NCBI RefSeq assembly: GCF_005405385.1
Contig: NZ_BJDY01000007.1
Location: forward strand, 1 to 64,000
Source: Lactiplantibacillus mudanjiangensis
GTDB lineage: Bacteria; Bacillota; Bacilli; Lactobacillales; Lactobacillaceae
Direction of reading: 5' to 3'
DNA length: 64,000 nucleotides
Below, one piece after another: positions 1-64,000 of the stretch. Made by a program: the position numbers and the translations under genes. Within the stretch, counting starts at the first letter, position 1. Each line of letters starts with the position of its first letter. The notes below the pieces were generated by a model. It saw nothing but the letters and a program-made list of their open reading frames with translations. It searched no databases and was not told the DNA's origin.

Positions 1-37
1 AGCGTTCGTCCTGAGCCAGGATCAAACTCTCAAATTA
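1..37 (-). rRNA. 16S rRNA gene, 5' end only (cut by window start)
   Basis: The reverse complement of the first 30 bases is the universal 16S 5' sequence (AGAGTTTGATCCTGGCTCAG and onward). Aligning that block to E. coli position 8 puts the mature 5' end near 37. The gene runs out of the window to the left, so only its start is seen. Confidence 0.97.
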
Positions 38-77
38 ATGATGAGTTTTAAAGCTCATTAAATGTTGTACTAAAATT

Positions 78-180
78 CATTTGCTAGCGAATTGACTTCG
101 CAAATGTTTGTTGTGCTAACCTAAGTTAGCAGACCCTACACATTTGTTTTGTCGAAACTTTGTTCAGTTTTCAAAGGTCT
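78..180 (-). promoter_or_regulatory. rRNA leader with processing hairpin and boxA-like sequence
   Basis: On the minus strand, upstream of 16S, the leader contains CTTTGAAAACTGAACAAAG (near 158-177), the usual boxA-adjacent sequence of Firmicute rrn leaders, and a hairpin at 78-106 (CATTT/AAATG and GCGAA/TTCGC arms). Known rrn leaders carry antitermination and RNase III processing signals here; assignment of each role is inference. Confidence 0.6.
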
Positions 181-215
181 AATTTGTTGGTTGATTACCT
201 CAACGCAACTTAATC

Positions 216-244
216 ATCATATCATCAAGGTTAAAAGTTGTCAA
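216..244 (-). promoter_or_regulatory. rRNA promoter P1 (proximal)
   Basis: Minus strand: -35 TTGACA (239-244), 17-bp spacer, -10 TATGAT (216-221). Nearest of four tandem promoters to the 16S gene. Downstream of the -10 is a conserved GTTGC-containing block shared by the other units. Confidence 0.9.
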
Positions 245-303
245 GAACTTTTTAAATCTTTTTTGAAGTGAATCATATTTGTTGCTTCAACAGCAACTCA
301 ATC

Positions 304-332
304 ATCATATCGCTAATATTTTAAAACGTCAA
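304..332 (-). promoter_or_regulatory. rRNA promoter P2
   Basis: Minus strand: -35 TTGACG (327-332), 17-bp spacer, -10 TATGAT (304-309). Its -10 lies 88 bp upstream of that of P1. Confidence 0.88.
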
Positions 333-390
333 GAACTTTTTTAACTCACTTGAAATGAATTTTATTGGTTGCCTCAAACGCAACTTAATT

Positions 391-419
391 AGAATAACAA
401 AATCATTTTTCGTTGTCAA
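391..419 (-). promoter_or_regulatory. rRNA promoter P3
   Basis: Minus strand: -35 TTGACA (414-419), 17-bp spacer, -10 TATTCT (391-396). Its -10 lies 87 bp upstream of that of P2. Confidence 0.85.
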
Positions 420-477
420 CAACTTTTTAATTTTGTTTTTCAAATCAATATGTTGTGCCATAACAGCAACGAGTAAT

Positions 478-506
478 ACTATACCAGGATAAAATTAGTT
501 GGTCAA
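478..506 (-). promoter_or_regulatory. rRNA promoter P4 (distal)
   Basis: Minus strand: -35 TTGACC (501-506), 17-bp spacer, -10 TATAGT (478-483). Its -10 lies 87 bp upstream of that of P3, which completes a regular four-unit array. Confidence 0.8.
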
Positions 507-528
507 GCAAAATTCAAAATTAATTTTA

Positions 529-566
529 AAAAAGAGACCTATCAAGTTGTGTTTGATAAATCTCTA
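529..566 (-). terminator. terminator of the ECF S-component gene
   Basis: Minus-strand hairpin with arms AGAGA..TATCAA and TTGATA..TCTCT followed by a T-run. It separates the S-component gene from the distal rRNA promoter. Confidence 0.8.
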
Positions 567-581
567 CTATATAAGTGACTT

Positions 582-1091
582 TTAATTAAATTGAGTTCTA
601 ACATATGATTGCATTCTAACCACAACGGGAAATGCAATCACACTACCAACGACCGCTTGCACAGCATTAGTTGGAACTCCGATAATTCCGGTTGGCAACG
701 CATATAAGACCGAATCAGTTATAAAATAACCTGCAATCATCACAATGCTCCCCACAATCATCGCGATGACTTGCCACCGTTTGGACTTACCCGCACCAAG
801 TTGACCGACTAGCCAACCTTCTAAGCCATGAACCACTAACGAAAATAGCATATATTGTGAATACCCTGAAATCAAATCTAAAATAAATCCGCTAGCGCCA
901 CCTACCACGGCACCACCACGGCGACCAAATAGTAACGCCGCAATCATGATCCCTGCATCACATAGATTAATATTTCCATGAGTCATGGGCACTGGTATGA
1001 TCAACAATCTTGAAATCACTACGGTTACGGCAATCAGTAAACCTAACACTGCAATCGTTCGTGTGGAACGATGTTCGGGCTTCGTTTGCAT
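582..1091 (-). CDS. ECF transporter S component (PF07155-like)
   Basis: A small integral membrane protein of 169 residues with about five to six hydrophobic segments. It carries the N-terminal pattern seen in S components of the ECF-ribofla_trS type (GNINLCDAGIMIAALLFG, then a Gly-rich GGAVVGGASGF stretch). Such proteins bind a vitamin or its precursor and work with a shared EcfA-A'-T module, which is not in this window. The substrate cannot be read from the sequence; HmpT/PdxU-like relatives are possible. The ATG at 1091 is chosen over a TTG two codons upstream because AAAGGA then sits about 9 bases away. It stands alone between tyrS and the rRNA promoters with its own terminator. Confidence 0.8.
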   Translation of the reverse strand: MQTKPEHRSTRTIAVLGLLIAVTVVISRLLIIPVPMTHGNINLCDAGIMIAALLFGRRGGAVVGGASGFILDLISGYSQYMLFSLVVHGLEGWLVGQLGAGKSKRWQVIAMIVGSIVMIAGYFITDSVLYALPTGIIGVPTNAVQAVVGSVIAFPVVVRMQSYVRTQFN

Positions 1092-1274
1092 AAACAACTG
1101 TCCTTTCTTTATCCCCCATTAACAACTAACAATTATCAAAAATCGATTTAACTATAGCATAGCGCAATCATCGCTGGCGAGGATAGTCTCCGGTTCATTT
1201 GTCTTCGTCAGTAACCTAACCAACTGTCTTTAATGTATTTTTAATTTTACTACACTTATTCTCATAATGCGCAT

Positions 1275-1316
1275 AAAAAAAGAAATCGATTGCGTTAACT
1301 ACAATCGATTTCTTCA
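1275..1316 (-). terminator. tyrS terminator
   Basis: Minus-strand hairpin GAAATCGATTG/CAATCGATTTC followed by a T-run, directly after the tyrS stop codon. Confidence 0.9.
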
Positions 1317-1326
1317 AAAAGCTTAT

Positions 1327-2841
<1,515 letters not shown>

Positions 2842-2847
2842 ATTAAC

Positions 2848-2876
2848 ATCATAATCACTCAGCAACAAAATGTCAA
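2848..2876 (-). promoter_or_regulatory. tyrS promoter overlapping the MFS stop codon
   Basis: Minus strand: -35 TTGACA (2871-2876), 17-bp spacer, -10 TATGAT (2848-2853). The TGA inside the -35 box is also the stop codon of the upstream MFS gene. Confidence 0.85.
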
Positions 2877-4270
2877 TCGTGCTGGCGCGTCTTCATCGCT
2901 AAAGTTAAAGCCACCCCATCAATCACCGCCAGCACCAACAATAATCCTAAGGCGGCCGTCGACCCTAACGCTGTTTTATGAGCCGTACTCCCTGTGGCTT
3001 GTGTTTGTACTAACGTAATCACCGCCGACACAATCGACGTCCCAGTTGCTCCAGCAAATTGCTGCAACGTATTAAAAACCGCATTTCCATCGGCTTGCTG
3101 TGCCATATCCAATTGACTCAGGCCACTAGTCATCGCATTTCCCATGATTAATCCAAGACCAATCATAAAGATGATATAAAAACCTAAGATTAGCCAACCA
3201 TTCAGCTGCATCGCAAAGCCAGCAAATAACGCCACAGCGACCATCAACAAACTTGCACCGGTAAGTAAAGGTTTCGCCGCACCAAATTGATCTAAGATGC
3301 GACCACCAAGCGGCGCAAAGATTGCGCCTACCGCGGCACCAGGTAACACAAATAATCCAGCAACCATCGCAGACTTGCCATTAACCAACTGTAAATAGTT
3401 TGGCAAAATAAACGCCATGCCTAACGCATTCAATTGCAATAAGAAAAACCCGACTAAATGCCAATCGAACGAGTGGTTCTTAAAGATAGTTAAATGAATC
3501 AGCGGTTGCTTAGCACGACTAGTCCGCCAGACAAATGCGCCTAGACCGATTAAGCCAACTACTAGCATACCGAAAAAGGCTAATGGTTGCGTCGTCACTT
3601 TGGATAAATTGCTAAAAGCTAAGGTAAATCCGATAAAGATTAACCAGATTAGCATCCAACCGAAAGCATCAAAGCCGACGCGTTTCGTCGGTTGGGCTTG
3701 TCGAATCGCATATAGTCCTAAGATCAACGATACAAGCAATAACGGTAACAATAAAATAAAGATCCAATGCCAGCCAAGGCTGCTGACGACAATCCCACCA
3801 AAAGTTGGGCCCAGTGCTGGCGCAATTGCCGTAATTAACGTCCCAATGCCCATCAGTGTACCTCGTTGTTGGATCGGTACCCAATCTAAAATAATATTAA
3901 ACATTAATGGTAACGCAATCCCGGTTCCCAGTCCTTGCACTACCCGACCGAGGACTAGCATATCAAAGCTTCCAGCTAGCGCATCAATCACTAAACCCGC
4001 CATAAATAACAAGTTAGCGGTAATAAACAGGGTTTTCGTCCGGAAACGTTGCTTTAAAAATGACGAAATTGGTACGATAATCGACACAACCACCAAATAA
4101 GCGGTCGTCATCCACTGCACAGTTGCCGTATTGACTTGAAACTCACGCATCAGGGCTGGAAACGTGATATTCATCGCAGTTTCCACAATCACCCCACAAA
4201 AAGATAATAAACCGGTCGCCACCACGGCTAAAATTAATTTGGCGTCTACTTTTTTGGTCATGTTTGCCAC
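2873..4270 (-). CDS. MFS multidrug exporter, DHA2 (EmrB/QacA) family
   Basis: A 465-residue membrane protein with about 14 hydrophobic segments, the size and layout of DHA2 drug:H+ antiporters. Motif-like stretches include SFLKQRFRTKTLF after TM2 (motif A region) and GRVVQGLGTGIALPLMF (motif B region). It likely exports toxic compounds at the plasma membrane; the substrate is unknown. It is divergent from the MarR gene at 4419, which is the obvious regulator, and a MarR operator-like palindrome lies just before its start (4285-4302). It lacks a clear terminator of its own: the tyrS promoter and T-box follow its stop at once. Confidence 0.88.
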   Translation of the reverse strand: MANMTKKVDAKLILAVVATGLLSFCGVIVETAMNITFPALMREFQVNTATVQWMTTAYLVVVSIIVPISSFLKQRFRTKTLFITANLLFMAGLVIDALAGSFDMLVLGRVVQGLGTGIALPLMFNIILDWVPIQQRGTLMGIGTLITAIAPALGPTFGGIVVSSLGWHWIFILLLPLLLVSLILGLYAIRQAQPTKRVGFDAFGWMLIWLIFIGFTLAFSNLSKVTTQPLAFFGMLVVGLIGLGAFVWRTSRAKQPLIHLTIFKNHSFDWHLVGFFLLQLNALGMAFILPNYLQLVNGKSAMVAGLFVLPGAAVGAIFAPLGGRILDQFGAAKPLLTGASLLMVAVALFAGFAMQLNGWLILGFYIIFMIGLGLIMGNAMTSGLSQLDMAQQADGNAVFNTLQQFAGATGTSIVSAVITLVQTQATGSTAHKTALGSTAALGLLLVLAVIDGVALTLAMKTRQHD

Positions 4271-4284
4271 TCCATTTTAAAAAT

Positions 4285-4302
4285 TAGTTCTAACACGAAC
4301 TA
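4285..4302. promoter_or_regulatory. candidate MarR operator 1 (MFS side)
   Basis: Inverted repeat TAGTTC-N6-GAACTA just upstream of the MFS start. It matches the second site at 4386-4403 in arm sequence and spacing (TAGTT-N7-GAAC). Confidence 0.6.
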
Positions 4303-4350
4303 TTTACATATGCTAACACAAATTCTCAGTAATACCAACTAATAATTCAA

Positions 4351-4379
4351 TTGACTTTTACGATCAGCTTTCATATAAT
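4351..4379 (+). promoter_or_regulatory. promoter of the marR gene
   Basis: -35 TTGACT (4351-4356), 17-bp spacer, -10 TATAAT (4374-4379). Candidate operator 2 begins 6 bases downstream, over the expected start point. Confidence 0.85.
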
Positions 4380-4385
4380 GCCAAA

Positions 4386-4403
4386 TAGTTAGTTAACGAA
4401 CCA
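4386..4403. promoter_or_regulatory. candidate MarR operator 2 (marR side)
   Basis: TAGTT-N7-GAAC element with a GTTAAC centre, placed just after the marR -10 box. Bound protein here would block its own gene. Confidence 0.6.
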
Positions 4404-4418
4404 TTATAGGAGGCTATC

Positions 4419-4871
4419 ATGCAAACATCACTTGGCATCGCCATCAAAAAAGCCAATAACGCCCTCGCCCGCGACTCGGACCACTTTGCAAAACAACTTG
4501 GACTCACCGGGACACAAATCAGTACAATTAACTTTATCGCCGATCACGAAGCGACCCAAGATATTTTCCAACGTGATTTAGAACACGAATTTAATATTCG
4601 TAAAGCTACTGCCTCAAGCCTCGTCACCACGATGGTTGCCAAAGACTTACTCCTACGCGTGCCGGCGACCAATGACGCGCGCTATAAACGACTATTATTA
4701 ACCCCACATGCACGGCAATTAGCACAAACTATCGAGGCGTTTTTCGCTAATAGCGAACGTCGAATGAGGCAACTACTGGGACCCGATTTTGACACGATTC
4801 ACACCCAGTTAACACAGATCAGTCAAACCTTCACCGCTGAAAATACCTCTGCACCACAGAAAAAAGCTTGA
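4419..4871 (+). CDS. MarR family transcriptional regulator
   Basis: A 150-residue winged-helix repressor. The DNA-binding segment is the stretch around residues 47-80 (QDIFQRDLEHEFNIRKATAS followed by SLVTTMVAKDLLLRV), ending in the wing with DARYKRLLLT. Flanking helices match the MarR dimer fold. It is divergent from a DHA2 drug exporter with a shared 148-bp intergenic region that holds two similar inverted repeats, so it probably represses both genes and is released by a small ligand. The RBS is AGGAGG before ATG. The stop codon lies inside the terminator hairpin that follows. Confidence 0.92.
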   Translation: MQTSLGIAIKKANNALARDSDHFAKQLGLTGTQISTINFIADHEATQDIFQRDLEHEFNIRKATASSLVTTMVAKDLLLRVPATNDARYKRLLLTPHARQLAQTIEAFFANSERRMRQLLGPDFDTIHTQLTQISQTFTAENTSAPQKKA

Positions 4872-4893
4872 GCCGCAGCCCAAGCTTTTTTGT
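4857..4893. terminator. bidirectional terminator between marR and phzF-like gene
   Basis: Hairpin AAAAGCTTG/CAAGCTTTT with A/T runs on both sides; it overlaps the last codons of the marR gene and serves the convergent PhzF-family gene. Confidence 0.85.
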
Positions 4894-4905
4894 CGCTTTA
4901 ATTCA

Positions 4906-5688
4906 TTAAACATCCAATGTATTTTCTCCCGTTGCAAACAAAACGGCTCGACCACTCATCGTTACCCGATCATCATGCCATTCACAATCCAATACCCCAA
5001 CTCGTGCTGAGGCTTGTTGCGCATGTAATTGCCGTTTGTGAAGACGTTGAGCCCAATAAGGAATTAGATTCGAGTGTGCTGATCCAGTGACCGGATCTTC
5101 ATCAACCTGTAGTTTAGGATAAAAGGCTCGTGACACAAAATCAAACGTCGTATCAGGTGCCGTGACGATAACACCCAAACCAGTTTGTAAAGCCTTAACT
5201 TTGGCCAAATCCGGTTGCATATGACGAACTGTTTCTGCATCGTCATAGACTAAAAACAAGTCACGTGCTAAATAAGCCGCCGTGGGTTTAGCTCCCATTG
5301 CAGCCGCAAAGGTCGGCTCATTTTCAATCGGTTCTGGCATTAAGCTAGGAAAGTCCAATCCATATTGATCACCTTGACGAGTCGCAGCAAGTGGTCCTTT
5401 TTGCGTTTGAAAATGTAACTCAGTCGCATCCGGTTCATAATAATTAAACAGGACGTAAGCCGTTGCCAGTGACGCATGTCCACACAAATCGATCTCTTGT
5501 TCTGGCGTAAACCAGCGCAAGTCATAATGATCACCGTTTTTAACCGTAAAGGCCGTTTCTGATAAGTGGTGTTCTAACGCGATTTTTTGCATCGTTGTTG
5601 CACTAGGCCATTTTGTTAACACGTAGACCGCCGCCGGATTGCCTTTAAAAACCTCATCATTGAACGCATCTACCAAATAAAACTTCAT
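4906..5688 (-). CDS. PhzF family isomerase/epimerase-like protein
   Basis: A 260-residue cytoplasmic protein of the PhzF/diaminopimelate-epimerase-like fold. Family hallmarks are the start (FYLVDAFNDEVFKGNPAAVY), the catalytic-Glu segment HLSETAFTV near residue 44, CGHASLATAYVLF near residue 70 and the C-terminal DPVTGSAHSNLIPYW. PhzF itself isomerises a phenazine precursor; the many homologues in non-phenazine bacteria mostly have no known substrate, and no phenazine genes are nearby, so function here is open. The protein is full length. It stands as a single gene between two terminators. Confidence 0.9.
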   Translation of the reverse strand: MKFYLVDAFNDEVFKGNPAAVYVLTKWPSATTMQKIALEHHLSETAFTVKNGDHYDLRWFTPEQEIDLCGHASLATAYVLFNYYEPDATELHFQTQKGPLAATRQGDQYGLDFPSLMPEPIENEPTFAAAMGAKPTAAYLARDLFLVYDDAETVRHMQPDLAKVKALQTGLGVIVTAPDTTFDFVSRAFYPKLQVDEDPVTGSAHSNLIPYWAQRLHKRQLHAQQASARVGVLDCEWHDDRVTMSGRAVLFATGENTLDV

Positions 5689-5777
5689 CGTTTCGTCACC
5701 ACTTTCTTATGTATTGTCAAAATTGACATGCGTCCATTCTAATCTTAATCACATCATTTTACAATCTTTTTATAACA

Positions 5778-5813
5778 AAAGATCACCAACCCGATAATCG
5801 AGTTGGTGATCTT
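5778..5813 (-). terminator. terminator of the secreted-protein cluster
   Basis: Minus-strand hairpin GATCACCAACTCG/CGGGTTGGTGATC followed by a T-rich tail, right after the stop of the 137-residue protein. Confidence 0.85.
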
Positions 5814-5816
5814 CAC

Positions 5817-6230
5817 TTAGTTTTTAAGCCATTGATCAGCTTGACTGAATTTTAGTTCGTGAGCAGACGCTTGTGCAACTGATGTACGACCTAACGCATC
5901 GGTCAACGTCAAGGTTCGCGCCGCTGATAATCGCCAATAACCCGTTGTAACGATATCACCGATCATCAGCCGGTAACTGCCATCGGCCCGTAACGTCAAA
6001 GTTCGAGCTGACTGTGGCCGATGCCAGGTCCCAATAATGGCCTTAGCAGACACCTTTTGTGCCTGTCCTGGCGTTAGCTTTTGGACCACATGAGTCGTGT
6101 CAGTCGAGGTCTCAGTCACAGGCGTTGTCGTGCCAAATTGCTTAGCACTGGCCGTCGTCACCCACAAAAGGATGACCATCAACCCCGCAAATAAGCAGTG
6201 TCGCCACCAGATTTTAGTTGCTTTGGGCAT
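5817..6230 (-). CDS. secreted or anchored small protein, unknown function
   Basis: A 137-residue protein with one N-terminal hydrophobic segment (residues 13-28, ending TTASAK), so it is exported or membrane tethered. After a Thr-rich stretch comes a compact domain (IIGTWHRPQSARTLTLRADGSYRLMIGD...GYWRLS), which resembles lipocalin-like/META-type beta-barrel repeats in its GTW-x-L-x-DGSY-x-GYW pattern; this is only a resemblance. Its start overlaps the end of the upstream gene by 17 bases, which suggests translational coupling with the secreted protein at 6214. I cannot name a function. Confidence 0.6.
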   Translation of the reverse strand: MPKATKIWWRHCLFAGLMVILLWVTTASAKQFGTTTPVTETSTDTTHVVQKLTPGQAQKVSAKAIIGTWHRPQSARTLTLRADGSYRLMIGDIVTTGYWRLSAARTLTLTDALGRTSVAQASAHELKFSQADQWLKN

Positions 6231-6882
6231 CGGCAGCTAACTTCATCACGGTGCTGGCTTGTTGACCTTTTACTTGAGTGACTTTATCAGATTGTTGCCA
6301 CTTAACCGTATTCGCTTGGCCAGATTGTGTCTGATCATAAACGGTCACCGAACCATGGGTAACATTAGTATCCGTTAACTTTTGACTCGTTAATTGATTG
6401 TTGACTTGTTTGGCGAACTTCGCTGGATTAGCTTGAACATCCGCCGTATTAGCAATCGCGGTGACTGACCAGTTATTCGTATTCCAATGAATATAAACAC
6501 GACCCATCGTCCCTTGTAACTTGGCCGTGGTGCCATTACCTAGAGAAACCGTACTCCCTTTAGCCGCACCAATATAATCAACTTCGTCTTTGGCATCACT
6601 CTTGCTGTTATAGGCCGTCTTTTTATATGTGGCCGTCTTTGAACTCGTTCCAGACTTCACATAGCTCACACTATAATTCGACTTAGTCCCACTGGCACTC
6701 GTTGCTTTAACCGTTTGATCGGCCGCTTTAACTGTGGTTGGGGCTGCGGTTTGACTGACAGTCGTAACATTATCAGAAGCCGCATGAAGCACATGATTAA
6801 CTGATGGGGCCGCCACTAATCCTAAAACTAGTGCACTGGTGGTCGCAAAAATTCCAACTTTAACTTTACGTTTAAATTGCAT
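6214..6882 (-). CDS. secreted protein, unknown function
   Basis: A 222-residue protein with a classic signal peptide (KRKVKVGIFATTSALVLGLV then AAPSVNHVLHAASD) and a Ser/Thr/Lys-rich mature chain. The middle part (about residues 70-150) has YSVSYVKSGTSSKTATYKK and MGRVYIHWNTNNWSVTAI, a beta-rich pattern without an anchor motif (no LPXTG, no lipobox). It sits between the GH25 muramidase (14 bases upstream) and the 137-residue exported protein (17-base overlap), so the three are almost certainly one operon of extracytoplasmic proteins. No family is recognised with certainty. Confidence 0.7.
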   Translation of the reverse strand: MQFKRKVKVGIFATTSALVLGLVAAPSVNHVLHAASDNVTTVSQTAAPTTVKAADQTVKATSASGTKSNYSVSYVKSGTSSKTATYKKTAYNSKSDAKDEVDYIGAAKGSTVSLGNGTTAKLQGTMGRVYIHWNTNNWSVTAIANTADVQANPAKFAKQVNNQLTSQKLTDTNVTHGSVTVYDQTQSGQANTVKWQQSDKVTQVKGQQASTVMKLAADAQSN

Positions 6883-6896
6883 TAAAAAGTTCCTCC

Positions 6897-8309
6897 TTAA
6901 TTCGTTACGTATGACTTATTGGCGGTAATGTATTGCCCATTTGCCGTCACCAAGTAACGTGAACCAGTTGATCGTTTGCCAACTTTAGTCACTGATACCT
7001 TGGTTCCTTTGGCGATCGCACTACGACGGTAAGTCTTGCTTAAAGAAGACTTGCTGTAACTATAGATCTTCTTGGTAGTCGTCACAGTCTTGCTACTTGG
7101 CAATGATTCAATATAAGCTGGAGTTGCATACTTCACATTGCCACTCACATAACCCTTGCTCGTCTTAATCCGATAAACACTGCCATTCTTGACAACTTTA
7201 CCTTTAATCTGACTACCCTTGGTATACTTCGAACCAGTTTTAGTCTTCAAACCAGCATCCGAGTAGATATTTAAATTACTCGTGAGGTTAAAGGACCCAT
7301 GTTGGCCGTACCAATAACCCGTAATGTCTTGAGCTAAGACCCATTGGTTCAACCCACTTAAGTAAACCGCTTGGGAAGAATTACCACTAGTTACCGACTT
7401 AACAGCCGTAATCTTATAAAATTTCTGTTTTGCACTGCTTGGAATCGTGGTATTCGTCCCATAATACGTTGTCGCCGCTTTATGCAAATAACCATGTTGA
7501 CCAACCTTATACTTGCTGTAAGCCGTTGGTGTCGTGGTCGTTGTGGTTGACGTATTGGTATTCGTACTAGTATTAGTTGACATATTCGTCGACGTGCTCG
7601 TATCTGTCGTGGCACTGCTTGCCGCTGTCCACCAACTGATTGGATGCACACTCACAACCGCTTTACTATTATCAATATATTGATTCAATGCTGACATATA
7701 GTAGGCATCTGTATATTGCCACAGTGAATATGAGATCGTTGGCGTATATGAATAATTCGCAATCCATTGCGCATCGAAACTTTGCCGCGCAGTATTCGCA
7801 TACGTGGTGGCAAAGGATTGATAAGAATAGAAGATTAATTTCTTATTCGTTAACGACCGCATCTCTTCATACCAGGCTTTAACTGCCGCATTGGTCGTGC
7901 CTGAAGTGACTGTGTTCACTTCAAAATCTAGAACATAAAAGGCCGCGTTTTTATTCGATCGATTATAAAAATCTTTGGCTTCTTGCTTAGCATCGCTGGC
8001 ACTCACAAATTGGGCATAGGCATATTCACCAAATGGGACGCCATACTTTACATATAGGCTGGTGTTATTAGCCGCATATTTATCCACATAGTCAGAGCCA
8101 TATTGCCGCCGGTTAATCACAAAAGAAACATTGTTCTTCATGCTCTGTACTTGTGTTGCCGTTAATTGACCTTGCCATTCAGAAATATCTGGGATTGCCT
8201 TAGTCGTATCGGCACTAGCCGACTTGGTTGCGGCCACCCCGAAACCAATCGTCACTAATGCGGCGATGGCGAGCCCACGAACAATGGGCTTTAATTGATG
8301 TGCTTTCAA
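6897..8309 (-). CDS. secreted GH25 muramidase with SH3-like/DUF5776 tail
   Basis: Likely cleaves the MurNAc-GlcNAc bond of peptidoglycan outside the cell. The 470-residue protein has a signal peptide (cleavage after residue 33, SASAD), a GH25 domain (about 38-225) with DISEWQG at its start and the acidic catalytic strand YVLDFEVN, then a Thr/Ser linker (about 228-262), a middle region beginning KVGQHGYLHKAATTYYG, and a C-terminal DUF5776-like repeat ending RYLVTANGQYITANKSYV. The start is TTG with GAGG 9 bases away; no in-frame ATG is closer. A WalR-like direct repeat lies about 250 bp upstream. Two secreted-protein genes follow in the same operon. Confidence 0.9.
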   Translation of the reverse strand: MKAHQLKPIVRGLAIAALVTIGFGVAATKSASADTTKAIPDISEWQGQLTATQVQSMKNNVSFVINRRQYGSDYVDKYAANNTSLYVKYGVPFGEYAYAQFVSASDAKQEAKDFYNRSNKNAAFYVLDFEVNTVTSGTTNAAVKAWYEEMRSLTNKKLIFYSYQSFATTYANTARQSFDAQWIANYSYTPTISYSLWQYTDAYYMSALNQYIDNSKAVVSVHPISWWTAASSATTDTSTSTNMSTNTSTNTNTSTTTTTTPTAYSKYKVGQHGYLHKAATTYYGTNTTIPSSAKQKFYKITAVKSVTSGNSSQAVYLSGLNQWVLAQDITGYWYGQHGSFNLTSNLNIYSDAGLKTKTGSKYTKGSQIKGKVVKNGSVYRIKTSKGYVSGNVKYATPAYIESLPSSKTVTTTKKIYSYSKSSLSKTYRRSAIAKGTKVSVTKVGKRSTGSRYLVTANGQYITANKSYVTN

Positions 8310-8333
8310 AATTAGTTACCTCACTCTACCAAA

Positions 8334-8498
8334 TTAATGTATGAACTCCTTGAACCAGACCCCTGATTTATTGCTTACGGTCCCGCCATCCCACGGGTAC
8401 TTGCCATCTCCCATATCGTTAGTCTGGAAAATCCTCAAATCTTCAAACTTTCGGCCAGTGCCAAACGCTTTATGTATAAAAAATTCAATATTTCCCAA
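8334..8498 (-). CDS. possible 54-codon ORF upstream of the GH25 gene
   Basis: Within the 420-bp region before the GH25 gene an uninterrupted minus-strand frame runs from TTG (8498) to TAA (8334). The product is Gly/Trp-rich at its end (DGKYPWDGGTVSNKSGVWF). The putative RBS (AGAGG) is only 3 bases from the TTG, which is poor, and the opposite strand also has an open frame here. It may be a leader peptide, a gene remnant or chance. Confidence 0.22.
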   Translation of the reverse strand: MGNIEFFIHKAFGTGRKFEDLRIFQTNDMGDGKYPWDGGTVSNKSGVWFKEFIH

Positions 8499-8556
8499 TT
8501 ACCTCTTATCATAAGCTTAATTTCTTGAAATTAGAAAACAGTCAGGTTGCATTTTC

Positions 8557-8572
8557 GTTACACAACCTTACA
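8557..8572. promoter_or_regulatory. WalR/PhoP-like direct repeat upstream of GH25 gene
   Basis: GTTACA-N4-CTTACA on the plus strand (TGTAAG-N4-TGTAAC on the gene's strand). The WalR consensus is TGTWAH-N5-TGTWAH, so spacing is one base short. The site is placed upstream of a cell-wall hydrolase. Confidence 0.4.
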
Positions 8573-8636
8573 AAAGTTTGAAGAAAATGTAATATTTGCA
8601 ACTGTTTATAGCGTACCCGATAATTTGACCAAATAA

Positions 8637-8666
8637 AAAAGCTCACGATTGTCTCGCGAACTCTCC
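8637..8666 (-). terminator. terminator of the small HTH gene
   Basis: Minus-strand hairpin GTTCGCGA/TCGTGAGC (two G-U pairs) followed by a T-run. Confidence 0.7.
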
Positions 8667-8735
8667 TTTTAAGCTTCCGAATCAAACGCAACCTAACCAA
8701 GCAGTTGTCAAGAGCTTGATCATCCTAGCTGGTGG

Positions 8736-8936
8736 TTAATCACGGAAGAAGTATTGGGTTGGTACTCCAAATTCATCATGCAATTGTTGCACTTCAGTCG
8801 TATTCCACTGTGAACGGCCATGCAACTTATTCCAAACCGTATTAACACTTCGATTAATGGCATTAGCCAAGTCTTGTTGTGTAATATGATTTTGTTTAAA
8901 ATAAGCGAGCAAAAGCACATCATTATCAGGTTTCAT
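8736..8936 (-). CDS. small XRE/Cro-like helix-turn-helix protein
   Basis: A 66-residue protein that consists of little more than a Cro/CI-type HTH: NHITQQDLANAINRSVNTVW contains the Q-Q-D-L-A turn and recognition helix, followed by a short tail (VQQLHDEFGVPTQYFFRD). The ATG at 8936 has AGGAGG exactly 7 bases away and is preferred over the GTG two codons upstream. It is divergent from another small HTH gene at 9057. Cro-sized proteins of this type are often phage-derived or antitoxin-like regulators, but no phage or toxin gene is adjacent. Target unknown. Confidence 0.8.
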   Translation of the reverse strand: MKPDNDVLLLAYFKQNHITQQDLANAINRSVNTVWNKLHGRSQWNTTEVQQLHDEFGVPTQYFFRD

Positions 8937-9056
8937 GAACACACCTCCTTCCGATATCCCCTTATGGGAATTCTACCGCATTTTTTAACTTTCGGCAACA
9001 TTTAACTGTGGATTTTCCAAAATTTATGGGTAAAATAGTTATTGAGGTGGCAAACA

Positions 9057-9296
9057 ATGTTAGCAGATGATTTAAAACGTGCTCGCCAGCAAAAAGAATT
9101 AACGTTGACTGCGGTTTCGCAACAAGTCGACGCGCGCTACCATGTTCGCATGGCGCCTTCAATGCTTTCGCGCTATGAACATGGCTATTCGATTTCAATC
9201 AATCATTTATTTGCATTAGCCGCGTTTTATCAACTCAGGCTCGATCCGCTCGTTCAAGAATTTGCCAAAACCGGTCAGCGTTATCTAACGAGGTAA
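9057..9296 (+). CDS. XRE family transcriptional regulator (small)
   Basis: A 79-residue HTH_3-type protein: LADDLKRARQQKELTLTAVS begins the first helices, and APSMLSRYEHGYSISINHLF supplies the recognition helix and following turn. The ATG at 9057 is the likely start because GAGGTGG (9044-9050) sits 6 bases away; an in-frame TTG further up lies before the RBS. It faces away from the 66-residue HTH gene across a 120-bp gap, so the two could regulate a shared promoter region. A terminator follows, then the first structured repeat. Confidence 0.83.
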   Translation: MLADDLKRARQQKELTLTAVSQQVDARYHVRMAPSMLSRYEHGYSISINHLFALAAFYQLRLDPLVQEFAKTGQRYLTR

Positions 9297-9299
9297 ACA

Positions 9300-9341
9300 A
9301 AAACGTCCCCTTAGCTGTGATCAGCTCAGGAGACGTTTTTA
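9300..9341 (+). terminator. terminator of the XRE gene
   Basis: Hairpin AAAAACGTC/GACGTTTTT, with an inner AGCTG/CAGCT stem, immediately after the XRE stop codon. Confidence 0.85.
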
Positions 9342-9390
9342 GTTTATTTGTATTTTTACATAGGATCTATATAACTCATGCTAAATTAAC

Positions 9391-9792
9391 CACCTACGTC
9401 AGCCAGTGATTCTGCCGGCTGTGGGGACCGGCTCCAGCCAAAGTGCGGGCTTCCACCTCGCTTTTGAGCCTAGCCAAATCCGCTAGTCTCAAAAGTCGTC
9501 CACATCGTAAAGTCCGGCAAAACCATCCGGACTAACGATGTCTTCACGGCCGGCGCCATCACTGGCTGACTCCGGCTATATCGCGGACACTAATCTAGTA
9601 ATCACTAATATAACCGAGAGTGAGTCCACATTGAGCCCAGCCGTGGGAAGCTCTTAGCGATTTATCGCTTAGAGCTTGGCGCTTTTGAAACACGGGTTTA
9701 GTGGTTCAAAACGACGGGCCAGACCGCCTTTTGGCTGGACCGGTCCGCCCACAGCGTTCCGGCTCAAGGTGGGCGAACGGCAAGGTGGCAAG
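9391..9792 (+). repeat. structured intergenic repeat, copy 1 (full length, modules A and B)
   Basis: About 400 bp between short inverted ends (CACCTACGTCAGCC ... GGCAAGGTGGC). Module A (9398-9570) has outer arms 9398-9423 and 9545-9570 (13 bp, a 3x3 internal loop, 10 bp with one G-U) that enclose three hairpins; the third is 9512-9541 (ACATCGT..AGTCCGG/CCGGACT..ACGATGT). Module B (9624-9774) has outer arms CCACATTGAGCC/GGCTCAAGGTGG and again three hairpins, one of them 9648-9677 (AAGCTCT..AGCGAT/ATCGCT..AGAGCTT). Read backwards, module B has the same order of hairpins and shared sequence (ACCGG-TCCAGCCAAA, CTTTTGA/TCAAAAG) as module A. It lies 3' of the XRE gene, after its terminator. No ORF is supported inside. 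Confidence 0.9.
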
Positions 9793-9850
9793 TCACTCTA
9801 CTTTTAAATGAATACTCGTCACATCAGCGACGCTTGTCCAAAAACAGCCT

Positions 9851-10606
9851 TTAATGTTTTAAAGTTAAAACAATGGCTTGACTGCCCATTTGGCGATACG
9901 CTGCCGCAAAGTTTTTCCACGATACGGCTTGTTGTCGTTTGCCATACGGATTATTAATATAAATCACTTTTTTAGCACGATTAAACCCGACGATCACGAC
10001 ACTATGCATGTCATAGGTTACTTTCACATTTCCTGTCGGAGTTGACCAGGTTTGCATCGTCGACACTGGCGCAAAACTAGCCGTTGTAATTGTCCATACC
10101 GGCCGCCCTTTTTCGAGCTGCTTGATCACATCACTAAATGAATGACCGGTTAAATCACGAACGTGTTTCGTTTCAGTTTTAGCCAACTTGTAAATGGGGC
10201 CGTGATAAACGCCCAATCCCGGTTGACTACCAGTAATGTCACCGACAAATCCGGTATTGGGATTGCCATGCTGACCATTGCTGTAAGTTAATGGCACGGT
10301 CGTTATCCGACTAGCTAATTCATTTTTAGTCACATTGATATGGGCGTAATTAAATAGCATCGTCAGTGAGGTGACTTCACAGCCGTTATATAACCGAGGA
10401 GCGGTCATTTGATTGACTAACGGGACGGCTAATTTCACCTGATTAATTGATTTAGCTTTGGGTTTGGTTGTCGTCGTATTCTTAGTTGTAAACGCCGCAT
10501 CAATCCAATCAGTTCCTTGAACTACGGCAACGCCACCAACCCCGATACATAAAACCACGCCCAGCACAAGCGGCCAACGCCGCCGTTGTTGCATATGTCT
10601 TGGCAT
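9851..10606 (-). CDS. C39-like cysteine peptidase family protein, membrane anchored or secreted
   Basis: A 251-residue protein with an N-terminal hydrophobic anchor (residues 11-31) and a Peptidase_C39_2-type domain. The likely nucleophile is C76 in YNGCEVTSLTMLF; the general-base His lies in DMHSVVIVGF and is followed by the Asn/Pro-containing strand INNPYG, as usual for this papain-like family. It is not fused to an ABC transporter, so it is not a bacteriocin-processing exporter. Members of this type act outside the cell on unknown peptides or wall material. The start ATG has AAGGTGGA at good distance. Single gene, convergent with the XRE gene across repeat copy 1. Confidence 0.8.
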   Translation of the reverse strand: MPRHMQQRRRWPLVLGVVLCIGVGGVAVVQGTDWIDAAFTTKNTTTTKPKAKSINQVKLAVPLVNQMTAPRLYNGCEVTSLTMLFNYAHINVTKNELASRITTVPLTYSNGQHGNPNTGFVGDITGSQPGLGVYHGPIYKLAKTETKHVRDLTGHSFSDVIKQLEKGRPVWTITTASFAPVSTMQTWSTPTGNVKVTYDMHSVVIVGFNRAKKVIYINNPYGKRQQAVSWKNFAAAYRQMGSQAIVLTLKH

Positions 10607-10742
10607 GTTACTTCCACCTTGTTTTTAATTGATTCCCCAAATAAATCATGTTATTTCCCCGCAGAGGTAATCATAACATTAAATAATTTGTAAAAACACT
10701 CAAAAGCAACTTAGTATAAACAATTTATCAGCCGAGTCCAAA

Positions 10743-11309
10743 CTATGCCACGAGTGACCATGGTGTGGTAACCGTTAAATAGTCCCACAGTTGTAGTGGC
10801 CGGCGTGCCGGCACCGCTGTTAACCATTCTGGTTGCATCGCCCGAGTATAAATCGCCATGTCCGCCGCGGTTTGACCTTGTAACATCGTAAAGTTAACCC
10901 CACTCGCACCTAGTAACTGCTCACTAGTTCGCAGCTGTGCCAATCGTTGACGCTGATGATGTTGTTGATACCATTTTACCGGCCGGTTAGTGAGCGACAA
11001 AATACTATCAGGACTCGCTACGACTAATCGCGCTTGATTGCTGACTGGTAACGCCGCCAGAACGGTTTCCGTTTGTGAAACTAATTGGCCTGCGTCAAAT
11101 TGAGTTAAAACTAGATCTTGATCAACCATTGCCGCAGTTAACCCACTAAGATCCGTGAGTTCACCAGAAATAACATTGATTTCTTTCGGCCAAGTAGTTG
11201 GTGTTTTCGTATAGACGGTTAAAGTGACTGCTAGCATTTGTTTAATTGTGGTTAGTAACGTTTCGATTTGGTTAGCCGTGAAATCACCGGCTAGTAAGAT
11301 GTTTTGCAT
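10743..11309 (-). CDS. conserved hypothetical protein, Rossmann-like NAD(P)-binding fold suspected
   Basis: A 188-residue protein whose N-terminus (NILLAGDFTANQIETLLTTI) and alternating strand/helix pattern (LTVYTKTP, QDLVLTQFD, ARLVVASPDSI) suggest a short-chain NAD(P)-binding or NAD(P)H-dependent fold. The glycine motif is degenerate (GDF rather than GxxGxxG), so cofactor binding is uncertain. The ATG at 11309 follows GAGGGGTG by a normal spacing; the GTG three codons upstream lies inside that RBS. It is a monocistronic gene divergent from the DUF1694 gene. No function is claimed. Confidence 0.6.
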   Translation of the reverse strand: MQNILLAGDFTANQIETLLTTIKQMLAVTLTVYTKTPTTWPKEINVISGELTDLSGLTAAMVDQDLVLTQFDAGQLVSQTETVLAALPVSNQARLVVASPDSILSLTNRPVKWYQQHHQRQRLAQLRTSEQLLGASGVNFTMLQGQTAADMAIYTRAMQPEWLTAVPARRPLQLWDYLTVTTPWSLVA

Positions 11310-11496
11310 TTCAAGCACCCCTCTATTATTTCAGTAAGTTTAGTCTAACAGGTTCGAGTTAGTCGAAGGCAAGTCCCTGAAACAACTTTTTTCCAATTTT
11401 TCTCATCGACCTTTAGAAAATCTTAATTTGATAAATACTCGGTCTTATTTACAATTAAAGATGATAACGATTACAACATAGAAAGGACCTGTGCTT

Positions 11497-11991
11497 ATGT
11501 CGACTGAAGATGAACTCGATAAACATTTACAATCTGCTATTTTCGGCACCCCAGTCTTACATCCTGATGAGCAACATCGTAACTTAGGCACCTTTCACGA
11601 ACGTTTGGACCTCGGCATTACCTTCACCCAGGCTTATCGGCATGACTATACCATGCCTTTACAAACTGAAATCACCGCCCACCCAGATTACCAACTTTTA
11701 ATACACGGATTACTGGATCCTGATATTTTGGAGCAATATGTTTGCTTAGCCACCAAAAACAACTTACGGTTCGCCATTCGTACTGATCTCAAATATCTCC
11801 ATGAACCAGACAGCTTAGCGATTGCCTTGGCCGCGCCGAGTGCGATTACACCGGCAACCATTGACATCGATCAACGCTTTCCAGAAGCGCTGACACCACC
11901 AACACCGACGATGCCTCGGCAATTGCTCATTCAACGCCTTCATCAACGATTAGAACATAATCGTCGTGACTTCCATCATCACTTAAACTAA
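11497..11991 (+). CDS. YueI family protein (DUF1694)
   Basis: A 164-residue cytoplasmic protein of the YueI type: it opens with DELDKHLQSAIFGTPVLHPD and continues LGTFHERLDLGITFTQA, the conserved start of DUF1694. The family is widespread in Firmicutes and its function is not known. The ATG at 11497 sits 9 bases after AAAGGA; the GTG at 11491 is only 3 bases away from it, so the ATG is preferred. A bidirectional terminator follows. Confidence 0.85.
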   Translation: MSTEDELDKHLQSAIFGTPVLHPDEQHRNLGTFHERLDLGITFTQAYRHDYTMPLQTEITAHPDYQLLIHGLLDPDILEQYVCLATKNNLRFAIRTDLKYLHEPDSLAIALAAPSAITPATIDIDQRFPEALTPPTPTMPRQLLIQRLHQRLEHNRRDFHHHLN

Positions 11992-11994
11992 AAT

Positions 11995-12030
11995 CCGCCC
12001 CCCGTCACGATGACGGCGAGCGGATTTTTT
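11995..12030. terminator. bidirectional terminator
   Basis: Hairpin AAATCCGC...GCGGATTT with inner CCGTC/GACGG, between the convergent DUF1694 and DUF554 genes. Confidence 0.88.
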
Positions 12031-12034
12031 CGGC

Positions 12035-12712
12035 TTAAAACAATTGTAAAATGGCAATCGCAATTGGTGGCACAATTAACGCTGGTAATAGATTCAACGT
12101 ATTAATCTGCTTAATTTTGAGTAACCCTAACCCGGAAGCCAAAATTAAAATACCACCGACAATCGTGATTTCGTTAATTAATACCGTACTCAATGCTGAC
12201 TTCAAAACTAGCGCTAACACATAGATCGACCCTTGCCAGACAAACAGCACCCCGGCCGCAATCGCAATGCCAAACCCAAATGTTGACGCTAAGACAATCG
12301 ATGTAATACCATCGAGCATCCCGTTAGTAAATAAAAAAGTATAGTCGTGCTTTAAGGCCGCTTCAATCGGCCCGAGAATTGATAATGATCCAATACAATA
12401 CAGTAAAATCGCCGTGGCTAAGCCTTCAGCTAAATTACCACCCGAAAAACGACCAACCAACTTATCAAATCGACCTTGTAAGTCTAGTGCTTGTCCGATA
12501 ATGCCACCGAGTGCCAAACTCACAATAAACAAAACCGGATATTTACTCTGCGGCATTCGTTGGACAACTGCGTTAATCCCAATCACGGTCGCTGCTAACC
12601 CAAGGGCCTGCATCAAAATATCATGGTACGCTGGCTTGATTCCTTTTTTAAAGACACTACCAACCGTACAACCTACCAAAATCATCGTGACATTAAAAAT
12701 CGTGCCAATCAT
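12035..12712 (-). CDS. DUF554 family integral membrane protein
   Basis: A 225-residue membrane protein with about seven hydrophobic segments, the start IGTIFNVTMILVGCTVGSVF, and the internal pattern AEGLATAILLYCIGSLSILGP that marks the DUF554 (YdfK/YqgA) family. Function is unknown; transport has been suggested for the family but is not shown. The ATG at 12712 fits GGGGTGA better than the GTG one codon upstream. It is transcribed alone, after the MerR gene at 13596 on the same strand. Confidence 0.88.
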   Translation of the reverse strand: MIGTIFNVTMILVGCTVGSVFKKGIKPAYHDILMQALGLAATVIGINAVVQRMPQSKYPVLFIVSLALGGIIGQALDLQGRFDKLVGRFSGGNLAEGLATAILLYCIGSLSILGPIEAALKHDYTFLFTNGMLDGITSIVLASTFGFGIAIAAGVLFVWQGSIYVLALVLKSALSTVLINEITIVGGILILASGLGLLKIKQINTLNLLPALIVPPIAIAILQLF

Positions 12713-12777
12713 CACTTCACCCCGTTTGCCTAAAATAACTGTTAAGTGCCATTATAAAGTCTCTAGTTACTTGAGAG

Positions 12778-13596
12778 TCAAGCTGATTTTCGAACTGGCA
12801 ATTGAATTAGTGTCACCGACTGACTCACATCATCGGTAATGCCATAATCAATTAACGCCGTTTCGATCGCAGCGCCATTGAGTTGCCAATCGTTTTGCAC
12901 CACGCTCGCCAATAACTGTTGATAAGCTGGTGCTGCATTTTGATGCGTACCGGCGAAAGCCAACTGCAAGTATGTGCCACCTGCCACCTGTTGATTGGTC
13001 AGCAATTGATCTCCTGGCTCGAACAGCAATAAAATACCATCATAATGATCAAATTGCGCGTTTTTCAGCGCTGTAGCACTCAAGGTTAACGCAATCTTCC
13101 CTAGAAACACTTGCTGACTTAACGCATAGCGTTCTCTTAACTTGGCAATGACCAATTCAATATCCGCTTGTGGCGTATAATTTTGACGCAAATACACACT
13201 TGGTCGCGGTGGCAAGGTCACCGTTTGAACGACGTTTAACGGCAAGTGCTCGGCTTGATCTAATTGTGCTAAGCGATTCGTTAGTCGTTGATCGATGGCT
13301 TGTAGCGTCGTCAATTGTTGCTGAACTTGCGCTTGTTGCGTTTTCAACAGTTGCTTTAACTTGGGGATTTCCCGTGCGGCAAAAAAGTCCGCAATCGCCG
13401 GTAAACCCACGCCCAGCGCGCGAAAATAGCGAATGGTACTCAATCGTTCAAATTGAGCCGTTGAGTAATAACGATAATGGCTATGGGGATCAACTTTAGC
13501 CGGTTTAAGTAACCCCAACTCATCGTAATATCGCAAGGTTGGGACTTTCATATCAAACAAGTCAGCCAGCTGCCCAATCGTAAAATATGGAGGCAT
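12778..13596 (-). CDS. MerR family regulator with C-terminal ligand domain
   Basis: A 272-residue activator. The N-terminal HTH (FTIGQLADLFDMKVPTLRYY, then DELGLLKP) and the second wing (HYRYYSTAQFERLSTIRYF) are textbook MerR. A coiled coil follows (about residues 80-115, QLLKTQQAQVQQQLTTLQAI). The C-terminal 150 residues resemble the GyrI-like/BmrR effector-binding type in length and in the VVQTVTLPPRPSVYLRQNY entry strand, so it may sense hydrophobic drugs. The ATG at 13596 has AAAGGA upstream at normal distance. Likely target genes are not adjacent on its other side; DUF554 follows 60 bp downstream. Confidence 0.87.
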   Translation of the reverse strand: MPPYFTIGQLADLFDMKVPTLRYYDELGLLKPAKVDPHSHYRYYSTAQFERLSTIRYFRALGVGLPAIADFFAAREIPKLKQLLKTQQAQVQQQLTTLQAIDQRLTNRLAQLDQAEHLPLNVVQTVTLPPRPSVYLRQNYTPQADIELVIAKLRERYALSQQVFLGKIALTLSATALKNAQFDHYDGILLLFEPGDQLLTNQQVAGGTYLQLAFAGTHQNAAPAYQQLLASVVQNDWQLNGAAIETALIDYGITDDVSQSVTLIQLPVRKSA

Positions 13597-13618
13597 TACG
13601 TTCAGTCCTTTCACTAAA

Positions 13619-13664
13619 AACGCGAGCCGCCGGTTAAGATTAACCGCACGTCTCGCGTTTGATA
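13619..13664 (-). terminator. terminator of the dicarboxylate symporter gene
   Basis: Minus-strand hairpin AACGCGAGACG...GGCTCGCGTT with inner GCGGTTAA/TTAACCGG, ending in a T-run. Confidence 0.85.
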
Positions 13665-13675
13665 CTAAGCGTCAC

Positions 13676-15001
13676 TTAACCTTCCTTAGTTCCTGCCACT
13701 GTAGTTTTACCAGCGCGGATTTCAGCAAGATAGCGATCACTCATTTCAGCATCAAATTCATGTTCAGATTTTCCGATAATGACCGCTGCCAATGAGTTAC
13801 CGGCCACATTGACGACTGTCCGTCCCATATCAACTAGTCGATCAATCCCAGCGATAAAGGCTAAGCCTTGTACCGGCACCCCAATTGACGAAATCGTGGC
13901 AAGTAAAACCACAAACGACGCGCCCGGAACCCCGGCAATCCCTTTGGAGGTAATCATCAACACAATTAACAATGTCACTTGTTGGCTTAGTGACAAGTGA
14001 ATCCCATAAGCTTGTGCCAAGAATAAGGCAGCTAATGATTGATAGATCGCTGAACCATCCAAATTAAACGTGTAGCCAGTCGGCACCACAAAGGACACAA
14101 TCCCTTGACTAACGCCGTATTTACCCATTTTATCAATAATCTTAGGTAAGGCGGCTTCAGAACTGGCTGTCGAGAACCCAAGTACCATTTCATCACGGAT
14201 GACCCGTAACAAATGCCAAATATTTAAGCCGAATAACCGCGCAACTAGGCCCATGACAACGACAATAAAAATCGCCATCGTCACATAGGCCAAGAAGATA
14301 AAGTAGCCAAGTGGTGCTAAAGCTTTAAGTCCCATTTGAGCCACGGTAACCCCGATTAACGCACAAACCCCAATCGGTGCAGTATGCATCACCCAGTTAG
14401 TAACTTTAAACATCGCTTCGGCGACGGCATTCATAAAGTCTAAAATGATTTTGCCTTGCTCGCCAATTGCGGCCGTCCCTAAACCAAAGAAGACGGCAAA
14501 AAAGATAACGGGAATCATATCCCCAGCCGATAACGACTTGAAGACGTTAGTTGGAATAATCCCCATAATCGTAGACCAAATACCACTGTGAGACACGGTC
14601 TTAGCTGTAGCGACATACTGGCTGATGTTACTACTGTGCAATTGGTGAATATTGATATAATCCCCAGGATGGAAGACGTTACCAACCAATAATCCCAGTC
14701 CAATCGCAATGGTCGTCATGATTTCGAAGTAAATGATGGTTTTACCACCAATTCGACCCAATTTCTTCAAATCGCCCATGTTGGCGATCCCCGTAATTAA
14801 ACAGGCCACGACAATTGGTAACACAATCATTTGAATCAAACTAATGAACATCGTCCCAATATTTTGCATCGCCGTAATTGCGGTATTATTTCCGTAAAAG
14901 ACGACTCCCAAAATAATCCCTAAGGCCAATCCAATTAGAATTTGCCAACCCAAACTTAATCGGAAATGGCGATAATTTTTAAGCTTAACTTCCTTTTTCA
15001 A
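13676..15001 (-). CDS. dicarboxylate/amino acid:cation symporter (DAACS family)
   Basis: A 441-residue membrane carrier that imports acidic amino acids or C4-dicarboxylates with H+ or Na+. It has the family layout: eight TM segments plus two re-entrant hairpins, with the serine-rich loop GFSTASSEAALPKI (HP1), the TM7 motif NLDGSAIYQ and the HP2 stretch SKGIAGVPGASFVVL. The start appears to be TTG at 15001 with GGGGAG 9 bases away; no ATG is near. It is monocistronic, followed by a strong terminator. Glutamate/aspartate versus malate/succinate cannot be decided. Confidence 0.93.
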   Translation of the reverse strand: MKKEVKLKNYRHFRLSLGWQILIGLALGIILGVVFYGNNTAITAMQNIGTMFISLIQMIVLPIVVACLITGIANMGDLKKLGRIGGKTIIYFEIMTTIAIGLGLLVGNVFHPGDYINIHQLHSSNISQYVATAKTVSHSGIWSTIMGIIPTNVFKSLSAGDMIPVIFFAVFFGLGTAAIGEQGKIILDFMNAVAEAMFKVTNWVMHTAPIGVCALIGVTVAQMGLKALAPLGYFIFLAYVTMAIFIVVVMGLVARLFGLNIWHLLRVIRDEMVLGFSTASSEAALPKIIDKMGKYGVSQGIVSFVVPTGYTFNLDGSAIYQSLAALFLAQAYGIHLSLSQQVTLLIVLMITSKGIAGVPGASFVVLLATISSIGVPVQGLAFIAGIDRLVDMGRTVVNVAGNSLAAVIIGKSEHEFDAEMSDRYLAEIRAGKTTVAGTKEG

Positions 15002-15119
15002 GCGCTCTCGCTCCCCATATATGGATGTTTTAACTAAAATTGCTAGATAATATTAACATTTTAGCATAAAATTCCAGTAAATGAGAAATAAATTAGAAAT
15101 CATGGTGAACGAAACCGTT

Positions 15120-15617
15120 TTATTTCGTCAATCGCCGATAAACCGCATCACTAACCCAGTCAGCTGTCCACATCCAAAGGACATGCCCAATCCCTTCTGA
15201 GACATGTTCTTCAATCGGTTGATCTTTAGCCCGAGGAATCGTTCCTAAGGCTGGTAAGATGGCATGATGATACAAGCCCCAGATGCCTAAACCAAAGGCA
15301 GCACTGCTACCAGCTTTGGCCTTGGGGTGTTTGCGCGCCCATAAGCTATAAGCAACAGCAAAGGTGGTCGAAAAGCCAAAATGCATCACATAACTGACCC
15401 CAGGAAGTTGTTGTCCAGAATACGTATAAGTCGCATGGGTTAAGCGCGCCGGTACGCCCATTTGTTGCAATAATTGTTGTGGCGGATTCGTTTGATCCCG
15501 TTCAGGTGTTCGTGGCGGCAAGATGTTCTCCCAACCGAGTTTAACGAGTCCAGAAATCACACCACCAGTCACGCCAGCAATCAACGCGGCCCGATGATTA
15601 ATCGTTTGTTTTGTCAT
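15120..15617 (-). CDS. YagU family protein (DUF1440)
   Basis: A 165-residue membrane protein with the YagU pattern: an N-terminal glycine-rich TM (ALIAGVTGGVISGLVKLGWE), then ENILPPRTPERDQTNPPQ, and histidines in AFGLGIWGLYHHAILPALG and HVLWMWTADW. The E. coli homologue is linked to acid resistance; that role is not established here. RBS AGGTAGGT-like before ATG. Single gene, divergent from the ABC transporter genes. Confidence 0.85.
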   Translation of the reverse strand: MTKQTINHRAALIAGVTGGVISGLVKLGWENILPPRTPERDQTNPPQQLLQQMGVPARLTHATYTYSGQQLPGVSYVMHFGFSTTFAVAYSLWARKHPKAKAGSSAAFGLGIWGLYHHAILPALGTIPRAKDQPIEEHVSEGIGHVLWMWTADWVSDAVYRRLTK

Positions 15618-15759
15618 AATATGACCTACCTTTCACTTCATTATGTTTATGATACCAGTCTGTCACGTACAATCGAAATATTTGAATCGTTAAGTTGTTA
15701 CTTTAAATGAGCAAACGACTTGCATGACTGGCAATCAATTGTTATGATTTGGTTATTCG

Positions 15760-15775
15760 TTTATCGATCGATAAA
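15760..15775. promoter_or_regulatory. perfect 16-bp palindrome before the ABC exporter operon
   Basis: TTTATCGATCGATAAA is self-complementary and ends 5 bases before the AAGGAG RBS (15781-15786). A dimeric repressor site in the 5' untranslated region is the simplest reading; no regulator gene is adjacent. Confidence 0.45.
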
Positions 15776-15794
15776 TAAAAAAGGAGATTTTGTG

Positions 15795-16862
15795 ATGTAT
15801 TTAGGACTAAAAGAAATGTGGCATGAAAAGTTGCGCTACACATTACTAAGTGGCGTTTTACTCTTGATTGCGTTAGTCGTCTTCATGCTAGCGGGCCTCG
15901 CCAACGGCTTATCCGCCGGGAATCGACAAGCCGTTGATGTTTGGCAAGCCCGTAGTGTTTACTTGAATAAAGATGCCAATCAGACCCTAACTGCCTCTCA
16001 ACTCAAGCTCACTGATCGCGATAAATTATCCAACCAGCCAGTGGCCCCGATTTCTGTGTTGTCAGGAACCTTACGGACTAATAAAAATGGCTTAAAAACA
16101 TCAATCAGTGCGTTAGCTACTAGTCGAAACAGCTTCCTCATGCCAAAAGTTGTGAGTGGGCATGCCATTAACGGCAAGCATCAACTTTTAATTTCAGCGG
16201 CACTCAAAGAAAAAGGCTTCCATATTGGTCAAAAAGTCCGGGTAGGAACCACCAACCGCACTGTCAAAATTGTCGGCACTTATGCGGCCAACACGTACAT
16301 GATTGCGCCAACCGCCTATACCGATACGAGTACGCTGAACTGGTTAAAATCATTACCGATAACAACGGGGAAACGGCAGTCAGTCAATGGTTTTGTCACC
16401 AAGCAAGCCACGTTTAAAAACAAGCACCATGGTGGGCTTGAAAAGCTCAGTATCGCCACGTTCATTAACAAGATTCCCGGTTACAGCGCCGAACAGCTGA
16501 CCCTAAACACGATGATTTACTTCCTGTTTGTCATCGCTTTAGCGATTATTGGGATCTTCATGTTCGTTTTAACCCTTCAAAAGAAACCACTTTTCGGGGT
16601 ATTGAAAGTACAAGGTATTGGCACTAACCATATCTTGGCTGCTTTGCTGACTCAAAGTATTGCCATGGCCCTGATCGGCATTATCTTGGGGTTGGGTATT
16701 ACCGTTGGCCTCGCGCAAATTATGCCAGCCGGGTTACCCTTTGCGATTAACTGGCCACAATTTGGCCTTTACGGTTTAGCCTTGTTGCTAGCATCGGTCA
16801 TTGGCGCATTGCTTTCATGGCGCACCGTCGCTAAAATTGACCCCGTTGTGGCACTCGGATAG
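15795..16862 (+). CDS. ABC transporter permease, FtsX-type (HrtB/DevC-like)
   Basis: A 355-residue permease: one N-terminal TM (residues about 18-40, TLLSGVLLLIALVVFMLAGL), a long extracytoplasmic domain (about 45-250) and three C-terminal TM segments of the FtsX fold (IYFLFVIALAIIGIFMFVLT onwards). This topology is shared by the haem exporter HrtB and DevC; haem as substrate is only a guess. The ATG at 15795 has AAGGAG 8 bases upstream. The ATP-binding subunit follows 12 bp downstream. Confidence 0.87.
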   Translation: MYLGLKEMWHEKLRYTLLSGVLLLIALVVFMLAGLANGLSAGNRQAVDVWQARSVYLNKDANQTLTASQLKLTDRDKLSNQPVAPISVLSGTLRTNKNGLKTSISALATSRNSFLMPKVVSGHAINGKHQLLISAALKEKGFHIGQKVRVGTTNRTVKIVGTYAANTYMIAPTAYTDTSTLNWLKSLPITTGKRQSVNGFVTKQATFKNKHHGGLEKLSIATFINKIPGYSAEQLTLNTMIYFLFVIALAIIGIFMFVLTLQKKPLFGVLKVQGIGTNHILAALLTQSIAMALIGIILGLGITVGLAQIMPAGLPFAINWPQFGLYGLALLLASVIGALLSWRTVAKIDPVVALG

Positions 16863-16874
16863 GAGGGATTCTTT

Positions 16875-17552
16875 ATGACAACACCAGTCTTAGCATTAAA
16901 ACAAATCACCAAACAATTCGGTCAAGGTCATACCGCCGTTCAAGCGTTAAAACAAGCTGACTTTGAAATCTATCCCGGCCAATTTGTCGCCATCATCGGC
17001 CCTAGTGGCTCCGGTAAAAGTACCTTTCTGACGATTGCCGCTGGCTTGCAAACGCCAACGAGCGGACAGGTCTTATTGAACGGGACCGAACTTGACAGTC
17101 AGTCTGAAAAAAGTCGCTTGGCATTTCGATTTAACGAAATCGGCTTTATTTTACAAAGCTCAAACTTGATTCCATTCTTAACGGTAACGGAACAACTTAA
17201 ACTTGTTGATAAATTGGCACATCGATCATTTCAAAAAGAACGCGCGACAACGCTATTGTCGCAACTCGCCTTAACGGAAGTCGCAACGTCATATCCCAAC
17301 GAACTCTCTGGTGGTGAACGACAACGTGTGGCGATTGTTCGGGCGTTGTATAATGATCCGAGCGTGATTCTAGCCGATGAACCCACCGCTAGTTTAGATA
17401 CGCCCCGCTCCATCGATGTCGTTAAACGTCTCGCAGACGAAGCCCACCAACATCAAAAGGCCATTGTTATGGTAACCCATGATCAACGGCTCATTGGTGA
17501 TTGTGATGTTGTTTATCAAATCGAAGACGGGATCATGACCCGTCAAAAATAG
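16875..17552 (+). CDS. ABC transporter ATP-binding protein (HrtA/LolD type)
   Basis: A 225-residue ATPase with Walker A GPSGSGKS (near residue 42), Q-loop LQSSNLIPFLTV, signature LSGGERQRVAIVRAL, Walker B VILADEPTASLDT and switch His in VMVTHDQRL. The MacB/LolD/HrtA subgroup is indicated by its length and its pairing with an FtsX permease just upstream. Together the two make an exporter that probably acts on a toxic or amphipathic compound at the membrane. A terminator follows. Confidence 0.93.
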   Translation: MTTPVLALKQITKQFGQGHTAVQALKQADFEIYPGQFVAIIGPSGSGKSTFLTIAAGLQTPTSGQVLLNGTELDSQSEKSRLAFRFNEIGFILQSSNLIPFLTVTEQLKLVDKLAHRSFQKERATTLLSQLALTEVATSYPNELSGGERQRVAIVRALYNDPSVILADEPTASLDTPRSIDVVKRLADEAHQHQKAIVMVTHDQRLIGDCDVVYQIEDGIMTRQK

Positions 17553-17556
17553 TATA

Positions 17557-17592
17557 AAAAAGCTAGCAGTCATTTTGATTGCTAGCTTTTTT
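17557..17592 (+). terminator. terminator of the ABC exporter operon
   Basis: Hairpin AAAAGCTAGCA/TGCTAGCTTTT with a T-run. Confidence 0.9.
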
Positions 17593-17681
17593 TGTGCTAA
17601 TTTTATTAATTTGCTAAAGGTCGGAAAATAATTGTAGCAATAGAGGCCTTACCAGTACTGGCCTGAGTTGACTTTTTCTTA

Positions 17682-18794
17682 CTACATATTAGGTGTCGAT
17701 TGATAACGTTCAGCTAAGAAATCTGCTAACGGTAAATTAAATTGATCACGTTGCTTGGCAAACAAGTCCGCAAACGTGCCAGTCAAGATCTCATCGTCAT
17801 GGTGGTCAATTAATTTTTCCGCCCACGTTGGATCAAATAATAGTTGTTCGCCGACTGCAACTAAATCCGCATGCGCCAAGACATTCGTCACATCATCACG
17901 ATTACGAACGGCCCCAACGCCGACAACTGGCAAACGACCGGCTACATGCTCATAAACATATGCCAACGCTGTCTTCGCCTGATATTCTTTGGCCCGGGTG
18001 ACACGATCATACGTATTTAATGAAAGATGCAAATAATCTAAATCATATTTAGCCAGTTCATCAATTAAATATAGCGTGTCAGCAAATCGAATCCCTGGCG
18101 TTTCAAATTCTTCGGGTGACACCCGATAGCCCACGATAAATGGCCGATCAGCATATTGTTTAACCGCCGCAAAAACCACATCTAACATCGCCTTGATAAA
18201 GTGCGTCCGTTTTTCACGGTCACCACCCCATTGATCGGTCCGCCGATTAGAATGTGGCGAAAAGAACTGCTGAATCAAATACGTATTCGCACCGTGTAAT
18301 TCAATCCCATCAAATCCGGCTTGAATCGCGCGGCGAGTAGCATCGCCAAAGGCTGCGATAGTTGCTTGAACTTCATCGTCAGTCATTGCACGTGGTGTTT
18401 CAGCATTGGGCCGCGCCGCTGGAATCGCACTTGCCGATACCGTTTGAACGCCACCAAGCGTGGCCTTTTCAGTCATCCGACCAGCATGGACAATCTGAAC
18501 AATCGCTTTTGCCCCAGCATTTTGAATGGCTGTCGCCAAATCATGCAACCGTGGGATCATCGCATCATCGGCGATACTCAATTCACCCGGCCACCCTTTA
18601 CCGCCAGCTTGCACATTGGCCGCACCAGTAATAATGGCACCCACGCCATGGGCCCGTTGTTCATAATAGTGAATTTCATCGGTGGTGACTTGCCCATCAA
18701 AGAAACTCTGCCGTGTTGTCATTGGCGACATCATCAACCGATTCTTTAAGGTAACACCTGATTTCAATGTTAGTTCATCTGTAAATTCAACCAT
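17682..18794 (-). CDS. NADH:flavin oxidoreductase, old yellow enzyme family
   Basis: A 370-residue TIM-barrel FMN enzyme that reduces activated C=C bonds (enones, nitro compounds) with NAD(P)H. Key stretches: the N-terminal strand LKNRLMMSPMTT, HAGRM near residue 107, the substrate-binding pair in ELHGANTYLIQQFFSPHSN, and the phosphate-binding GVGAVRN near the C-terminus. It is second in an operon after the DJ-1/PfpI gene (15-bp gap) and downstream of a MerR gene with a MerR-type promoter, which fits a role in electrophile or quinone stress. Confidence 0.92.
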   Translation of the reverse strand: MVEFTDELTLKSGVTLKNRLMMSPMTTRQSFFDGQVTTDEIHYYEQRAHGVGAIITGAANVQAGGKGWPGELSIADDAMIPRLHDLATAIQNAGAKAIVQIVHAGRMTEKATLGGVQTVSASAIPAARPNAETPRAMTDDEVQATIAAFGDATRRAIQAGFDGIELHGANTYLIQQFFSPHSNRRTDQWGGDREKRTHFIKAMLDVVFAAVKQYADRPFIVGYRVSPEEFETPGIRFADTLYLIDELAKYDLDYLHLSLNTYDRVTRAKEYQAKTALAYVYEHVAGRLPVVGVGAVRNRDDVTNVLAHADLVAVGEQLLFDPTWAEKLIDHHDDEILTGTFADLFAKQRDQFNLPLADFLAERYQSTPNM

Positions 18795-18809
18795 TTTAAA
18801 GATCCTTTC

Positions 18810-19490
18810 TTATTTAGCCAATAACTTTACGACCGCTTCGGCAACGCCTTTAGCGGATTGTGGGTTTTGTCCAGTCACCAAGTTGCCATCGACCACAACG
18901 TGTTCAGTGTAGGCTGGTGAACTGGTATACTGACCACCGGCTTTGATGAGCGCATCTTCTGTTAAGAATGGCACCGCATCGGTCAACTGATTGATCGTTT
19001 CTTCTTCATTAGAGAAACCAGCGACTTGCTTGCCAGCAATTAATGCTTGACCATCAGTTCCATGCAAGCCTAATAATCCGACAACACCATGACAAACGGC
19101 AGCCGTCACGCCACCATTTTGATGAATCGCATCGGCCAATTTTGCCAAATCTGGATTGTTCGGAAAGTCCCACAAAACACCATGACCACCGGCAAAAAAG
19201 ATCGCGTCATAAACTGTCGGATTAACATCTTTAGGCGCCAAGCTTTGAGCCAGATATTGATTGCGGAAATCCGCATTATCATAAAATTTCCAAGTCAGGT
19301 CATCCATATCCGCTAAACTACCAGGATCTAACGGGACATAACCACCCTTGGGACTAACATAGTCTACGTCAATTTTATTTTCCGCCATGACTGCATGAAA
19401 ATGCACACTTTCACTGAGCCATAATCCAGTAGCACGTTTTAAATCACCAAATCGATGGTTATTAGTCACCACAACTAAAACTTTTGTCAT
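18810..19490 (-). CDS. DJ-1/PfpI (Hsp31-like) type 1 glutamine amidotransferase-like protein
   Basis: A 226-residue protein with the class I GATase-like fold. The nucleophile elbow is VTAAVCHGVVGLLGL (Cys followed by His), and the preceding FFAGGHGVLWDFP loop is typical of Hsp31/HchA-like proteins. Relatives act as chaperones or as glyoxalase III/deglycases on methylglyoxal; which applies is open. It heads a two-gene operon with an OYE reductase and is preceded by a promoter with a 19-bp spacer, characteristic of MerR control. RBS GAGGAGCG before ATG. Confidence 0.9.
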   Translation of the reverse strand: MTKVLVVVTNNHRFGDLKRATGLWLSESVHFHAVMAENKIDVDYVSPKGGYVPLDPGSLADMDDLTWKFYDNADFRNQYLAQSLAPKDVNPTVYDAIFFAGGHGVLWDFPNNPDLAKLADAIHQNGGVTAAVCHGVVGLLGLHGTDGQALIAGKQVAGFSNEEETINQLTDAVPFLTEDALIKAGGQYTSSPAYTEHVVVDGNLVTGQNPQSAKGVAEAVVKLLAK

Positions 19491-19520
19491 CTTGAATCGC
19501 TCCTCTGTCTTGATAATCTC

Positions 19521-19551
19521 AAGATAGCACCTAAAGTCGGGTTGAGGTCAA
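19521..19551 (-). promoter_or_regulatory. MerR-type promoter (19-bp spacer) of the DJ-1/OYE operon
   Basis: Minus strand: -35 TTGACC (19546-19551), 19-bp spacer, -10 TATCTT (19521-19526). The spacer holds an imperfect dyad (CCTAAAG/GTTGAGG as read on the plus strand). Over-long spacers are the hallmark of promoters activated by MerR proteins, and a merR gene ends right at 19556. Confidence 0.7.
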
Positions 19552-19555
19552 CGAA

Positions 19556-20089
19556 TTAGTTCGCTGCAACTAGCAAAGTTTCTAAATCAACGGCACAAAG
19601 TCCGCCTGGATAGCGTTCTAATAATTTACCTAACGTGTCTTGGGCCTCAGTTTGACCACTAGCTGCTAAGTAATCCGAAAACTCACAAGCAAGTTGATGC
19701 TCACTAATCGTTAACCGATCTATCCCACCAACGGCTTCAGCTTGATCGTAGTACCACTGTTTGTATTGCACATAAACTTGGGTCATCCGTAAACAATCGA
19801 CTTTTGCTTGCAATTGGGCCGCTCGCTGAGCAAAAAAATCAGCTCGCGCCGTTAATGTCGTCGAACCAGCCTCATAGAGTTTCAAAAAATCAGCAATTTC
19901 GTCCAACGAGGCATCCGCTCGTTTCAGATTAATGATTTGTTGCACCAATTCCACATCATGATCACTAAATTGGCGACGCCCCGCCGCATCACGTTCAATG
20001 GTTGGCAATAATCCTTCTTTTTCATAAAACCGTAATGTCGGTACGGTTATGCCACACTTAGCGGCCACTTCACCGATTGCATAACTCAT
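19556..20089 (-). CDS. MerR family transcriptional regulator
   Basis: A 177-residue regulator with an N-terminal MerR HTH (YAIGEVAAKCGITVPTLRFY then EKEGLLPTIERDAAGRRQFS), a dimerisation helix, and a C-terminal part with SEHQLACEFSDYLAASGQTE. The ATG at 20089 follows AAAGGACG; an upstream in-frame start lacks an RBS. It lies just ahead of the DJ-1/OYE pair, whose promoter has the 19-bp MerR spacing, so it probably activates them on electrophile stress. One Cys near the HTH (AAKCGIT) and two later ones could be sensors, but the pattern does not fit a known metal site. Confidence 0.87.
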   Translation of the reverse strand: MSYAIGEVAAKCGITVPTLRFYEKEGLLPTIERDAAGRRQFSDHDVELVQQIINLKRADASLDEIADFLKLYEAGSTTLTARADFFAQRAAQLQAKVDCLRMTQVYVQYKQWYYDQAEAVGGIDRLTISEHQLACEFSDYLAASGQTEAQDTLGKLLERYPGGLCAVDLETLLVAAN

Positions 20090-20178
20090 CAGCACACGTC
20101 CTTTGTTTGTCATTAAGTAACGTTAGTTTAACGCATTTTCATGACTTTTTGCCGTTTGGGGTCTGATTGAATCACATC

Positions 20179-20209
20179 AAAAAAGGAGTTTGGGACTGAT
20201 CCCAAACTC
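20179..20209 (-). terminator. terminator beyond repeat copy 2 (rib operon side)
   Basis: Minus-strand hairpin GAGTTTGGG/CCCAAACTC followed by CTTTTTT. It is the first terminator-like hairpin after ribH, so the rib transcript may include repeat copy 2. Confidence 0.7.
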
Positions 20210-20306
20210 ACAACTAAAACTGACTATATATTATGCTGAAGATTGAAAGTTACTTTTAGCAGCAATTACCGATATGGTAAGCATGCTACCATCAAGAATA
20301 GGTTGA

Positions 20307-20711
20307 CTTGCCACCTACCGTTCGCCCACCTCAAGCCGGAACGCTGTGGGCGGACCGGTCCAGCCAAAAAGCGGTCTGGCCCATCGTTTTGAATCGCCAA
20401 ACCCGCGTTTCAAAAGCGCCGATCTCTAAGCAATAAATCGCTAAGAGTTCCCACGGCTGGGCTCAATGTGGACTCACTCTCGGTTATGACCGTGACCACT
20501 AGATCAATTAATATCCCCAAACTAACCGGAGTCAGCCAGTGATGGCGCCGGTCGTGAAAGCATCGTTAGTCCGGAAGATTTTGCCGGACTTTACGATGCG
20601 GACGACTTTTGAGACTAGCGGTTTAGGCTAGGCTTAAAAGCGAGGTGGCAGCCCGAACTTTGGCTGGAACCGGTCCCCACAGCCGGCAGAATCACTGGCT
20701 GACGTAGGTGA
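20307..20711 (-). repeat. structured intergenic repeat, copy 2 (full length)
   Basis: Second full copy, inverted relative to copy 1: on the minus strand module A comes first (outer arm ends GTCAGCCAGTGAT near 20703), then module B to about 20320. Its module A third hairpin (20570-20599) closes with GCATCGT/ACGATGC where copy 1 has ACATCGT/ACGATGT, a compensated A-T to G-C change. It lies between the ribH stop (20780) and the terminator at 20179-20209, in A-to-B sense relative to ribH. Confidence 0.9.
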
Positions 20712-20779
20712 CTAATTCAGAGCACTAATTAGTACTGATATGACTGCTATCGTCATATTTAACTTTCATCCTTTAATGA

Positions 20780-21247
20780 TTACTGTAAAATCTGTTGCTT
20801 TAAATTCACCATTTCCAAGACACTTAACGCACAGTCGGCACCCTTATTGCCTCCTTTAACGCCGGCACGATTAACGGCTTGTTTGACCGTGTCCGTCGTT
20901 AACACGCCAAACATTGTTGGTAATCCTGTCTGTAATCCGACTTGGGCGATACCTTTAGACACTTCACTGCAGACGTAATCATAATGTGACGTTTCACCAC
21001 GAATCACTGCGCCTAACGTGATTAAACCGTCATAGTGCTTAGTTGCCGCTAACTGCTGTGTGGCTAACGGAATCTCAAAAGCCCCAGGCACCCAAGCCAC
21101 ATCGATATCGATTGCTGCGACCCCATGCCGAATCAAACTATCCTGTGCACCAGCCAATAATTTTTCAGTCACAAAATTATTAAACCGTGCCACCACAATT
21201 CCGATTTTTAACCCGTTACCTTGATAGTCACCACTAAAAGTTGTCAT
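20780..21247 (-). CDS. ribH: 6,7-dimethyl-8-ribityllumazine synthase
   Basis: Condenses 5-amino-6-ribitylaminouracil with 3,4-dihydroxy-2-butanone 4-phosphate, the penultimate step to riboflavin. The 155-residue protein has [18 protein letters not shown] at the start, the substrate stretch [25 protein letters not shown] with the conserved Gly-Glu-Thr-His, and [21 protein letters not shown]. The ATG at 21247 has GGAGG at the right distance; a start five codons upstream does not. It is last in ribD-ribE-ribAB-ribH, 14 bases after ribAB. Confidence 0.97.
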
Positions 21248-21261
21248 TGTTTTTGCCTCCA

Positions 21262-22470
21262 TTATAAAGTTGCTGATAATTGATGATGAAATTTGTCACG
21301 CTTCGTCTTTAGATAAGCCGCATCGTGCTCATTAGCAGGAATTTCTAACGGCACCCGTTCAACCACGTCAATGCCGTAAGCCGTTAATTGATCGACTTTA
21401 TCCAAATTATTAGTCATTAAACGAATCTTCGTGATCCCCAGCGCATGTAGCATCACAGCCGCTTGATCATAACGCCTTGCATCTGCCGGTAACCCTAACT
21501 GAACATTCGCGTCATACGTATCAACGCCTTGTTCTTGTAAATGATAAGCACGTAGCTTATTGGCTAAGCCAATCCCACGACCTTCTTGTCGCAAGTATAG
21601 TAACAACCCGCGGCCTTGATCGCCAATCGTCTGTAAGGCAGTTTGAAGTTGCTGCCCGCAATCACAACGTTGTGACCCAAAAACATCACCCGTTAAACAT
21701 TCTGAATGCAGCCGTACCAATACCGGTTCATCTGTGTTTAAGTTGCCTAGCTGTAAGGCTAATTGCAGTTGATTCTCGCCTGGTAATTGCATACCGGTCA
21801 AGTTAAATTGACCGTGAACCGTGGGCAATTTCACCGGATCTAATTGCGTTAACGTTGGTTGCGTTTGCCGAACCCGATAAGCCGCAATATCTGCCACGGT
21901 AATCATCGGAATCTTTAAGCCTTCCGCGAGTGCTTTTAATTCTTTGCGTCGTGCCATTAACCCATTCTTTTTCACAATCTCACAAATATAAGCAGCGGGG
22001 GTGACGCCGGCTAATTTCGCTAAATCTACCGCCGCTTCGGTATGACCGCGTCGTTCTAGGACACCACCCGCACGGGCAATTAATGGGAACATGTGCCCCG
22101 GATGATAAAAATCATCGGGTTGGCTAGTTGGATCAGCGACATGGCGAATCGTTGTCGCCCGATCGGCCGCTGAAATGCCCGTAGTAGTGGTGTGATGGTC
22201 CAGCGATACCGTAAAGGCCGTGCCAAACGCATCATGACTTTTGGTTGTCATCAAGTCTAAGTCCAAACGTTCCGCAATCGTCGGTGCAACTGGTAAACAT
22301 AACAGCCCACGAGCCGAAGTAATCATCCGATTAACGGTTTCGGTGGTCGCAAATTCTGCTAATCCAACCATATCGCCTTCCGCTTCACGCGATTCATCAT
22401 CGGCGACAATAATTAAGCCACCTTGTTTTAATACGGCCAAAGCCGCTTCCACTTTGCTTTCAATTGACAT
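21262..22470 (-). CDS. ribAB: bifunctional DHBP synthase / GTP cyclohydrolase II
   Basis: Supplies both riboflavin precursors. N-terminal half (about 1-200): 3,4-dihydroxy-2-butanone 4-phosphate synthase with [38 protein letters not shown] and [10 protein letters not shown]-terminal half: GTP cyclohydrolase II with the zinc site [20 protein letters not shown] (three Cys), [13 protein letters not shown] and the closing region [11 protein letters not shown]. The 402-residue length is normal for the fusion. It begins one base after ribE ends and is co-transcribed under the FMN riboswitch. Confidence 0.97.
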
Positions 22471-22471
22471 C

Positions 22472-23074
22472 TTAATACGTTCCCTTCAATTGCGTTTGCT
22501 TCACCAAATATTTTCCTAGTACATCGGTTTCAATATTGACCGCACAGCCTAGTTTGAGTGACCCTAGCGTCATTGCCTGTTGCGAATGAGGAATCAGATC
22601 AATTTCAAAGCTGGTCGCAGTCACCGTCACAATGGTTAAACTCACGCCATCAATCGCCACCGAGCCTTTTTCAACCACATATGGTTGATACGCTGCCGGT
22701 AACTTAAAAAATAACTTAATCGCATTTTGATCAACTTGCCGGCGGATTAATTGACTCAGATAATCAACATGACCTAAGACAAAGTGACCATCTAACCGTC
22801 CATTCGCCGCTAATGCACGTTCCAAATTTACTAATTGTCCCGGTCGTAACTGACCAAGATTGGTTCGCCGCACACTCTCTGGCATGACCTCAACAGTAAA
22901 ATCTGGCGTCGCCAATTGGGTGGCGGTTAAACAAACCCCGTTAACCGCAATGCTATCGCCGAGTTTCAAATCAGGTGTTACAATATCGGCCGCCGTAATC
23001 GTTAATCGCAAGGTTTGGCCTTGCCGTTGAACCTGTTTGACGTGTCCTTTAGTTTGCACAATTCCTGTAAACAT
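22472..23074 (-). CDS. ribE: riboflavin synthase alpha subunit
   Basis: Dismutates two 6,7-dimethyl-8-ribityllumazine molecules to riboflavin. The 200-residue protein has two homologous lumazine-binding barrels: MFTGIVQTKGHVKQV at the start with DSIAVNGVCLTAT, and NGRLDGHFVLGHVDYLSQL then GSVAIDGVSLTIV in the second half. It begins directly after the last codon of ribD (the ribD stop and the ATG are adjacent), so translation is coupled, and ends one base before ribAB. Confidence 0.97.
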   Translation of the reverse strand: MFTGIVQTKGHVKQVQRQGQTLRLTITAADIVTPDLKLGDSIAVNGVCLTATQLATPDFTVEVMPESVRRTNLGQLRPGQLVNLERALAANGRLDGHFVLGHVDYLSQLIRRQVDQNAIKLFFKLPAAYQPYVVEKGSVAIDGVSLTIVTVTATSFEIDLIPHSQQAMTLGSLKLGCAVNIETDVLGKYLVKQTQLKGTY

Positions 23075-24066
23075 TCAGTCAACCACCTTTCGTTGCCACT
23101 GAACCTTCAAGTTATCTCCCAATGGCGTCACCACTGGTGCTTGAAAGGCCAACGCTTGTGGCTTGGTTGGTCCTTGAATCGCCGGTAACGCGGTTCCGCC
23201 AAATAAGGTCGGCGCTAAATACCAGATCACTTCATCGACTAATCCGGCCGCCGCAAAACTAGCTTGCACGTGACTACCGCCTTCAACTAGTAGTGATTGC
23301 CAGCCTTGTTGCGCACACCAGTTGCTAATTTTGGTTGGCGTCCAATCATCAACTAGCACGTGCACATTGGCTCGCCTAGCTAAAAGGCCATCACTCGTTG
23401 AGCCCTGTCGACACAGTAAATACGTTGGGATAACGCCTGCAACCGGACTGTCAACGCGGGATCATCCGTCGTTAGCGTCCGTTCACCAATCAAAATGGCT
23501 TGGCTCTGACTACGCAATCCTTGACTATCCACGTAAGCGGCTTGATTCGAAATTAAGCTCCGCTGACCAGCCTGCGCATTCACCTTGCCGTCTAAAGTAA
23601 GCGCCGCTTTTAACGTGATCCACGGCCGTTGATGCGTATAAAACCAGTTATAATGCGGATTTAACGCTTTGACCTGCGCCGTTAAACAGCCGGTTTCCAC
23701 AATGACGCCATGCGCGACTAAATAATCGCGACCACGACCAGCTACTACTGGATGTGGATCAAGTTGGCCAATGACGACTTTGGCAATGCCGGCCGCCACG
23801 ACCCGTCGACAACACGGTGGCGTTTTGCCAAAATGACTGCAAGGTTCTAACGTCACAATCAAAGTCGCCCCTTTAGCGACCGCTGCCGACACTTGCTTGA
23901 GCACATCAACTTCGGCATGGTCACCGCCAAAGTGATGATGATACCCAACGGCAATGACTCGGTCGTCTTTGACTAACACGGCCCCGACTTGCGGATTCGT
24001 GTACGTTGCCACCCCACCTAACCTAGCCTGAGCGATTGCTAAACGCATCGCTTCTGTTGCTATCAT
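23075..24066 (-). pseudogene. ribD: ribD (deaminase/reductase), interrupted by a one-base frameshift
   Basis: RibD performs the deaminase and reductase steps of riboflavin synthesis. The deaminase domain is intact (HAEVDVLK, then the zinc site LEPCSHFGKTPPCC). The reductase domain runs to DDPALTVRLQALSQRIYCVD, after which the frame leads to a premature stop. Adding one G at the GGG run (plus strand CCC, 23403-23405) restores GSTSDGLLARRANVHVLVDD and joins the second fragment (SLLVEGGSHVQASF) to the stop at 23075. The restored protein would be about 330 residues, a normal size. The true start is the ATG at 24066, 6 bases from GGAGGTG. Either a real mutation that would block riboflavin synthesis or a sequencing error. 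Confidence 0.9.
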
Positions 24067-24081
24067 TTGTCGCACCTCCAT

Positions 24082-24120
24082 AAAAAAACACCCCGCTATT
24101 TTTAAATAACGGGGTGTTTC
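24082..24120 (-). terminator. riboswitch-controlled terminator of the rib operon
   Basis: Minus-strand hairpin AAACACCCCG/CGGGGTGTTT followed by seven T residues, directly before the ribD RBS. Formed when FMN is bound. Confidence 0.92.
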
Positions 24121-24215
24121 ATGAGTTGCTAAATCGATTTCATCCGTGGCATGTCTAAATAAACCATTAACGGTTTACCAAAAAGACTGCTAGTTCGATC
24201 AAACAGCAATTATTT

Positions 24216-24347
24216 TCTTCTCCCATCCTGACTTTACAGTCGGTTCCAGACTCTCACTGGATCAGCCACGCGCACGTGGGTCACGGACTTCAACGCCATT
24301 GGCATTGTCACCGTCGGTCGGGAATTACACCCTGCCCCGAAGAAATC
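24216..24347 (-). promoter_or_regulatory. FMN riboswitch (RFN element)
   Basis: On the minus strand the classic RFN blocks are all present in order: TCTTCGGGGCAGGGTG, AATTCCCGACCG, GGTGAC, AGTCCGTGACCC, GAGAGTCTGGAACCGAC and AAAGTCAGGATGGGAGAAG. It binds FMN and shuts down the rib operon through the downstream terminator. Confidence 0.98.
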
Positions 24348-24368
24348 GTATTTAGTTTTCAAAGCATA

Positions 24369-24397
24369 GTTTAACGATAACGTGATGAATTTGTCAA
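24369..24397 (-). promoter_or_regulatory. promoter of the rib operon
   Basis: Minus strand: -35 TTGACA (24392-24397), 17-bp spacer, -10 TTAAAC (24369-24374), about 20 bases before the riboswitch. Confidence 0.65.
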
Positions 24398-24476
24398 CAC
24401 GCTTTTGATAATTCGGTTTTGTGAACGATTATTAAGACGCTTATTGCAAGCGTTTTCTGAAAATAAATTCAGAAAG

Positions 24477-25238
24477 CTAACCAGCTGTTTGTTTTTCAAT
24501 AATTGTCGCTAATAACTGGCCTGCACCTTGACCAGCTCGCACATCATAATAAGCTTGAAACCGCGCATCTGCTCGATACAGCGCCGCTAAGCCCCGATGC
24601 TTTTCAACCGAATATGTCGGCCAAAAATAATGTAACCATTGCCGATGATCCTGGAAAACTTGTTGCGCTGTCTCGCCAGTCACCTCACCACTCACTAATA
24701 CGGCTTTCAAGTTAGTGATTAATCGTGCCTCCACCGTTTGGCTTGCCTGATAATCACCCGCACTTAATTTAGCGAATTGTTGTTCAGCCGCTTTAAGCGT
24801 CGTTTCATCGTAAGTGGCTGTCAGTTCATCCCCGTAAGTTGCGTTATTTTCGGCTAACTTTGCTTGTTTAAACGCGGCAAATTTTTCAGTATCTGTCATG
24901 GTTGTGCCTCCTTGTTGACTTGCCAATGTTGCTTGGACTAAAGCTAGTAATCGATCGAGCTGCTGGCGTCGATCTTGCAACTGTTGCGCTTGCTGTTTTA
25001 AAGCGTCGATGCGCGTTGCAGCATCAGCGGTTAACAACTCCTTGATCGCTTTTAACGGCACACCTAACACTTGATACAAGCGAATCTGCTGCAACTGATC
25101 CACTTGTACCGTTTCATAATAACGATAACCATTCTCACCCACATAGGCAGGCGGCAATAAGCCAATTTCATCATAATATCGTAATGTCCGCACACTGACG
25201 CCTGCCAGCCGCGCCAGGGCCGTAATTTGATATGCCAT
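24477..25238 (-). CDS. MerR family regulator with TipAS ligand domain
   Basis: A 253-residue activator. N-terminal MerR HTH (ITALARLAGVSVRTLRYYDE then IGLLPPAYVGENGYRYY), coiled coil (about 75-108, rich in Gln/Leu), then a TipAS-type antibiotic-recognition domain (about 118-250; entry TDTEKFAAFKQAKLAENNATYG, later HRQWLHYFWPTYSVEKHRGLAALY). TipAL/Mta relatives sense thiopeptides or other drugs and activate exporters and themselves. No drug exporter is adjacent, and its own promoter has a 19-bp spacer, so autoregulation is the visible circuit. RBS AAAGGAGG before ATG. Confidence 0.9.
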   Translation of the reverse strand: MAYQITALARLAGVSVRTLRYYDEIGLLPPAYVGENGYRYYETVQVDQLQQIRLYQVLGVPLKAIKELLTADAATRIDALKQQAQQLQDRRQQLDRLLALVQATLASQQGGTTMTDTEKFAAFKQAKLAENNATYGDELTATYDETTLKAAEQQFAKLSAGDYQASQTVEARLITNLKAVLVSGEVTGETAQQVFQDHRQWLHYFWPTYSVEKHRGLAALYRADARFQAYYDVRAGQGAGQLLATIIEKQTAG

Positions 25239-25266
25239 TCAGTCAGCCTCCTTTCTCAATAAATTC

Positions 25267-25297
25267 AGTTTAAACCGTCACGTTACGTTAGGGTCAA
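25267..25297 (-). promoter_or_regulatory. MerR-type promoter (19-bp spacer) of the TipA-like gene
   Basis: Minus strand: -35 TTGACC (25292-25297), 19-bp spacer containing ACGTAACGT, -10 TAAACT (25267-25272). Fits autoactivation by the TipA-like protein. Confidence 0.65.
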
Positions 25298-25305
25298 GTC
25301 AAAAA

Positions 25306-25337
25306 TAAAAGAGCTTAGATTTTCACCTAAACTCTAG
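25306..25337 (-). terminator. terminator of the nucleoside hydrolase/ECF S operon
   Basis: Minus-strand hairpin GAGTTTAG/CTAAGCTC followed by a T-rich tail. Confidence 0.75.
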
Positions 25338-25345
25338 CTTCATAG

Positions 25346-25897
25346 CTAATTAAGTTGTTGAGGTAATTTGTACCGCAACGCGCGATAAACCAAGGCCACG
25401 ACGTAAACCGTTAAGAATCGGTCTAGGTAATCCGTACCAATTTGGATCACAAAAACCGCCAATGGTTTGCTGAGACCCGTTCCCAACAGAACCTGTACTA
25501 ACATGCTTGATCCAGATGACGTTATCCCATGAAACAACATCACTGTAATTAACGTACTGAGTAACGTGCCAGGCAACGACACGACTAACGCTAACCACCA
25601 GTTTTGTCGAAAACTCGCTGGCTTCACCCGCCGATAAACGAACCCAGCCACGAGCCCTGTTACTAATTGGACCGGCATAAAGAACAACGAATAGAGGTCA
25701 GTGGTCGCCCCGACAATTAAGCCAGTCGCGCCACCAGCAACCATCCCACCGAGCGGTCCAAATACCGCCGCGGCTAAAACCGTACCGATTGAATCCAAAT
25801 AAATGGGTAACTTCAACATGAGCGCGATATTACTGCCGACAATGTTTAGGGCAATACACAACGCGAGTAAGGTCAACGTACGCACTTTTAGTTTCAT
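25346..25897 (-). CDS. ECF transporter S component, probably nucleoside or base specific
   Basis: A 183-residue protein with about six TM segments: LALCIALNIVGSNIALML, IYLDSIGTVLAAAVFGPLGG, then GGATGLIVGATTDLYSLFFM. This is the common S-component architecture (glycine-rich TM pairs, LDSIGT loop). Its start codon overlaps the stop of the nucleoside hydrolase by four bases (ATGA), so the two are translationally coupled; from that context a ribonucleoside is the likely cargo, as inference. The shared ECF energising module is elsewhere in the genome. Confidence 0.83.
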   Translation of the reverse strand: MKLKVRTLTLLALCIALNIVGSNIALMLKLPIYLDSIGTVLAAAVFGPLGGMVAGGATGLIVGATTDLYSLFFMPVQLVTGLVAGFVYRRVKPASFRQNWWLALVVSLPGTLLSTLITVMLFHGITSSGSSMLVQVLLGTGLSKPLAVFVIQIGTDYLDRFLTVYVVALVYRALRYKLPQQLN

Positions 25898-26883
25898 GCG
25901 TGACCTCCTAGTAATTGATGCAAGGTCGTGCTCAAGTCAGGATCAGTCGCACCAACGACCCGCGATAAGAACAGGCGCCAGAACGTGTTAACGTCGACAT
26001 CCGTCATGATATGACTATTGTTGGCACGATGCCAGAAATCATGATCATCTACAATCGATTGTCCGCGGGCCACATCATCGGTCGCAACGACCGTGGTATA
26101 GGCATCAAAGCCGCCTAAGATTTCGGGATCAATCATTGCAGCCACGGCCAATGGATCATTAATCACACAACCAATCACCCGTTCATACTCCCAATGAAAA
26201 TCAAAGTAGAAACGTGTGATTTTAGCAATGAACTGACCCATTTCTGGATTAATGGCCCGCATATATTCTAAAATGCTAGGTGTTAAAACGATCTTACGAG
26301 TGACATCTAGGCCAACCATTTCAATCGGAACTGGCATGAGGTCAAACGTTAATTTAGCGGCATCGGGATCACACCAGAAGTTATATTCTGCGACTGGTGA
26401 ACAGTTCCCATGACTACGATAATTACCGCCCATTAGGACAAAGCGATCAACTTGATCAAATAAATGAGCGTCACGCTGTAAAACTTGCGCAATATTGGTT
26501 AATGGTCCTAACGCTAAGATCGACGTGGTTGGCTCTTCAGTTAGTGTGCGTTCGATAAAGGCAACCCCATCTTGCGCCGCATGGACTTTCGTGACCGCGG
26601 GGATCTGACTATTACCTAGGCCATCGTCGCCATGCGTATCTTGGGCACTAGTATAAGCCACCTCAAGTGGGCGATTTTCTCCCATAAAAACAGGGATATC
26701 TAAACGATCGGCTAACGCTAAAATTTTGAGCGCATTTTCGGCACCAATATGGGTGGGCACATTGCCACACACGGTGGTAATGCCCACCACATTTAATTCC
26801 GGTGAGTTTAAGGCCAATAAAATGGCTAAGCTATCATCGATCCCGGGATCACAATCAATGATGACGTTACGAGCTGCATTCAT
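25894..26883 (-). CDS. inosine/uridine-preferring nucleoside hydrolase
   Basis: Cleaves the N-glycosidic bond of ribonucleosides to base and ribose. The 329-residue protein begins with the calcium-binding signature IIDCDPGIDDSLAILLAL, followed by GITTVCGNVPT, and has the conserved FVLMGGNYRSHGNCSPVAEYNFWCDPDAA segment (His and Asn-Phe-Asp type substrate contacts) and NDPLAVAAMIDP near the C-terminus. It is full length. It forms an operon with the ECF S component, giving uptake plus salvage, and is divergent from the TetR/oleate-hydratase region. Confidence 0.93.
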   Translation of the reverse strand: MNAARNVIIDCDPGIDDSLAILLALNSPELNVVGITTVCGNVPTHIGAENALKILALADRLDIPVFMGENRPLEVAYTSAQDTHGDDGLGNSQIPAVTKVHAAQDGVAFIERTLTEEPTTSILALGPLTNIAQVLQRDAHLFDQVDRFVLMGGNYRSHGNCSPVAEYNFWCDPDAAKLTFDLMPVPIEMVGLDVTRKIVLTPSILEYMRAINPEMGQFIAKITRFYFDFHWEYERVIGCVINDPLAVAAMIDPEILGGFDAYTTVVATDDVARGQSIVDDHDFWHRANNSHIMTDVDVNTFWRLFLSRVVGATDPDLSTTLHQLLGGHA

Positions 26884-27096
26884 GTCTCCTACCTCCGATT
26901 ATCATGAAGTTCTTGGTTTTTTATCCTGGGAAGTTTACGAACCAGGCAGTCGGACTGCCGACTAATGTGATAAATGCACCTCTAAGTATAAGGGAAACCG
27001 CGACAAATTAACATCATCTATGAAAAATATGTCAATTTCATTGGCAATCATTGTATAATTAGAACCAGCTAATTTCGTAGGAGCGTGTTTAAATTT

Positions 27097-27645
27097 ATGA
27101 CCACCAAAGAACGCCTGTCAGCCGCGTTAATCCAAGAATTACAACAAACACCTGTTGATAAAATCACCATCCAAACCTTAGTCGATGACTGTGATCTTAC
27201 TCGTCAAACATTCTACAATCATTTTGCAGATATCTATGAACTCGTCGAATGGACCGCTGCTCAAGCCACAGCTAAGTCGTTGGCGCACAGTGCTGACTAT
27301 GATCATTGGCAACACGGCTTTCTCAATGTCATGCAAACGATTCAGGCCAATCAATACTTGATTGAAAATACGTATCAGTCCGCCTATCGCGACTTACTAG
27401 AAAAATACATCTATACCGTTCTTTATCAATATATTTTGGTAGTCGTCGATCGCCAGGCCCAAGGGTTAACCGTTGCACAAAAACACAAGGATTTCATTGC
27501 CCACTTTTATAGTCTCGCCTTCATTGCCTTAATCTTTGATTGGGTCAAAGACGGACTGAAAACTGATCCACAAGAACTAGTTGACCAAACCGCGGTCCTA
27601 ATCCAAGGTGATTTTCGCAAGGCCCTTCAACAGTATACCCATTAA
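27097..27645 (+). CDS. TetR family regulator (DhaS-like C-terminal type)
   Basis: A 182-residue protein. The N-terminal HTH is TTKERLSAALIQELQQTPVD followed by KITIQTLVDDCDLTRQTFYNHF, with the typical Q-T-F-Y-N-H-F recognition helix. The C-terminal region (about residues 60-180) is all helical with a conserved YQSAYRDLLEKYIYTVLY segment, as in the TetR_C_7/DhaS group. The ATG at 27097 is chosen; a GTG four codons upstream lies almost on the AGGAG. It precedes the oleate hydratase gene but is separated from it by a terminator, so it likely controls that gene from its own transcript. Confidence 0.85.
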   Translation: MTTKERLSAALIQELQQTPVDKITIQTLVDDCDLTRQTFYNHFADIYELVEWTAAQATAKSLAHSADYDHWQHGFLNVMQTIQANQYLIENTYQSAYRDLLEKYIYTVLYQYILVVVDRQAQGLTVAQKHKDFIAHFYSLAFIALIFDWVKDGLKTDPQELVDQTAVLIQGDFRKALQQYTH

Positions 27646-27656
27646 CTTTACAATTC

Positions 27657-27693
27657 CCGCGAACTGTCAAAAACTAGACAGTTCGCTTTTTTT
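27657..27693 (+). terminator. terminator of the tetR gene
   Basis: Hairpin GCGAACTGTC/GACAGTTCGC followed by seven T residues. Confidence 0.92.
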
Positions 27694-27767
27694 GTCAATT
27701 GTACCGACGGTTGGGACGACTTATCGTTAAGACAAGTTATAAATCCAATCAAAGAAGGCCATTGATT

Positions 27768-29567
27768 ATGAACATTTATCAAACCATGTATCGTCCTTTA
27801 AAACCCGCTGGTATTGATGATCGCCGCGCTAAGATCGTTGGCGGCGGGATTGCCGGTTTAGCCACTGCCGTTTTCTTAATTGACGACGCCCAAATGCCCG
27901 CCAAAAATATCACCATTTTGGAAAAGAAACCCGTCATGGGTGGTTCCATGGATGGCACCAAACAAACCGCGGGTTACTTATGCCGCGCGGAACGCGAACT
28001 CGAACCTTATATGGAATGTCTCTGGTATCTATGTAGTAAAATTCCATCATTAGAAAATCCCGGCCGTTCCGTTTTGGATGATGTGGTCGACTTTAACCGT
28101 GATGAACCCATTCATAGCGAAGCCCGGGTCATTATCAACCAAGGTGAAATTGACAGCCACTACCATGACTACAAATTAGCACCACAATATGCCGAAGCGA
28201 TGCGGAAAATCATCAGCTCGTCAGAAGAAGAACTTGCCAATAAGCGTCTTGATGAATTCTTCGATGAAGGGTTCTTCAAAACCAACTTCTGGACTTGTTT
28301 CCACAGCCAATTGGCTTTCAAACATTATCACAGTGTGACTGAATGCCGTCGCTACTGGCAACGGTTCACTTTCATCACTCGTCATGAATATTTGGAAGGG
28401 TTCATTCATACGAAGTACAACGAATACGATGCCATTATTTTACCAATCGAACGCTGGTTAATTGACCAAGGCGTGACTTTTGAAAATGACTTTAATGTCA
28501 CCGACTTAACTTTTAGTGATCAACAAAATACCGTTAACCAAATTATCGCGACCCAACATGGGCAAGCCGCTAATGTGACTGTCGCACCACAAGATTTGGT
28601 TTTCGTTACCACTGGCTCTATTAGTGAAAACAGTACTTTCGGTGATAACCACACCGTTGCAGAAACTAATCGTGATACGACCGACATGGGGACCTTCACT
28701 ATTTGGCAGAACCTTGCAAAAAAAGACACTAAATTCGGTCATCCTGAAAAGTTCTTAGGTCAAATTGACAAGACTAAATGGATTTCGTTCTTCCCAACCG
28801 TTAAAGATTATCCTGAATTCTTCAAACGCATTGAAGACTTATCCGGTAGTCCAGCCGGGACTGGTGGCTTGATGACGTTCAAAGATTCTAACTGGGATCT
28901 CTCGTTTGAAATTCATCACAAACCATTCTTCCCCTATCAAGCTGATGACGAAGAAGTTGGTTGGGGCTATGGGCTGTATGGTGAAAATATCGGGAACTAC
29001 ATCAAGAAACGGATGTGGGATTGTACCGGTGACGAAATCATGACCGAATTGCTCTATCACTTGGGCATGTTGGATATCAAAGATGACGTCCTCGCCCACA
29101 CTTACATGTCGACCGCAATGATGCCATACTGTACCGCACAATTCATGCCACGTGAGCTCGGCGATCGGCCAAAGGTCATTCCTGATGGCTGCACCAACTT
29201 AGCGTTACTTGGTCAATTCGTTGAAATTGATGACGATGTGGTCTTCACGGTTGAAACTTCTGTTCGGACTGGTTTAGAAGCCGTTTATGACTTACTTCAC
29301 TTTGACAAAGCCGTCATCGAAGTTAACCCATCACGCTACGACGTTCGTTACTTACTCGAACGGGTTAAGCGCTTTGCCGGCGTCCATGGTGAAATTACCA
29401 CCGACGACTTGCCCAAACTTGATCCCGCTCAGTTACCAGCATTACAAGCCAGTTTGCTGAAACTCATCAACGACGTGCCACCGTTCTATCAGATGTACCT
29501 CGGTCGCGACCAAACGATTCCACAAAAAGCCGCCGTCTTACATCCTAAAGCACCACGCAGTAAATAG
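27768..29567 (+). CDS. ohyA: oleate hydratase (myosin-cross-reactive antigen family)
   Basis: Adds water across the cis-9 double bond of oleic/linoleic acid to give 10-hydroxy fatty acids, an FAD enzyme linked to fatty-acid detoxification. The 599-residue protein has the FAD-binding IVGGGIAGLATAVFL near residue 23, LEKKPVMGGSMDGT, the family stretch RAERELEPYMECLWYLCSKIPS, and later ECRRYWQRF and TYMSTAMMPYCTAQFMPR. The ATG at 27768 has AAGAAGG upstream. A TetR regulator precedes it. The 3' untranslated region carries repeat copy 3 before the terminator at 29918. Confidence 0.96.
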   Translation: MNIYQTMYRPLKPAGIDDRRAKIVGGGIAGLATAVFLIDDAQMPAKNITILEKKPVMGGSMDGTKQTAGYLCRAERELEPYMECLWYLCSKIPSLENPGRSVLDDVVDFNRDEPIHSEARVIINQGEIDSHYHDYKLAPQYAEAMRKIISSSEEELANKRLDEFFDEGFFKTNFWTCFHSQLAFKHYHSVTECRRYWQRFTFITRHEYLEGFIHTKYNEYDAIILPIERWLIDQGVTFENDFNVTDLTFSDQQNTVNQIIATQHGQAANVTVAPQDLVFVTTGSISENSTFGDNHTVAETNRDTTDMGTFTIWQNLAKKDTKFGHPEKFLGQIDKTKWISFFPTVKDYPEFFKRIEDLSGSPAGTGGLMTFKDSNWDLSFEIHHKPFFPYQADDEEVGWGYGLYGENIGNYIKKRMWDCTGDEIMTELLYHLGMLDIKDDVLAHTYMSTAMMPYCTAQFMPRELGDRPKVIPDGCTNLALLGQFVEIDDDVVFTVETSVRTGLEAVYDLLHFDKAVIEVNPSRYDVRYLLERVKRFAGVHGEITTDDLPKLDPAQLPALQASLLKLINDVPPFYQMYLGRDQTIPQKAAVLHPKAPRSK

Positions 29568-29601
29568 TTCTCTTTAGGTTTCTTGAGTTATGCTAAATTA
29601 G

Positions 29602-29856
29602 TCACCTACGTCAGCCGGCGCCATCACTGGCTGACTCCGGTTAGATTGTTTAATCAAATCTTGTAATCAGCTTTATAACCGAGAGTGCCTTCACATTGAG
29701 CCCAGCCGTGAGAGCCTCTAAGCAATAAATTGCTAAGAGGCTGGCGCTTTTGAAACACGGATTTTATGGTTCAAAACGACGGTTCAGACCGTTTTTTGGC
29801 TGAACCGGTTCGCCCACAGCGTTCCGACTCAATGTGGGCGAACAGCAGGTGGCAAG
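29602..29856 (+). repeat. structured intergenic repeat, copy 3 (module A gutted, module B intact)
   Basis: Starts with CACCTACGTCAGCC like copy 1 but passes at once into GGCGCCATCACTGGCTGAC, so the interior of module A (its three hairpins and half of the outer stem) is deleted at a GCC/GGC junction. Module B is complete. Its hairpin at 29713-29742 reads AGCCTCT..AGCAAT/ATTGCT..AGAGGCT, with three compensated base-pair changes against copy 1. It lies between the oleate hydratase stop and the terminator at 29918-29959, in A-to-B sense. Confidence 0.88.
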
Positions 29857-29917
29857 ATTACCAAATTTTAAATCAGTGATTATTAAACGTAACCTTTAAT
29901 TAGTTTTATCATTTCCC

Positions 29918-29959
29918 ATAAACGAGGCAGTCCTATTCAGGAGTGTCTCGTTTATTTTT
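29918..29959 (+). terminator. terminator beyond repeat copy 3
   Basis: Hairpin ATAAACGAG/CTCGTTTAT followed by a T-run; first terminator after oleate hydratase. Confidence 0.85.
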
Positions 29960-30079
29960 AGCAATTTTTTCATTTTAAGATAGTATTTTCCGACAAAAAA
30001 GACTATTCTAGCACTGTACAAAAAATACTGAGTACCTACTCACTATCGGTAGGAATCACTTAGTTTAGGGGTGATGAGC

Positions 30080-32848
30080 ATGGCTCAATCAAAATTAATC
30101 ACTGACGATTACGCGCAATTAACCGCTACTAAATTTTACGATGACTTACAAACTAAACAAACCGGTTTGACCGCGGCGCAAGCGGCCCAGCGACTACAAC
30201 AAGTTGGGCCAAACACGATTCAACAAACCCAATCGCGTTCCCAGTTAAAGGCCTTCTTGAAAAACTTTACCAGCCTGATGGCCTTACTGCTGTGGGTCAG
30301 CGGCCTTATTGCCATGTTTACCGGAATGCTTGAACTTGGCATTGCCATCTGGGCAGTCAACTTAATTAACGGTTGTTTTAGCTTTTGGCAAGAACATGCC
30401 GCTCAAAAGGCCACCGATTCCTTAAAAGCGATGTTGCCGACTTACACGCAAGTTTTACGTGACGGTCAAACGCAACAAATTAATGCCACCGAATTAGTTC
30501 CGGGAGATGTTTTTCTAATTCAAGCTGGTAACAGTATCTCCGCTGACGCTCGTATCATGCAAGCGACTAGCCTACAAGTCGACGAATCAGCGTTGACCGG
30601 TGAATCCCTAGCCGTTGATAAACAAGCCGCTTATGCCAAAGGTGAAGGCCACTTTGCGGAACGTAATATTGTTTATGCCGGCACTGTTGCGGTTAGTGGC
30701 ACTGCCACGGCAGTCGCTGTTCAAACAGGCATGCAAACCGAGTTCGGCCAAATTGCAGCGTTAACACAGCATCAAAAAACAACGGTTTCACCACTCACAA
30801 CCGAGCTCAATCGATTGACCCGTCAAATTTCGTTAATTGCGATCTTAATCGGTCTGGTTTTCTTTGTGGCCGCAATCTTTTTCGTTCACTACCCCATTGC
30901 CAAATCGTTTATTTTTGCTTTAGGGATGATCGTGGCTTTCATTCCAGAAGGCTTATTGCCAACCGTCACGCTATCTTTGGCGCAAGGTGTTACCCGAATG
31001 TCGAAACGTCACGCCTTAGTTAAAGAACTCAGTAGTGTTGAAACACTTGGTGAAACTACTGTCATTTGTTCTGATAAAACGGGGACATTGACCCAAAATC
31101 AAATGACGATTAATCACGTTTGGCTACCGCAACAAACCTACAAAGTTAGCGGCGAAGGTTACGTCAACAATGGACACCTAACCTTAACTGATCAGCCGGT
31201 CGATCTAACATCAGACAACGATTTCACCTTACTTTTGCGGATCGCCGCATTAGATAACGATACTGATATTAAACCTGGTCAAACCACTGCTAAGCCTAAA
31301 ATTATGGGCACGCCGACTGAAGCGGCGCACTTAATTTTGGCGCAAAAAGCCGGCTTAGACTTAGATCAGCTACGACAAACGTATCCACGAATACAAGAAT
31401 TGCCATTTGATTCTGACCGAAAACGCATGACAACCTTGCATACGCAGCCCGATGGCACCACCGTGATTTATGTCAAAGGGGCTTTGGATAGTACGTTAGC
31501 ATTGTGTGACACGATTTTAGATCACGGGACTGTACGACCATTAACCACCGCCGACACTGAACGCATCAATCAAGCCAATCAACATTATGCAGCACAGGGG
31601 TTACGGTCACTGGCCTTTGCTTATCGACCATTTGATGGCTCACATGACCTCCCAGATGATCCGGCTAACTGTACGATTGCTAACACCGAACAACACTTAA
31701 CGTTCATTGGCTTGACTGTCATGGCTGATCCGCCACGCCCTGAAATCTACGCGGCCGTTGAAAAATGTCGCCGTGCTCAGATTCGGATCATTATGGTCAC
31801 CGGTGATAGTCCCCTAACTGCTAAAAGTGTGGCCACTAAGATTGGCATTACCAGCGATCAGGCGCGCGTTGTCACTGGCGATGAACTCAGTGCCATGAGT
31901 GATGACGCGTTACAAACGGCCGTTAAAGGTGAAGTCATCTTCGCTCGTGTTGCGCCTGAACAAAAATACCGCATCGTTCAAGCCAACCAGCATAACGGCG
32001 AAATTGTTGCGTCAACTGGTGACGGTGTCAATGACGCCCCCGCTTTGAAGCAAGCCGATATCGGGATTGCCATGGGCGTCACCGGTACCGATGTGGCTAA
32101 AGATGCTGCCGATATGATTTTGACTGACGATAACTTCGCTTCGATCGTGGCTGCGATTGAAGAAGGTCGAACCGTTTACAGTAACTTACAGAAATTCTTA
32201 CTCTACATTTTAAACAGCAACGTCCCAGAAGCCATTCCGTCAGTCTTGTTTCTGTTCTCACGTGGTTTAATTCCATTACCTTTAACCGTCATGCAAATTT
32301 TGACCGTTGATCTGGGGACTGACATGTTGCCCGCCTTAGGACTAGGCGCAGAAGCCGGTGAACCAGGTGTGATGGATCAACCACCGCGAGCTCGCGATGC
32401 GCATCTATTAAATAAGGCTATTATCTGGAAAGCTTTCGGCTGGTACGGCTTGTTTGCCTCAGCACTGTCAACCTTCGCTTACTTCTTCGTCAACTGGACC
32501 AATGGCTGGCCGCAAGTTGCTTTATCCGCTAGTGGGAATACGTATGTTTTAGCTACCACCATGACTTTAGCTGCGATTGTCTTTTGTCAAATTGCTGCTG
32601 CCATTAACTGTCGAACCACTTATAATTCAGTCTTCACAGTCGGCCTGTTTAGTAACCGGCGCATCTGGTGGGGTATCTTATTTGAAGTCGTTTTACTGGC
32701 GGCTTTGATGTATGTGCCAGTATTACAAGGTTTGTTCAACACCACCGCAATCGCTAGTCGTGACTGGGCATTCCTCCTTTGTTTACCAATTCCGTTAGTG
32801 TTAATTGAGGAAGGTCGCAAAGCGTTGGTTCGTCATTGGCAAGCTTAA
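30080..32848 (+). CDS. cation-transporting P-type ATPase (P2 type)
   Basis: A 922-residue ion pump. N-terminal cation-ATPase domain, TGES (ALTGESLAVDK) in the actuator domain, the phosphorylated Asp in CSDKTGTLTQNQ, nucleotide-domain KGALDSTLALC, hinge TGDGVNDAPALKQADIGIAMG, and about ten TM segments. The TM4 motif is IPEGLLPTVTLSLAQG: the PEGLL form is closer to Na,K-type (P2C) pumps than to SERCA PEGLPA, so monovalent cations are as likely as Ca2+. The ATG at 30080 is 6 bases after AGGGGTGA; two upstream in-frame starts overlap the RBS. Monocistronic with a strong terminator. Confidence 0.93.
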   Translation: MAQSKLITDDYAQLTATKFYDDLQTKQTGLTAAQAAQRLQQVGPNTIQQTQSRSQLKAFLKNFTSLMALLLWVSGLIAMFTGMLELGIAIWAVNLINGCFSFWQEHAAQKATDSLKAMLPTYTQVLRDGQTQQINATELVPGDVFLIQAGNSISADARIMQATSLQVDESALTGESLAVDKQAAYAKGEGHFAERNIVYAGTVAVSGTATAVAVQTGMQTEFGQIAALTQHQKTTVSPLTTELNRLTRQISLIAILIGLVFFVAAIFFVHYPIAKSFIFALGMIVAFIPEGLLPTVTLSLAQGVTRMSKRHALVKELSSVETLGETTVICSDKTGTLTQNQMTINHVWLPQQTYKVSGEGYVNNGHLTLTDQPVDLTSDNDFTLLLRIAALDNDTDIKPGQTTAKPKIMGTPTEAAHLILAQKAGLDLDQLRQTYPRIQELPFDSDRKRMTTLHTQPDGTTVIYVKGALDSTLALCDTILDHGTVRPLTTADTERINQANQHYAAQGLRSLAFAYRPFDGSHDLPDDPANCTIANTEQHLTFIGLTVMADPPRPEIYAAVEKCRRAQIRIIMVTGDSPLTAKSVATKIGITSDQARVVTGDELSAMSDDALQTAVKGEVIFARVAPEQKYRIVQANQHNGEIVASTGDGVNDAPALKQADIGIAMGVTGTDVAKDAADMILTDDNFASIVAAIEEGRTVYSNLQKFLLYILNSNVPEAIPSVLFLFSRGLIPLPLTVMQILTVDLGTDMLPALGLGAEAGEPGVMDQPPRARDAHLLNKAIIWKAFGWYGLFASALSTFAYFFVNWTNGWPQVALSASGNTYVLATTMTLAAIVFCQIAAAINCRTTYNSVFTVGLFSNRRIWWGILFEVVLLAALMYVPVLQGLFNTTAIASRDWAFLLCLPIPLVLIEEGRKALVRHWQA

Positions 32849-32861
32849 TATTGAACTTAAT

Positions 32862-32907
32862 CGCTCCCCGAACAGTCTGATGAGAAACTGTTCGGGGAGC
32901 GATTTTT
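32862..32907 (+). terminator. terminator of the P-type ATPase gene
   Basis: Hairpin GCTCCCCGAACAGT/ACTGTTCGGGGAGC then a T-run. Confidence 0.93.
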
Positions 32908-32925
32908 AACAAAAACTTTAAAAAA

Positions 32926-32982
32926 ATGGCACTATACTTCCAAAAAAGATGAAATTCAGTAAAAATGGAAGTATAGTTCCAT
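32926..32982. promoter_or_regulatory. long inverted repeat (operator candidate) upstream of the RibD-C reductase
   Basis: Arms 32926-32942 (ATGGCACTATACTTCCA) and 32966-32982 (TGGAAGTATAGTTCCAT), one mismatch, 23 bases apart, in the promoter region of the gene at 33075. ACTATACTTCC half-sites on both strands suggest a dimeric regulator, possibly two dimers. Confidence 0.5.
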
Positions 32983-33074
32983 TTTTGGTCAAACTTCCTC
33001 AGAACATTCTCACCCAACTTTTGGCTAAAAATGTTACAATACGGTTACAAAAACTAAAAAGTAGGTGCCAATTT

Positions 33075-33602
33075 ATGCGCAAAGTTCAATTCTATGGTGC
33101 GGTTTCCATTGATGGCTACTTAGCGACCACCGACGACCGCCTTGATTGGCTTTTCAAAACCGGCGGGGCCGATCAAGCGCCCACGGCTGAGTTTATGCAG
33201 GCAGTCGATACGGCAATCATGGGACGTCGCACGTACGAATATACGATGGAACAAACGACGGACCAACTCATTAATCCCTATAATCCATTAACTAAAAATA
33301 TTGTGATGACATCCGATCCCCAACCAAGTACCGCGCACACCACATTTACGAACGCTGACATCACCAACGTGGTTAAGCAACTCTTAACTGAGCCAGGGCA
33401 AAACATTTGGATTGTTGGCGGTTCAGGCGTTTTAATGCCACTACTAACCGCCGACTTGGTCGATGAACTCTTCATTCAAGTCGCACCCGTACTACTTGGT
33501 GATGGGATTCCATTATTTACTAAAGTCGATTACACGCATCGGTTTGAACTTGTTGAAACCAATCATTACGGACAATTAACTGAATTACATTTTCAACGTT
33601 AA
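33075..33602 (+). CDS. dihydrofolate reductase-like / RibD C-terminal family protein (YyaP-like)
   Basis: A 175-residue cytoplasmic protein of the RibD_C/DHFR-like fold: MRKVQFYGAVSIDGYLATTD at the start, TAIMGRRTYEYTME, IVMTSDPQ and IWIVGGSGVLMPLLTADLVDELFIQVAPVLLGDG. It presumably reduces a pteridine or unrelated carbonyl substrate with NADPH; it is not part of riboflavin synthesis. The ATG at 33075 has TAGGTG 7 bases away. The long inverted repeat before it suggests tight regulation. No partner gene is linked. Confidence 0.88.
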   Translation: MRKVQFYGAVSIDGYLATTDDRLDWLFKTGGADQAPTAEFMQAVDTAIMGRRTYEYTMEQTTDQLINPYNPLTKNIVMTSDPQPSTAHTTFTNADITNVVKQLLTEPGQNIWIVGGSGVLMPLLTADLVDELFIQVAPVLLGDGIPLFTKVDYTHRFELVETNHYGQLTELHFQR

Positions 33603-33603
33603 C

Positions 33604-33655
33604 TAAAAAGCCGGTATGGTTTTGACTTTTAAGTCACGACCATACCGGTTTTTAC
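33604..33655. terminator. bidirectional terminator
   Basis: Hairpin AAAAGCCGGTATGG/CCATACCGGTTTTT with an inner GACTT/AAGTC stem, between convergent genes. Confidence 0.9.
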
Positions 33656-33662
33656 GTCTAAA

Positions 33663-34835
33663 TTAGGCCTTTTTCTGCGCTGGTTTCGCCTGATGCTGAA
33701 TCGATTGTCGTAACAAGATCGGTGCAATTAAAGTAGTTAAAATAATCGCCGCGATCACCGCTGAATAGCGATCCGCGGATAACAACTTCCCTTGATACCC
33801 AATCTGCGCAATAATTAACGCCATCTCACCACGTGACACCATCCCCGCACCGATTTCATAGCCACTCGTCCAACTAAATCCAGCTAATTTAGCACCAATA
33901 CCAGCGCCCAATAACTTCGTCACAATCGCTGCCACCGTAATGACCACGATGAACCAGAAGTCGGCCAAAAATCCCTTAAAGGACATATTCAGACCGATGC
34001 TGACAAAGAAGACTGGAATAAACACCGCATTCCCAATCGGTTGAATATGGGCATCAATCACTTGTCGATAATCCGTTTGTCCAACCGCGATGCCGGCAAA
34101 GAACGCCCCGATCACGGCACTCAATCCGATAAAGTCAGCAAAATAAGCTAGGCCAAAACAAATGACTAACGACATCAAGGTCACCGAAGTTGGCACTAAC
34201 AGAGCATCACCAATCTTCATTAAGCGCGGCACGATCCACTTCACCACCGCAAATAAGCCAATGAAGAAAGCTGCTTGGATCGCCAATGAAACACCTAGAT
34301 TAGTTGACGAACTTTCACCAACTTCGCCACCAAATAAACTAATCATCAAGCTTAAAATCAGCACGGCTAACACATCGTCGACAACTGCGGCGCCTAGAAT
34401 AGTTGTGCCTTCCTTGCCATCAAGGGCATGGAGTTCCTTTAAAACGGCGACAGAAATCGAAACCGATGTGGCCGCAAACGTCACGCCTAAAAATAAACTC
34501 TCAATGCTACCTAGATGAAAAAGCTGACTACACCAATCAATCACTACAACTGGTAAAATCACACCCAGAACAGCCACTAATAAACTCGGCCGCCAATACT
34601 TTTTCAATAATTGCAGGTCACTTTCAAGACCGGCCATGAACATCAAAATAATTACGCCTAATTCAGCAAAGTTGCTAATAAAACTGGTGGCTGTCACCCA
34701 CCCCAACAACGCTGGCCCCAACACAATGCCACTCAACAGTTGACCAATGACCGCCGGTAACCCCAAACGCACACTAATATGCCCAGCCACCGCGGTCACA
34801 ATCAAAATCAAGCTCAAGGTTCCAATATAATCCAA
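33663..34835 (-). CDS. Kef-type Na+(K+)/H+ antiporter, CPA2 family
   Basis: A 390-residue membrane antiporter with about 12 TM segments and no TrkA-N domain. Family stretches: GQLLSGIVLGPALLGWV near the start, FMAGLESDLQLLKKYWRP, the unwound TM with GTTILGAAVVDDVLAVLIL (conserved Asp pair) and IGAFFAGIAVGQTDYR. The real start is TTG at 34835 with GGAGG 6 bases away; upstream in-frame codons fall inside a long hairpin. The leader hairpin and its T-run directly abut the RBS, which points to control by attenuation. Confidence 0.9.
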   Translation of the reverse strand: MDYIGTLSLILIVTAVAGHISVRLGLPAVIGQLLSGIVLGPALLGWVTATSFISNFAELGVIILMFMAGLESDLQLLKKYWRPSLLVAVLGVILPVVVIDWCSQLFHLGSIESLFLGVTFAATSVSISVAVLKELHALDGKEGTTILGAAVVDDVLAVLILSLMISLFGGEVGESSSTNLGVSLAIQAAFFIGLFAVVKWIVPRLMKIGDALLVPTSVTLMSLVICFGLAYFADFIGLSAVIGAFFAGIAVGQTDYRQVIDAHIQPIGNAVFIPVFFVSIGLNMSFKGFLADFWFIVVITVAAIVTKLLGAGIGAKLAGFSWTSGYEIGAGMVSRGEMALIIAQIGYQGKLLSADRYSAVIAAIILTTLIAPILLRQSIQHQAKPAQKKA

Positions 34836-34845
34836 ATTTTGCCTC

Positions 34846-34915
34846 CTAAAAAAGGACACTTCAAAAATTCGACTACCCAACCCAAAAGTAGTCCGAATTC
34901 TTGAAGTGTCCTTCA
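34846..34915 (-). promoter_or_regulatory. terminator-like leader hairpin of the antiporter gene
   Basis: On the minus strand, arms AAGGACACTTCAA..ATTCG..ACTAC and GTAGT..CGAAT..TTGAAGTGTCCTT form a stem of more than 20 bp, followed by TTTTTT and then AGGAGG. The leader is only about 100 nt from the promoter at 34941-34970, so the hairpin fills most of it. Confidence 0.7.
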
Positions 34916-34940
34916 ACCGAATGTTTTAACTGTGAAACTC

Positions 34941-34970
34941 AGTATAGCACATTTTCATTAGTCCTGTCAT
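34941..34970 (-). promoter_or_regulatory. promoter of the antiporter gene
   Basis: Minus strand: -35 ATGACA (34965-34970), 18-bp spacer, -10 TATACT (34941-34946). Confidence 0.65.
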
Positions 34971-35034
34971 TGACGGCGGTGCCAACCAACGCTTATAGTA
35001 AACTTATTAACGATCACTGAAAGGAAGTTCACCC

Positions 35035-35712
35035 GTGACGCACTTAGTTGATTTTCGCCAACGTTTTTGGTTTCTCGTTTTTTCCATTTTATTAAATTCT
35101 GCCGGTAACGCCCTCACTATTGCGACAAATCTCGGTAGCGCCGTTTGGACAGGGTCTAGTGTTAATCTCGCTAATTGGATTCATGTGCCACTCGGGACAA
35201 CCTTGCTGCTATATGGCATCGTGGTTACCATCTTGAACCAATTAATGCTCGGTCATTTTGACCGCCGACGCTTTATTTCTAATTTACTCTATATCCTACC
35301 GTTCAGTTACTTAGTCGAATTCATTGGTTACTTCTGGCAATGGCTCGGCGTCGGGACCTTGCCACTAGGGATTCGGTTAGTGATTAATCTAATTGGCTTG
35401 TTAGCGGTGGCGGCCGCGGTGTCCATTTATCAGCGTTGTAACTTGATTCAACATCCTAATGATGATTTATCTTACATTTTACGATTTCGGTTCTTACATG
35501 GTTCTGCCATTATTGCGCAATGGGTCAGCTACTTGCCACCATTAACGATTACCGTGGTAGCCTTATTAGTAACCGGACAGCTGCGGGCGATTGGTATTGG
35601 CACTGTATTTGCGCTAGTTGCACAAGGCGCCATCATGGGCTGGTCCGATACGCACGTTTTTCCCAGCTTAAAACATCATGTAGATGTCAGCCAAGCCCAC
35701 CATCCGGCTTAA
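35035..35712 (+). CDS. YczE/YyaS/YitT family membrane protein
   Basis: A 225-residue membrane protein with about five to six TM segments. The opening FWFLVFSILLNSAGNALTIA and TNLGSAVWTGSSVNLAN, plus the lone loop between TM2 and TM3 (FDRRRFISNLLYILPFSY), are the family pattern of YczE-like proteins. Function unknown; a YczE relative is needed for a lipopeptide pathway in Bacillus, which does not transfer here. The GTG start has AAGGAAG at normal distance. The AEC transporter follows 29 bp later and may be co-transcribed. Confidence 0.82.
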   Translation: MTHLVDFRQRFWFLVFSILLNSAGNALTIATNLGSAVWTGSSVNLANWIHVPLGTTLLLYGIVVTILNQLMLGHFDRRRFISNLLYILPFSYLVEFIGYFWQWLGVGTLPLGIRLVINLIGLLAVAAAVSIYQRCNLIQHPNDDLSYILRFRFLHGSAIIAQWVSYLPPLTITVVALLVTGQLRAIGIGTVFALVAQGAIMGWSDTHVFPSLKHHVDVSQAHHPA

Positions 35713-35741
35713 CAGATTAATTTTAGAGGATTGATGATTAA

Positions 35742-36668
35742 ATGAATTTAACCCAATTAACAAGTCAAATTATTTTGATGTTTGTGTTAATGCTAGTTGG
35801 CTTAATGATTAACAAGCTTGGCTTCATGCATGCGCAAACCTCAACTGATTTGACCAATATTTTATTGTACGTTGTTTCACCGTGCCTGATTATTAAGGCT
35901 TTTGAACAGACATTCTCCACCACACGCCTGCAAACTTTAGGTCGCGTGATGCTCGGAATTATCATCATCTATGTCTTGATGATCGTGATCACGCAACTGG
36001 CCTTTAAGCGGGTCAAGGATCCGAATTTGCGCCGCATTATGCGCTACGGATCGGTTTATTCCAATGCTGGTTTTATGGGGATTCCTCTGACGAGTTCCTT
36101 GTTTGGCTCAACTGGGGTTTTCTTTGCAGTTGCCTCATTAGCTGCTTTTAATATCTTTAGTTGGACACATGGGATTACCCTATTTACCGGTCAACAAGGA
36201 CGCCGACGCGACAACTTAAAACAAATTATCTTGAATCCTAATATTATCGCCATTGTCCTCGGGTTAATCCTATTTGTGACGGCTTTGCCAGTGCCAACCT
36301 TTGCCAATCGTGCGATTACCACGGTTAGTTCAATCAACACCCCCTTATCCATGATTGTCATCGGGAATAGTCTTGCCGACGTTAAATTCAATCGTGAAAC
36401 CCTGGATAAGCGGTTATGGTGGGTCTTGCTATTACGTAACTTAATGTTTCCCTATCTAGCAATCGTCATCTTACAGTTACTTGGGTTAACTGGTGTTCCA
36501 CTTTTTACCACCGTCTTAATGATGGCTTGCCCGGTCGCTGGTATCGTAGTGTTGTTTACGTTAAAAGTACATGGTGAACCGGGTCCAGCCGTAGCAATTA
36601 TGAGTCTGTCGACTATCCTTAGTATTGTGACCATTCCGTTAGTATTTGCGTTAGTGAGTTTACATTAA
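35742..36668 (+). CDS. AEC family transporter (auxin efflux carrier/malate permease type)
   Basis: A 308-residue membrane carrier with about ten TM segments. It shows the two-fold AEC repeat with IILMFVLMLVGLMINKLGF at the start, VVSPCLIIKAFEQTF, the crossover glycine/asparagine stretch VYSNAGFMGIPLTSSLFG, and MIVIGNSLADV in the second half. Bacterial members export or import organic acids such as malate or citrate; substrate unknown here. RBS AGAGGA before ATG. It probably forms a two-gene unit with the YczE-like gene and ends at a terminator. Confidence 0.9.
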   Translation: MNLTQLTSQIILMFVLMLVGLMINKLGFMHAQTSTDLTNILLYVVSPCLIIKAFEQTFSTTRLQTLGRVMLGIIIIYVLMIVITQLAFKRVKDPNLRRIMRYGSVYSNAGFMGIPLTSSLFGSTGVFFAVASLAAFNIFSWTHGITLFTGQQGRRRDNLKQIILNPNIIAIVLGLILFVTALPVPTFANRAITTVSSINTPLSMIVIGNSLADVKFNRETLDKRLWWVLLLRNLMFPYLAIVILQLLGLTGVPLFTTVLMMACPVAGIVVLFTLKVHGEPGPAVAIMSLSTILSIVTIPLVFALVSLH

Positions 36669-36677
36669 AATCATTGA

Positions 36678-36713
36678 AAATGGCGTTGCTGGATTTTTTC
36701 TGCAACGCCATTT
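36678..36713 (+). terminator. terminator of the AEC transporter gene
   Basis: Hairpin AAATGGCGTTGC/GCAACGCCATTT. Confidence 0.85.
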
Positions 36714-36732
36714 ATAATTTTCTCAATTATTT

Positions 36733-36939
36733 TCACCAACTATGCATCCCACAAGCATAAGCGCCACCACCAAAGAGCAACATCAGACTAAAGACGATTA
36801 GGCTACCCATAATCAATACACTAATCATAGAAAGTGCACCATTATGTTGGTCTAAATGCGACTGCACAACATGATATAGCTGATAGCCACCAATGATTAA
36901 AACCAACCAACTGATTCCCATTAAAATTCCCATGTTCAT
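36733..36939 (-). CDS. small two-TM membrane protein, unknown
   Basis: A 68-residue peptide with two hydrophobic segments (MGISWLVLIIGGYQLYHVV and ISVLIMGSLIVFSLMLLFGG) separated by a short charged loop (SHLDQHNG). A GGGGTG lies about a dozen bases before the first usable ATG; several nearby ATG codons make the start uncertain. It lies alone between a terminator and the AbrB-like gene. No family is recognised. Confidence 0.5.
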   Translation of the reverse strand: MNMGILMGISWLVLIIGGYQLYHVVQSHLDQHNGALSMISVLIMGSLIVFSLMLLFGGGAYACGMHSW

Positions 36940-37025
36940 CACACCAACTCACACCCCTTCTACCTTAGTATCATACCCATGACTGTCTGATTAAACCGGT
37001 TTAACGGCTTGTTTCGGTCAATTAA

Positions 37026-37262
37026 CTAATCTGGACGCGTCCTCAACATTGTCAGCGCGTCTCGGTACTCTGCAACCGCTGCTTCGACTCCACGCATAAA
37101 ATCTGGTGAAATATCATGATCTTGTAACGTTAGCGTATTCGTCATATCATGTGTCACTTGAATTACTTGACCAACTTGTAAATCTAAATTTCGAATAATT
37201 TCTGCTGGCAATTTCAATCCTAATTCCCCACCAATTTCAACAATCTCTGCGTCCGTTTTCAT
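37026..37262 (-). CDS. SpoVT-AbrB/MazE-type DNA-binding protein (solitary)
   Basis: A 78-residue protein whose first half is a swapped-hairpin AbrB domain (AEIVEIGGELGLKLPAEIIR then NLDLQVGQVIQV), as in MazE/AbrB/PrlF antitoxins. The C-terminal tail (DFMRGVEAAVAEYRDALTML) is the kind of segment that wraps around a toxin. No toxin gene is adjacent: the next genes are a 68-residue membrane peptide and an MFS transporter. It may be an orphan antitoxin or a simple regulator. The ATG lies close to GGGAGGG, so the exact start is uncertain. Confidence 0.65.
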   Translation of the reverse strand: MKTDAEIVEIGGELGLKLPAEIIRNLDLQVGQVIQVTHDMTNTLTLQDHDISPDFMRGVEAAVAEYRDALTMLRTRPD

Positions 37263-37296
37263 CCCTCCCAAAGTACTTTTAGCTTAGCATGTGCCC

Positions 37297-37341
37297 ACTA
37301 AAAAAGCCGGTAATTCCGCTTTGAAATTACCAGCTTGTAAA
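37297..37341 (-). terminator. terminator of the MFS gene
   Basis: Minus-strand hairpin GCTGGTAATTTC...GGAATTACCGGC followed by TTTTTT. Confidence 0.8.
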
Positions 37342-37342
37342 A

Positions 37343-38539
37343 TTATTGATTTAACGATGTTGCTTGTCGTTTTAGGACATGCGGATAGTGAACGAAATGT
37401 GCATAAAACCCGCACACTAAGACAACTACTGCTAAGCCACAAACACCGGTCCAACCAGCAAGTCCCCACAAAAGATTGCCGAAAAATGACCCCATCGCGC
37501 CACCTAAAAAGTAGCCAAACATGAAGACCGAGTTAAAGCGACTACTAGCTTTGGGATCAATACTTTGAATCCGGGCCTGATTAGCAACTTGACCAAATTG
37601 CGTTCCTAAATCCAGAATAATAATCCCTAAAACTAGCCCCCAAATATGGGTCGCCCATAGACCGAAAACCACATAGGCTATTGTCGACAACACGAGTCCG
37701 AGGCCGATAATGGTTCGTGGCTTAAAAATATCCGCTAACCGACCGATTAAAGGCGCCGCTAAGACCCCGGTTACCCCTAATAACGCCAACAGTCCAGCTT
37801 CACGACTACCCCACCCATACTGATGTTGGAGATAAAAGACTAGCGTAGCCCAAAAGATATTTGAAACACCAAATAACACAAACCCATTCACCGCTGACGC
37901 CCGCAATACTGGATATTGTTTAACTAACTTTGGGACGGTTTTGATCATCGTTCGATAACTCACCGTGGGTGTTGGCCGTGGATCACGTGGCAATTTTCGC
38001 CACAAAACGAGCCACAATAAGCCGATCATTACCGCCGCAATTAGATACACCGTTTGCCAAGGTAAATAGCTTGCTAATACGCCACTAACTGTTCGTGATA
38101 ACAAGACCCCGACCAATAGACCGCTTAACACGTTACCTAGCACGCGCCCACGTTGCCCCGTTGGTGCCAAGAAACCCGCATAAGGAATAATGACTTGTGG
38201 TGCTACTGAGGTAATCCCAATCAACAAACTGGCAATGGCATAAATCCAAATATTAGGTGCTAAATAGGCCAGTAATGCCGAAATAATCGCCAATATTAAC
38301 AATCGCATAATCAGCGTTCGCCGATTGACAATGTCCCCCATCGGCACAATTAGTAGTAGGCCAAATGCATAGCCGAGTTGGGTGATCATTGCCACAGCGC
38401 CGACCACGGCATTCGCTAAATTAAATTGTTGTGCAATTTCAGCTTCAATTGGTTGGATATAATTAATATTCGCCACGACAATTGCCGCTGAAATGGCCAT
38501 TAATAACACGGTACTTTGATTTAAAGATTTTGACTTCAC
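37343..38539 (-). CDS. MFS transporter, 12 TM
   Basis: A 398-residue member of the major facilitator superfamily with about 12 TM segments: INYIQPIEAEIAQQF start, motif-A-like VPMGDIVNRRTLIM, VIIPYAGFLAPTGQRGRVLG, and a second-half motif A (GRLADIFKPRTII). The NYIQPIEAEIA entry is typical of the YgaY/YtbD-type drug-efflux-like group; substrate unknown. The GTG at 38539 is 8 bases after AAAGGA and replaces an upstream start lacking an RBS. It sits alone, with its own terminator, next to a HAD hydrolase gene. Confidence 0.88.
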   Translation of the reverse strand: MKSKSLNQSTVLLMAISAAIVVANINYIQPIEAEIAQQFNLANAVVGAVAMITQLGYAFGLLLIVPMGDIVNRRTLIMRLLILAIISALLAYLAPNIWIYAIASLLIGITSVAPQVIIPYAGFLAPTGQRGRVLGNVLSGLLVGVLLSRTVSGVLASYLPWQTVYLIAAVMIGLLWLVLWRKLPRDPRPTPTVSYRTMIKTVPKLVKQYPVLRASAVNGFVLFGVSNIFWATLVFYLQHQYGWGSREAGLLALLGVTGVLAAPLIGRLADIFKPRTIIGLGLVLSTIAYVVFGLWATHIWGLVLGIIILDLGTQFGQVANQARIQSIDPKASSRFNSVFMFGYFLGGAMGSFFGNLLWGLAGWTGVCGLAVVVLVCGFYAHFVHYPHVLKRQATSLNQ

Positions 38540-38633
38540 ACTAATTTCCTTTCTCAATGCCCAAATAACTGTCAATTTGGAAATTTAGAAAGGCGATTCT
38601 ACCCGGACGATCAACCAACGTTTTAACTTAAGA

Positions 38634-39293
38634 CTACCCAACAAACTTAGCAGCCGCCGTAAGATCAGTGACCATGTGAGTTGGCCGAGCGGTCCCAACT
38701 GGTTGAATTTGACCACGATTGACCCAAATCATCGGCCAACCTAATTGTTCAGCGGGGACAACATCACTGCCATATCCACGAGCAATGTGCCAATGATTCG
38801 TGGCCGTTAAACCTAATTGTTGTTCGACAGTTTTAAAGAACGCTAAGTCAGGTTTGTAAGCTTGAACATCTTCGGCCGTAATCACCGCATCAAATGGGAC
38901 TTGCAGTGCCGCTAAATTAGCTGGCATTAAATCCCATGATGAATTCGACATAATCACTAACTGATAACCTTGATCATGCCAAGCTTGTAAGATTGCCACG
39001 ACTTCCGGAAATGGTAATAAATGATCATGCACATTTAGACATTCGACATAATGCCGTTCAAACCAGCGTTTTTGATCAAATTGTTGGTCTAAATGTTTTA
39101 AGTTCTGCCGAATTAACGTCGCATAATCCAGATATGGTGTCACACTGGTCGGATCATCTTCATAAGCATCATACGCGGCACTAACTTCTTTTCCATCTAG
39201 TCCAACGGCATTCGCCAAGTTTTCCAACCATTGATACAACGGATCGGTGTTAATCAAGGTCCCATAACAATCAAACGTTAAAAACTTTGTCAT
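38634..39293 (-). CDS. HAD superfamily hydrolase, haloacid dehalogenase type II-like
   Basis: A 219-residue cytoplasmic hydrolase. Motif I FLTFDCYGTLINTD (nucleophile Asp), motif II VIMSNSSWDL (Ser), motif III Lys in VQAYKPDLAFFKTV and motif IV GYGSDVVPAEQLG-type acidic loop. The DCYGTL form and the small cap fit the 2-haloacid dehalogenase-like subgroup, but most such proteins are phosphatases of unknown substrate. The ATG at 39293 has GGGGG upstream; an earlier in-frame start lacks one. Confidence 0.88.
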   Translation of the reverse strand: MTKFLTFDCYGTLINTDPLYQWLENLANAVGLDGKEVSAAYDAYEDDPTSVTPYLDYATLIRQNLKHLDQQFDQKRWFERHYVECLNVHDHLLPFPEVVAILQAWHDQGYQLVIMSNSSWDLMPANLAALQVPFDAVITAEDVQAYKPDLAFFKTVEQQLGLTATNHWHIARGYGSDVVPAEQLGWPMIWVNRGQIQPVGTARPTHMVTDLTAAAKFVG

Positions 39294-39448
39294 TTTAATG
39301 CCCCCAAATATTAATTGATGTCTTAATTCTAACACAGGATTTTATCTCATCACGATAAACCAAATAATAGGCCACTTGTACACAAAGTGCTATACTTGTA
39401 AGTTGCATGCATTATTAAAACTGAATATTGAAAGGACTCGATGCAATT

Positions 39449-40930
39449 ATGCCAACTAACAATTCGGCGTTGCCACTAGATGCCGATGGCAAACCTTACC
39501 ATCGTTCTTGGTTAGTGCTCACGTTACTCGTTGGGACGTTTAGTACGTTCATTACCCAAACGCTGTTAACCACGGCCTTTCCAACTTTGATGTCTTATTT
39601 CCATATTTCCGCGACGTCCGTCCAATGGTTAACGACTGGGTTCATGCTGATTATGGGCATTATGATTCCAATCAGTGCCTGGATGTTAACTCGGATCAAC
39701 TCAAAGATCCTGTACCTAGCCGCGATGGTAATCTTCGGAATTGGGACCATTCTTTCCTATCTTTCCGTTAGTTTCCCAATGTTACTGGTCGCACGAATGA
39801 TTCAAGCGATGGGCGTTGGGATTTCCGCGCCAGTCTTTCAGACGATTATGTCGTCCGTCTATCCACCTGAAAAGCGTGGTGCCGCGATGGGAACCGCGGG
39901 GATCGTCATTGGTCTCGCACCCGCAATTGGGCCAACCTTATCTGGTTGGATTATTGACAATTATAATTGGCGGGCACTATTTCTCTTCATCATGCCCATC
40001 AATTTATTGGTCATTATCGTGTCATTCTTTACGTTGCGAAAAGTTTTACCAACTTCTAAACAGCCAATTGATTGGTGGTCCGTCTTAATTTCCACCATTG
40101 GATTTGGGAGCATGTTATACGGTTTCTCCTCTGTTGGTGAATCTGGTTGGGGCGATCCGGTCGTCATCGCCACGCTTATCATTGGGATTATCTTTATTGC
40201 ACTCTTCGTTTGGCGACAATTGCATATGGATCAGCCATTATTGGAATTACGCGTCTTCGCGATTCCAGCATTCACGTTGTCGTCAATTTTGACTGCCCTA
40301 GCCTACATGTCGATGATGGGGATTGAAATGATTTTGCCAATGTATATTCAAACGGTTTTAGGTCACTCCGCCATGGATTCCGGGTTAATCTTATTACCTG
40401 GCGCCATTATGATGGGGATTATGAGCCCGATTACCGGTCGAATCTTCGATCATATCGGCGCACGCCGCTTAGCAATGACCGGGATGTTACTCTTAACTAT
40501 GGGGACCGCGTTCTTCTTATCGATTAGTGCGACCACCCCAATCTTGTGGATTATTGTCGTTTATGCGATTCGGATGTTTGGCTTAACGATGGTCACGATG
40601 CCGGTAACAACCACGGGGATTAATTCATTACCATTTACCTTAATCTCCCACGGAACTGCCGCTAACAATACGTTGCGTCAAGTTGCTGCATCCATGGGGA
40701 CCGCCGTGTTAATCAGTGTTTACTCGAGTGTTGCGAAATGGCAAATGCCTGAGCATCACTTATTAACAAAATCTCCATTAGCCTATAAAGATGCCGCCAC
40801 GACCGCAACCTTAACTGGTTACCATATGGCGTTTATCGTTTCGTTGATCTTTTGTGCGATCGGCTTTGGTCTCACATTCTTCTTGAAATCTCACCACTCT
40901 GGTAAGGTGTCCAAGGAGGCGACAAAATGA
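39449..40930 (+). CDS. MFS drug exporter, DHA2 family, partner of DUF4811 protein
   Basis: A 493-residue exporter with about 14 TM segments. It opens SWLVLTLLVGTFSTFITQTL and has AFPTLMSYFHISATSVQWLT, motif A region MLTRINSKILYLA, motif C-like GTAGIVIGLAPAIGPTLSG, and FDHIGARRLAMTGM in the second half. The ATG at 39449 is chosen although AAAGGA is somewhat far (about 12 bases). Its stop overlaps the start of the DUF4811 gene (ATGA), a pairing that recurs in lactobacilli, so both products probably act together in the membrane. Confidence 0.9.
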   Translation: MPTNNSALPLDADGKPYHRSWLVLTLLVGTFSTFITQTLLTTAFPTLMSYFHISATSVQWLTTGFMLIMGIMIPISAWMLTRINSKILYLAAMVIFGIGTILSYLSVSFPMLLVARMIQAMGVGISAPVFQTIMSSVYPPEKRGAAMGTAGIVIGLAPAIGPTLSGWIIDNYNWRALFLFIMPINLLVIIVSFFTLRKVLPTSKQPIDWWSVLISTIGFGSMLYGFSSVGESGWGDPVVIATLIIGIIFIALFVWRQLHMDQPLLELRVFAIPAFTLSSILTALAYMSMMGIEMILPMYIQTVLGHSAMDSGLILLPGAIMMGIMSPITGRIFDHIGARRLAMTGMLLLTMGTAFFLSISATTPILWIIVVYAIRMFGLTMVTMPVTTTGINSLPFTLISHGTAANNTLRQVAASMGTAVLISVYSSVAKWQMPEHHLLTKSPLAYKDAATTATLTGYHMAFIVSLIFCAIGFGLTFFLKSHHSGKVSKEATK

Positions 40931-41436
40931 TTTTAATTTTATTGATCTTATTCGTCTTTATCTTCTCTTGGTTGATGATCTTTGTCCCACAAGGTCTCAA
41001 TCGTAGTATTGGTAATACGATCAGCTTTATCGTGATTGCGGGGTGCTTGATTGCGATTGTCTTAAATGATAATTATCATTGGGGCATGCACCAAGTCACC
41101 ACCACTAAGACGGAAACGTTGTTACCATTAAAAAATCAACAAACTGCTTTAGGCGTTAAAAAGCTGGGAACTGGTTCTGAAAAGGTGGTCGTTTATCGGA
41201 CTAGCGTGGAACCTAAAAAGATCCAACATACGTCCGCGACATTAACAACAACGGCTAGCTTGAAAACTGGTACGCCAGCAACTGTTAAAACGGTCACTAC
41301 TCGTTGGCGGTATCAAGGTCACTGGTCCGAAGTCTTCTTCGGACTTGGGCAAAAGGATGGCCGATTGTCTAAACGTCATTATACGTTCACCATGCCAAAG
41401 ACTTGGCGAACTATAGTGATTACTAACACTAAATAA
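40927..41436 (+). CDS. DUF4811 domain protein, membrane anchored
   Basis: A 169-residue protein with two N-terminal TM segments (ILLILFVFIFSWLMIFV; GNTISFIVIAGCLIAIVL) and a C-terminal extracytoplasmic part (KTETLLPLKNQQTALGVKKL onward) with a beta-rich pattern. Domain and membrane arrangement match DUF4811. It overlaps the DHA2 exporter gene by four bases (ATGA), which implies coupled translation and probably a complex. Function of the domain is not known; an accessory role for the exporter is inference. Confidence 0.85.
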   Translation: MILILLILFVFIFSWLMIFVPQGLNRSIGNTISFIVIAGCLIAIVLNDNYHWGMHQVTTTKTETLLPLKNQQTALGVKKLGTGSEKVVVYRTSVEPKKIQHTSATLTTTASLKTGTPATVKTVTTRWRYQGHWSEVFFGLGQKDGRLSKRHYTFTMPKTWRTIVITNTK

Positions 41437-41454
41437 GTTGCCTTTAACAAAACT

Positions 41455-41507
41455 TAAACCGGCGCTAACCACTGAATCGTAAGGAGTTCAGGGTTAGCGC
41501 CGGTTAT
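41455..41507 (+). terminator. terminator of the exporter/DUF4811 operon
   Basis: Hairpin AACCGGCGCTAACC/GGTTAGCGCCGGTT followed by a T-rich tail. Confidence 0.88.
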
Positions 41508-41658
41508 TTTGTGACGAAAAATTGATGTTAATTGAAAATGGATTCAATTTATTTTCATATTTAATGATCTGGTTTGTCATACTTTGAACTGAATTAGACC
41601 ATTTTTGCTCGGTATAGTTAGTCTATTAAATAAAACGGAATCAAGTCAAAAATATGTA

Positions 41659-41693
41659 TAAAAAAAGCGCCAGACCGAAGTCTGACACTTTTA
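41659..41693 (-). terminator. terminator of the surface protein gene
   Basis: Minus-strand hairpin AAGTGTCAGAC/GTCTGGCGCTT followed by a T-run. Confidence 0.8.
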
Positions 41694-41713
41694 ATAACTA
41701 GTTTAAATAATAA

Positions 41714-43060
41714 TTATTTAGCGTAGTTAGTGTTACCTTGGTCAGTAGTACCTGGCAACTTGTCAGCTTGCACGAATTGACTCGTGTAAAGCAAGTTGTA
41801 AGTATCACCAAACTTAGCATCCTTAGCTGGTTCACTAGCTAAAGTATACTTGTAGTAACCCTTAACAGAAACACCTTTATCGTTCTTAGCAGTAGTTAAC
41901 TTGTTACCGATAAGAGTCTTAAGGGCGCCATTGTTTTCTGCAAGAACTGACTTAACAGCAGTAGTAGTCAAAGCTTCACCAGTACGGCCAGTCAAGGCAG
42001 CATATTGAGTGTTAGTCAATGATGGTAAAGTGACATTGTCCTTGCTTAATTGAGTATAACCAGTAGTAGTAGGTGCGTCAGCGCTACTTACAGCATCAGA
42101 AGCAGTTGAGCTCTTAGCCCAGAATGCTAACTTAGAAGTTGCAGTGGTATATACATGAACAGTAACAGTGTCGCCAAACTTAGCTTTGTTCAAATTGTTG
42201 TTGTTGTCAGTTTGATCGAAGCCGTAGCCTGAGCCAACTAATGATGATGAGATTTCGCTGTATAACGTGTTTACGTCAAACTTGCCGTTCTTGTCAGCAG
42301 CTTTAACGTTAGCAGTCTTAACAGTCTTACCACTTGCATCAACATAGTTTACAGTAACTTGAGTTGCTGCATCTAATGGAGTAGTAGTAGTCAAAGCACC
42401 AGCATATACCCAGCCGTTGATTGTTGGATGTGTAGCATCTTCAACGTAGTAGTATAATGATCCTTCACGAGTCTTGGTTTCAGCCTTAGTAACCTTCAAG
42501 ATATCGCCCTTGAATGGTGTAGTATTAACAACCATCTTAGATGCTTTATATTGAGTGTTCTTAGGAGCATTCCAAGTAACATTGGCAGTACCAACACTCT
42601 TGAAGTAGTAGTTGTTTGTAGTTTCATCAACAGTTAAAGCTTTTTCAGTAGTAGTAGTAGCTGCTTTTAAACCACCAGCAAATGCTGAAGTGCTCTTACC
42701 ACCGTAGATGTAACCGCGAACGGAACCATCAAATGAAACAACCTTGTAGTATACTGAGCCTTTGCTTGTAGTCAAGACACGGTATGCACGGAAGTAATCC
42801 TTTGAACTCTTTGAAGAAGCTAACTTAGCAACAGTTGCTTTTGAAGCAATTGTGCGAGCAGACTTCTTAACAGTCTTAGGATAAGAATAAATGGCATTTG
42901 AGCCAGTTGGAACCACGTTACGAGTTGTTGCGTCAGTAGTTAACGTAACATTTGATTTAGTAGTTGTTTTAGTAGCAGCGTTTGCGTTCAATTGAGCAAC
43001 TGAAGCAAATGACAATGCGGCTACACCAACAAAAACTGATTTAGCTAAAGTAGATTGCAT
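41714..43060 (-). CDS. secreted surface protein, S-layer-like
   Basis: A 448-residue protein with a clean signal peptide (SVFVGVAALSFASVAQLNAN, cleavage ANA|A) and a Thr/Ala/Ser-rich, Cys-free mature chain. Two related beta-rich units (about 90-135, FRAYRVLTTSKGSVYYKVVS; and 185-230, GDILKVTKAETKTREGSLYY) resemble the SLAP/GW-like wall-binding repeats of lactobacilli. The centre (about 235-310) has a MucBP-like QVTVNYVDASGKTVKTANVK stretch. Strong codon bias (many GTT, GCT, ACT) and a near-consensus promoter suggest high expression. No LPXTG is present, so attachment is non-covalent or it is released. No specific gene name is claimed. Confidence 0.8.
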   Translation of the reverse strand: MQSTLAKSVFVGVAALSFASVAQLNANAATKTTTKSNVTLTTDATTRNVVPTGSNAIYSYPKTVKKSARTIASKATVAKLASSKSSKDYFRAYRVLTTSKGSVYYKVVSFDGSVRGYIYGGKSTSAFAGGLKAATTTTEKALTVDETTNNYYFKSVGTANVTWNAPKNTQYKASKMVVNTTPFKGDILKVTKAETKTREGSLYYYVEDATHPTINGWVYAGALTTTTPLDAATQVTVNYVDASGKTVKTANVKAADKNGKFDVNTLYSEISSSLVGSGYGFDQTDNNNNLNKAKFGDTVTVHVYTTATSKLAFWAKSSTASDAVSSADAPTTTGYTQLSKDNVTLPSLTNTQYAALTGRTGEALTTTAVKSVLAENNGALKTLIGNKLTTAKNDKGVSVKGYYKYTLASEPAKDAKFGDTYNLLYTSQFVQADKLPGTTDQGNTNYAK

Positions 43061-43141
43061 AATCTAAACCCCTCCATAAAATATATGTGTGACACTAACG
43101 CCAGACTATTTCGTTTGACGATATAACCTCAACGTGCTTTC

Positions 43142-43170
43142 AGTATATAGCATATTCCCGGGAGTGTAAA
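43142..43170 (-). promoter_or_regulatory. promoter of the surface protein gene
   Basis: Minus strand: -35 TTTACA (43165-43170), 17-bp spacer containing CCCGGG, -10 TATACT (43142-43147). The leader is about 75 nt. The rest of 43171-43436 shows no ORF or clear element beyond short imperfect hairpins. Confidence 0.7.
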
Positions 43171-43436
43171 CCTTTAACGCCCAAAAAATTTAAGATTCGG
43201 TAATTAATGAAACGCTTGTCCCGCTTGAATTTCGTTCCACGAACCACATCAGGTACTCAATCTTTCATGTATAAACCGGCGATGATTGAAAGTTCTTTAT
43301 GAATCGCTTTCATCAGGGGTTTAACCCCGTTTTAATATCGCTTTTAATCCATCACTTATCAGCTGAATGCCCCACAATTTAGGTGATTGCATTTTAGTTA
43401 AATAGCTGTACTAGTTTTGATATGGGTCAAATTTAA

Positions 43437-44453
43437 CTAACGGTTTAATAATAAAACAATTAGAATTAAAACACTCACCACTTGTAATGTCCCCACACCT
43501 AAACCATATAAGACTAACTTCTTCCCCGCTTTTAAGAAACCAGCCAGGTTCAACCGTAGTCCAATCGCAGCTAACGCAATAATTTCAAACCAACTACTAA
43601 TCACATGTGCAACCGTCCCCACGATTGGTGGTAAGTTCACCAAACTATTAATCACACATAGAATTAAGAAGCCAGCAACATACCAAGGTAACCAGCGACC
43701 GCTACCGTTACCACTAATTTGCGCATCTTGAGCGACTTCGGTTGCTAAGTGCCGTTGATGCAACCGACCAAAGATCAACACGACGACGACCAACATCATA
43801 ATCCGCATTATTTTAAAGATCGTGGCATATTGCACAGTGGCTTGGTTCACCATACTAGCAGCAGCGACAACTTGCCCAACAGATTGCAAGGTGCCTCCAA
43901 TTAGGGCCCCCTTCAAAATTGAGTTGCCACCAAATAAGCCCATGCCTAACCAAGGTAACGTCAACATCAAGACCGTTCCCATCAAGTTAACCAGTGTGAT
44001 GATCATCCCTTTATCATCTTCATCGGCTTCAATCACCGGTGCAATCGAGGCAATGGCCGATGACCCACAGACGGCATTTCCTCCGGCCATTAATAGCCGT
44101 TTTGATTCCCCAAAACCAAGTTTTTTCCCTAACCACAAGGCTCCGACAATCGTGATGGTCATCTGACACAAAATCAAGACAATCCCACCACCGCCGATTT
44201 TGCCAATCGTTTGAAAGGTCATCGTTGCCCCTAACAACATAACCGAATATTCCAACAGCTTGCTTTCGGCGAACTTGGTCCCGTAAGCCAATCCCGGTTG
44301 TTTTAAAATCGTATTCCCTAACACAATCCCAATTAAAATTGCAATCGTCGCCGCTCCTAATGTGGGAATAAATATCGCCACCACTTGACTAATAACGGCA
44401 ATCACTAAGCTCGCAATTAGTCCGGATAAATTTCGTTGCATCGTTTGAATCAT
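43437..44453 (-). CDS. YeiH family putative exporter (UPF0324)
   Basis: A 338-residue membrane protein with about ten TM segments and the UPF0324/YeiH pattern: LGAATIAILIGIVLGNT, LLEYSVMLLGATMTFQTI, MAGGNAVCGSSAIASIAPVI and LPWLGMGLFGG. The family is annotated as putative sulfate exporter, on weak experimental ground. The ATG at 44453 follows AGGAG by 8 bases. It is divergent from a LysR regulator with a 115-bp gap, the common arrangement for YeiH/YeiE-like pairs. Confidence 0.9.
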   Translation of the reverse strand: MIQTMQRNLSGLIASLVIAVISQVVAIFIPTLGAATIAILIGIVLGNTILKQPGLAYGTKFAESKLLEYSVMLLGATMTFQTIGKIGGGGIVLILCQMTITIVGALWLGKKLGFGESKRLLMAGGNAVCGSSAIASIAPVIEADEDDKGMIITLVNLMGTVLMLTLPWLGMGLFGGNSILKGALIGGTLQSVGQVVAAASMVNQATVQYATIFKIMRIMMLVVVVLIFGRLHQRHLATEVAQDAQISGNGSGRWLPWYVAGFLILCVINSLVNLPPIVGTVAHVISSWFEIIALAAIGLRLNLAGFLKAGKKLVLYGLGVGTLQVVSVLILIVLLLNR

Positions 44454-44567
44454 TTTCTCCACTCCTCTTGCCTTCGATAGTTATTAGTATATCGGGTTGA
44501 TTTACATTTGAGAAATAAATCTTTAGAATAGTAACTATTCAGAATATTAATAGAAGGAAATAAAAAA

Positions 44568-45392
44568 ATGTTTAAACACTTACAAACATTCAAAACGGTT
44601 TACGAAACACGTAACTTCTCACACGCGGCTGAGCAACTCTTCATCTCACAGCCCACAGTCTCCACCCAAATCAAGCAATTAGAAAGTGAACTCAATACAA
44701 CGCTTTTCACGCGTAATGGTCGCCAAGAGATTCTACCAACTGCTAGTGGCACTCAACTCTATCATCAGGCTCAAAAACTGCTTGAAGAATGGGCCGCAAC
44801 CAAACAGTCGCTTCAAACGACGCCAGCAACTAATCGCATCACGTGCCGAATTGCGGCTTCGCATACGACAGCCAGTGTCGTCTTACCAACATTGTTACAA
44901 CAATTGGCACCGATTAGTGATCATTACAATTTTCAGGTTACCTTAGCCAATTCGACCAAGATTCTCACCCAAATGACCCAACACAAACTTGATTTCGGTC
45001 TCGTTGAAAAACCGATCGTCACAGACCGTATTCATCGGTTAGCTTTTGGGCAAGATGACTTGGTGCATGCTGGTGACTTTGCCAGTCCACTCTGGCTCAT
45101 CCGTGAACCGAACTCTGGCGTCCGTCATTACACCGACGCTTACTTAAAAGCGCACAATATTAAGCCAGCCCAAGCAATGGTCATTCACAGTAATCAGATT
45201 ATTGCGGACTTGCTCAGCCAAGGTGTTGGTCAATCGATTATTTCTAAGCATGTGGTCGCACCCGACGTGCCGACTGCTAGCCTAAGTGCCAATTATCATC
45301 GTCAATTTTACTTATTAACCCAAGCAGACACTGATCCCAGCTTGCAACCGATTCAAACACAGATCACTCAAAGTTTACAAAAGTTAGCGTAA
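44568..45392 (+). CDS. LysR family transcriptional regulator
   Basis: A 274-residue regulator. N-terminal winged HTH: HLQTFKTVYETRNFSHAAEQ then LFISQPTVSTQIKQLESEL and LFTRNGRQEILPT. The effector-binding domain starts about residue 90. It is divergent from yeiH and is the probable activator of that gene, as in CysL/YeiE-type pairs; the co-inducer is unknown. The closing segment lacks unusual features. A strong terminator follows. Confidence 0.92.
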   Translation: MFKHLQTFKTVYETRNFSHAAEQLFISQPTVSTQIKQLESELNTTLFTRNGRQEILPTASGTQLYHQAQKLLEEWAATKQSLQTTPATNRITCRIAASHTTASVVLPTLLQQLAPISDHYNFQVTLANSTKILTQMTQHKLDFGLVEKPIVTDRIHRLAFGQDDLVHAGDFASPLWLIREPNSGVRHYTDAYLKAHNIKPAQAMVIHSNQIIADLLSQGVGQSIISKHVVAPDVPTASLSANYHRQFYLLTQADTDPSLQPIQTQITQSLQKLA

Positions 45393-45394
45393 TC

Positions 45395-45430
45395 GAAAAC
45401 GGTCGCGCCACTTAGGCCCGACCGTTTTCT
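45395..45430 (+). terminator. terminator of the lysR gene
   Basis: Hairpin GAAAACGGTCG/CGACCGTTTTC. Confidence 0.88.
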
Positions 45431-45459
45431 TGAGGGAGTTATCTTGGTACTTTAATATT

Positions 45460-45497
45460 TTGGCTAATGCTTTGATGCGGGCATTAGCCAATTTTTT
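45460..45497. terminator. terminator of the lysozyme-like secreted protein gene
   Basis: Hairpin TTGGCTAATGC/GCATTAGCCAA with T-run on the plus strand and A/T-rich flank on the other; serves the minus-strand gene at 45521 or both. Confidence 0.75.
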
Positions 45498-45520
45498 ATT
45501 GTTTAGCTTTCTGATTTTGG

Positions 45521-46129
45521 CTAAAAGTACCCATGCCCTTGCCAAAAAGTCTTCGCCTTCACCCACGTCCCATAGCGTGAGGCGACGTACATATTCGCCA
45601 CATATTCCTGGTTAGCGGCTGATAGATCACCACCAAGGTATGACTTAGTCAGCTGATACTTGCCATAATATAAGCCATTAACTGCGGTATAAGAATTGCC
45701 AGACTCTTTCAACGCAATATATTTTTTAGCGGCATTTTCACTGGCCGTCGAATATGGATTATGGCCGGATTTTAAATAGCCCCGCCAGATCCAACCACCG
45801 TGTTTGCCATTACCAGAGACCACATGATAATAAATGCGATACTTCCCGGTACTTTTAACTTGCACCTTTTCATGCATATCGGTGGTCCACGTTGTATTTG
45901 GATTACGCTTCATATAGTTCCAGCGGTAACCCAAATGATGTGAATACCGTGCCCCACTGAACGTATAGTATGTATGCTTTCCCATCGACTTACGCCAAAT
46001 TAATTTTACACTGTTACTGCGGCTAGCCGAATAAGAACTAGCTTGTGCCAGCACTGGCACTGCACTTAACATGGTCATTCCTAGCGCCCCCAACGCCAAT
46101 TGTTTCATGATTTTGTGAGCTAACTTCAA
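45521..46129 (-). CDS. secreted protein with APF/transglycosylase-like C-terminal domain
   Basis: A 202-residue exported protein: signal peptide (LALGALGMTMLSAVPVLAQA|SS), a beta-rich middle (RKSMGKHTYYTFSGARY ... GKYRIYYHVVSGNGKHGGWI, an SH3-like wall-binding pattern), and a C-terminal lysozyme-like domain (ALKESGNSYTAVNGLYYGKY, then ANMYVASRYGTWVKAKTFW) with the conserved Glu-Ser-Gly of aggregation-promoting-factor-like transglycosylases. This last domain is shared with the LysM protein at 49778. The likely start is TTG at 46129, 6 bases after AGGTG. A WalR-consensus repeat lies about 115 bp upstream. Confidence 0.82.
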   Translation of the reverse strand: MKLAHKIMKQLALGALGMTMLSAVPVLAQASSYSASRSNSVKLIWRKSMGKHTYYTFSGARYSHHLGYRWNYMKRNPNTTWTTDMHEKVQVKSTGKYRIYYHVVSGNGKHGGWIWRGYLKSGHNPYSTASENAAKKYIALKESGNSYTAVNGLYYGKYQLTKSYLGGDLSAANQEYVANMYVASRYGTWVKAKTFWQGHGYF

Positions 46130-46248
46130 TTTAATCACCTATATCTATGTTTTTTGGTAAATTGTCTATTGTATGAATGACTTTTGATATAAATATCCTA
46201 ATATAAAAATATTAATAATGGGGCGATGACGTGAGATGTTAAACGAGC

Positions 46249-46265
46249 TGTAATCTGTGTGTAAA
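46249..46265 (+). promoter_or_regulatory. WalR consensus box
   Basis: TGTAAT-N5-TGTAAA, an exact match to the published WalR (YycF) consensus TGTWAH-N5-TGTWAH, upstream of the wall-lysozyme-like gene at 46129. Confidence 0.5.
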
Positions 46266-46303
46266 TTTTTGTCATCAAAACACAAAACTTTAATCTAAAA
46301 AAA

Positions 46304-46338
46304 ATAAAAAAGGCGTTTGGAAATTAATCCAAACGTCG
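46304..46338 (-). terminator. terminator of the glycosyltransferase pair
   Basis: Minus-strand hairpin CGTTTGG/CCAAACG followed by a T-run. Confidence 0.85.
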
Positions 46339-46346
46339 AACTTAAA

Positions 46347-47852
46347 TTACATCAGTTGTTGCCATTGTTGCCAGACAGTCGCTTCGCTGAATTGTGTACT
46401 ACTCCGATAAGCCCCATCAATCAGCTTTTGTTGCCGCCGGGGATTCTCTAACGTTCTCACTAAAGCCGTCACCAATTGGTCAATTGCACCGGCTTTAACC
46501 AAATAACCATTAGTCCCTGATTTAATCACTTCTTGTGGCCCGTAATTAATATCATAAGCAATCACCGGCACCCCGTGACTTAACGCTTCAACCAGCGATA
46601 GTGGTTGCGCATCACTCACCCCGGTATAGACATAAGCCCCAGCTTGATCATAAACAGCCGCCAAGTCCGGCTGATAACCCGCAAAGGTAACCACATCGGT
46701 TAATTGCAATTGCTTAACCTGTGCTTTTAAATCATTTAACGCCCCACCATATCCATAAATCCTCAAAGTCGCATCGGCAATATGGTGGCGGACTTGTTGA
46801 AACGCAGTGATCAGCTGATCAACTTGCCGTTCTTGATCAAGCCGACCGGTATAAATAATCTGATGGGCTTGCCGTTCACGCAACCGAATTTGTGGTCGTT
46901 GTGCCTGACTCGTTGGCACTACTGCCGCAGAAATATGGTAGATCGGTCGAGCTGGTCGACCACCCAGCCATTGTGTTAAGTCTTGGCGTTGTTGATCAGT
47001 GCTCGTAATCAGTCCGTCCAACTGTTCTAAATGCTCATGAATCCCATAAACGTAAGCATTATTCAAATTCGAATAAACTTGATCAGCCGGATCAATCGCA
47101 TGTGTCGTTGGCAACCACAAGTATTTTTTAGCTGGTGTCTGCATATTAATCACCGGCCATTGCGTGGCTAGTGGCCGATCCGCGATAAACGTATTGCGAT
47201 TACCATTAGCGAGATTCAACTCATCTAAGAAGAAACGGAACCACTCATCTTCATTATTGAAATAATAATCTTGCCCTTGATAATTAATCAATTTGCACAA
47301 TGACACCACATTAGCGCCCGCATCATTATGCGTATAGTATTGTTCGGCTAAGCGGCGACCGTCAAGATGATAGAATACATCACTGATGGGTTCTTGGGCT
47401 GGTGAAAAGAATTCATCACGAGCTTTAAAGCCGCGTTCGTCATAATCCGTTCGTTGCACCAAATTACCAAACGTATCAAAGATTTCGACAAAGTACACAT
47501 GACCAACTGTACTCGGGACAAAATGAACTTTAGCCACTAATCGATCACCATCATGAACTTCACTCACATTAGGATTTGGTTTAATCGTATAATCAGCCGG
47601 CCAATTGAGATCTTCTATCTTCATCACACGACTCGGAATCGTCTCTGAACCGCGGAAGAAATCAAACAAATTCACAACTTGGTCATCGGCTAACTTAAAC
47701 CGCCGCATATTTTGGTGTAAGAGCCCATCAAAATGCCGAATGACTAATTTAGCGGGGGTCTGTTGGTCAGCGAATAATTGAAGTCGTTTAAACTCAGCAT
47801 GTTCAACACCCGAATTTAACGCCATTAAATATTGATTCACAAAATAAAACAT
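46347..47852 (-). CDS. GT4 glycosyltransferase, second of a tandem pair (GtfB/TagE6-like)
   Basis: A 501-residue cytoplasmic GT-B enzyme. N-terminal third (FYFVNQYLMALNSGVEHAEFKRL) belongs to the DUF1975-like region seen in TagE/GtfA-type transferases; the C-terminal half has QIIYTGRLDQERQVDQLITAF, the nucleotide-sugar strand VVTFAGYQPDLAAVYDQAG and the GT4 motif SLVEALSHGVPVIAYDINYGPQEVI (E-x7-E like). It starts four bases after its paralogue. In L. plantarum a similar pair (tagE5/tagE6, gtfA/gtfB) glycosylates Ser/Thr-rich secreted proteins; teichoic-acid glucosylation is the older alternative. Confidence 0.88.
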   Translation of the reverse strand: MFYFVNQYLMALNSGVEHAEFKRLQLFADQQTPAKLVIRHFDGLLHQNMRRFKLADDQVVNLFDFFRGSETIPSRVMKIEDLNWPADYTIKPNPNVSEVHDGDRLVAKVHFVPSTVGHVYFVEIFDTFGNLVQRTDYDERGFKARDEFFSPAQEPISDVFYHLDGRRLAEQYYTHNDAGANVVSLCKLINYQGQDYYFNNEDEWFRFFLDELNLANGNRNTFIADRPLATQWPVINMQTPAKKYLWLPTTHAIDPADQVYSNLNNAYVYGIHEHLEQLDGLITSTDQQRQDLTQWLGGRPARPIYHISAAVVPTSQAQRPQIRLRERQAHQIIYTGRLDQERQVDQLITAFQQVRHHIADATLRIYGYGGALNDLKAQVKQLQLTDVVTFAGYQPDLAAVYDQAGAYVYTGVSDAQPLSLVEALSHGVPVIAYDINYGPQEVIKSGTNGYLVKAGAIDQLVTALVRTLENPRRQQKLIDGAYRSSTQFSEATVWQQWQQLM

Positions 47853-47856
47853 GCGC

Positions 47857-49386
47857 CTAATCCTCCTGATAGAATTGCTTGGCTGCGGCCATTAACGGTT
47901 GCCATTGTTGCCAAACCGCCTCACTAGAATATCGATTAGCATCGGCATAAGCATTAGCACTGTACGTTTGTCCCTTTTCGTCATCACTCAATAAAGCTAT
48001 CATCGCTTCGGCCAACGCCTTGACATCGTTTACCGGCACTAACTCACCATCGCGTCCCGGTTGAATAATCGCTTGCGGGCCATATTTGACGTCATACGCA
48101 ATTTGAGGCACGCCATGTGATTGACCTTCCAATAAAGCCAAGGCAAACCCTTCTGCTCGTGACGTTAACAAAGCCAGTTGGGCATGATCGTAAACCGTCG
48201 CAATATCTTGCGTGTAATCGTTGAAAGTGACTGCCGCCGTTAAATGTAAGTCTTGGACTAGTTGCCGTAACTTTTTACCTGTATCTCCATTGGCATAACC
48301 CCAGAACTCAAGCGTCGTATAGGGCAGTTTTTGATGAACTTGTTGAAAGGCCCGAATAGCTTGATCCTGTTGTTTTTCTTCTGATAAACGCGCAACAAAA
48401 ATAAGTTTACCGGGCGTTCGTTCTGACCATGGTACAGCCGGTGCCTGCAAGGTGTCATCAGGCACCACACCGACCGGAATCGTATAAACGGGGACTTTTT
48501 TCCCGTAACGCTCACTAAAGTCAGCCGTTTGCTGTGGTGTGGCCGCCGCTACCCCTTGCCAAGCGGACAAGTTATTTAAGGCATAAGCATAATTATAATT
48601 CAGCGTCGCCGTTTGTGGATGGGCCGGATCATTGACGTGATTACTATGTAAGTACATCACTTTGAACGCTTTCGTCCGCATACGCAATGTCGAATACGCC
48701 AACTCATAGGTCCGATCGACAATAAAGACCGACTGTGGCGTTTGCCGATTGAGTTCATCTAAGAAGAACCGCGTCATGGCCTGTTCACCAGTAAACGACC
48801 AATCTTGGCCATGATAATTGATGAAACGATACAGTGAGTTTTGCGTCACATTTTGTCGATCCGGCATATGGAAGGTTTGATAAACCACGTCGCCTTGCGG
48901 ATTAAAAACCTGTTCACTCGCCACTTGACCGTCAGCCGTGTAGAACTGTTCAAGGCCTTTAAAACCACGCGTATCATACCAATCCGTTTTGACAAGATGA
49001 CCAGCTTGATCAAATAATTGCACATTATTAAGCTGCTGATGGTCTGGTGCAAACGTATTGACGCGCATCAATAAATGATCTTGTTGATGCACTAAATAAT
49101 GATCGCCTTCCGCTTGCACCGTTAAACTCGCTGGCAAATGCAAGTCGGCAATCGTGAGCTTAACCGGGTGAAAATCCGTTGACTGTTGAATGAAATCAAA
49201 TAAATTAATCTGGTTTTCTTCTGCAATGCCCGCCGTTTTCAAGGTTCGATGCAAAGCCAACGCAAAAAAGCGTGTGACAATTTTAGCCGGTACTTGATGT
49301 TGATTAAACAATGCCAGCCGTTTCATTTCGGCATGTTCAATGCCTGATTTTTTCGGGTTGATGCTTGTATTGACAAAGTAGTACAT
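47857..49386 (-). CDS. GT4 glycosyltransferase, first of a tandem pair (GtfA/TagE5-like)
   Basis: A 509-residue paralogue of the next gene with the same architecture: YYFVNTSINPKKSGIEHAEM at the N-terminus, KLIFVARLSEEKQQDQAIRAF, LLTSRAEGFALALLEGQSHG and VPQIAYDVKYGPQAIIQPGRDGE (split here: VPQIAYDVKYGPQAI). The E-G-F/L-L-E-G acceptor segment is intact, whereas the partner has VSDAQPLSLVEAL, so the two may differ in catalytic role, as in the GtfA (catalytic) and GtfB (chaperone/acceptor-binding) pair. Neighbours are two Ser/Thr-rich secreted lysozyme-like proteins, possible acceptors. Confidence 0.88.
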   Translation of the reverse strand: MYYFVNTSINPKKSGIEHAEMKRLALFNQHQVPAKIVTRFFALALHRTLKTAGIAEENQINLFDFIQQSTDFHPVKLTIADLHLPASLTVQAEGDHYLVHQQDHLLMRVNTFAPDHQQLNNVQLFDQAGHLVKTDWYDTRGFKGLEQFYTADGQVASEQVFNPQGDVVYQTFHMPDRQNVTQNSLYRFINYHGQDWSFTGEQAMTRFFLDELNRQTPQSVFIVDRTYELAYSTLRMRTKAFKVMYLHSNHVNDPAHPQTATLNYNYAYALNNLSAWQGVAAATPQQTADFSERYGKKVPVYTIPVGVVPDDTLQAPAVPWSERTPGKLIFVARLSEEKQQDQAIRAFQQVHQKLPYTTLEFWGYANGDTGKKLRQLVQDLHLTAAVTFNDYTQDIATVYDHAQLALLTSRAEGFALALLEGQSHGVPQIAYDVKYGPQAIIQPGRDGELVPVNDVKALAEAMIALLSDDEKGQTYSANAYADANRYSSEAVWQQWQPLMAAAKQFYQED

Positions 49387-49585
49387 GCTAGCCGCCCCTT
49401 TTCAAAATTCCATCTGAATACTTTGCATTATAGCAAACTTCATTCTTTAACTACGTGATTAACCCATGAGTTTAATGCTTTCCTAGCAATTATTTTTATG
49501 ATATTAGTGTTTTTCTTCTATATTATAGCGCTAGTTAAATCATCAAAATTAACTGCGCAAATAAGTTTAATAAGTTCATTCATAT

Positions 49586-49601
49586 GTTACAGTACGTTAC
49601 A
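49586..49601. promoter_or_regulatory. WalR/PhoP-like direct repeat upstream of the LysM gene
   Basis: GTTACA-N4-GTTACA, about 180 bp before the LysM gene. Same half-sites and spacing as the element before the GH25 gene (8557-8572). The rest of 49387-49777 is A/T-rich with no ORF. Confidence 0.4.
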
Positions 49602-49777
49602 ATAATCGCCTTTTATTACAAATTGTCACTTAAAACGTAATATCCTGTTGATTGTCCTGAAACATTCACCCGTTATACTAGGTTTTGTTGTTTGGTTGAC
49701 GCACCCAAATGATGCGCCAAGCAATTTATCGTAAATGGAAGTTATCCAAGACAAAATACAGGAGTGAATTAATTTAT

Positions 49778-50413
49778 ATGAAGATTAAAAGTTTACTATT
49801 ATCGACCGTTGCCGCAGCTGGTTTGTTCGCAATCGGTACAACTGCCGCTAACGCTGATACAGTGACCGTTAAATCTGGTGACACGGTGGCTTCAATCGCC
49901 ACCACGTACAACACAACTGTTTCTGCAATTGAAAAAGCCAATAACTTAAGCAACGTTAACTTAATCTACGTAGGCGACCAATTGGAAGTTAATGGGACGA
50001 GCACAACCAGTTCAACGTCTACCACTAACTATTCAACGACCGCTAACACGACGAACAGTGCTAACACTAGCGCAACTACTACTAATAACAATACAACTAG
50101 TCAAAGTAGCACTGCAAGTAACACGAGTGCCACAACGAGCTCAACTGGAACTAGTTCATCAAGCACTAGTACCACGAGTTCAACGTCTAGCTCTGATTCA
50201 TCAGCAAAAGCTTGGATCGCTAGCAAGGAATCTGGTGGCTCATATACCGCTTCAAATGGTAACTACTATGGTAAATATCAATTAAGTAAATCATACTTAA
50301 ATGGCGACTACTCTGCCGCTAACCAAGAAAAAGTAGCAAACAGCTATGTTTCCTCACGTTACGGCTCATGGGCCGCAGCTAAGGCACACTGGCTTGCTAA
50401 TGGTTGGTATTAA
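49778..50413 (+). CDS. secreted LysM protein with APF/transglycosylase-like domain
   Basis: A 211-residue protein: signal peptide (residues 1-26, ANA|D), one LysM domain (about 28-72; VKSGDTVASIATTYNTTVSA ... VNLIYVGDQLEV), a Ser/Thr/Asn-rich linker (about 74-143) that is an obvious O-glycosylation substrate, and the C-terminal lysozyme-like domain (IASKESGGSYTASNGNYYGK ... NSYVSSRYGSWAAAKAHWL). LysM binds peptidoglycan; the C-terminal domain is shared with the gene at 45521. The ATG at 49778 follows CAGGAGTG. A 23-bp terminator stem follows. Confidence 0.92.
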   Translation: MKIKSLLLSTVAAAGLFAIGTTAANADTVTVKSGDTVASIATTYNTTVSAIEKANNLSNVNLIYVGDQLEVNGTSTTSSTSTTNYSTTANTTNSANTSATTTNNNTTSQSSTASNTSATTSSTGTSSSSTSTTSSTSSSDSSAKAWIASKESGGSYTASNGNYYGKYQLSKSYLNGDYSAANQEKVANSYVSSRYGSWAAAKAHWLANGWY

Positions 50414-50426
50414 GATTTAGCCGACT

Positions 50427-50478
50427 AACAACGAAACGCGCCGCATCCTTTAATTAGGATGCGGCGCGTTTCGTTGTT
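50427..50478. terminator. very strong bidirectional terminator
   Basis: Perfect 23-bp stem (50427-50449 with 50456-50478), six-base loop. It overlaps the stop codon of the small ORF on the minus strand. Confidence 0.9.
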
Positions 50479-50635
50479 AAACTAGCTCATCAGTCTGTAT
50501 AGCCGCCTTTGCTTTTCGTTCGGCGTCAACTTGTGCTTCCAATGCTCTGAGTTCAGCCATTTCTTTTTCATACCAATCAGGCCCCATGTAAAGCCGTGAG
50601 CTCATTCTTAACGTATAATCATCACTTCGTAGCAT
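50477..50635 (-). CDS. small ORF (52 aa) downstream of the HEPN-motif gene
   Basis: An open frame from ATG (50635) to TAA (50477) encodes a 52-residue, highly charged protein (MSSRLYMGPDWYEKEMAELR then ALEAQVDAERKAKAAIQTDE), probably one long helix. It has a good RBS (GGAGG, 9 bases from the ATG) and begins 18 bases after the stop of the HEPN-motif gene, so the two form an operon that ends at the 23-bp-stem terminator. No family is recognised. A partner or antitoxin of the larger protein is possible but not shown. Confidence 0.6.
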   Translation of the reverse strand: MLRSDDYTLRMSSRLYMGPDWYEKEMAELRALEAQVDAERKAKAAIQTDELV

Positions 50636-50653
50636 TATCAGTGACCTCCATTA

Positions 50654-51946
50654 TTATTCATTAACACCATATTTCAATTTTCTTATATAGTTACTAAAAA
50701 CTGGATTCGTCTTTATTATATCAAATACTGGCAGATTAATATTATTTAGCCTTTCAGCATCACTACGAAATGCCGACAAAAAGTTAATGGCACCCACAAC
50801 TATTTGAGACTCACTTTGACTAATTAAAGCCTGCCACAAACAAAATTTAGCATCATCAGTCGGAAAATTCCGATCTATAACATCAATCATTTCTTGATAA
50901 TCTTCAATTTCAAAAATTACATTTGCAAAATAATATGAAAGCCAAATATTAAACATATCAATCAAACATTCATCATAATCTCCGGCCTTAATTGCGCAGA
51001 TCACTAGATAGTCATATATCTGTCTAACGGACTGTGGCTGTACACGTAGATAATTTATCAATAAACGATTAAGTTTATCCCGATAAATTGCCGCTTGACA
51101 CTGCTTATCTTTTTTGACATTCAGTAAGTACAAATCAATCCCCAGATTAAAAATCGTATCAATCACCCATAGCACTTTGTCTTCACTAATGATCACAGCT
51201 TCCCCAACCATGGCCTCTGAATCCAACCGGACCATTTTTTTAGTTGCAACCCCATTATTATGCACATAAATATTCCGTAATTCAAAAATCTGTGCAATCT
51301 TTTCCTGATAAGACTGTAATACCGGAATTTGCTTAAAATGCCGCACTTTTGTCTGCGTACATATTTCTAAATAAGTCTCTAACCAAGCCGTTACTGAAGC
51401 ATATTGACGATCACGAATTAAACTTTCAACCAATTCAGCGTGCATATTATCAATACTCCCAGCCGCTAATAATTGTTCAAAGGTTAAAGTCCGTTTAGCG
51501 ACGTAGGCTTGCTTTTGATAAACATGACTTAATTCAAACCGTAATAGATCCCCAATAAAGATCTCAAAAATACTGCAAGCATTAATCACTAATAAAGTGA
51601 ATTGCTTTTGTAGTTCCTCATTGGCCTGTTGGCGCGCCTGCTTAATACGCAATAAAAGCAATCGGACATAATCATTATTGGTATCTAGCCACTCACCACT
51701 ATCACCTTGCATTAGATGATCATAAATAAACTGAGTTTCTTCATCCATCACTACGGGATCTTGCAACGTTGTTTTCTTTAATGCGATAGCCTGTCTCAAC
51801 GGTTTTAACTCGCCATCATTTTGTTCATAAATACTTTCTGTTAAGCCTCGCTTCAAGGCAAACAAATCTGTATCTTGCATCACCATCATGCTAACCACAA
51901 ATGTTTCAAAAATTTGAAAATGTTTCCCCAATAACACCTTGTCCAT
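50654..51946 (-). CDS. HEPN-motif protein, possible RNase or defence protein
   Basis: A 430-residue, mostly helical protein. The segment IAQIFELRNIYVHNNG (R224 to H229) is the R-x4-H motif with the surrounding E-x-R-N and H-N-N-G that marks HEPN ribonuclease-type domains such as RiboL-PSP-HEPN. Upstream helices (FTLLVINACSIFEIFIGDLL) fit the start of that domain. The first 110 and last 180 residues match nothing I recognise. The gene is more A/T-rich than its neighbours, which hints at transfer. RBS GGGGG before ATG. It is followed by a 52-residue ORF. Confidence 0.65.
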   Translation of the reverse strand: MDKVLLGKHFQIFETFVVSMMVMQDTDLFALKRGLTESIYEQNDGELKPLRQAIALKKTTLQDPVVMDEETQFIYDHLMQGDSGEWLDTNNDYVRLLLLRIKQARQQANEELQKQFTLLVINACSIFEIFIGDLLRFELSHVYQKQAYVAKRTLTFEQLLAAGSIDNMHAELVESLIRDRQYASVTAWLETYLEICTQTKVRHFKQIPVLQSYQEKIAQIFELRNIYVHNNGVATKKMVRLDSEAMVGEAVIISEDKVLWVIDTIFNLGIDLYLLNVKKDKQCQAAIYRDKLNRLLINYLRVQPQSVRQIYDYLVICAIKAGDYDECLIDMFNIWLSYYFANVIFEIEDYQEMIDVIDRNFPTDDAKFCLWQALISQSESQIVVGAINFLSAFRSDAERLNNINLPVFDIIKTNPVFSNYIRKLKYGVNE

Positions 51947-52034
51947 TTTGCGTTCCCCCTTAACACTCGGTTAGGGTTTGATCATAACATGCCTTTGACT
52001 TACAAAACCGACTTCATCATAATTTTAGGGAACA

Positions 52035-52583
52035 TTAGTTCGATTGTAATGTTAACCGATATTGACGTGGTGTTTGGCCGAATTGTTGTTTAAAACACGT
52101 GCTAAAATAGGCACTGCTTTGAAACCCACATTTTTGGGCAATCACTTTACTTGAAAGTGTCGTGGTCAATAATAACAGTTGCGCTTGTTGCAACCGCACT
52201 TGCTTCAACGTGGTTAATGGCGTTTGTCCAGTTTCAGCACGATACACATGTTGTAAATAACTAGGGGCCCCATGGGCGAGTTGCGCTAACTTGGCTAATG
52301 GCAATGGTTCAGCGTAATGGGTCTTAATCAAGTCATCGATTGTCGCCACCCAACTAGCCGATGTTACCGCTAAACCAGCGGGCCGGCATCGTTTGCATGG
52401 ACGAAAACCAGCTGCCATCGCTGCTGTAGCCGTTGGAAAAAGCTGCACGTGCTCGTGCCGTGGCACACGCGAATGACAACTTGGGCGACAAAAAATCCCG
52501 GTACTGGTGACCCCATAAAAAAATTGACCATCTGCGGTGGCATCGTTTGTTTGAATAGCGCGCCATTGCTCAGTCGTCATCAT
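52035..52583 (-). CDS. adaA: AdaA-type methylphosphotriester-DNA methyltransferase / AraC regulator
   Basis: A 182-residue protein that takes methyl groups from DNA phosphotriesters and becomes a transcription activator. The N-terminal Ada domain has the four zinc cysteines C32, C36, C63 and C66 (FCRPSCHSR; CKRCRP). The C-terminal AraC-type HTH (about 85-180) has LPLAKLAQLAHGAPSYLQHV and SSKVIAQKCGFQSSAYFSTC with FKQQFGQTPRQYR. It is divergent from ogt (gap 144 bp), so it probably activates that gene and itself as the adaptive response. Confidence 0.95.
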   Translation of the reverse strand: MMTTEQWRAIQTNDATADGQFFYGVTSTGIFCRPSCHSRVPRHEHVQLFPTATAAMAAGFRPCKRCRPAGLAVTSASWVATIDDLIKTHYAEPLPLAKLAQLAHGAPSYLQHVYRAETGQTPLTTLKQVRLQQAQLLLLTTTLSSKVIAQKCGFQSSAYFSTCFKQQFGQTPRQYRLTLQSN

Positions 52584-52727
52584 TCGCTTTCACCTCTTTA
52601 AGTAGCTCTAGCATACCAAATTACAGTCACAAACGCGCAGTTAAAGAATTAAAAAGCCAGATTTTGAAACTTTTTCCTAACAAAATCTGCTATACTGGCC
52701 GTACTTTATTAACGGAGGCTCACATTC

Positions 52728-53219
52728 ATGCAACTCACTTTAACCAAGATGACGTTTCAATATCACACTTACTGGCTCGGTTCAACGCCACAAGGGTTAG
52801 CGTTTATCGGTGGTCAAGACGCCCCAGCTGACGAATGGCAACGCTGGTTTAAAACGGCCATTATTGATCCAACGGCTAACCAGACTGCCAAAGCGGCTTT
52901 AACTGACTACTTGGCTGGCCGATCAACAACCTTCTCACTGCCGCTCGATCAAACTTACGGCACCCCGTTTCAACAAACGGTCTGGCATGTGCTCACAACC
53001 ATTCCTTATGGACAAACGCGCACATACGCCGATATTGCCAACCAATTAAATCGTCCCACTGCGGTTCGTGCGGTAGCCACTGCTATTGGCCGCAATCCAC
53101 TGCTAATTATCGTTCCTTGCCATCGCATTATCCGTAAAGATGGCGGTTTAGGTGGGTATCGTGGCGGGCTTGCCATGAAGCAAGCTTTATTAAGTCTCGA
53201 ACAAACGTCCCAAAAATAA
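52728..53219 (+). CDS. ogt: methylated-DNA--protein-cysteine methyltransferase
   Basis: Directly repairs O6-methylguanine in DNA by transfer to its active Cys. The 163-residue protein has the signature IIVPCHRIIRKDGG (C131), the DNA-binding helix-turn-helix GQTRTYADIANQLNRPTAVR-like region and AVATAIGRNP. The ATG has GGAGG at normal distance and a -10 TATACT lies upstream. Together with the divergent adaA it forms an alkylation-repair pair. Confidence 0.96.
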   Translation: MQLTLTKMTFQYHTYWLGSTPQGLAFIGGQDAPADEWQRWFKTAIIDPTANQTAKAALTDYLAGRSTTFSLPLDQTYGTPFQQTVWHVLTTIPYGQTRTYADIANQLNRPTAVRAVATAIGRNPLLIIVPCHRIIRKDGGLGGYRGGLAMKQALLSLEQTSQK

Positions 53220-53283
53220 TTGCAATCCCTAGATAACTCTGCCATGATTAACCTATTCTATTATTTCATTAGGGGGCGACATC

Positions 53284-54183
53284 ATGCTTACGGTAGCACA
53301 CATTACCAAAACTTTTGGGACAGTCCAAGCATTGCAAGACGTCTCATTCGATGTGCACGACGGGGAAATTATGGGCTTAATCGGCCAAAATGGTGCTGGT
53401 AAATCAACGACCTTTCACAGTATCTTGAATTTTTTAACCTTTGACGGTCAAATCACGTGGAACGGCCAACCATTAGGTGCTGATGACTACAATCAAATCG
53501 GTTATTTACCTGAAGAACGTAGCTTAATGCCAAAGTTAACCATTACACAACAAATCGTTTACTTAGCACGACTAAAAAATCAATCGGCAAAAGTAATCAA
53601 ACCAAAAATTGCCGACTGGATGACCCGGTTCGCAGTTAAAGGTCAACCAACAGATAAAATTAATAAGTTATCTAAAGGGAACCAACAAAAAGTGCAGCTC
53701 ATCTGTACACTGATCCACGAACCACAACTAATTATTTTGGACGAGCCTTTTAGTGGCCTTGATCCTGTCAACGCTGATTTATTAAAGCAAGCCATTGTCG
53801 CGGCCAAAAACCGTGGTGCTGCCATTATTTTTTCAAGTCACGACATGACTAACGTTGAAGAAATTTGTGACACCCTGGTGATGTTACGTAATGGTCAAGT
53901 GGTGTTGCACGGCACGGTTGATGACGTTCGTAATCAGTTCGGCCGGACGCGGTTATTTTTAACCACTGATTGGTCAGCTGAACAATTGGCTGCTTTGGCT
54001 GGTGTTAAAGACGTGACAGCGATTGGTCCCAACCATTATCGGTTACAACTAACCGACGCTGAAGCGGGACCAGCGATTTTCGATGCTGTTACACAAGGCC
54101 ACTACATTCAAGAATTCAGTCAACAGCCTCCAACCTTAGATGAAATTTTCCGAACAGAAGTGGAGGGTGTCACTCATGAATAA
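53284..54183 (+). CDS. ABC transporter ATP-binding protein (NatA/EcsA-like)
   Basis: A 299-residue ATPase: Walker A GLIGQNGAGKST (near residue 37), Q-loop YLPEERSLMPKLTI, a lysine-rich signature LSKGNQQKVQLICTL, Walker B LIILDEPFSGLDPV and switch His in FSSHDMTNVEEI. The C-terminal DUF4162-like extension (about 215-299) is typical of NatA-type exporters. The Lys-Gly-Asn-Gln-Gln signature (LSKGN) is common in this subgroup. The permease start overlaps its end by 8 bases. Confidence 0.93.
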   Translation: MLTVAHITKTFGTVQALQDVSFDVHDGEIMGLIGQNGAGKSTTFHSILNFLTFDGQITWNGQPLGADDYNQIGYLPEERSLMPKLTITQQIVYLARLKNQSAKVIKPKIADWMTRFAVKGQPTDKINKLSKGNQQKVQLICTLIHEPQLIILDEPFSGLDPVNADLLKQAIVAAKNRGAAIIFSSHDMTNVEEICDTLVMLRNGQVVLHGTVDDVRNQFGRTRLFLTTDWSAEQLAALAGVKDVTAIGPNHYRLQLTDAEAGPAIFDAVTQGHYIQEFSQQPPTLDEIFRTEVEGVTHE

Positions 54184-55396
54184 AACCTGGATTGTGACCA
54201 GTGAAACGTACTTACGGCAAACGAAGTCTTGGAGCTTTTTAATGCTCATTTTAATGCCGTTTCTGTTCATTGGTTTAACCTTCGGGATTTCTTACGTCGC
54301 CACACCAAGCCAAGACAAGAGTGATATTGCGGTCATTAGTACCGATCATAGTCTTCGGCAAAGTTTCTTGGACAACAGCGATGTGGCAACGACGACCAAA
54401 TATAAAAGCGTCAAGGCAGCTCAGCAAGCCACGACTAAAAGTGATATCAATGGTTATCTCGTTCTAAAAGTCGTGAATCATCAACAAGTACAGGCTGTTT
54501 TTCACGGTCCCAATGAAATTAGTAGTGGCGATCAAGCCAAGATTCAACGCTTCTTGAGTACCGTGCAAACCCAAATGAATGTGCACGATGCCAAGTTAAC
54601 TACATCGCAAACCAAGGCCCTAGCGCGGCAACCGCAATTCAAACAGCAATTGCAACAAAAGACCGCTTCAAACAAAGCGGCTAAACGGATTTCGTTCTAT
54701 ATTTTGGTATTCTTCGTCTATTTGATTTTAACAACATATTCATCAATCACAGCTCAAGAAATCGCAGCCGAAAAAGGCACCAAAATTATGGAAGTTATCT
54801 TCTCCAGTACAACACCGCGGAAATACTTTAACGGCAAGGTCTACGGCGTCTTATTGATGATTGTCACCCAACTTCTCGTTTACCTCTTAGGTGGTGCCTT
54901 AGTCGTGCAACTGGCGCAACATAGCCGTGCGACCCAACAACTATGGCAACAAAATGCTAGCGTCATCGGCAAAGTGTTGCACAATTTGTTGTCGATCAAC
55001 TTGATTTTTGCCCTAGCCGCGGTTTTATTGTACACAGTCGTTTCAGCTTTTTGTGGCGCCTTAGTGACCCGGGTGGAAGATGCTGGCAAAGCGTCACAGC
55101 CAGTTATCTACATGAACCTCCTCACCTTTGTCATGGCAATGGCCTTTCAAGGTAGTCCGACAAGTGGCATTGTCAAAGTCTTCTCATATATTCCATTTTT
55201 CTCGTCTTACTTGATGCCGTTTCGGTTAATCAACAATACCGCGACCACCTCCGCTGCTTTGATTTCGCTAGCGATCTTGTTAGCAACAGTCATTGGCAGT
55301 ATGTGGTATATCGGCAAAATCTACGGTGGCCTCATGCTACAAACCGACGAACTCGGTTTCTGGGGCAACTTGAAACGTGGACTCAGTTTGAAATAA
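54176..55396 (+). CDS. ABC-2 type transporter permease (NatB-like)
   Basis: A 406-residue permease with one N-terminal TM (FLMLILMPFLFIGLTFGISY), a large extracytoplasmic domain (about 40-160) and five to six C-terminal TM segments (from RISFYILVFFVYLILTTYSS), including EIAAEKGTKIMEVIFSSTTP, the conserved ABC-2/NatB cytosolic signature. The ATG at 54176 has GGAGGGTG upstream and lies inside the ATPase gene, giving coupled translation. NatAB exports Na+ in Bacillus; substrate here is not known. A bidirectional terminator follows. Confidence 0.92.
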   Translation: MNKTWIVTSETYLRQTKSWSFLMLILMPFLFIGLTFGISYVATPSQDKSDIAVISTDHSLRQSFLDNSDVATTTKYKSVKAAQQATTKSDINGYLVLKVVNHQQVQAVFHGPNEISSGDQAKIQRFLSTVQTQMNVHDAKLTTSQTKALARQPQFKQQLQQKTASNKAAKRISFYILVFFVYLILTTYSSITAQEIAAEKGTKIMEVIFSSTTPRKYFNGKVYGVLLMIVTQLLVYLLGGALVVQLAQHSRATQQLWQQNASVIGKVLHNLLSINLIFALAAVLLYTVVSAFCGALVTRVEDAGKASQPVIYMNLLTFVMAMAFQGSPTSGIVKVFSYIPFFSSYLMPFRLINNTATTSAALISLAILLATVIGSMWYIGKIYGGLMLQTDELGFWGNLKRGLSLK

Positions 55397-55405
55397 CCAT
55401 CTAAC

Positions 55406-55461
55406 AAAAAATTTCCTGTGATATACCTAGCTAACAACTAGCTATATCACAGGGAATTTTT
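55406..55461. terminator. bidirectional terminator before repeat copy 4
   Basis: Hairpin AATTTCCTGTGATATA/TATATCACAGGGAATT with inner TAGCT/AGCTA. It ends the ABC operon (plus) and, on the minus strand, the SDR operon after repeat copy 4. Confidence 0.88.
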
Positions 55462-55509
55462 ATTATTTCTAAAGATTGAAAATTATTTTTTAGCAATAAT
55501 CGTTGATTC

Positions 55510-55786
55510 ACCACCTGCCGTTCGCCCACATTGAGCCGGAACGCTGTGGGCGGACTCACTCTCGGCTATGATAACGATTACTAAATCAAATTGTGTTCAC
55601 AAACTAACCGGAGTCAACCAGTGATGGCATCGGCCGTGAAAACATCGTTAATCCGGGTGTTTTTCCCGGGTTTACGATGTGGACGACTTTTAAGACTAAC
55701 GATTTGGGCTAGGCTTAAAAGCGAGGTGGAAGCCCGCTCTTTGGCTGGAGCCGGTCCCACAGCCGGCAGAATCACTGGCTGACGGA
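55510..55786 (-). repeat. structured intergenic repeat, copy 4 (module A intact, module B gutted)
   Basis: Inverted like copy 2. On the minus strand module A comes first (outer arm near 55783, GTCAGCCAGTGAT) with all three hairpins, then module B reduced to its outer arms (GCCCACATTGAGCC ... CTGTGGGC joined to GAGTGAG-like flank); its three hairpins are gone. It lies between the SDR stop (55809) and the terminator at 55406-55461, in A-to-B sense relative to the SDR operon. Confidence 0.87.
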
Positions 55787-55808
55787 GACGGCAATTACAT
55801 CCTCATCC

Positions 55809-56552
55809 TTAAGCTTGTTTCGTCGGATAAATCGTAAATTCATTAACGTTGACGTCTTCGGGTTGATCAACGGCAAAGTTAACTACATTGGCTACGGCCG
55901 CTGGACTAATCCCGACCTGTTGATAGAAAGCATCCATCCCTTGTTTGGTCAGCTCATCGGTAATTGTGTGTAACAATTCCGTGTTGATCGCTGCTGGATA
56001 CAAGCTAGCCGTCCGAATGTTAGTCCCTTCTTGGGCACTTTCCATCCGAATAACTTCCATTAAGTTACGAACCGCAAACTTGGTGGCACCATAGACCCCG
56101 GCACCAGCGAAGCTCTTAATCCCAGCAACTGAAGATGTGGTAATGATCTGACCATGTTTTTGAGCCGTGAAGATTGGCATAACCGCCGCTACCCCATGCA
56201 AGACACCTTTCAAGTTAATGTCGATCATCGCATCCCACTCATCAGTGTGCAATGCGCTGATTGGTGACGATGGCATGATCCCAGCATTATTAAAGATCAC
56301 ATCTAAACCACCGAATGTCGTTTGCGCGAATTTCACCAAGTTATCCACATCGGCTTGTTTTGTCACATCGGTCACTTGATATGCGGCCTCACCACCAGCA
56401 GCTTCAATATCTTTAACGATCGCTGCCAAACGTTCCGTCCGGCGTGCGCCTAAAACAACCTTAGCACCATTCTTAGCTAACAATTTTGCAGACGCTTCAC
56501 CAATTCCAGATGAAGCACCAGTAATCACAATTACTTTATTTTTAACTGTCAT
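55809..56552 (-). CDS. short-chain dehydrogenase/reductase (SDR)
   Basis: A 247-residue classical SDR. NAD(P) motif TGASSGIGEASAKLL (residues 11-25), ARRTER after beta-2, consistent with NADP preference, FNNAGIMP, catalytic Ser in TTSSVAGI, and YGATKFAVRNL (Tyr-x3-Lys). It is last in an operon with a carboxymuconolactone decarboxylase-like protein and a cupin, transcribed from a MerR-type promoter. The substrate is unknown; quinone/aldehyde reduction would suit the operon. Confidence 0.94.
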   Translation of the reverse strand: MTVKNKVIVITGASSGIGEASAKLLAKNGAKVVLGARRTERLAAIVKDIEAAGGEAAYQVTDVTKQADVDNLVKFAQTTFGGLDVIFNNAGIMPSSPISALHTDEWDAMIDINLKGVLHGVAAVMPIFTAQKHGQIITTSSVAGIKSFAGAGVYGATKFAVRNLMEVIRMESAQEGTNIRTASLYPAAINTELLHTITDELTKQGMDAFYQQVGISPAAVANVVNFAVDQPEDVNVNEFTIYPTKQA

Positions 56553-56567
56553 TTATAATCCTCCAGT

Positions 56568-56894
56568 TTAATCTTCGTCGCCAAAAACTTCTTTGGCTAA
56601 ACCCATCGCTGACCAAGCCTTGGCCCAACCAGCATAGAATGCCAAATGAGTGATAATTTCCACGACTTCGTCTTTGGTTAAGCCATTTTGTTTACCCATT
56701 TGTAAGTGAGCCTTGAGTTGTGGAAAACTACCGCTCGTCATCAAACTCGCAATCGTAATCATACTGCGATCATGTAAGCTGAGTTCACTTTCTCGTGACC
56801 AAACTTCACCAAATAGGACATCATCATTTAACGCTGCAAACTTGGGCGCAAAATCACCTAAGTTATCCCGACCAGCCGTTTGTTTCTTTGCCAT
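56568..56894 (-). CDS. carboxymuconolactone decarboxylase family protein (AhpD-like)
   Basis: A 108-residue helical protein of the CMD family: NDDVLFGEVWSRESELSLHD, RSMITIASLMTSGSFPQLKAH and GLTKDEVVEIITHLAFYAGW. The usual CxxC of AhpD is absent, so thiol peroxidase-partner chemistry is unlikely; it is closer to the decarboxylase-like or YurZ-type group. It lies between a cupin and an SDR gene, 12-15 bases from each, in one operon. Confidence 0.9.
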   Translation of the reverse strand: MAKKQTAGRDNLGDFAPKFAALNDDVLFGEVWSRESELSLHDRSMITIASLMTSGSFPQLKAHLQMGKQNGLTKDEVVEIITHLAFYAGWAKAWSAMGLAKEVFGDED

Positions 56895-56906
56895 GTTTAT
56901 TTCCTC

Positions 56907-57311
56907 CTAGCCTAACTTTGCGTATGCGTCATCATCAACGGGTTCCAGCCATTCGCTAGTCCCTTTAGTAATCGCCACATGGCTAAACCAACTATCCCTA
57001 GTGGCCCCATGCCAATGTTTGACACCTTCATGAATCGTCACACTGTCGCCCGCATGTAATAATTGAGCCGGCTTGCCAGCTTCTTGGTACCAACCTTCAC
57101 CACTAGTGACTAACAAGATTTGAAAGCCATCATGGTGAATGTGCCAATTGTTTCGACAACCCGGTTCAAAGGTCACATTGGACACATTAACATCGATTTC
57201 ATCACCAGGTTCTGATAAACCTTGCAAGTAACTTTGACCGATAAAGTATTGTTGGTAAGCCACGTTCTTTTCACCTAAACCAAAAATGCCACTGTTAGTT
57301 TCATTTGTCAT
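56907..57311 (-). CDS. cupin domain protein
   Basis: A 134-residue single-domain cupin: VTFEPGCRNNWHIHHDGFQI supplies motif 1 with HIHH metal-ligand histidines, and GDSVTIHEGVKHWHGATRDS supplies motif 2 with its His. These are enough to bind Fe/Mn/Ni. The ATG at 57311 has GAGGAG upstream. First gene of the cupin-CMD-SDR operon; cupin plus CMD pairs are common in lactobacilli and respond to quinone-like electrophiles, though the reaction is unknown. Confidence 0.9.
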   Translation of the reverse strand: MTNETNSGIFGLGEKNVAYQQYFIGQSYLQGLSEPGDEIDVNVSNVTFEPGCRNNWHIHHDGFQILLVTSGEGWYQEAGKPAQLLHAGDSVTIHEGVKHWHGATRDSWFSHVAITKGTSEWLEPVDDDAYAKLG

Positions 57312-57345
57312 AATTAATAATCTCCTCTGTTTTGATGATGAATTC

Positions 57346-57376
57346 ATCATATAACTTCAAGTGTACTTTAAGTCAA
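57346..57376 (-). promoter_or_regulatory. MerR-type promoter (19-bp spacer) of the cupin operon
   Basis: Minus strand: -35 TTGACT (57371-57376), 19-bp spacer, -10 TATGAT (57346-57351). The spacer holds a near-perfect dyad CTTCAAGT-N2-ACTTTAAG (57355-57372), the expected MerR site. A separate perfect palindrome ATGATGAATTCATCAT (57335-57350) overlaps the -10. Confidence 0.8.
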
Positions 57377-57455
57377 CACTAAAGTTTAAACTTGTTAAAA
57401 TAAGTTTTCGTGGTAAGATCATTGTTAAAGTAACTTGAAGAAAGGAACTATAGCC

Positions 57456-57890
57456 ATGCCAACAGCAACAACGAAACAATACACGATTGGCGACTTTGCC
57501 AGAGCGGTTGGGCTAACTGCCCCAACCTTGCGCTACTATGAAGATGAAGGCTTAATCGAGCCGCACCGTCATCGCAATGGTCGCCGTTATTATGAAGAAG
57601 CCGATATTAACTGGGTCAAATTTCTCCTGCACTTAAAAGGAACTGGCATGAGTATCAGCGAACTTAAACAATATGTGACTTGGCGCGCCCAAGGTGATAT
57701 CACAATTCCGCAACGACTCGCGTTACTCCAACAAGTGAAACAAGACTTTTTGGTTCAATACGCCGAAGTCCAACGTCATCTTCAAATTCTCAATGATAAG
57801 ATCAACTGGTACGAAGAAAAAGAAGCCGGCGTGACCGATGCCGATGAAAGCTTTGCTGCTTATTTGGATCGTTTGGGGCATCAGGAGTAA
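57456..57890 (+). CDS. MerR family regulator of the cupin operon
   Basis: A 144-residue MerR protein: HTH QYTIGDFARAVGLTAPTLRY then YEDEGLIEPHRHRNGRRYYE, followed by the wing ADINWVKFLLHLKGTGMSIS and a C-terminal coiled coil (LLQQVKQDFLVQYAEVQRHL). It lacks cysteines, so any sensing is not thiol based. The ATG at 57456 follows AAAGGA. It is divergent from the cupin-CMD-SDR operon, whose promoter has the 19-bp MerR spacing and a matching dyad, so it should activate that operon. Confidence 0.92.
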   Translation: MPTATTKQYTIGDFARAVGLTAPTLRYYEDEGLIEPHRHRNGRRYYEEADINWVKFLLHLKGTGMSISELKQYVTWRAQGDITIPQRLALLQQVKQDFLVQYAEVQRHLQILNDKINWYEEKEAGVTDADESFAAYLDRLGHQE

Positions 57891-57894
57891 AGCC

Positions 57895-57963
57895 ATGAAA
57901 AAAGTAACGACCAAATCAAGTGAATTAGATTTAGCTCTAGAAGATGTCAAGCAAAGCCAATGA
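57895..57963 (+). CDS. possible 22-codon ORF after the merR gene
   Basis: ATG at 57895 with AGGAG 6-7 bases upstream (overlapping the merR stop) opens a short frame to TGA at 57961 encoding 22 residues, KKVTTKSSELDLALEDVKQS after the Met. A good RBS, but nothing else supports it; a truncated gene start is possible. The strong terminator follows. Confidence 0.3.
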   Translation: MKKVTTKSSELDLALEDVKQSQ

Positions 57964-57976
57964 CTAATGATTAAGT

Positions 57977-58024
57977 TAAAAGAGCGACCGCAAAATCAAA
58001 AAATGATTTTGCGGTCGCTCTTTA
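57977..58024. terminator. bidirectional terminator
   Basis: Hairpin AAAGAGCGACCGCAAAATC/GATTTTGCGGTCGCTCTTT between convergent merR and M20 peptidase genes. Confidence 0.93.
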
Positions 58025-58052
58025 ATTAGTCGAAATTCGACCTTAATTTTGC

Positions 58053-59288
58053 CTATTTCAATAATTCCGTAAACATCTGTTCATAAATAGTAATGAATCG
58101 TTGATACATGTCTAAGTCCACGTATTCGTTAACTTGATGGGCCGTAATATTCCCAGGGCCAAAGACGATAACTTCCATGTTGTCGTTTTTAACAATGTAA
58201 GAAGAAGCATCGGTACCACCAGGTGCGCCAAAGTATGGTAAGTGTTGATCTAACACTTTTTCGCCGACTTTTTTAGCCAATTGCACGAGTGGCGCATCTT
58301 CTGGTGTATGCACTGGGAAGAATCTGTCTTGAACATCTAAGCTCAATTCAGCGCCATCGGCATTGCATTCATCAATAATCGTTTGTAATCCTGCAATAAT
58401 GCGATCATTCCGCAATTCGGGAATGGTCCGAATCTTAACGGATAATTCTGCACTGGCAGGGACCGTATTGATTTGTTCGCCACCCTTAATCAAGGTCACA
58501 ACTGGAACCGTTGGCCCTAAAACCGGATTAACGACCGTCTTATAGCTTTCAAAGTAAGCCGCTTGACGTTGATAGTATGTCATCAACGCATCGATGGCAT
58601 TTTTTCCGATCGTTGGCATCGAACTATGCGCCGCCACCCCTTTGGAATGAACGGTATAGGTCAATGAGCCTTTATGTGCCAATTCAATAAAATGTTGTTC
58701 CGTCGTTGGATTAGCCGCAGCCATTTTAGCAGCTGTTTCCGCATCAACGCCCAACATGGCTTGAATTTGTGGTTGACCCAATAATCGTTTATCGGCACCA
58801 CTTGGTTCACCAGCAATTAACGTTTGAATATCATCGGCATAGCCTAATTCAGTCAATTGTTCGGCACCCAAATGTCCATCTTCTTCACCAACTGTCGCTA
58901 GTAAACGGAACGTCCCATGCAATGGCACGTTTTGTTCTTTCAAATGAATCATGGCGAAAACACCAGCCATCAACCCAGCCTTCATATCCGTCACGCCGCG
59001 ACCGAATAACCGGTTATCTTTAATCGCCGCACTCAATGAACTACCAGCCCATTTACTTTCATCACCTAAAGCAACGGTATCAGCATGGCCGTCAAACGCC
59101 ACAACTGGCCCATTACCGTCACCAATTTCGGCGACTAAATTCACGCGGCCGGGTGCGTATTCAATTAATTTGGCCTCAATACCATGTTCGTTTAATAATT
59201 TTGCTAAATAATCTGCGACCAATTTTTCGTGGTCATTGACCGTATTCATCTTAACGATATCGCTTAATGCTTGAACTGCTGCTTCCAT
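58053..59288 (-). CDS. M20 family metallopeptidase (ArgE/DapE/CPG2 type)
   Basis: A 411-residue cytoplasmic hydrolase. Zinc ligands: His/Asp in VVAFDGHADTVALGD and GRGVTDMKAG, Glu-Glu in ATVGEEDGHLGAE, Glu in AGEPSG, and the C-terminal His in NITAHQVNEYV. A lid domain (about 200-310) separates the halves. It is annotated in relatives as succinyl-diaminopimelate desuccinylase or acetylornithine deacetylase; context does not choose, since no lysine or arginine gene is adjacent. Confidence 0.92.
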   Translation of the reverse strand: MEAAVQALSDIVKMNTVNDHEKLVADYLAKLLNEHGIEAKLIEYAPGRVNLVAEIGDGNGPVVAFDGHADTVALGDESKWAGSSLSAAIKDNRLFGRGVTDMKAGLMAGVFAMIHLKEQNVPLHGTFRLLATVGEEDGHLGAEQLTELGYADDIQTLIAGEPSGADKRLLGQPQIQAMLGVDAETAAKMAAANPTTEQHFIELAHKGSLTYTVHSKGVAAHSSMPTIGKNAIDALMTYYQRQAAYFESYKTVVNPVLGPTVPVVTLIKGGEQINTVPASAELSVKIRTIPELRNDRIIAGLQTIIDECNADGAELSLDVQDRFFPVHTPEDAPLVQLAKKVGEKVLDQHLPYFGAPGGTDASSYIVKNDNMEVIVFGPGNITAHQVNEYVDLDMYQRFITIYEQMFTELLK

Positions 59289-59387
59289 TTCTTCACCCCA
59301 TCAATTTCGCTTGTGCTAACCTATTCAGCACAATTTAATCCTACCTTGATTACAGCACTTTTAACCGTCAAGTGCAAGCGCTCACGC

Positions 59388-61973
59388 CTAATCAACCGAT
59401 TTCAACGCATCTAACATATTCACGCGCTTAAGCTTACGGTGCATCATTATCATAACAACCAAACTAAAGGCCACGGTAAGTAGCGCCGAATAAACATAAC
59501 TCATCGGGTGAATGCCTGGTGAAAACATCAATGCGTTGGTTTCGGCCGTTTGTAGAATATAAGCATGCAACCAATTACCTAGGAAACATCCGAAGATGAT
59601 TCCCAAACCGGTTAAAATCAGGTTTTCTCGGAAAATATACATCGTAACTTCACCATCATAAAAGCCCAATACTTTAATCGTGGATAATTCTCGAATTCGT
59701 TCTGAAACATTGATGTTGGTTAAGTTATACAACACAACCAACGCCAAAGCCCCCGCAGAAACCACAAAAATTAGGACGACCAAATTCATACTATCAAACA
59801 TCTTAAAATTGGTTTTCTTTTCGGTACTCATGAGCGTCACGTTCAAAATTCCCGCTTGCTTCAATAGCGTATTGGCATAGGCATTTTCTTTTTTCTCATT
59901 GGTTGTTTTAAACTGAACCAAATTAGCATTATAAACTGGCTTAGCGCCGAAAACGTGTTGATAATAAGTTGGACTCAAATAGACAAAGTGATTCACATAA
60001 TTTTCCGCAATCGCGGCAATTTTTACTTTTTTAGTTGTCTGTCCAGCCAGCTTGATCGGTAATTGATCGCCAACTTTAACGTCATAAAGTTTAGCTAACT
60101 TCTCATCAATGATGGCGCCTTGATTACTGAGATGGTACACCCGGTGTGTTTGGCGATTTCGTAGCACGACAAAACGATTCAATTGGGCCGTCGCCTTTGG
60201 CACACCTAAGGTTGCGGTTTGTTCAGCCACTCCATTTTGCTTAATGGTAACCTGTTTAGATTTCAACAATAAGCTGTTTTGATAAAGCTTCGGCCGACTG
60301 ATTGTCCGCTTTTGGGCGGCCGTTTCTTGGCCGTTGCGAGTCACAATCGCATCATAGTGCCACAACTCATTGAATTGCTTACTGCTAATATCACCAATCG
60401 AATCTTTCAACCCAAAACCAGTAATCATCATCGCCATACAGCCGGCAATTCCAAGCACGGTCATCAATAGACGTTGCTTGTAACGGAACAAATTGCGCAA
60501 TGTGATCTTATGATTAAAACTTAATCGCCGCCATAGCCCACGCCAACGTTCTAGCAATAACGTTTGACCCGCTTTTGGGGCTTTAGGTTGTAGTAATTGT
60601 GCTGGCAAACTGCGTAAATCGACCCGTAACACGACCAATGCCGTGCCCAACGTACAAACTAATGCAATCACCAAGGCAACCATAATATCCGGCCATAAAT
60701 ACTGGACTGAAATAGCGGGCAAGTTATACATACTGCCATAGGCTTGCGCAATAAATTGTGGAAAGAAATTCACCCCAAAGCCAACGCCAAGCCCAGTCCC
60801 GACTAAAGCGGCTAATCCACCATAAATCATGAACTCACTACCAACCGCCGCATTACTGTAACCAAGTGCCTTTAATGTTCCCATTTGAAGTCGTAATTCT
60901 TCCACCATCCGAGTCATCGTTGTTAAACAGATTAACGCTGCAATCGCAATAAAGAATAGCGGGAAGACTGTGGATAACGCCACTACCCGTTGTGTATTTT
61001 CATGATATTCGGTATAACCCGGGTTATCACTGCGATCGGTATATAAATAAGTTGGCTTCTCAATCGCATTGACTTGAGCAGTTGCCGCTTTTAATTGCGC
61101 CGTCAATTTCACCAACGCTGGCGTGGTCGCTGGGACTTGGGCTTTCAACGCAGCAACTTGTTGCGCCAATGGTTTTAGTTTGGCTCGTGCCTGTCGTTGC
61201 AACTGCTGTTGCCGCTTTTTAGCTTGTGGTTTTAACCACCGTTTAAGTTTGGCAGTATTTTGCTTGTTCAAACGTTTATAAGCCGCTGAATACGGCGTCA
61301 CCTTAGCAAGATTCTTAAATTGAACATCGATCCGCGTCGCCACGTTCAACCGTAATGTCTTTGGTTGAACAAAGGCTAAATAATCTAAGGTCCCTTTGCC
61401 AACTGTCGTCACCCCACGGCTGACATTTTCCACATAACGTGGTGAATTCACAAAGCCAACAACTTTAAACGTGCGCCGCTTGAATTTCTGATTCAAGGTT
61501 TTGCCGCTGACAATCCGGTACGTCGACCCTAGCTTCAAACTTGGCTGCAGTCGTTTAGCTTGCTGATCCAAAACGATTTCATTAGCCCGCTTAGGTAAGC
61601 GACCGCTAACCACCGTTAACTGATCCAGTGATTGTTTAGTTGGTAACTCGCTGACACGCACCACGCGATTATTATTCAGCTGATTGACATCCAAATACTT
61701 AACGGCCTGATAGGTCAAAACATCTTGATGTTTGTCTAGGACTTTCGTATCTGCCTTCGTCAAGCCCATCGTCGACTGCACACTATTGGTCGCCAACTTT
61801 TGCTTGGCAAAATAAGTGTCCGCGGCCTGTAACATATCGGGGCCCGTTGCGCGAATGCCCGTATAAAAGGCAACCCCTAAAAAGATAATCAACAGAATCG
61901 AAAAGAAACGCGCTTTAGAGCGCCAAATTTCACGTAAAATAGCTTTAAAATAAGCTTTTGTCATCTTAGCCAC
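59388..61973 (-). CDS. ABC transporter permease, FtsX/MacB type, duplicated
   Basis: An 861-residue permease. N-terminal TM (SKARFFSILLIIFLGVAFYT), a long extracytoplasmic domain with an Arg/Lys/Gln-rich helix (about residues 225-305), three TM of the first FtsX unit (about 325-455), then a second MacB-PCD/FtsX unit (about 500-861). This is the BceB-like/lipoprotein-exporter layout without the Bce sensor. It starts one base after the ATPase stop and works with it, exporting an unknown substrate or acting on the cell wall. Confidence 0.92.
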   Translation of the reverse strand: MAKMTKAYFKAILREIWRSKARFFSILLIIFLGVAFYTGIRATGPDMLQAADTYFAKQKLATNSVQSTMGLTKADTKVLDKHQDVLTYQAVKYLDVNQLNNNRVVRVSELPTKQSLDQLTVVSGRLPKRANEIVLDQQAKRLQPSLKLGSTYRIVSGKTLNQKFKRRTFKVVGFVNSPRYVENVSRGVTTVGKGTLDYLAFVQPKTLRLNVATRIDVQFKNLAKVTPYSAAYKRLNKQNTAKLKRWLKPQAKKRQQQLQRQARAKLKPLAQQVAALKAQVPATTPALVKLTAQLKAATAQVNAIEKPTYLYTDRSDNPGYTEYHENTQRVVALSTVFPLFFIAIAALICLTTMTRMVEELRLQMGTLKALGYSNAAVGSEFMIYGGLAALVGTGLGVGFGVNFFPQFIAQAYGSMYNLPAISVQYLWPDIMVALVIALVCTLGTALVVLRVDLRSLPAQLLQPKAPKAGQTLLLERWRGLWRRLSFNHKITLRNLFRYKQRLLMTVLGIAGCMAMMITGFGLKDSIGDISSKQFNELWHYDAIVTRNGQETAAQKRTISRPKLYQNSLLLKSKQVTIKQNGVAEQTATLGVPKATAQLNRFVVLRNRQTHRVYHLSNQGAIIDEKLAKLYDVKVGDQLPIKLAGQTTKKVKIAAIAENYVNHFVYLSPTYYQHVFGAKPVYNANLVQFKTTNEKKENAYANTLLKQAGILNVTLMSTEKKTNFKMFDSMNLVVLIFVVSAGALALVVLYNLTNINVSERIRELSTIKVLGFYDGEVTMYIFRENLILTGLGIIFGCFLGNWLHAYILQTAETNALMFSPGIHPMSYVYSALLTVAFSLVVMIMMHRKLKRVNMLDALKSVD

Positions 61974-62675
61974 CTACCATTCAATCTCGGTAAGCGGTGT
62001 CGGATGATCGTTGTATTCAACTGATTGGACTTGTGCATCATTAATCCGAATCACTTGATCACCCATCTGCGCAATCGCGCTATTATGCGTCACAATGATG
62101 ACGGTCGTTTGCGTTTGCTTAGCGGCATCTTGAATGACTTGAAGCACTTGTTTACCCGTTCGATAATCCAAGGCACCAGTTGGTTCATCACACAATAACA
62201 ATTTAGGATTTTTCGCCACGGCCCGCGCAATTGCGACCCGTTGTTGTTCCCCACCAGATAATTGTGCGGGAAAATTAGCCGCTCGATCAGTTAACCCAAC
62301 TAAGGCCAACGTTTCATCAACATCACGGGCGTCTTTTGTGATCTGTGACGCCAATTCAACATTTTCACGCGCGGTTAAATTCGGCACCAAATTGTAAAAC
62401 TGGAACACAAAACCGACATCTTGCCGGCGATAAGTCGTCAGCTGTTTGGCTGAGTATTGGGCAATATCAGCCCCATCGATCAAAATTTGTCCACTAGTTG
62501 GCGAGTCCATTCCACCTAAAATGTTTAACAACGTTGATTTACCAGCCCCACTTGGACCTAAAATAGTGACCACTGATCCTTGTGCCACTTCAAACGACAA
62601 GTCACGATTAGCGACTGTCGTTTGACTACCGTTTTTGAAGGTCCGTGTCTCCTTAACCACTTCAATGTATGCCAT
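61974..62675 (-). CDS. ABC transporter ATP-binding protein (MacB/LolD type)
   Basis: A 233-residue ATPase: Walker A GPSGAGKS (near residue 40), Q-loop [18 protein letters not shown], signature [15 protein letters not shown], Walker [15 protein letters not shown], and switch His in VTHNSAIA. The MacB subgroup is indicated by length and its FtsX permease, which follows directly. RBS GGAGGGTA-like before the ATG. Confidence 0.95.
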
Positions 62676-62763
62676 CCCATTACCCTCCGTTTTTTCTAAC
62701 TATCCTTAGTTTAGCAGTTAATCAGCCGCAATTGGTCGAAAATTTATAACCAATTAATTTAGT

Positions 62764-62801
62764 ATTAAAAAACGCTTGGGCTTTCACCCAAACGTTCATT
62801 G
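62764..62801 (-). terminator. terminator of the acetyltransferase gene
   Basis: Minus-strand hairpin AACGTTTGGG/CCCAAGCGTT followed by a T-run. Confidence 0.85.
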
Positions 62802-62807
62802 TTTCGA

Positions 62808-63428
62808 TTAAGCTTCGCCTTGATCAGCAAAGTACGCTTCTTTTTGACGTTGCCATAGAATATGATCCGCTTCCGTAATAGGCCGCAAAACTTTACATGG
62901 ATTGCCAACAGCGACAACATTATCTGGAATGTCTTTGGTCACCACTGAACCCGATCCAATCACAACGTTGTTTCCAATCGTGACACCTGGATTAACAACC
63001 ACGTTGCCACCTAGCCAGACATCATTGCCAATCGTAATCGGCTTGGCATATTCCAACTGTTCATTACGAATCACCGCATCAATTGGGTGACCAGCGGTAT
63101 ACAACCCAACCCGTGGTCCCATGAAGACATTATCACCAATCTTAATTTCGGCACAATCCACAAAGATCGCATCATAGTTGGCATAAAAGTTCTTCCCAAT
63201 AGTGGTGTTACTGCCATAGTCAATATGGAATGGGGGTTCGATATAATGGTTATCCCCAACTTGCTTAAAGAGTTGTTTTAAAATTTCTGAACGAAAATCA
63301 TTATCGATTTCGGTCGTTTGATTAAAGATGCGGGTTAACCGCCGACCGTGGCGCATCGCTTGTGCGAGTTCGCGATCATCGGCGATATATAACTCACCTG
63401 CGAGCATCCGTTCCTTTTGTGTTTTCAT
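62808..63428 (-). CDS. sugar O-acetyltransferase (Maa/LacA type, left-handed beta helix)
   Basis: A 206-residue acetyl-CoA-dependent enzyme. N-terminal helical Maa domain (KERMLAGELYIADDRELAQA) then hexapeptide repeats: NTTIGKNFYANYDAIFVDCA, EIKIGDNVFMGPRVGLYTAG with the catalytic His in AGHPIDAV, and ITIGNDVWLGGNVVVNPGVT. It acetylates a maltose, galactoside or related sugar. The ATG at 63428 has GGAGG upstream; a longer frame start lacks one. Single gene. Confidence 0.93.
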   Translation of the reverse strand: MKTQKERMLAGELYIADDRELAQAMRHGRRLTRIFNQTTEIDNDFRSEILKQLFKQVGDNHYIEPPFHIDYGSNTTIGKNFYANYDAIFVDCAEIKIGDNVFMGPRVGLYTAGHPIDAVIRNEQLEYAKPITIGNDVWLGGNVVVNPGVTIGNNVVIGSGSVVTKDIPDNVVAVGNPCKVLRPITEADHILWQRQKEAYFADQGEA

Positions 63429-63647
63429 TAATTGGTTCCTCCGACTCGTAAAAAAATCATCACTGATCCAGTTAACCACACTGTGTTAGCGATTTCAACC
63501 CATTTTAAGCTTAATTTTAAAATTGGACCGCTCCAGTACACCGAATGGTTTTACTTAAAAATTCACTAATCCCATTAAGAATTCCTCAAACTATCACAAC
63601 GATCCGCCATAATAGTAGGCAACACTAATCAGGGGAGTTTAACTATT

Positions 63648-64000
63648 GTGAAATCACTTAAAAGTATCTTGAGTTGGGTCCTGCCGATTGTTATTGGTTT
63701 GGGATTAGCCCTACTCATTCGCCAATTCTGGTTTACTATGGTGCGGGTTGATGGGTCATCGATGCAGCACTTTAGAAAACAATGAACGCGTCATCGCCTT
63801 TAAAACTGGCAAACTTAGAGCTGGAGCGGTCGTCGTTTTTGATGCGTACGACGTCAATCCAGATCAGGCGAAAAAAGATGACGTCTACGTCAAACGGATT
63901 ATCGGGATGCCTGGCGATACCGTGAAGTACACGAAATCCGGACAACTTTACATCAACGGTAAACGGATTAAGCAATCCTATTTAAAGAATACCAAGCAAC
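63648..64000 (+). pseudogene. lepB: signal peptidase I, frameshifted near the catalytic Ser and cut by window end
   Basis: Removes signal peptides at the outer face of the membrane. The GTG at 63648 follows AGGGGAG. It encodes a TM anchor (WVLPIVIGLGLALLIRQFW) and the box B entry VRVDGSSM, where Ser is the catalytic residue. Then the frame breaks: CAGC is followed by ACTTTAGAA, so a Pro codon has lost two bases (near 63768) and the open frame ends at 63781. In the shifted frame the rest is intact to the window end: ENNERVIAFKTGKLRAGAVV, YVKRIIGMPGDTV with the catalytic Lys. Either a real pseudogene or a sequencing slip. Confidence 0.85.

Follow-up and report, generated by a model that had tools for sequence, protein, structure and literature searches.

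Sequence comparison identifies a repeat family of Lactiplantibacillus mudanjiangensis, of which four copies lie in the 64,000-nucleotide stretch analyzed here (the window), as a MITE with ends matching an IS4-family insertion sequence (IS), and comparative alignments show that the module carried twice, head to head, in its interior has a multi-branched fold maintained by compensatory change. The explanation that we favor, for which the case is about evenly balanced, has two layers: the module would be a chromosomal REP/BIME-like element of folded DNA, amplified in this genome by the IS4-type MITE. The initial annotation of the window, which described an unrecognized four-copy family of cloverleaf-like intergenic repeats, is partly supported as a whole.

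The sequences, read directly at all four places, bear out the presence of shared, structured repeats (Table 1), and 9391–9800 folds about 10 SD below 100 dinucleotide shuffles, as DNA and as RNA, with none of the 100 shuffles equaling it. Each unit holds two homologous modules, A and B, of about 150–180 bp each. The 26-position outer stem proposed for A in copy 1 (9398–9423 with 9545–9570) is Watson-Crick paired at 22 of 26 positions, and the outer arms proposed for B are found starting at 9626 and 9761. The further proposal that the unit consists of two diverged copies of one element placed head to head also holds: a covariance model (R1) of 24 sequences, some of them second modules of relatives' paired loci and none of them a B module of this genome, recovers A and B three times each in the window, with B on the strand opposite A, and detects B in copies 1–3 at E values of 3.1e-12 to 8.7e-14. 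For module A of copy 1, the R1 match covers 9414–9554 (+, E 6.5e-33, this copy itself being in the model). Copy 3 and copy 4 have both undergone internal deletion.

Rfam 15 gives no gathering-level match over the repeats, and around copy 1 only weak, chance-level matches, none credible, at E ≤ 5, in keeping with the earlier description of an unrecognized intergenic family of inverted homologous modules. The statement that no transposase fits is not supported, since the ends match those of an IS4-family IS. No ORF of ≥80 aa lies wholly in the copies.

Table 1. Coordinates of the repeat copies in the window and of the partner IS elements in related genomes
Feature	Location	Strand	Basis and remarks
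Copy 1, A-spacer-B unit	9391–9792	+	Sequence; BLAST; no TIR recognized (≤6 mismatches)
Copy 1 module A (outer stem, GGAC/GTCC stem, hairpins H1–H3)	9398–9570	+	R1 match and fold
Copy 1 central spacer, variable, separating A and B	9571–9623		Identity comparison
Copy 1 module B, inverted relative to A	9624–9769	-	R1 match 9638–9757 (-), E 8.7e-14
Copy 2, complete 541-bp MITE, both TIRs	20236–20776	-	2 mismatches per end
Copy 2 module B	20340–20463	+	R1, E 1e-12
Copy 2 module A	20547–20687	-	R1, E 1.4e-31
Copy 3, A cut down to fused outer arms (about 29603–29635), B intact	29602–29856	+	Sequence; R1 match; no TIR recognized
Copy 3 module B	29701–29821	-	R1, E 3.1e-12
Copy 4 left TIR	55469–55485	+	2 mismatches
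Copy 4, A intact, B reduced by internal deletion	55510–55786	-	Sequence; R1
Copy 4 module A	55629–55767	-	R1, E 4.4e-29
IS4-family element	L296, 536–2094		440-aa frame, first part in another frame; Pfam DDE transposase
IS4-family element	L297, 535–2099		451-aa frame; Pfam DDE transposase; NCBIfam NF049925, IS4 family, E 2.1e-144

Two of the original claims require revision. The family is far larger than four copies: BLAST with copy 1 returns 40 full-length matches at ≥88% identity (query counted) and 6 fragments from the host genome (3,289,607 bases in 13 contigs), a lower bound since only 40 of 223 candidates were scored, and R1 finds at least 150 modules (150 of 150 scored matches). The elements also reach further than the ends first assigned to them, as in copy 2, where the complete MITE encloses 20307–20711, and in copy 4, whose left TIR lies outside the unit. 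Past those ends, many copies in this genome have common flanks that close in an inverted repeat, and the unit forms the interior of a non-autonomous transposon, at most ~545 bp long, that has TIRs CTAAAGGTTGAAAGTTA of ~17 bp and target duplications of 7–9 bp. At least one end is recognizable in 24 of 30 copies and both ends in 11. The 16-base core of the TIR occurs at 158 places in the genome at ≤2 mismatches, versus 6 for the reversed control. Among 30 two-ended elements, which span 193–547 bp, the flanking 8-mers agree at 4.73 of 8 positions versus 2.94 when shuffled (maximum of 2000 shuffles, 4.03), and 12 match at ≥7 of 8 flank bases. In a 193-bp deletion form (L206, 612–804), the outer arms are fused and the 8-bp target duplication is exact. 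Internal deletions joining A and B at common motifs, such as CCCACAG, were seen in L206, L207, L209 and L212.

The 16-base core is present in 11 of 17 other genomes of the genus, and a related core, in a scan that had no shuffled control, in 23 of 111 named loci, several of which are Levilactobacillus modules. In two related genomes, among the matches listed, cores bracket an IS of ~1.56 kb whose ends, one mismatch being allowed, are nearly the same as those of the MITE (Table 1); no modules were found inside these two IS stretches. Together, the TIRs, the target duplications and the IS with near-identical ends place the unit in the interior of a MITE. In G008 and G018, the terminal repeat of the IS marks the end of several contigs, which suggests that the element is multi-copy in these genomes. 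Sequences similar to the IS occur in 35 plasmid records, and in one of these the match covers at least 80% of the query; one plasmid match falls under a feature named IS5 family transposase. The 16-base terminal repeat also has exact matches, which may be due to chance, in 23 viral contigs (L273–L295).

The module is spread much more widely. BLAST finds matches in 8 of 60 genomes, this one included, and the loci of the 7 others hold single or paired modules whose stem sequences are divergent yet still pair. Within the genus, R1 matches 19 of 21 genomes, own included; seven of the 19 have only 11–20 matches, with best E values of 1e-6 to 1e-12, and G001 and G002 have none. Across the family Lactobacillaceae, the module is present in at least 75 of 301 genomes (own included) and at least 11 of 40 genera at E ≤ 1e-6, lower bounds since ten candidates were scored per genome under stricter filters. 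A pattern scan returned at least 111 named stretches, 85 from Lactobacillaceae (Levilactobacillus including L. brevis, Lactiplantibacillus, Companilactobacillus, Secundilactobacillus and others labeled Lactobacillus sp.) and 26 from other bacteria, and matched one viral contig. R1 finds 186 modules in the 85 Lactobacillaceae stretches, and neither the other 26 nor the viral contig, in which it finds nothing, contains a credible match (best E 0.097).

Both L. fabifermentans (G007) and L. brevis CD0817 contain at least 150 modules (in each, 150 of 150 scored R1 matches). Since the module is abundant in L. fabifermentans, which has no TIRs at ≤1 mismatch, it is not tied to this transposon. About half of the modules are single rather than paired. 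In L. brevis CD0817, among the 150 matches listed, 15 of 82 strong modules face a partner no more than 520 bp away and none has a tail-to-tail or same-strand partner within this distance; pairing of the facing kind is not universal, as loci L159 and L162 contain same-strand neighbors. L. brevis loci L093, L152, L168 and L177 carry shorter modules (~115 nt, 54–57 bits with R1), which may be of the B type, their A partner having weakened or disappeared.

BLAST of copy 1 gave no match in plasmid or phage collections, nor did a second query against the phage collection; of three further module queries against plasmids, two had no match and the third had one short, weak match, a set of results that comes from BLAST with few queries, a type of search that diverged stems escape. 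This sole plasmid match is a 43-bp segment of a Limosilactobacillus reuteri plasmid (NZ_CP030091.1, 14963–15005) that is 86% identical to a Companilactobacillus module.

Alignments of modules from this and related genomes show that the arms stay paired through compensation. For a set of 25 modules that spans several species and includes both window modules, RNAalifold predicts 39 pairs, 34 of which have at least one double change. In a larger alignment (A3) of the best 150 of the 186 R1 modules, which come from 76 loci and include 146 distinct modules, 87.7% of cells are paired, 48 of 51 pairs have double changes, with a covariation score of 0.511, versus 0.06–0.11 for slid structures. Motifs in unpaired loops are conserved across genera. 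A candidate pseudoknot pairing GACCG with the H1 loop was rejected; the loop partner is CGGGC in some modules, with no compensation.

In which strand, and in which molecule, does the module fold? A helix selected as RNA should tolerate G-U far above A-C. In the A orientation, variable pairs of the modules have GU:AC of 120:291, versus 102:7 for Lactobacillaceae RNase P RNA and 11:1 for the FMN riboswitch, and changes counted on trees give to-GU:to-AC of 68:173, versus 71:9 and 8:1, respectively, with the qualifications that A3 is fitted to the model and that neither cells nor events are fully independent. A per-column sign test on the GU/AC counts gives 24 versus 9 (p 0.014), and the same test on events in well-paired columns gives 17 versus 7 (p 0.064). 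The GU share is 0.39–0.53 when structures are predicted anew for subsamples of 30 modules, and 0.29–0.33 on a MAFFT alignment (A2). As the corresponding mutations at unpaired module sites lean the opposite way (127 versus 261), mutation bias is not the explanation for this skew. T-G is common, in the A orientation, at two A3 pairs (columns 7 with 176 and 113 with 164), contrary to the general trend. The depletion of GU relative to AC rules against an RNA in the A orientation and points instead to a fold of the complementary strand or of DNA; a functional RNA read from this strand is, judged by these counts, unlikely.

The main rival explanation, which we consider possible but not probable, is that the strand complementary to the A orientation gives rise to a structured RNA, with the copies being either functional or relics of a mobile RNA gene. 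Read on this strand, the changes favor the wobble type, 173:68 overall and 60:6 in H2, for a wobble fraction of 0.72 overall and 0.91 in H2, values near those of RNA that speak against the DNA reading; H1 is at 0.82 and the outer stem plus H3 at 0.57. The complementary strand also has the lower RNA folding energy in 124 of 146 modules, just as the sense strand folds better in the controls (30 of 30 RNase P RNAs and 29 of 31 FMN riboswitches). With event counts and folds of both strands leaning toward the complement, a plainly DNA-level reading drawn from the symmetric-looking pairing had to be softened. However, the wobble fraction of 0.72 lies below the 0.89 of RNase P (Fisher p 0.0015), and it is 0.59 in L. 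fabifermentans (0.52 in well-paired columns), versus 0.74 and 0.76 in two other groups. Moreover, single modules are not placed for transcription of this strand, on which the downstream gene lies in 31 of 66 cases, and inspection by eye of the flanks of 33 L. fabifermentans modules revealed no conserved promoter. We lean toward folded DNA over a complementary-strand RNA on three grounds: the bias falls short of that in the RNA controls, the strand is not placed for transcription and the MITE is found in either orientation.

Two explanations that assign no role to the fold appear improbable. One is that functionless stems are kept through template-switch correction of quasi-palindromes, which would fit with changes on both sides that preserve pairing and with the small number of wobble intermediates. 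Under such a mechanism, however, neither the conservation of unpaired loop motifs across genera nor the strand asymmetry would be expected, and the ratio of double to single (GU or AC) changes, 564:241, is not above the 299:80 of RNase P. The other, to which we assign a similarly low probability, is an ordinary IS4-derived MITE whose interior is passive ballast. Although TIRs, target duplications and a partner IS are all present, the modules of 11 two-ended copies in this genome are 90–92% identical, whereas in these copies identity is 69% for the spacer and 68–77% for subterminal DNA, which makes the modules the constrained part; over 30 copies, mean pairwise identity of the spacer is 67%, versus 90–92% in the modules. 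The absence of modules from the IS also argues against ballast, and their occurrence in L. fabifermentans with none of these TIRs contradicts it.

Placement among genes was assessed using the higher-scoring part of the 186 R1 modules, of which 106 had enough flank. With a home-made finder and no shuffled control, a co-directional intrinsic terminator was detected just upstream of 19 of 32 L. fabifermentans modules and 22 of 74 others, whereas an opposite-strand terminator at the same place was detected for 2 of 32 and 5 of 74, respectively; outside L. fabifermentans, most modules have no detected upstream terminator. Downstream, co-directional terminators follow 10 of 32 and 10 of 74 modules, and the reverse-equivalent arrangement, a downstream terminator on the opposite strand, is found for 10 of 32 and 4 of 74. 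The comparison of 41 with 14 (n = 106) favors the A orientation (p 0.0004). Single modules also share the direction of the upstream gene in 43 of 66 cases, a bias that counts against our main explanation. These orientations, together with the 20 of 106 modules followed by a co-directional terminator, could be taken to support a 3′-UTR RNA element transcribed with the upstream gene, but this is the least probable explanation of all, as this is the very strand on which GU falls short of AC and as, in the 41 cases of an upstream co-directional terminator, the module lies behind it.

MITE copies in this genome lie in 14 convergent, 13 tandem and 3 divergent gaps, versus 6, 23 and 9 for other gaps at the same loci, and those in tandem gaps have no strand preference (5 versus 8 of 13). 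In L. brevis CD0817, assuming an origin near coordinate 1, modules have no bias in replication arm or strand. Four near-species comparisons of single modules yielded no clean empty site, only a partly deleted module or unclean replacements. At orthologous places, four module comparisons, too few for rates, revealed shared residence, which fits stable and mobile elements alike. One orthologous module (L104, 6112–6249, and L106, 4145–4282) is nearly unchanged where the surrounding alignment is 91% identical.

How might the two layers of the favored REP/BIME-like explanation work? In the first, an IS4-family DDE transposase presumably moved the MITE in trans. In the second, the cargo of the MITE is a head-to-head pair of a module that is spread through the family Lactobacillaceae. 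This module would act as DNA, either in the form of a cruciform or as one folded strand, of which the complement of the A orientation is the likeliest. A putative factor recognizing the conserved unpaired motifs may have dispersed the module, partly beside intrinsic terminators, with the IS4 MITE later boosting its number in this genome. As for a mobilizing protein, the presence of a Y1 transposase does not track the module: PF01797 (Y1) is found in 12 of 22 module-rich genomes versus 8 of 20 picked as module-poor, and this genome has only a stop-containing match. Mobilization by a RAYT/Y1 protein was therefore rejected. Less probable than the favored explanation is the broader proposal of a new class of chromosomal DNA element, a multi-branched structure of ~180 nt that would work as one folded strand (the complement of A) and spread, often as head-to-head pairs and partly behind intrinsic terminators, via putative machinery, to reach at least 150 modules per genome in several Lactobacillaceae species.

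In its TIRs, its 7–9-bp target duplications, ends in common with an IS4-family element and lack of a whole ORF of ≥80 aa in the window copies, the repeat resembles IS4-family MITEs; it differs in carrying a conserved, covarying module pair that is also present outside the MITE. REP, BIME and REPIN sequences are intergenic, high-copy and foldable, often form inverted pairs near gene 3′ ends, and are associated with RAYT (Y1) transposases, and a REP unit is a short single hairpin of ~20–40 nt with a GTAG-like tetranucleotide. The module shares their intergenic location, high copy number, foldability, frequent inverted pairing and proximity to gene 3′ ends, but at 150–180 bp it has several helices and no link to Y1 transposases. 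It is also reminiscent of the attC sites of integrons, in which the bottom strand folds, in that its inverted repeat is imperfect and one folded strand may be the active form; unlike attC, it has several hairpins and is frequently paired head to head. Like ERIC, BOX and bcr1, it is interspersed, intergenic and foldable; unlike these, it extends across 11 genera and shows compensatory change. Should it prove to be a folded-DNA element, the module would enlarge the small group of systems that exploit single-strand structure, such as attC, REP and IS200-like elements.

Group IIC introns are described in PMC4424553 as having target sites behind intrinsic terminators, and the home-made finder used here, run with no shuffled control, would place part of the modules in such positions; the module is far shorter and has no Rfam intron match. 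In the literature, mostly at the level of titles and abstracts and including PMC2267715, PMC3271238 and PMC4424553, we found no description of the module family. A survey of structured repeats in 40 genomes lists, in the portion of its text available, one lactobacillus, L. johnsonii (PMC2267715).

A strongly covarying module with no Rfam match thus occurs at least 150 times in each of several lactobacilli, including L. brevis. The comparison of wobbles with mismatches offers a simple, sequence-only route to whether interspersed repeats fold as RNA or DNA, and on which strand. Finally, we note that the minus strand of the window has gathering-level Rfam matches to a T-box leader (2639–2835), an FMN riboswitch (24211–24348) and a PreQ1 riboswitch (26907–26951).
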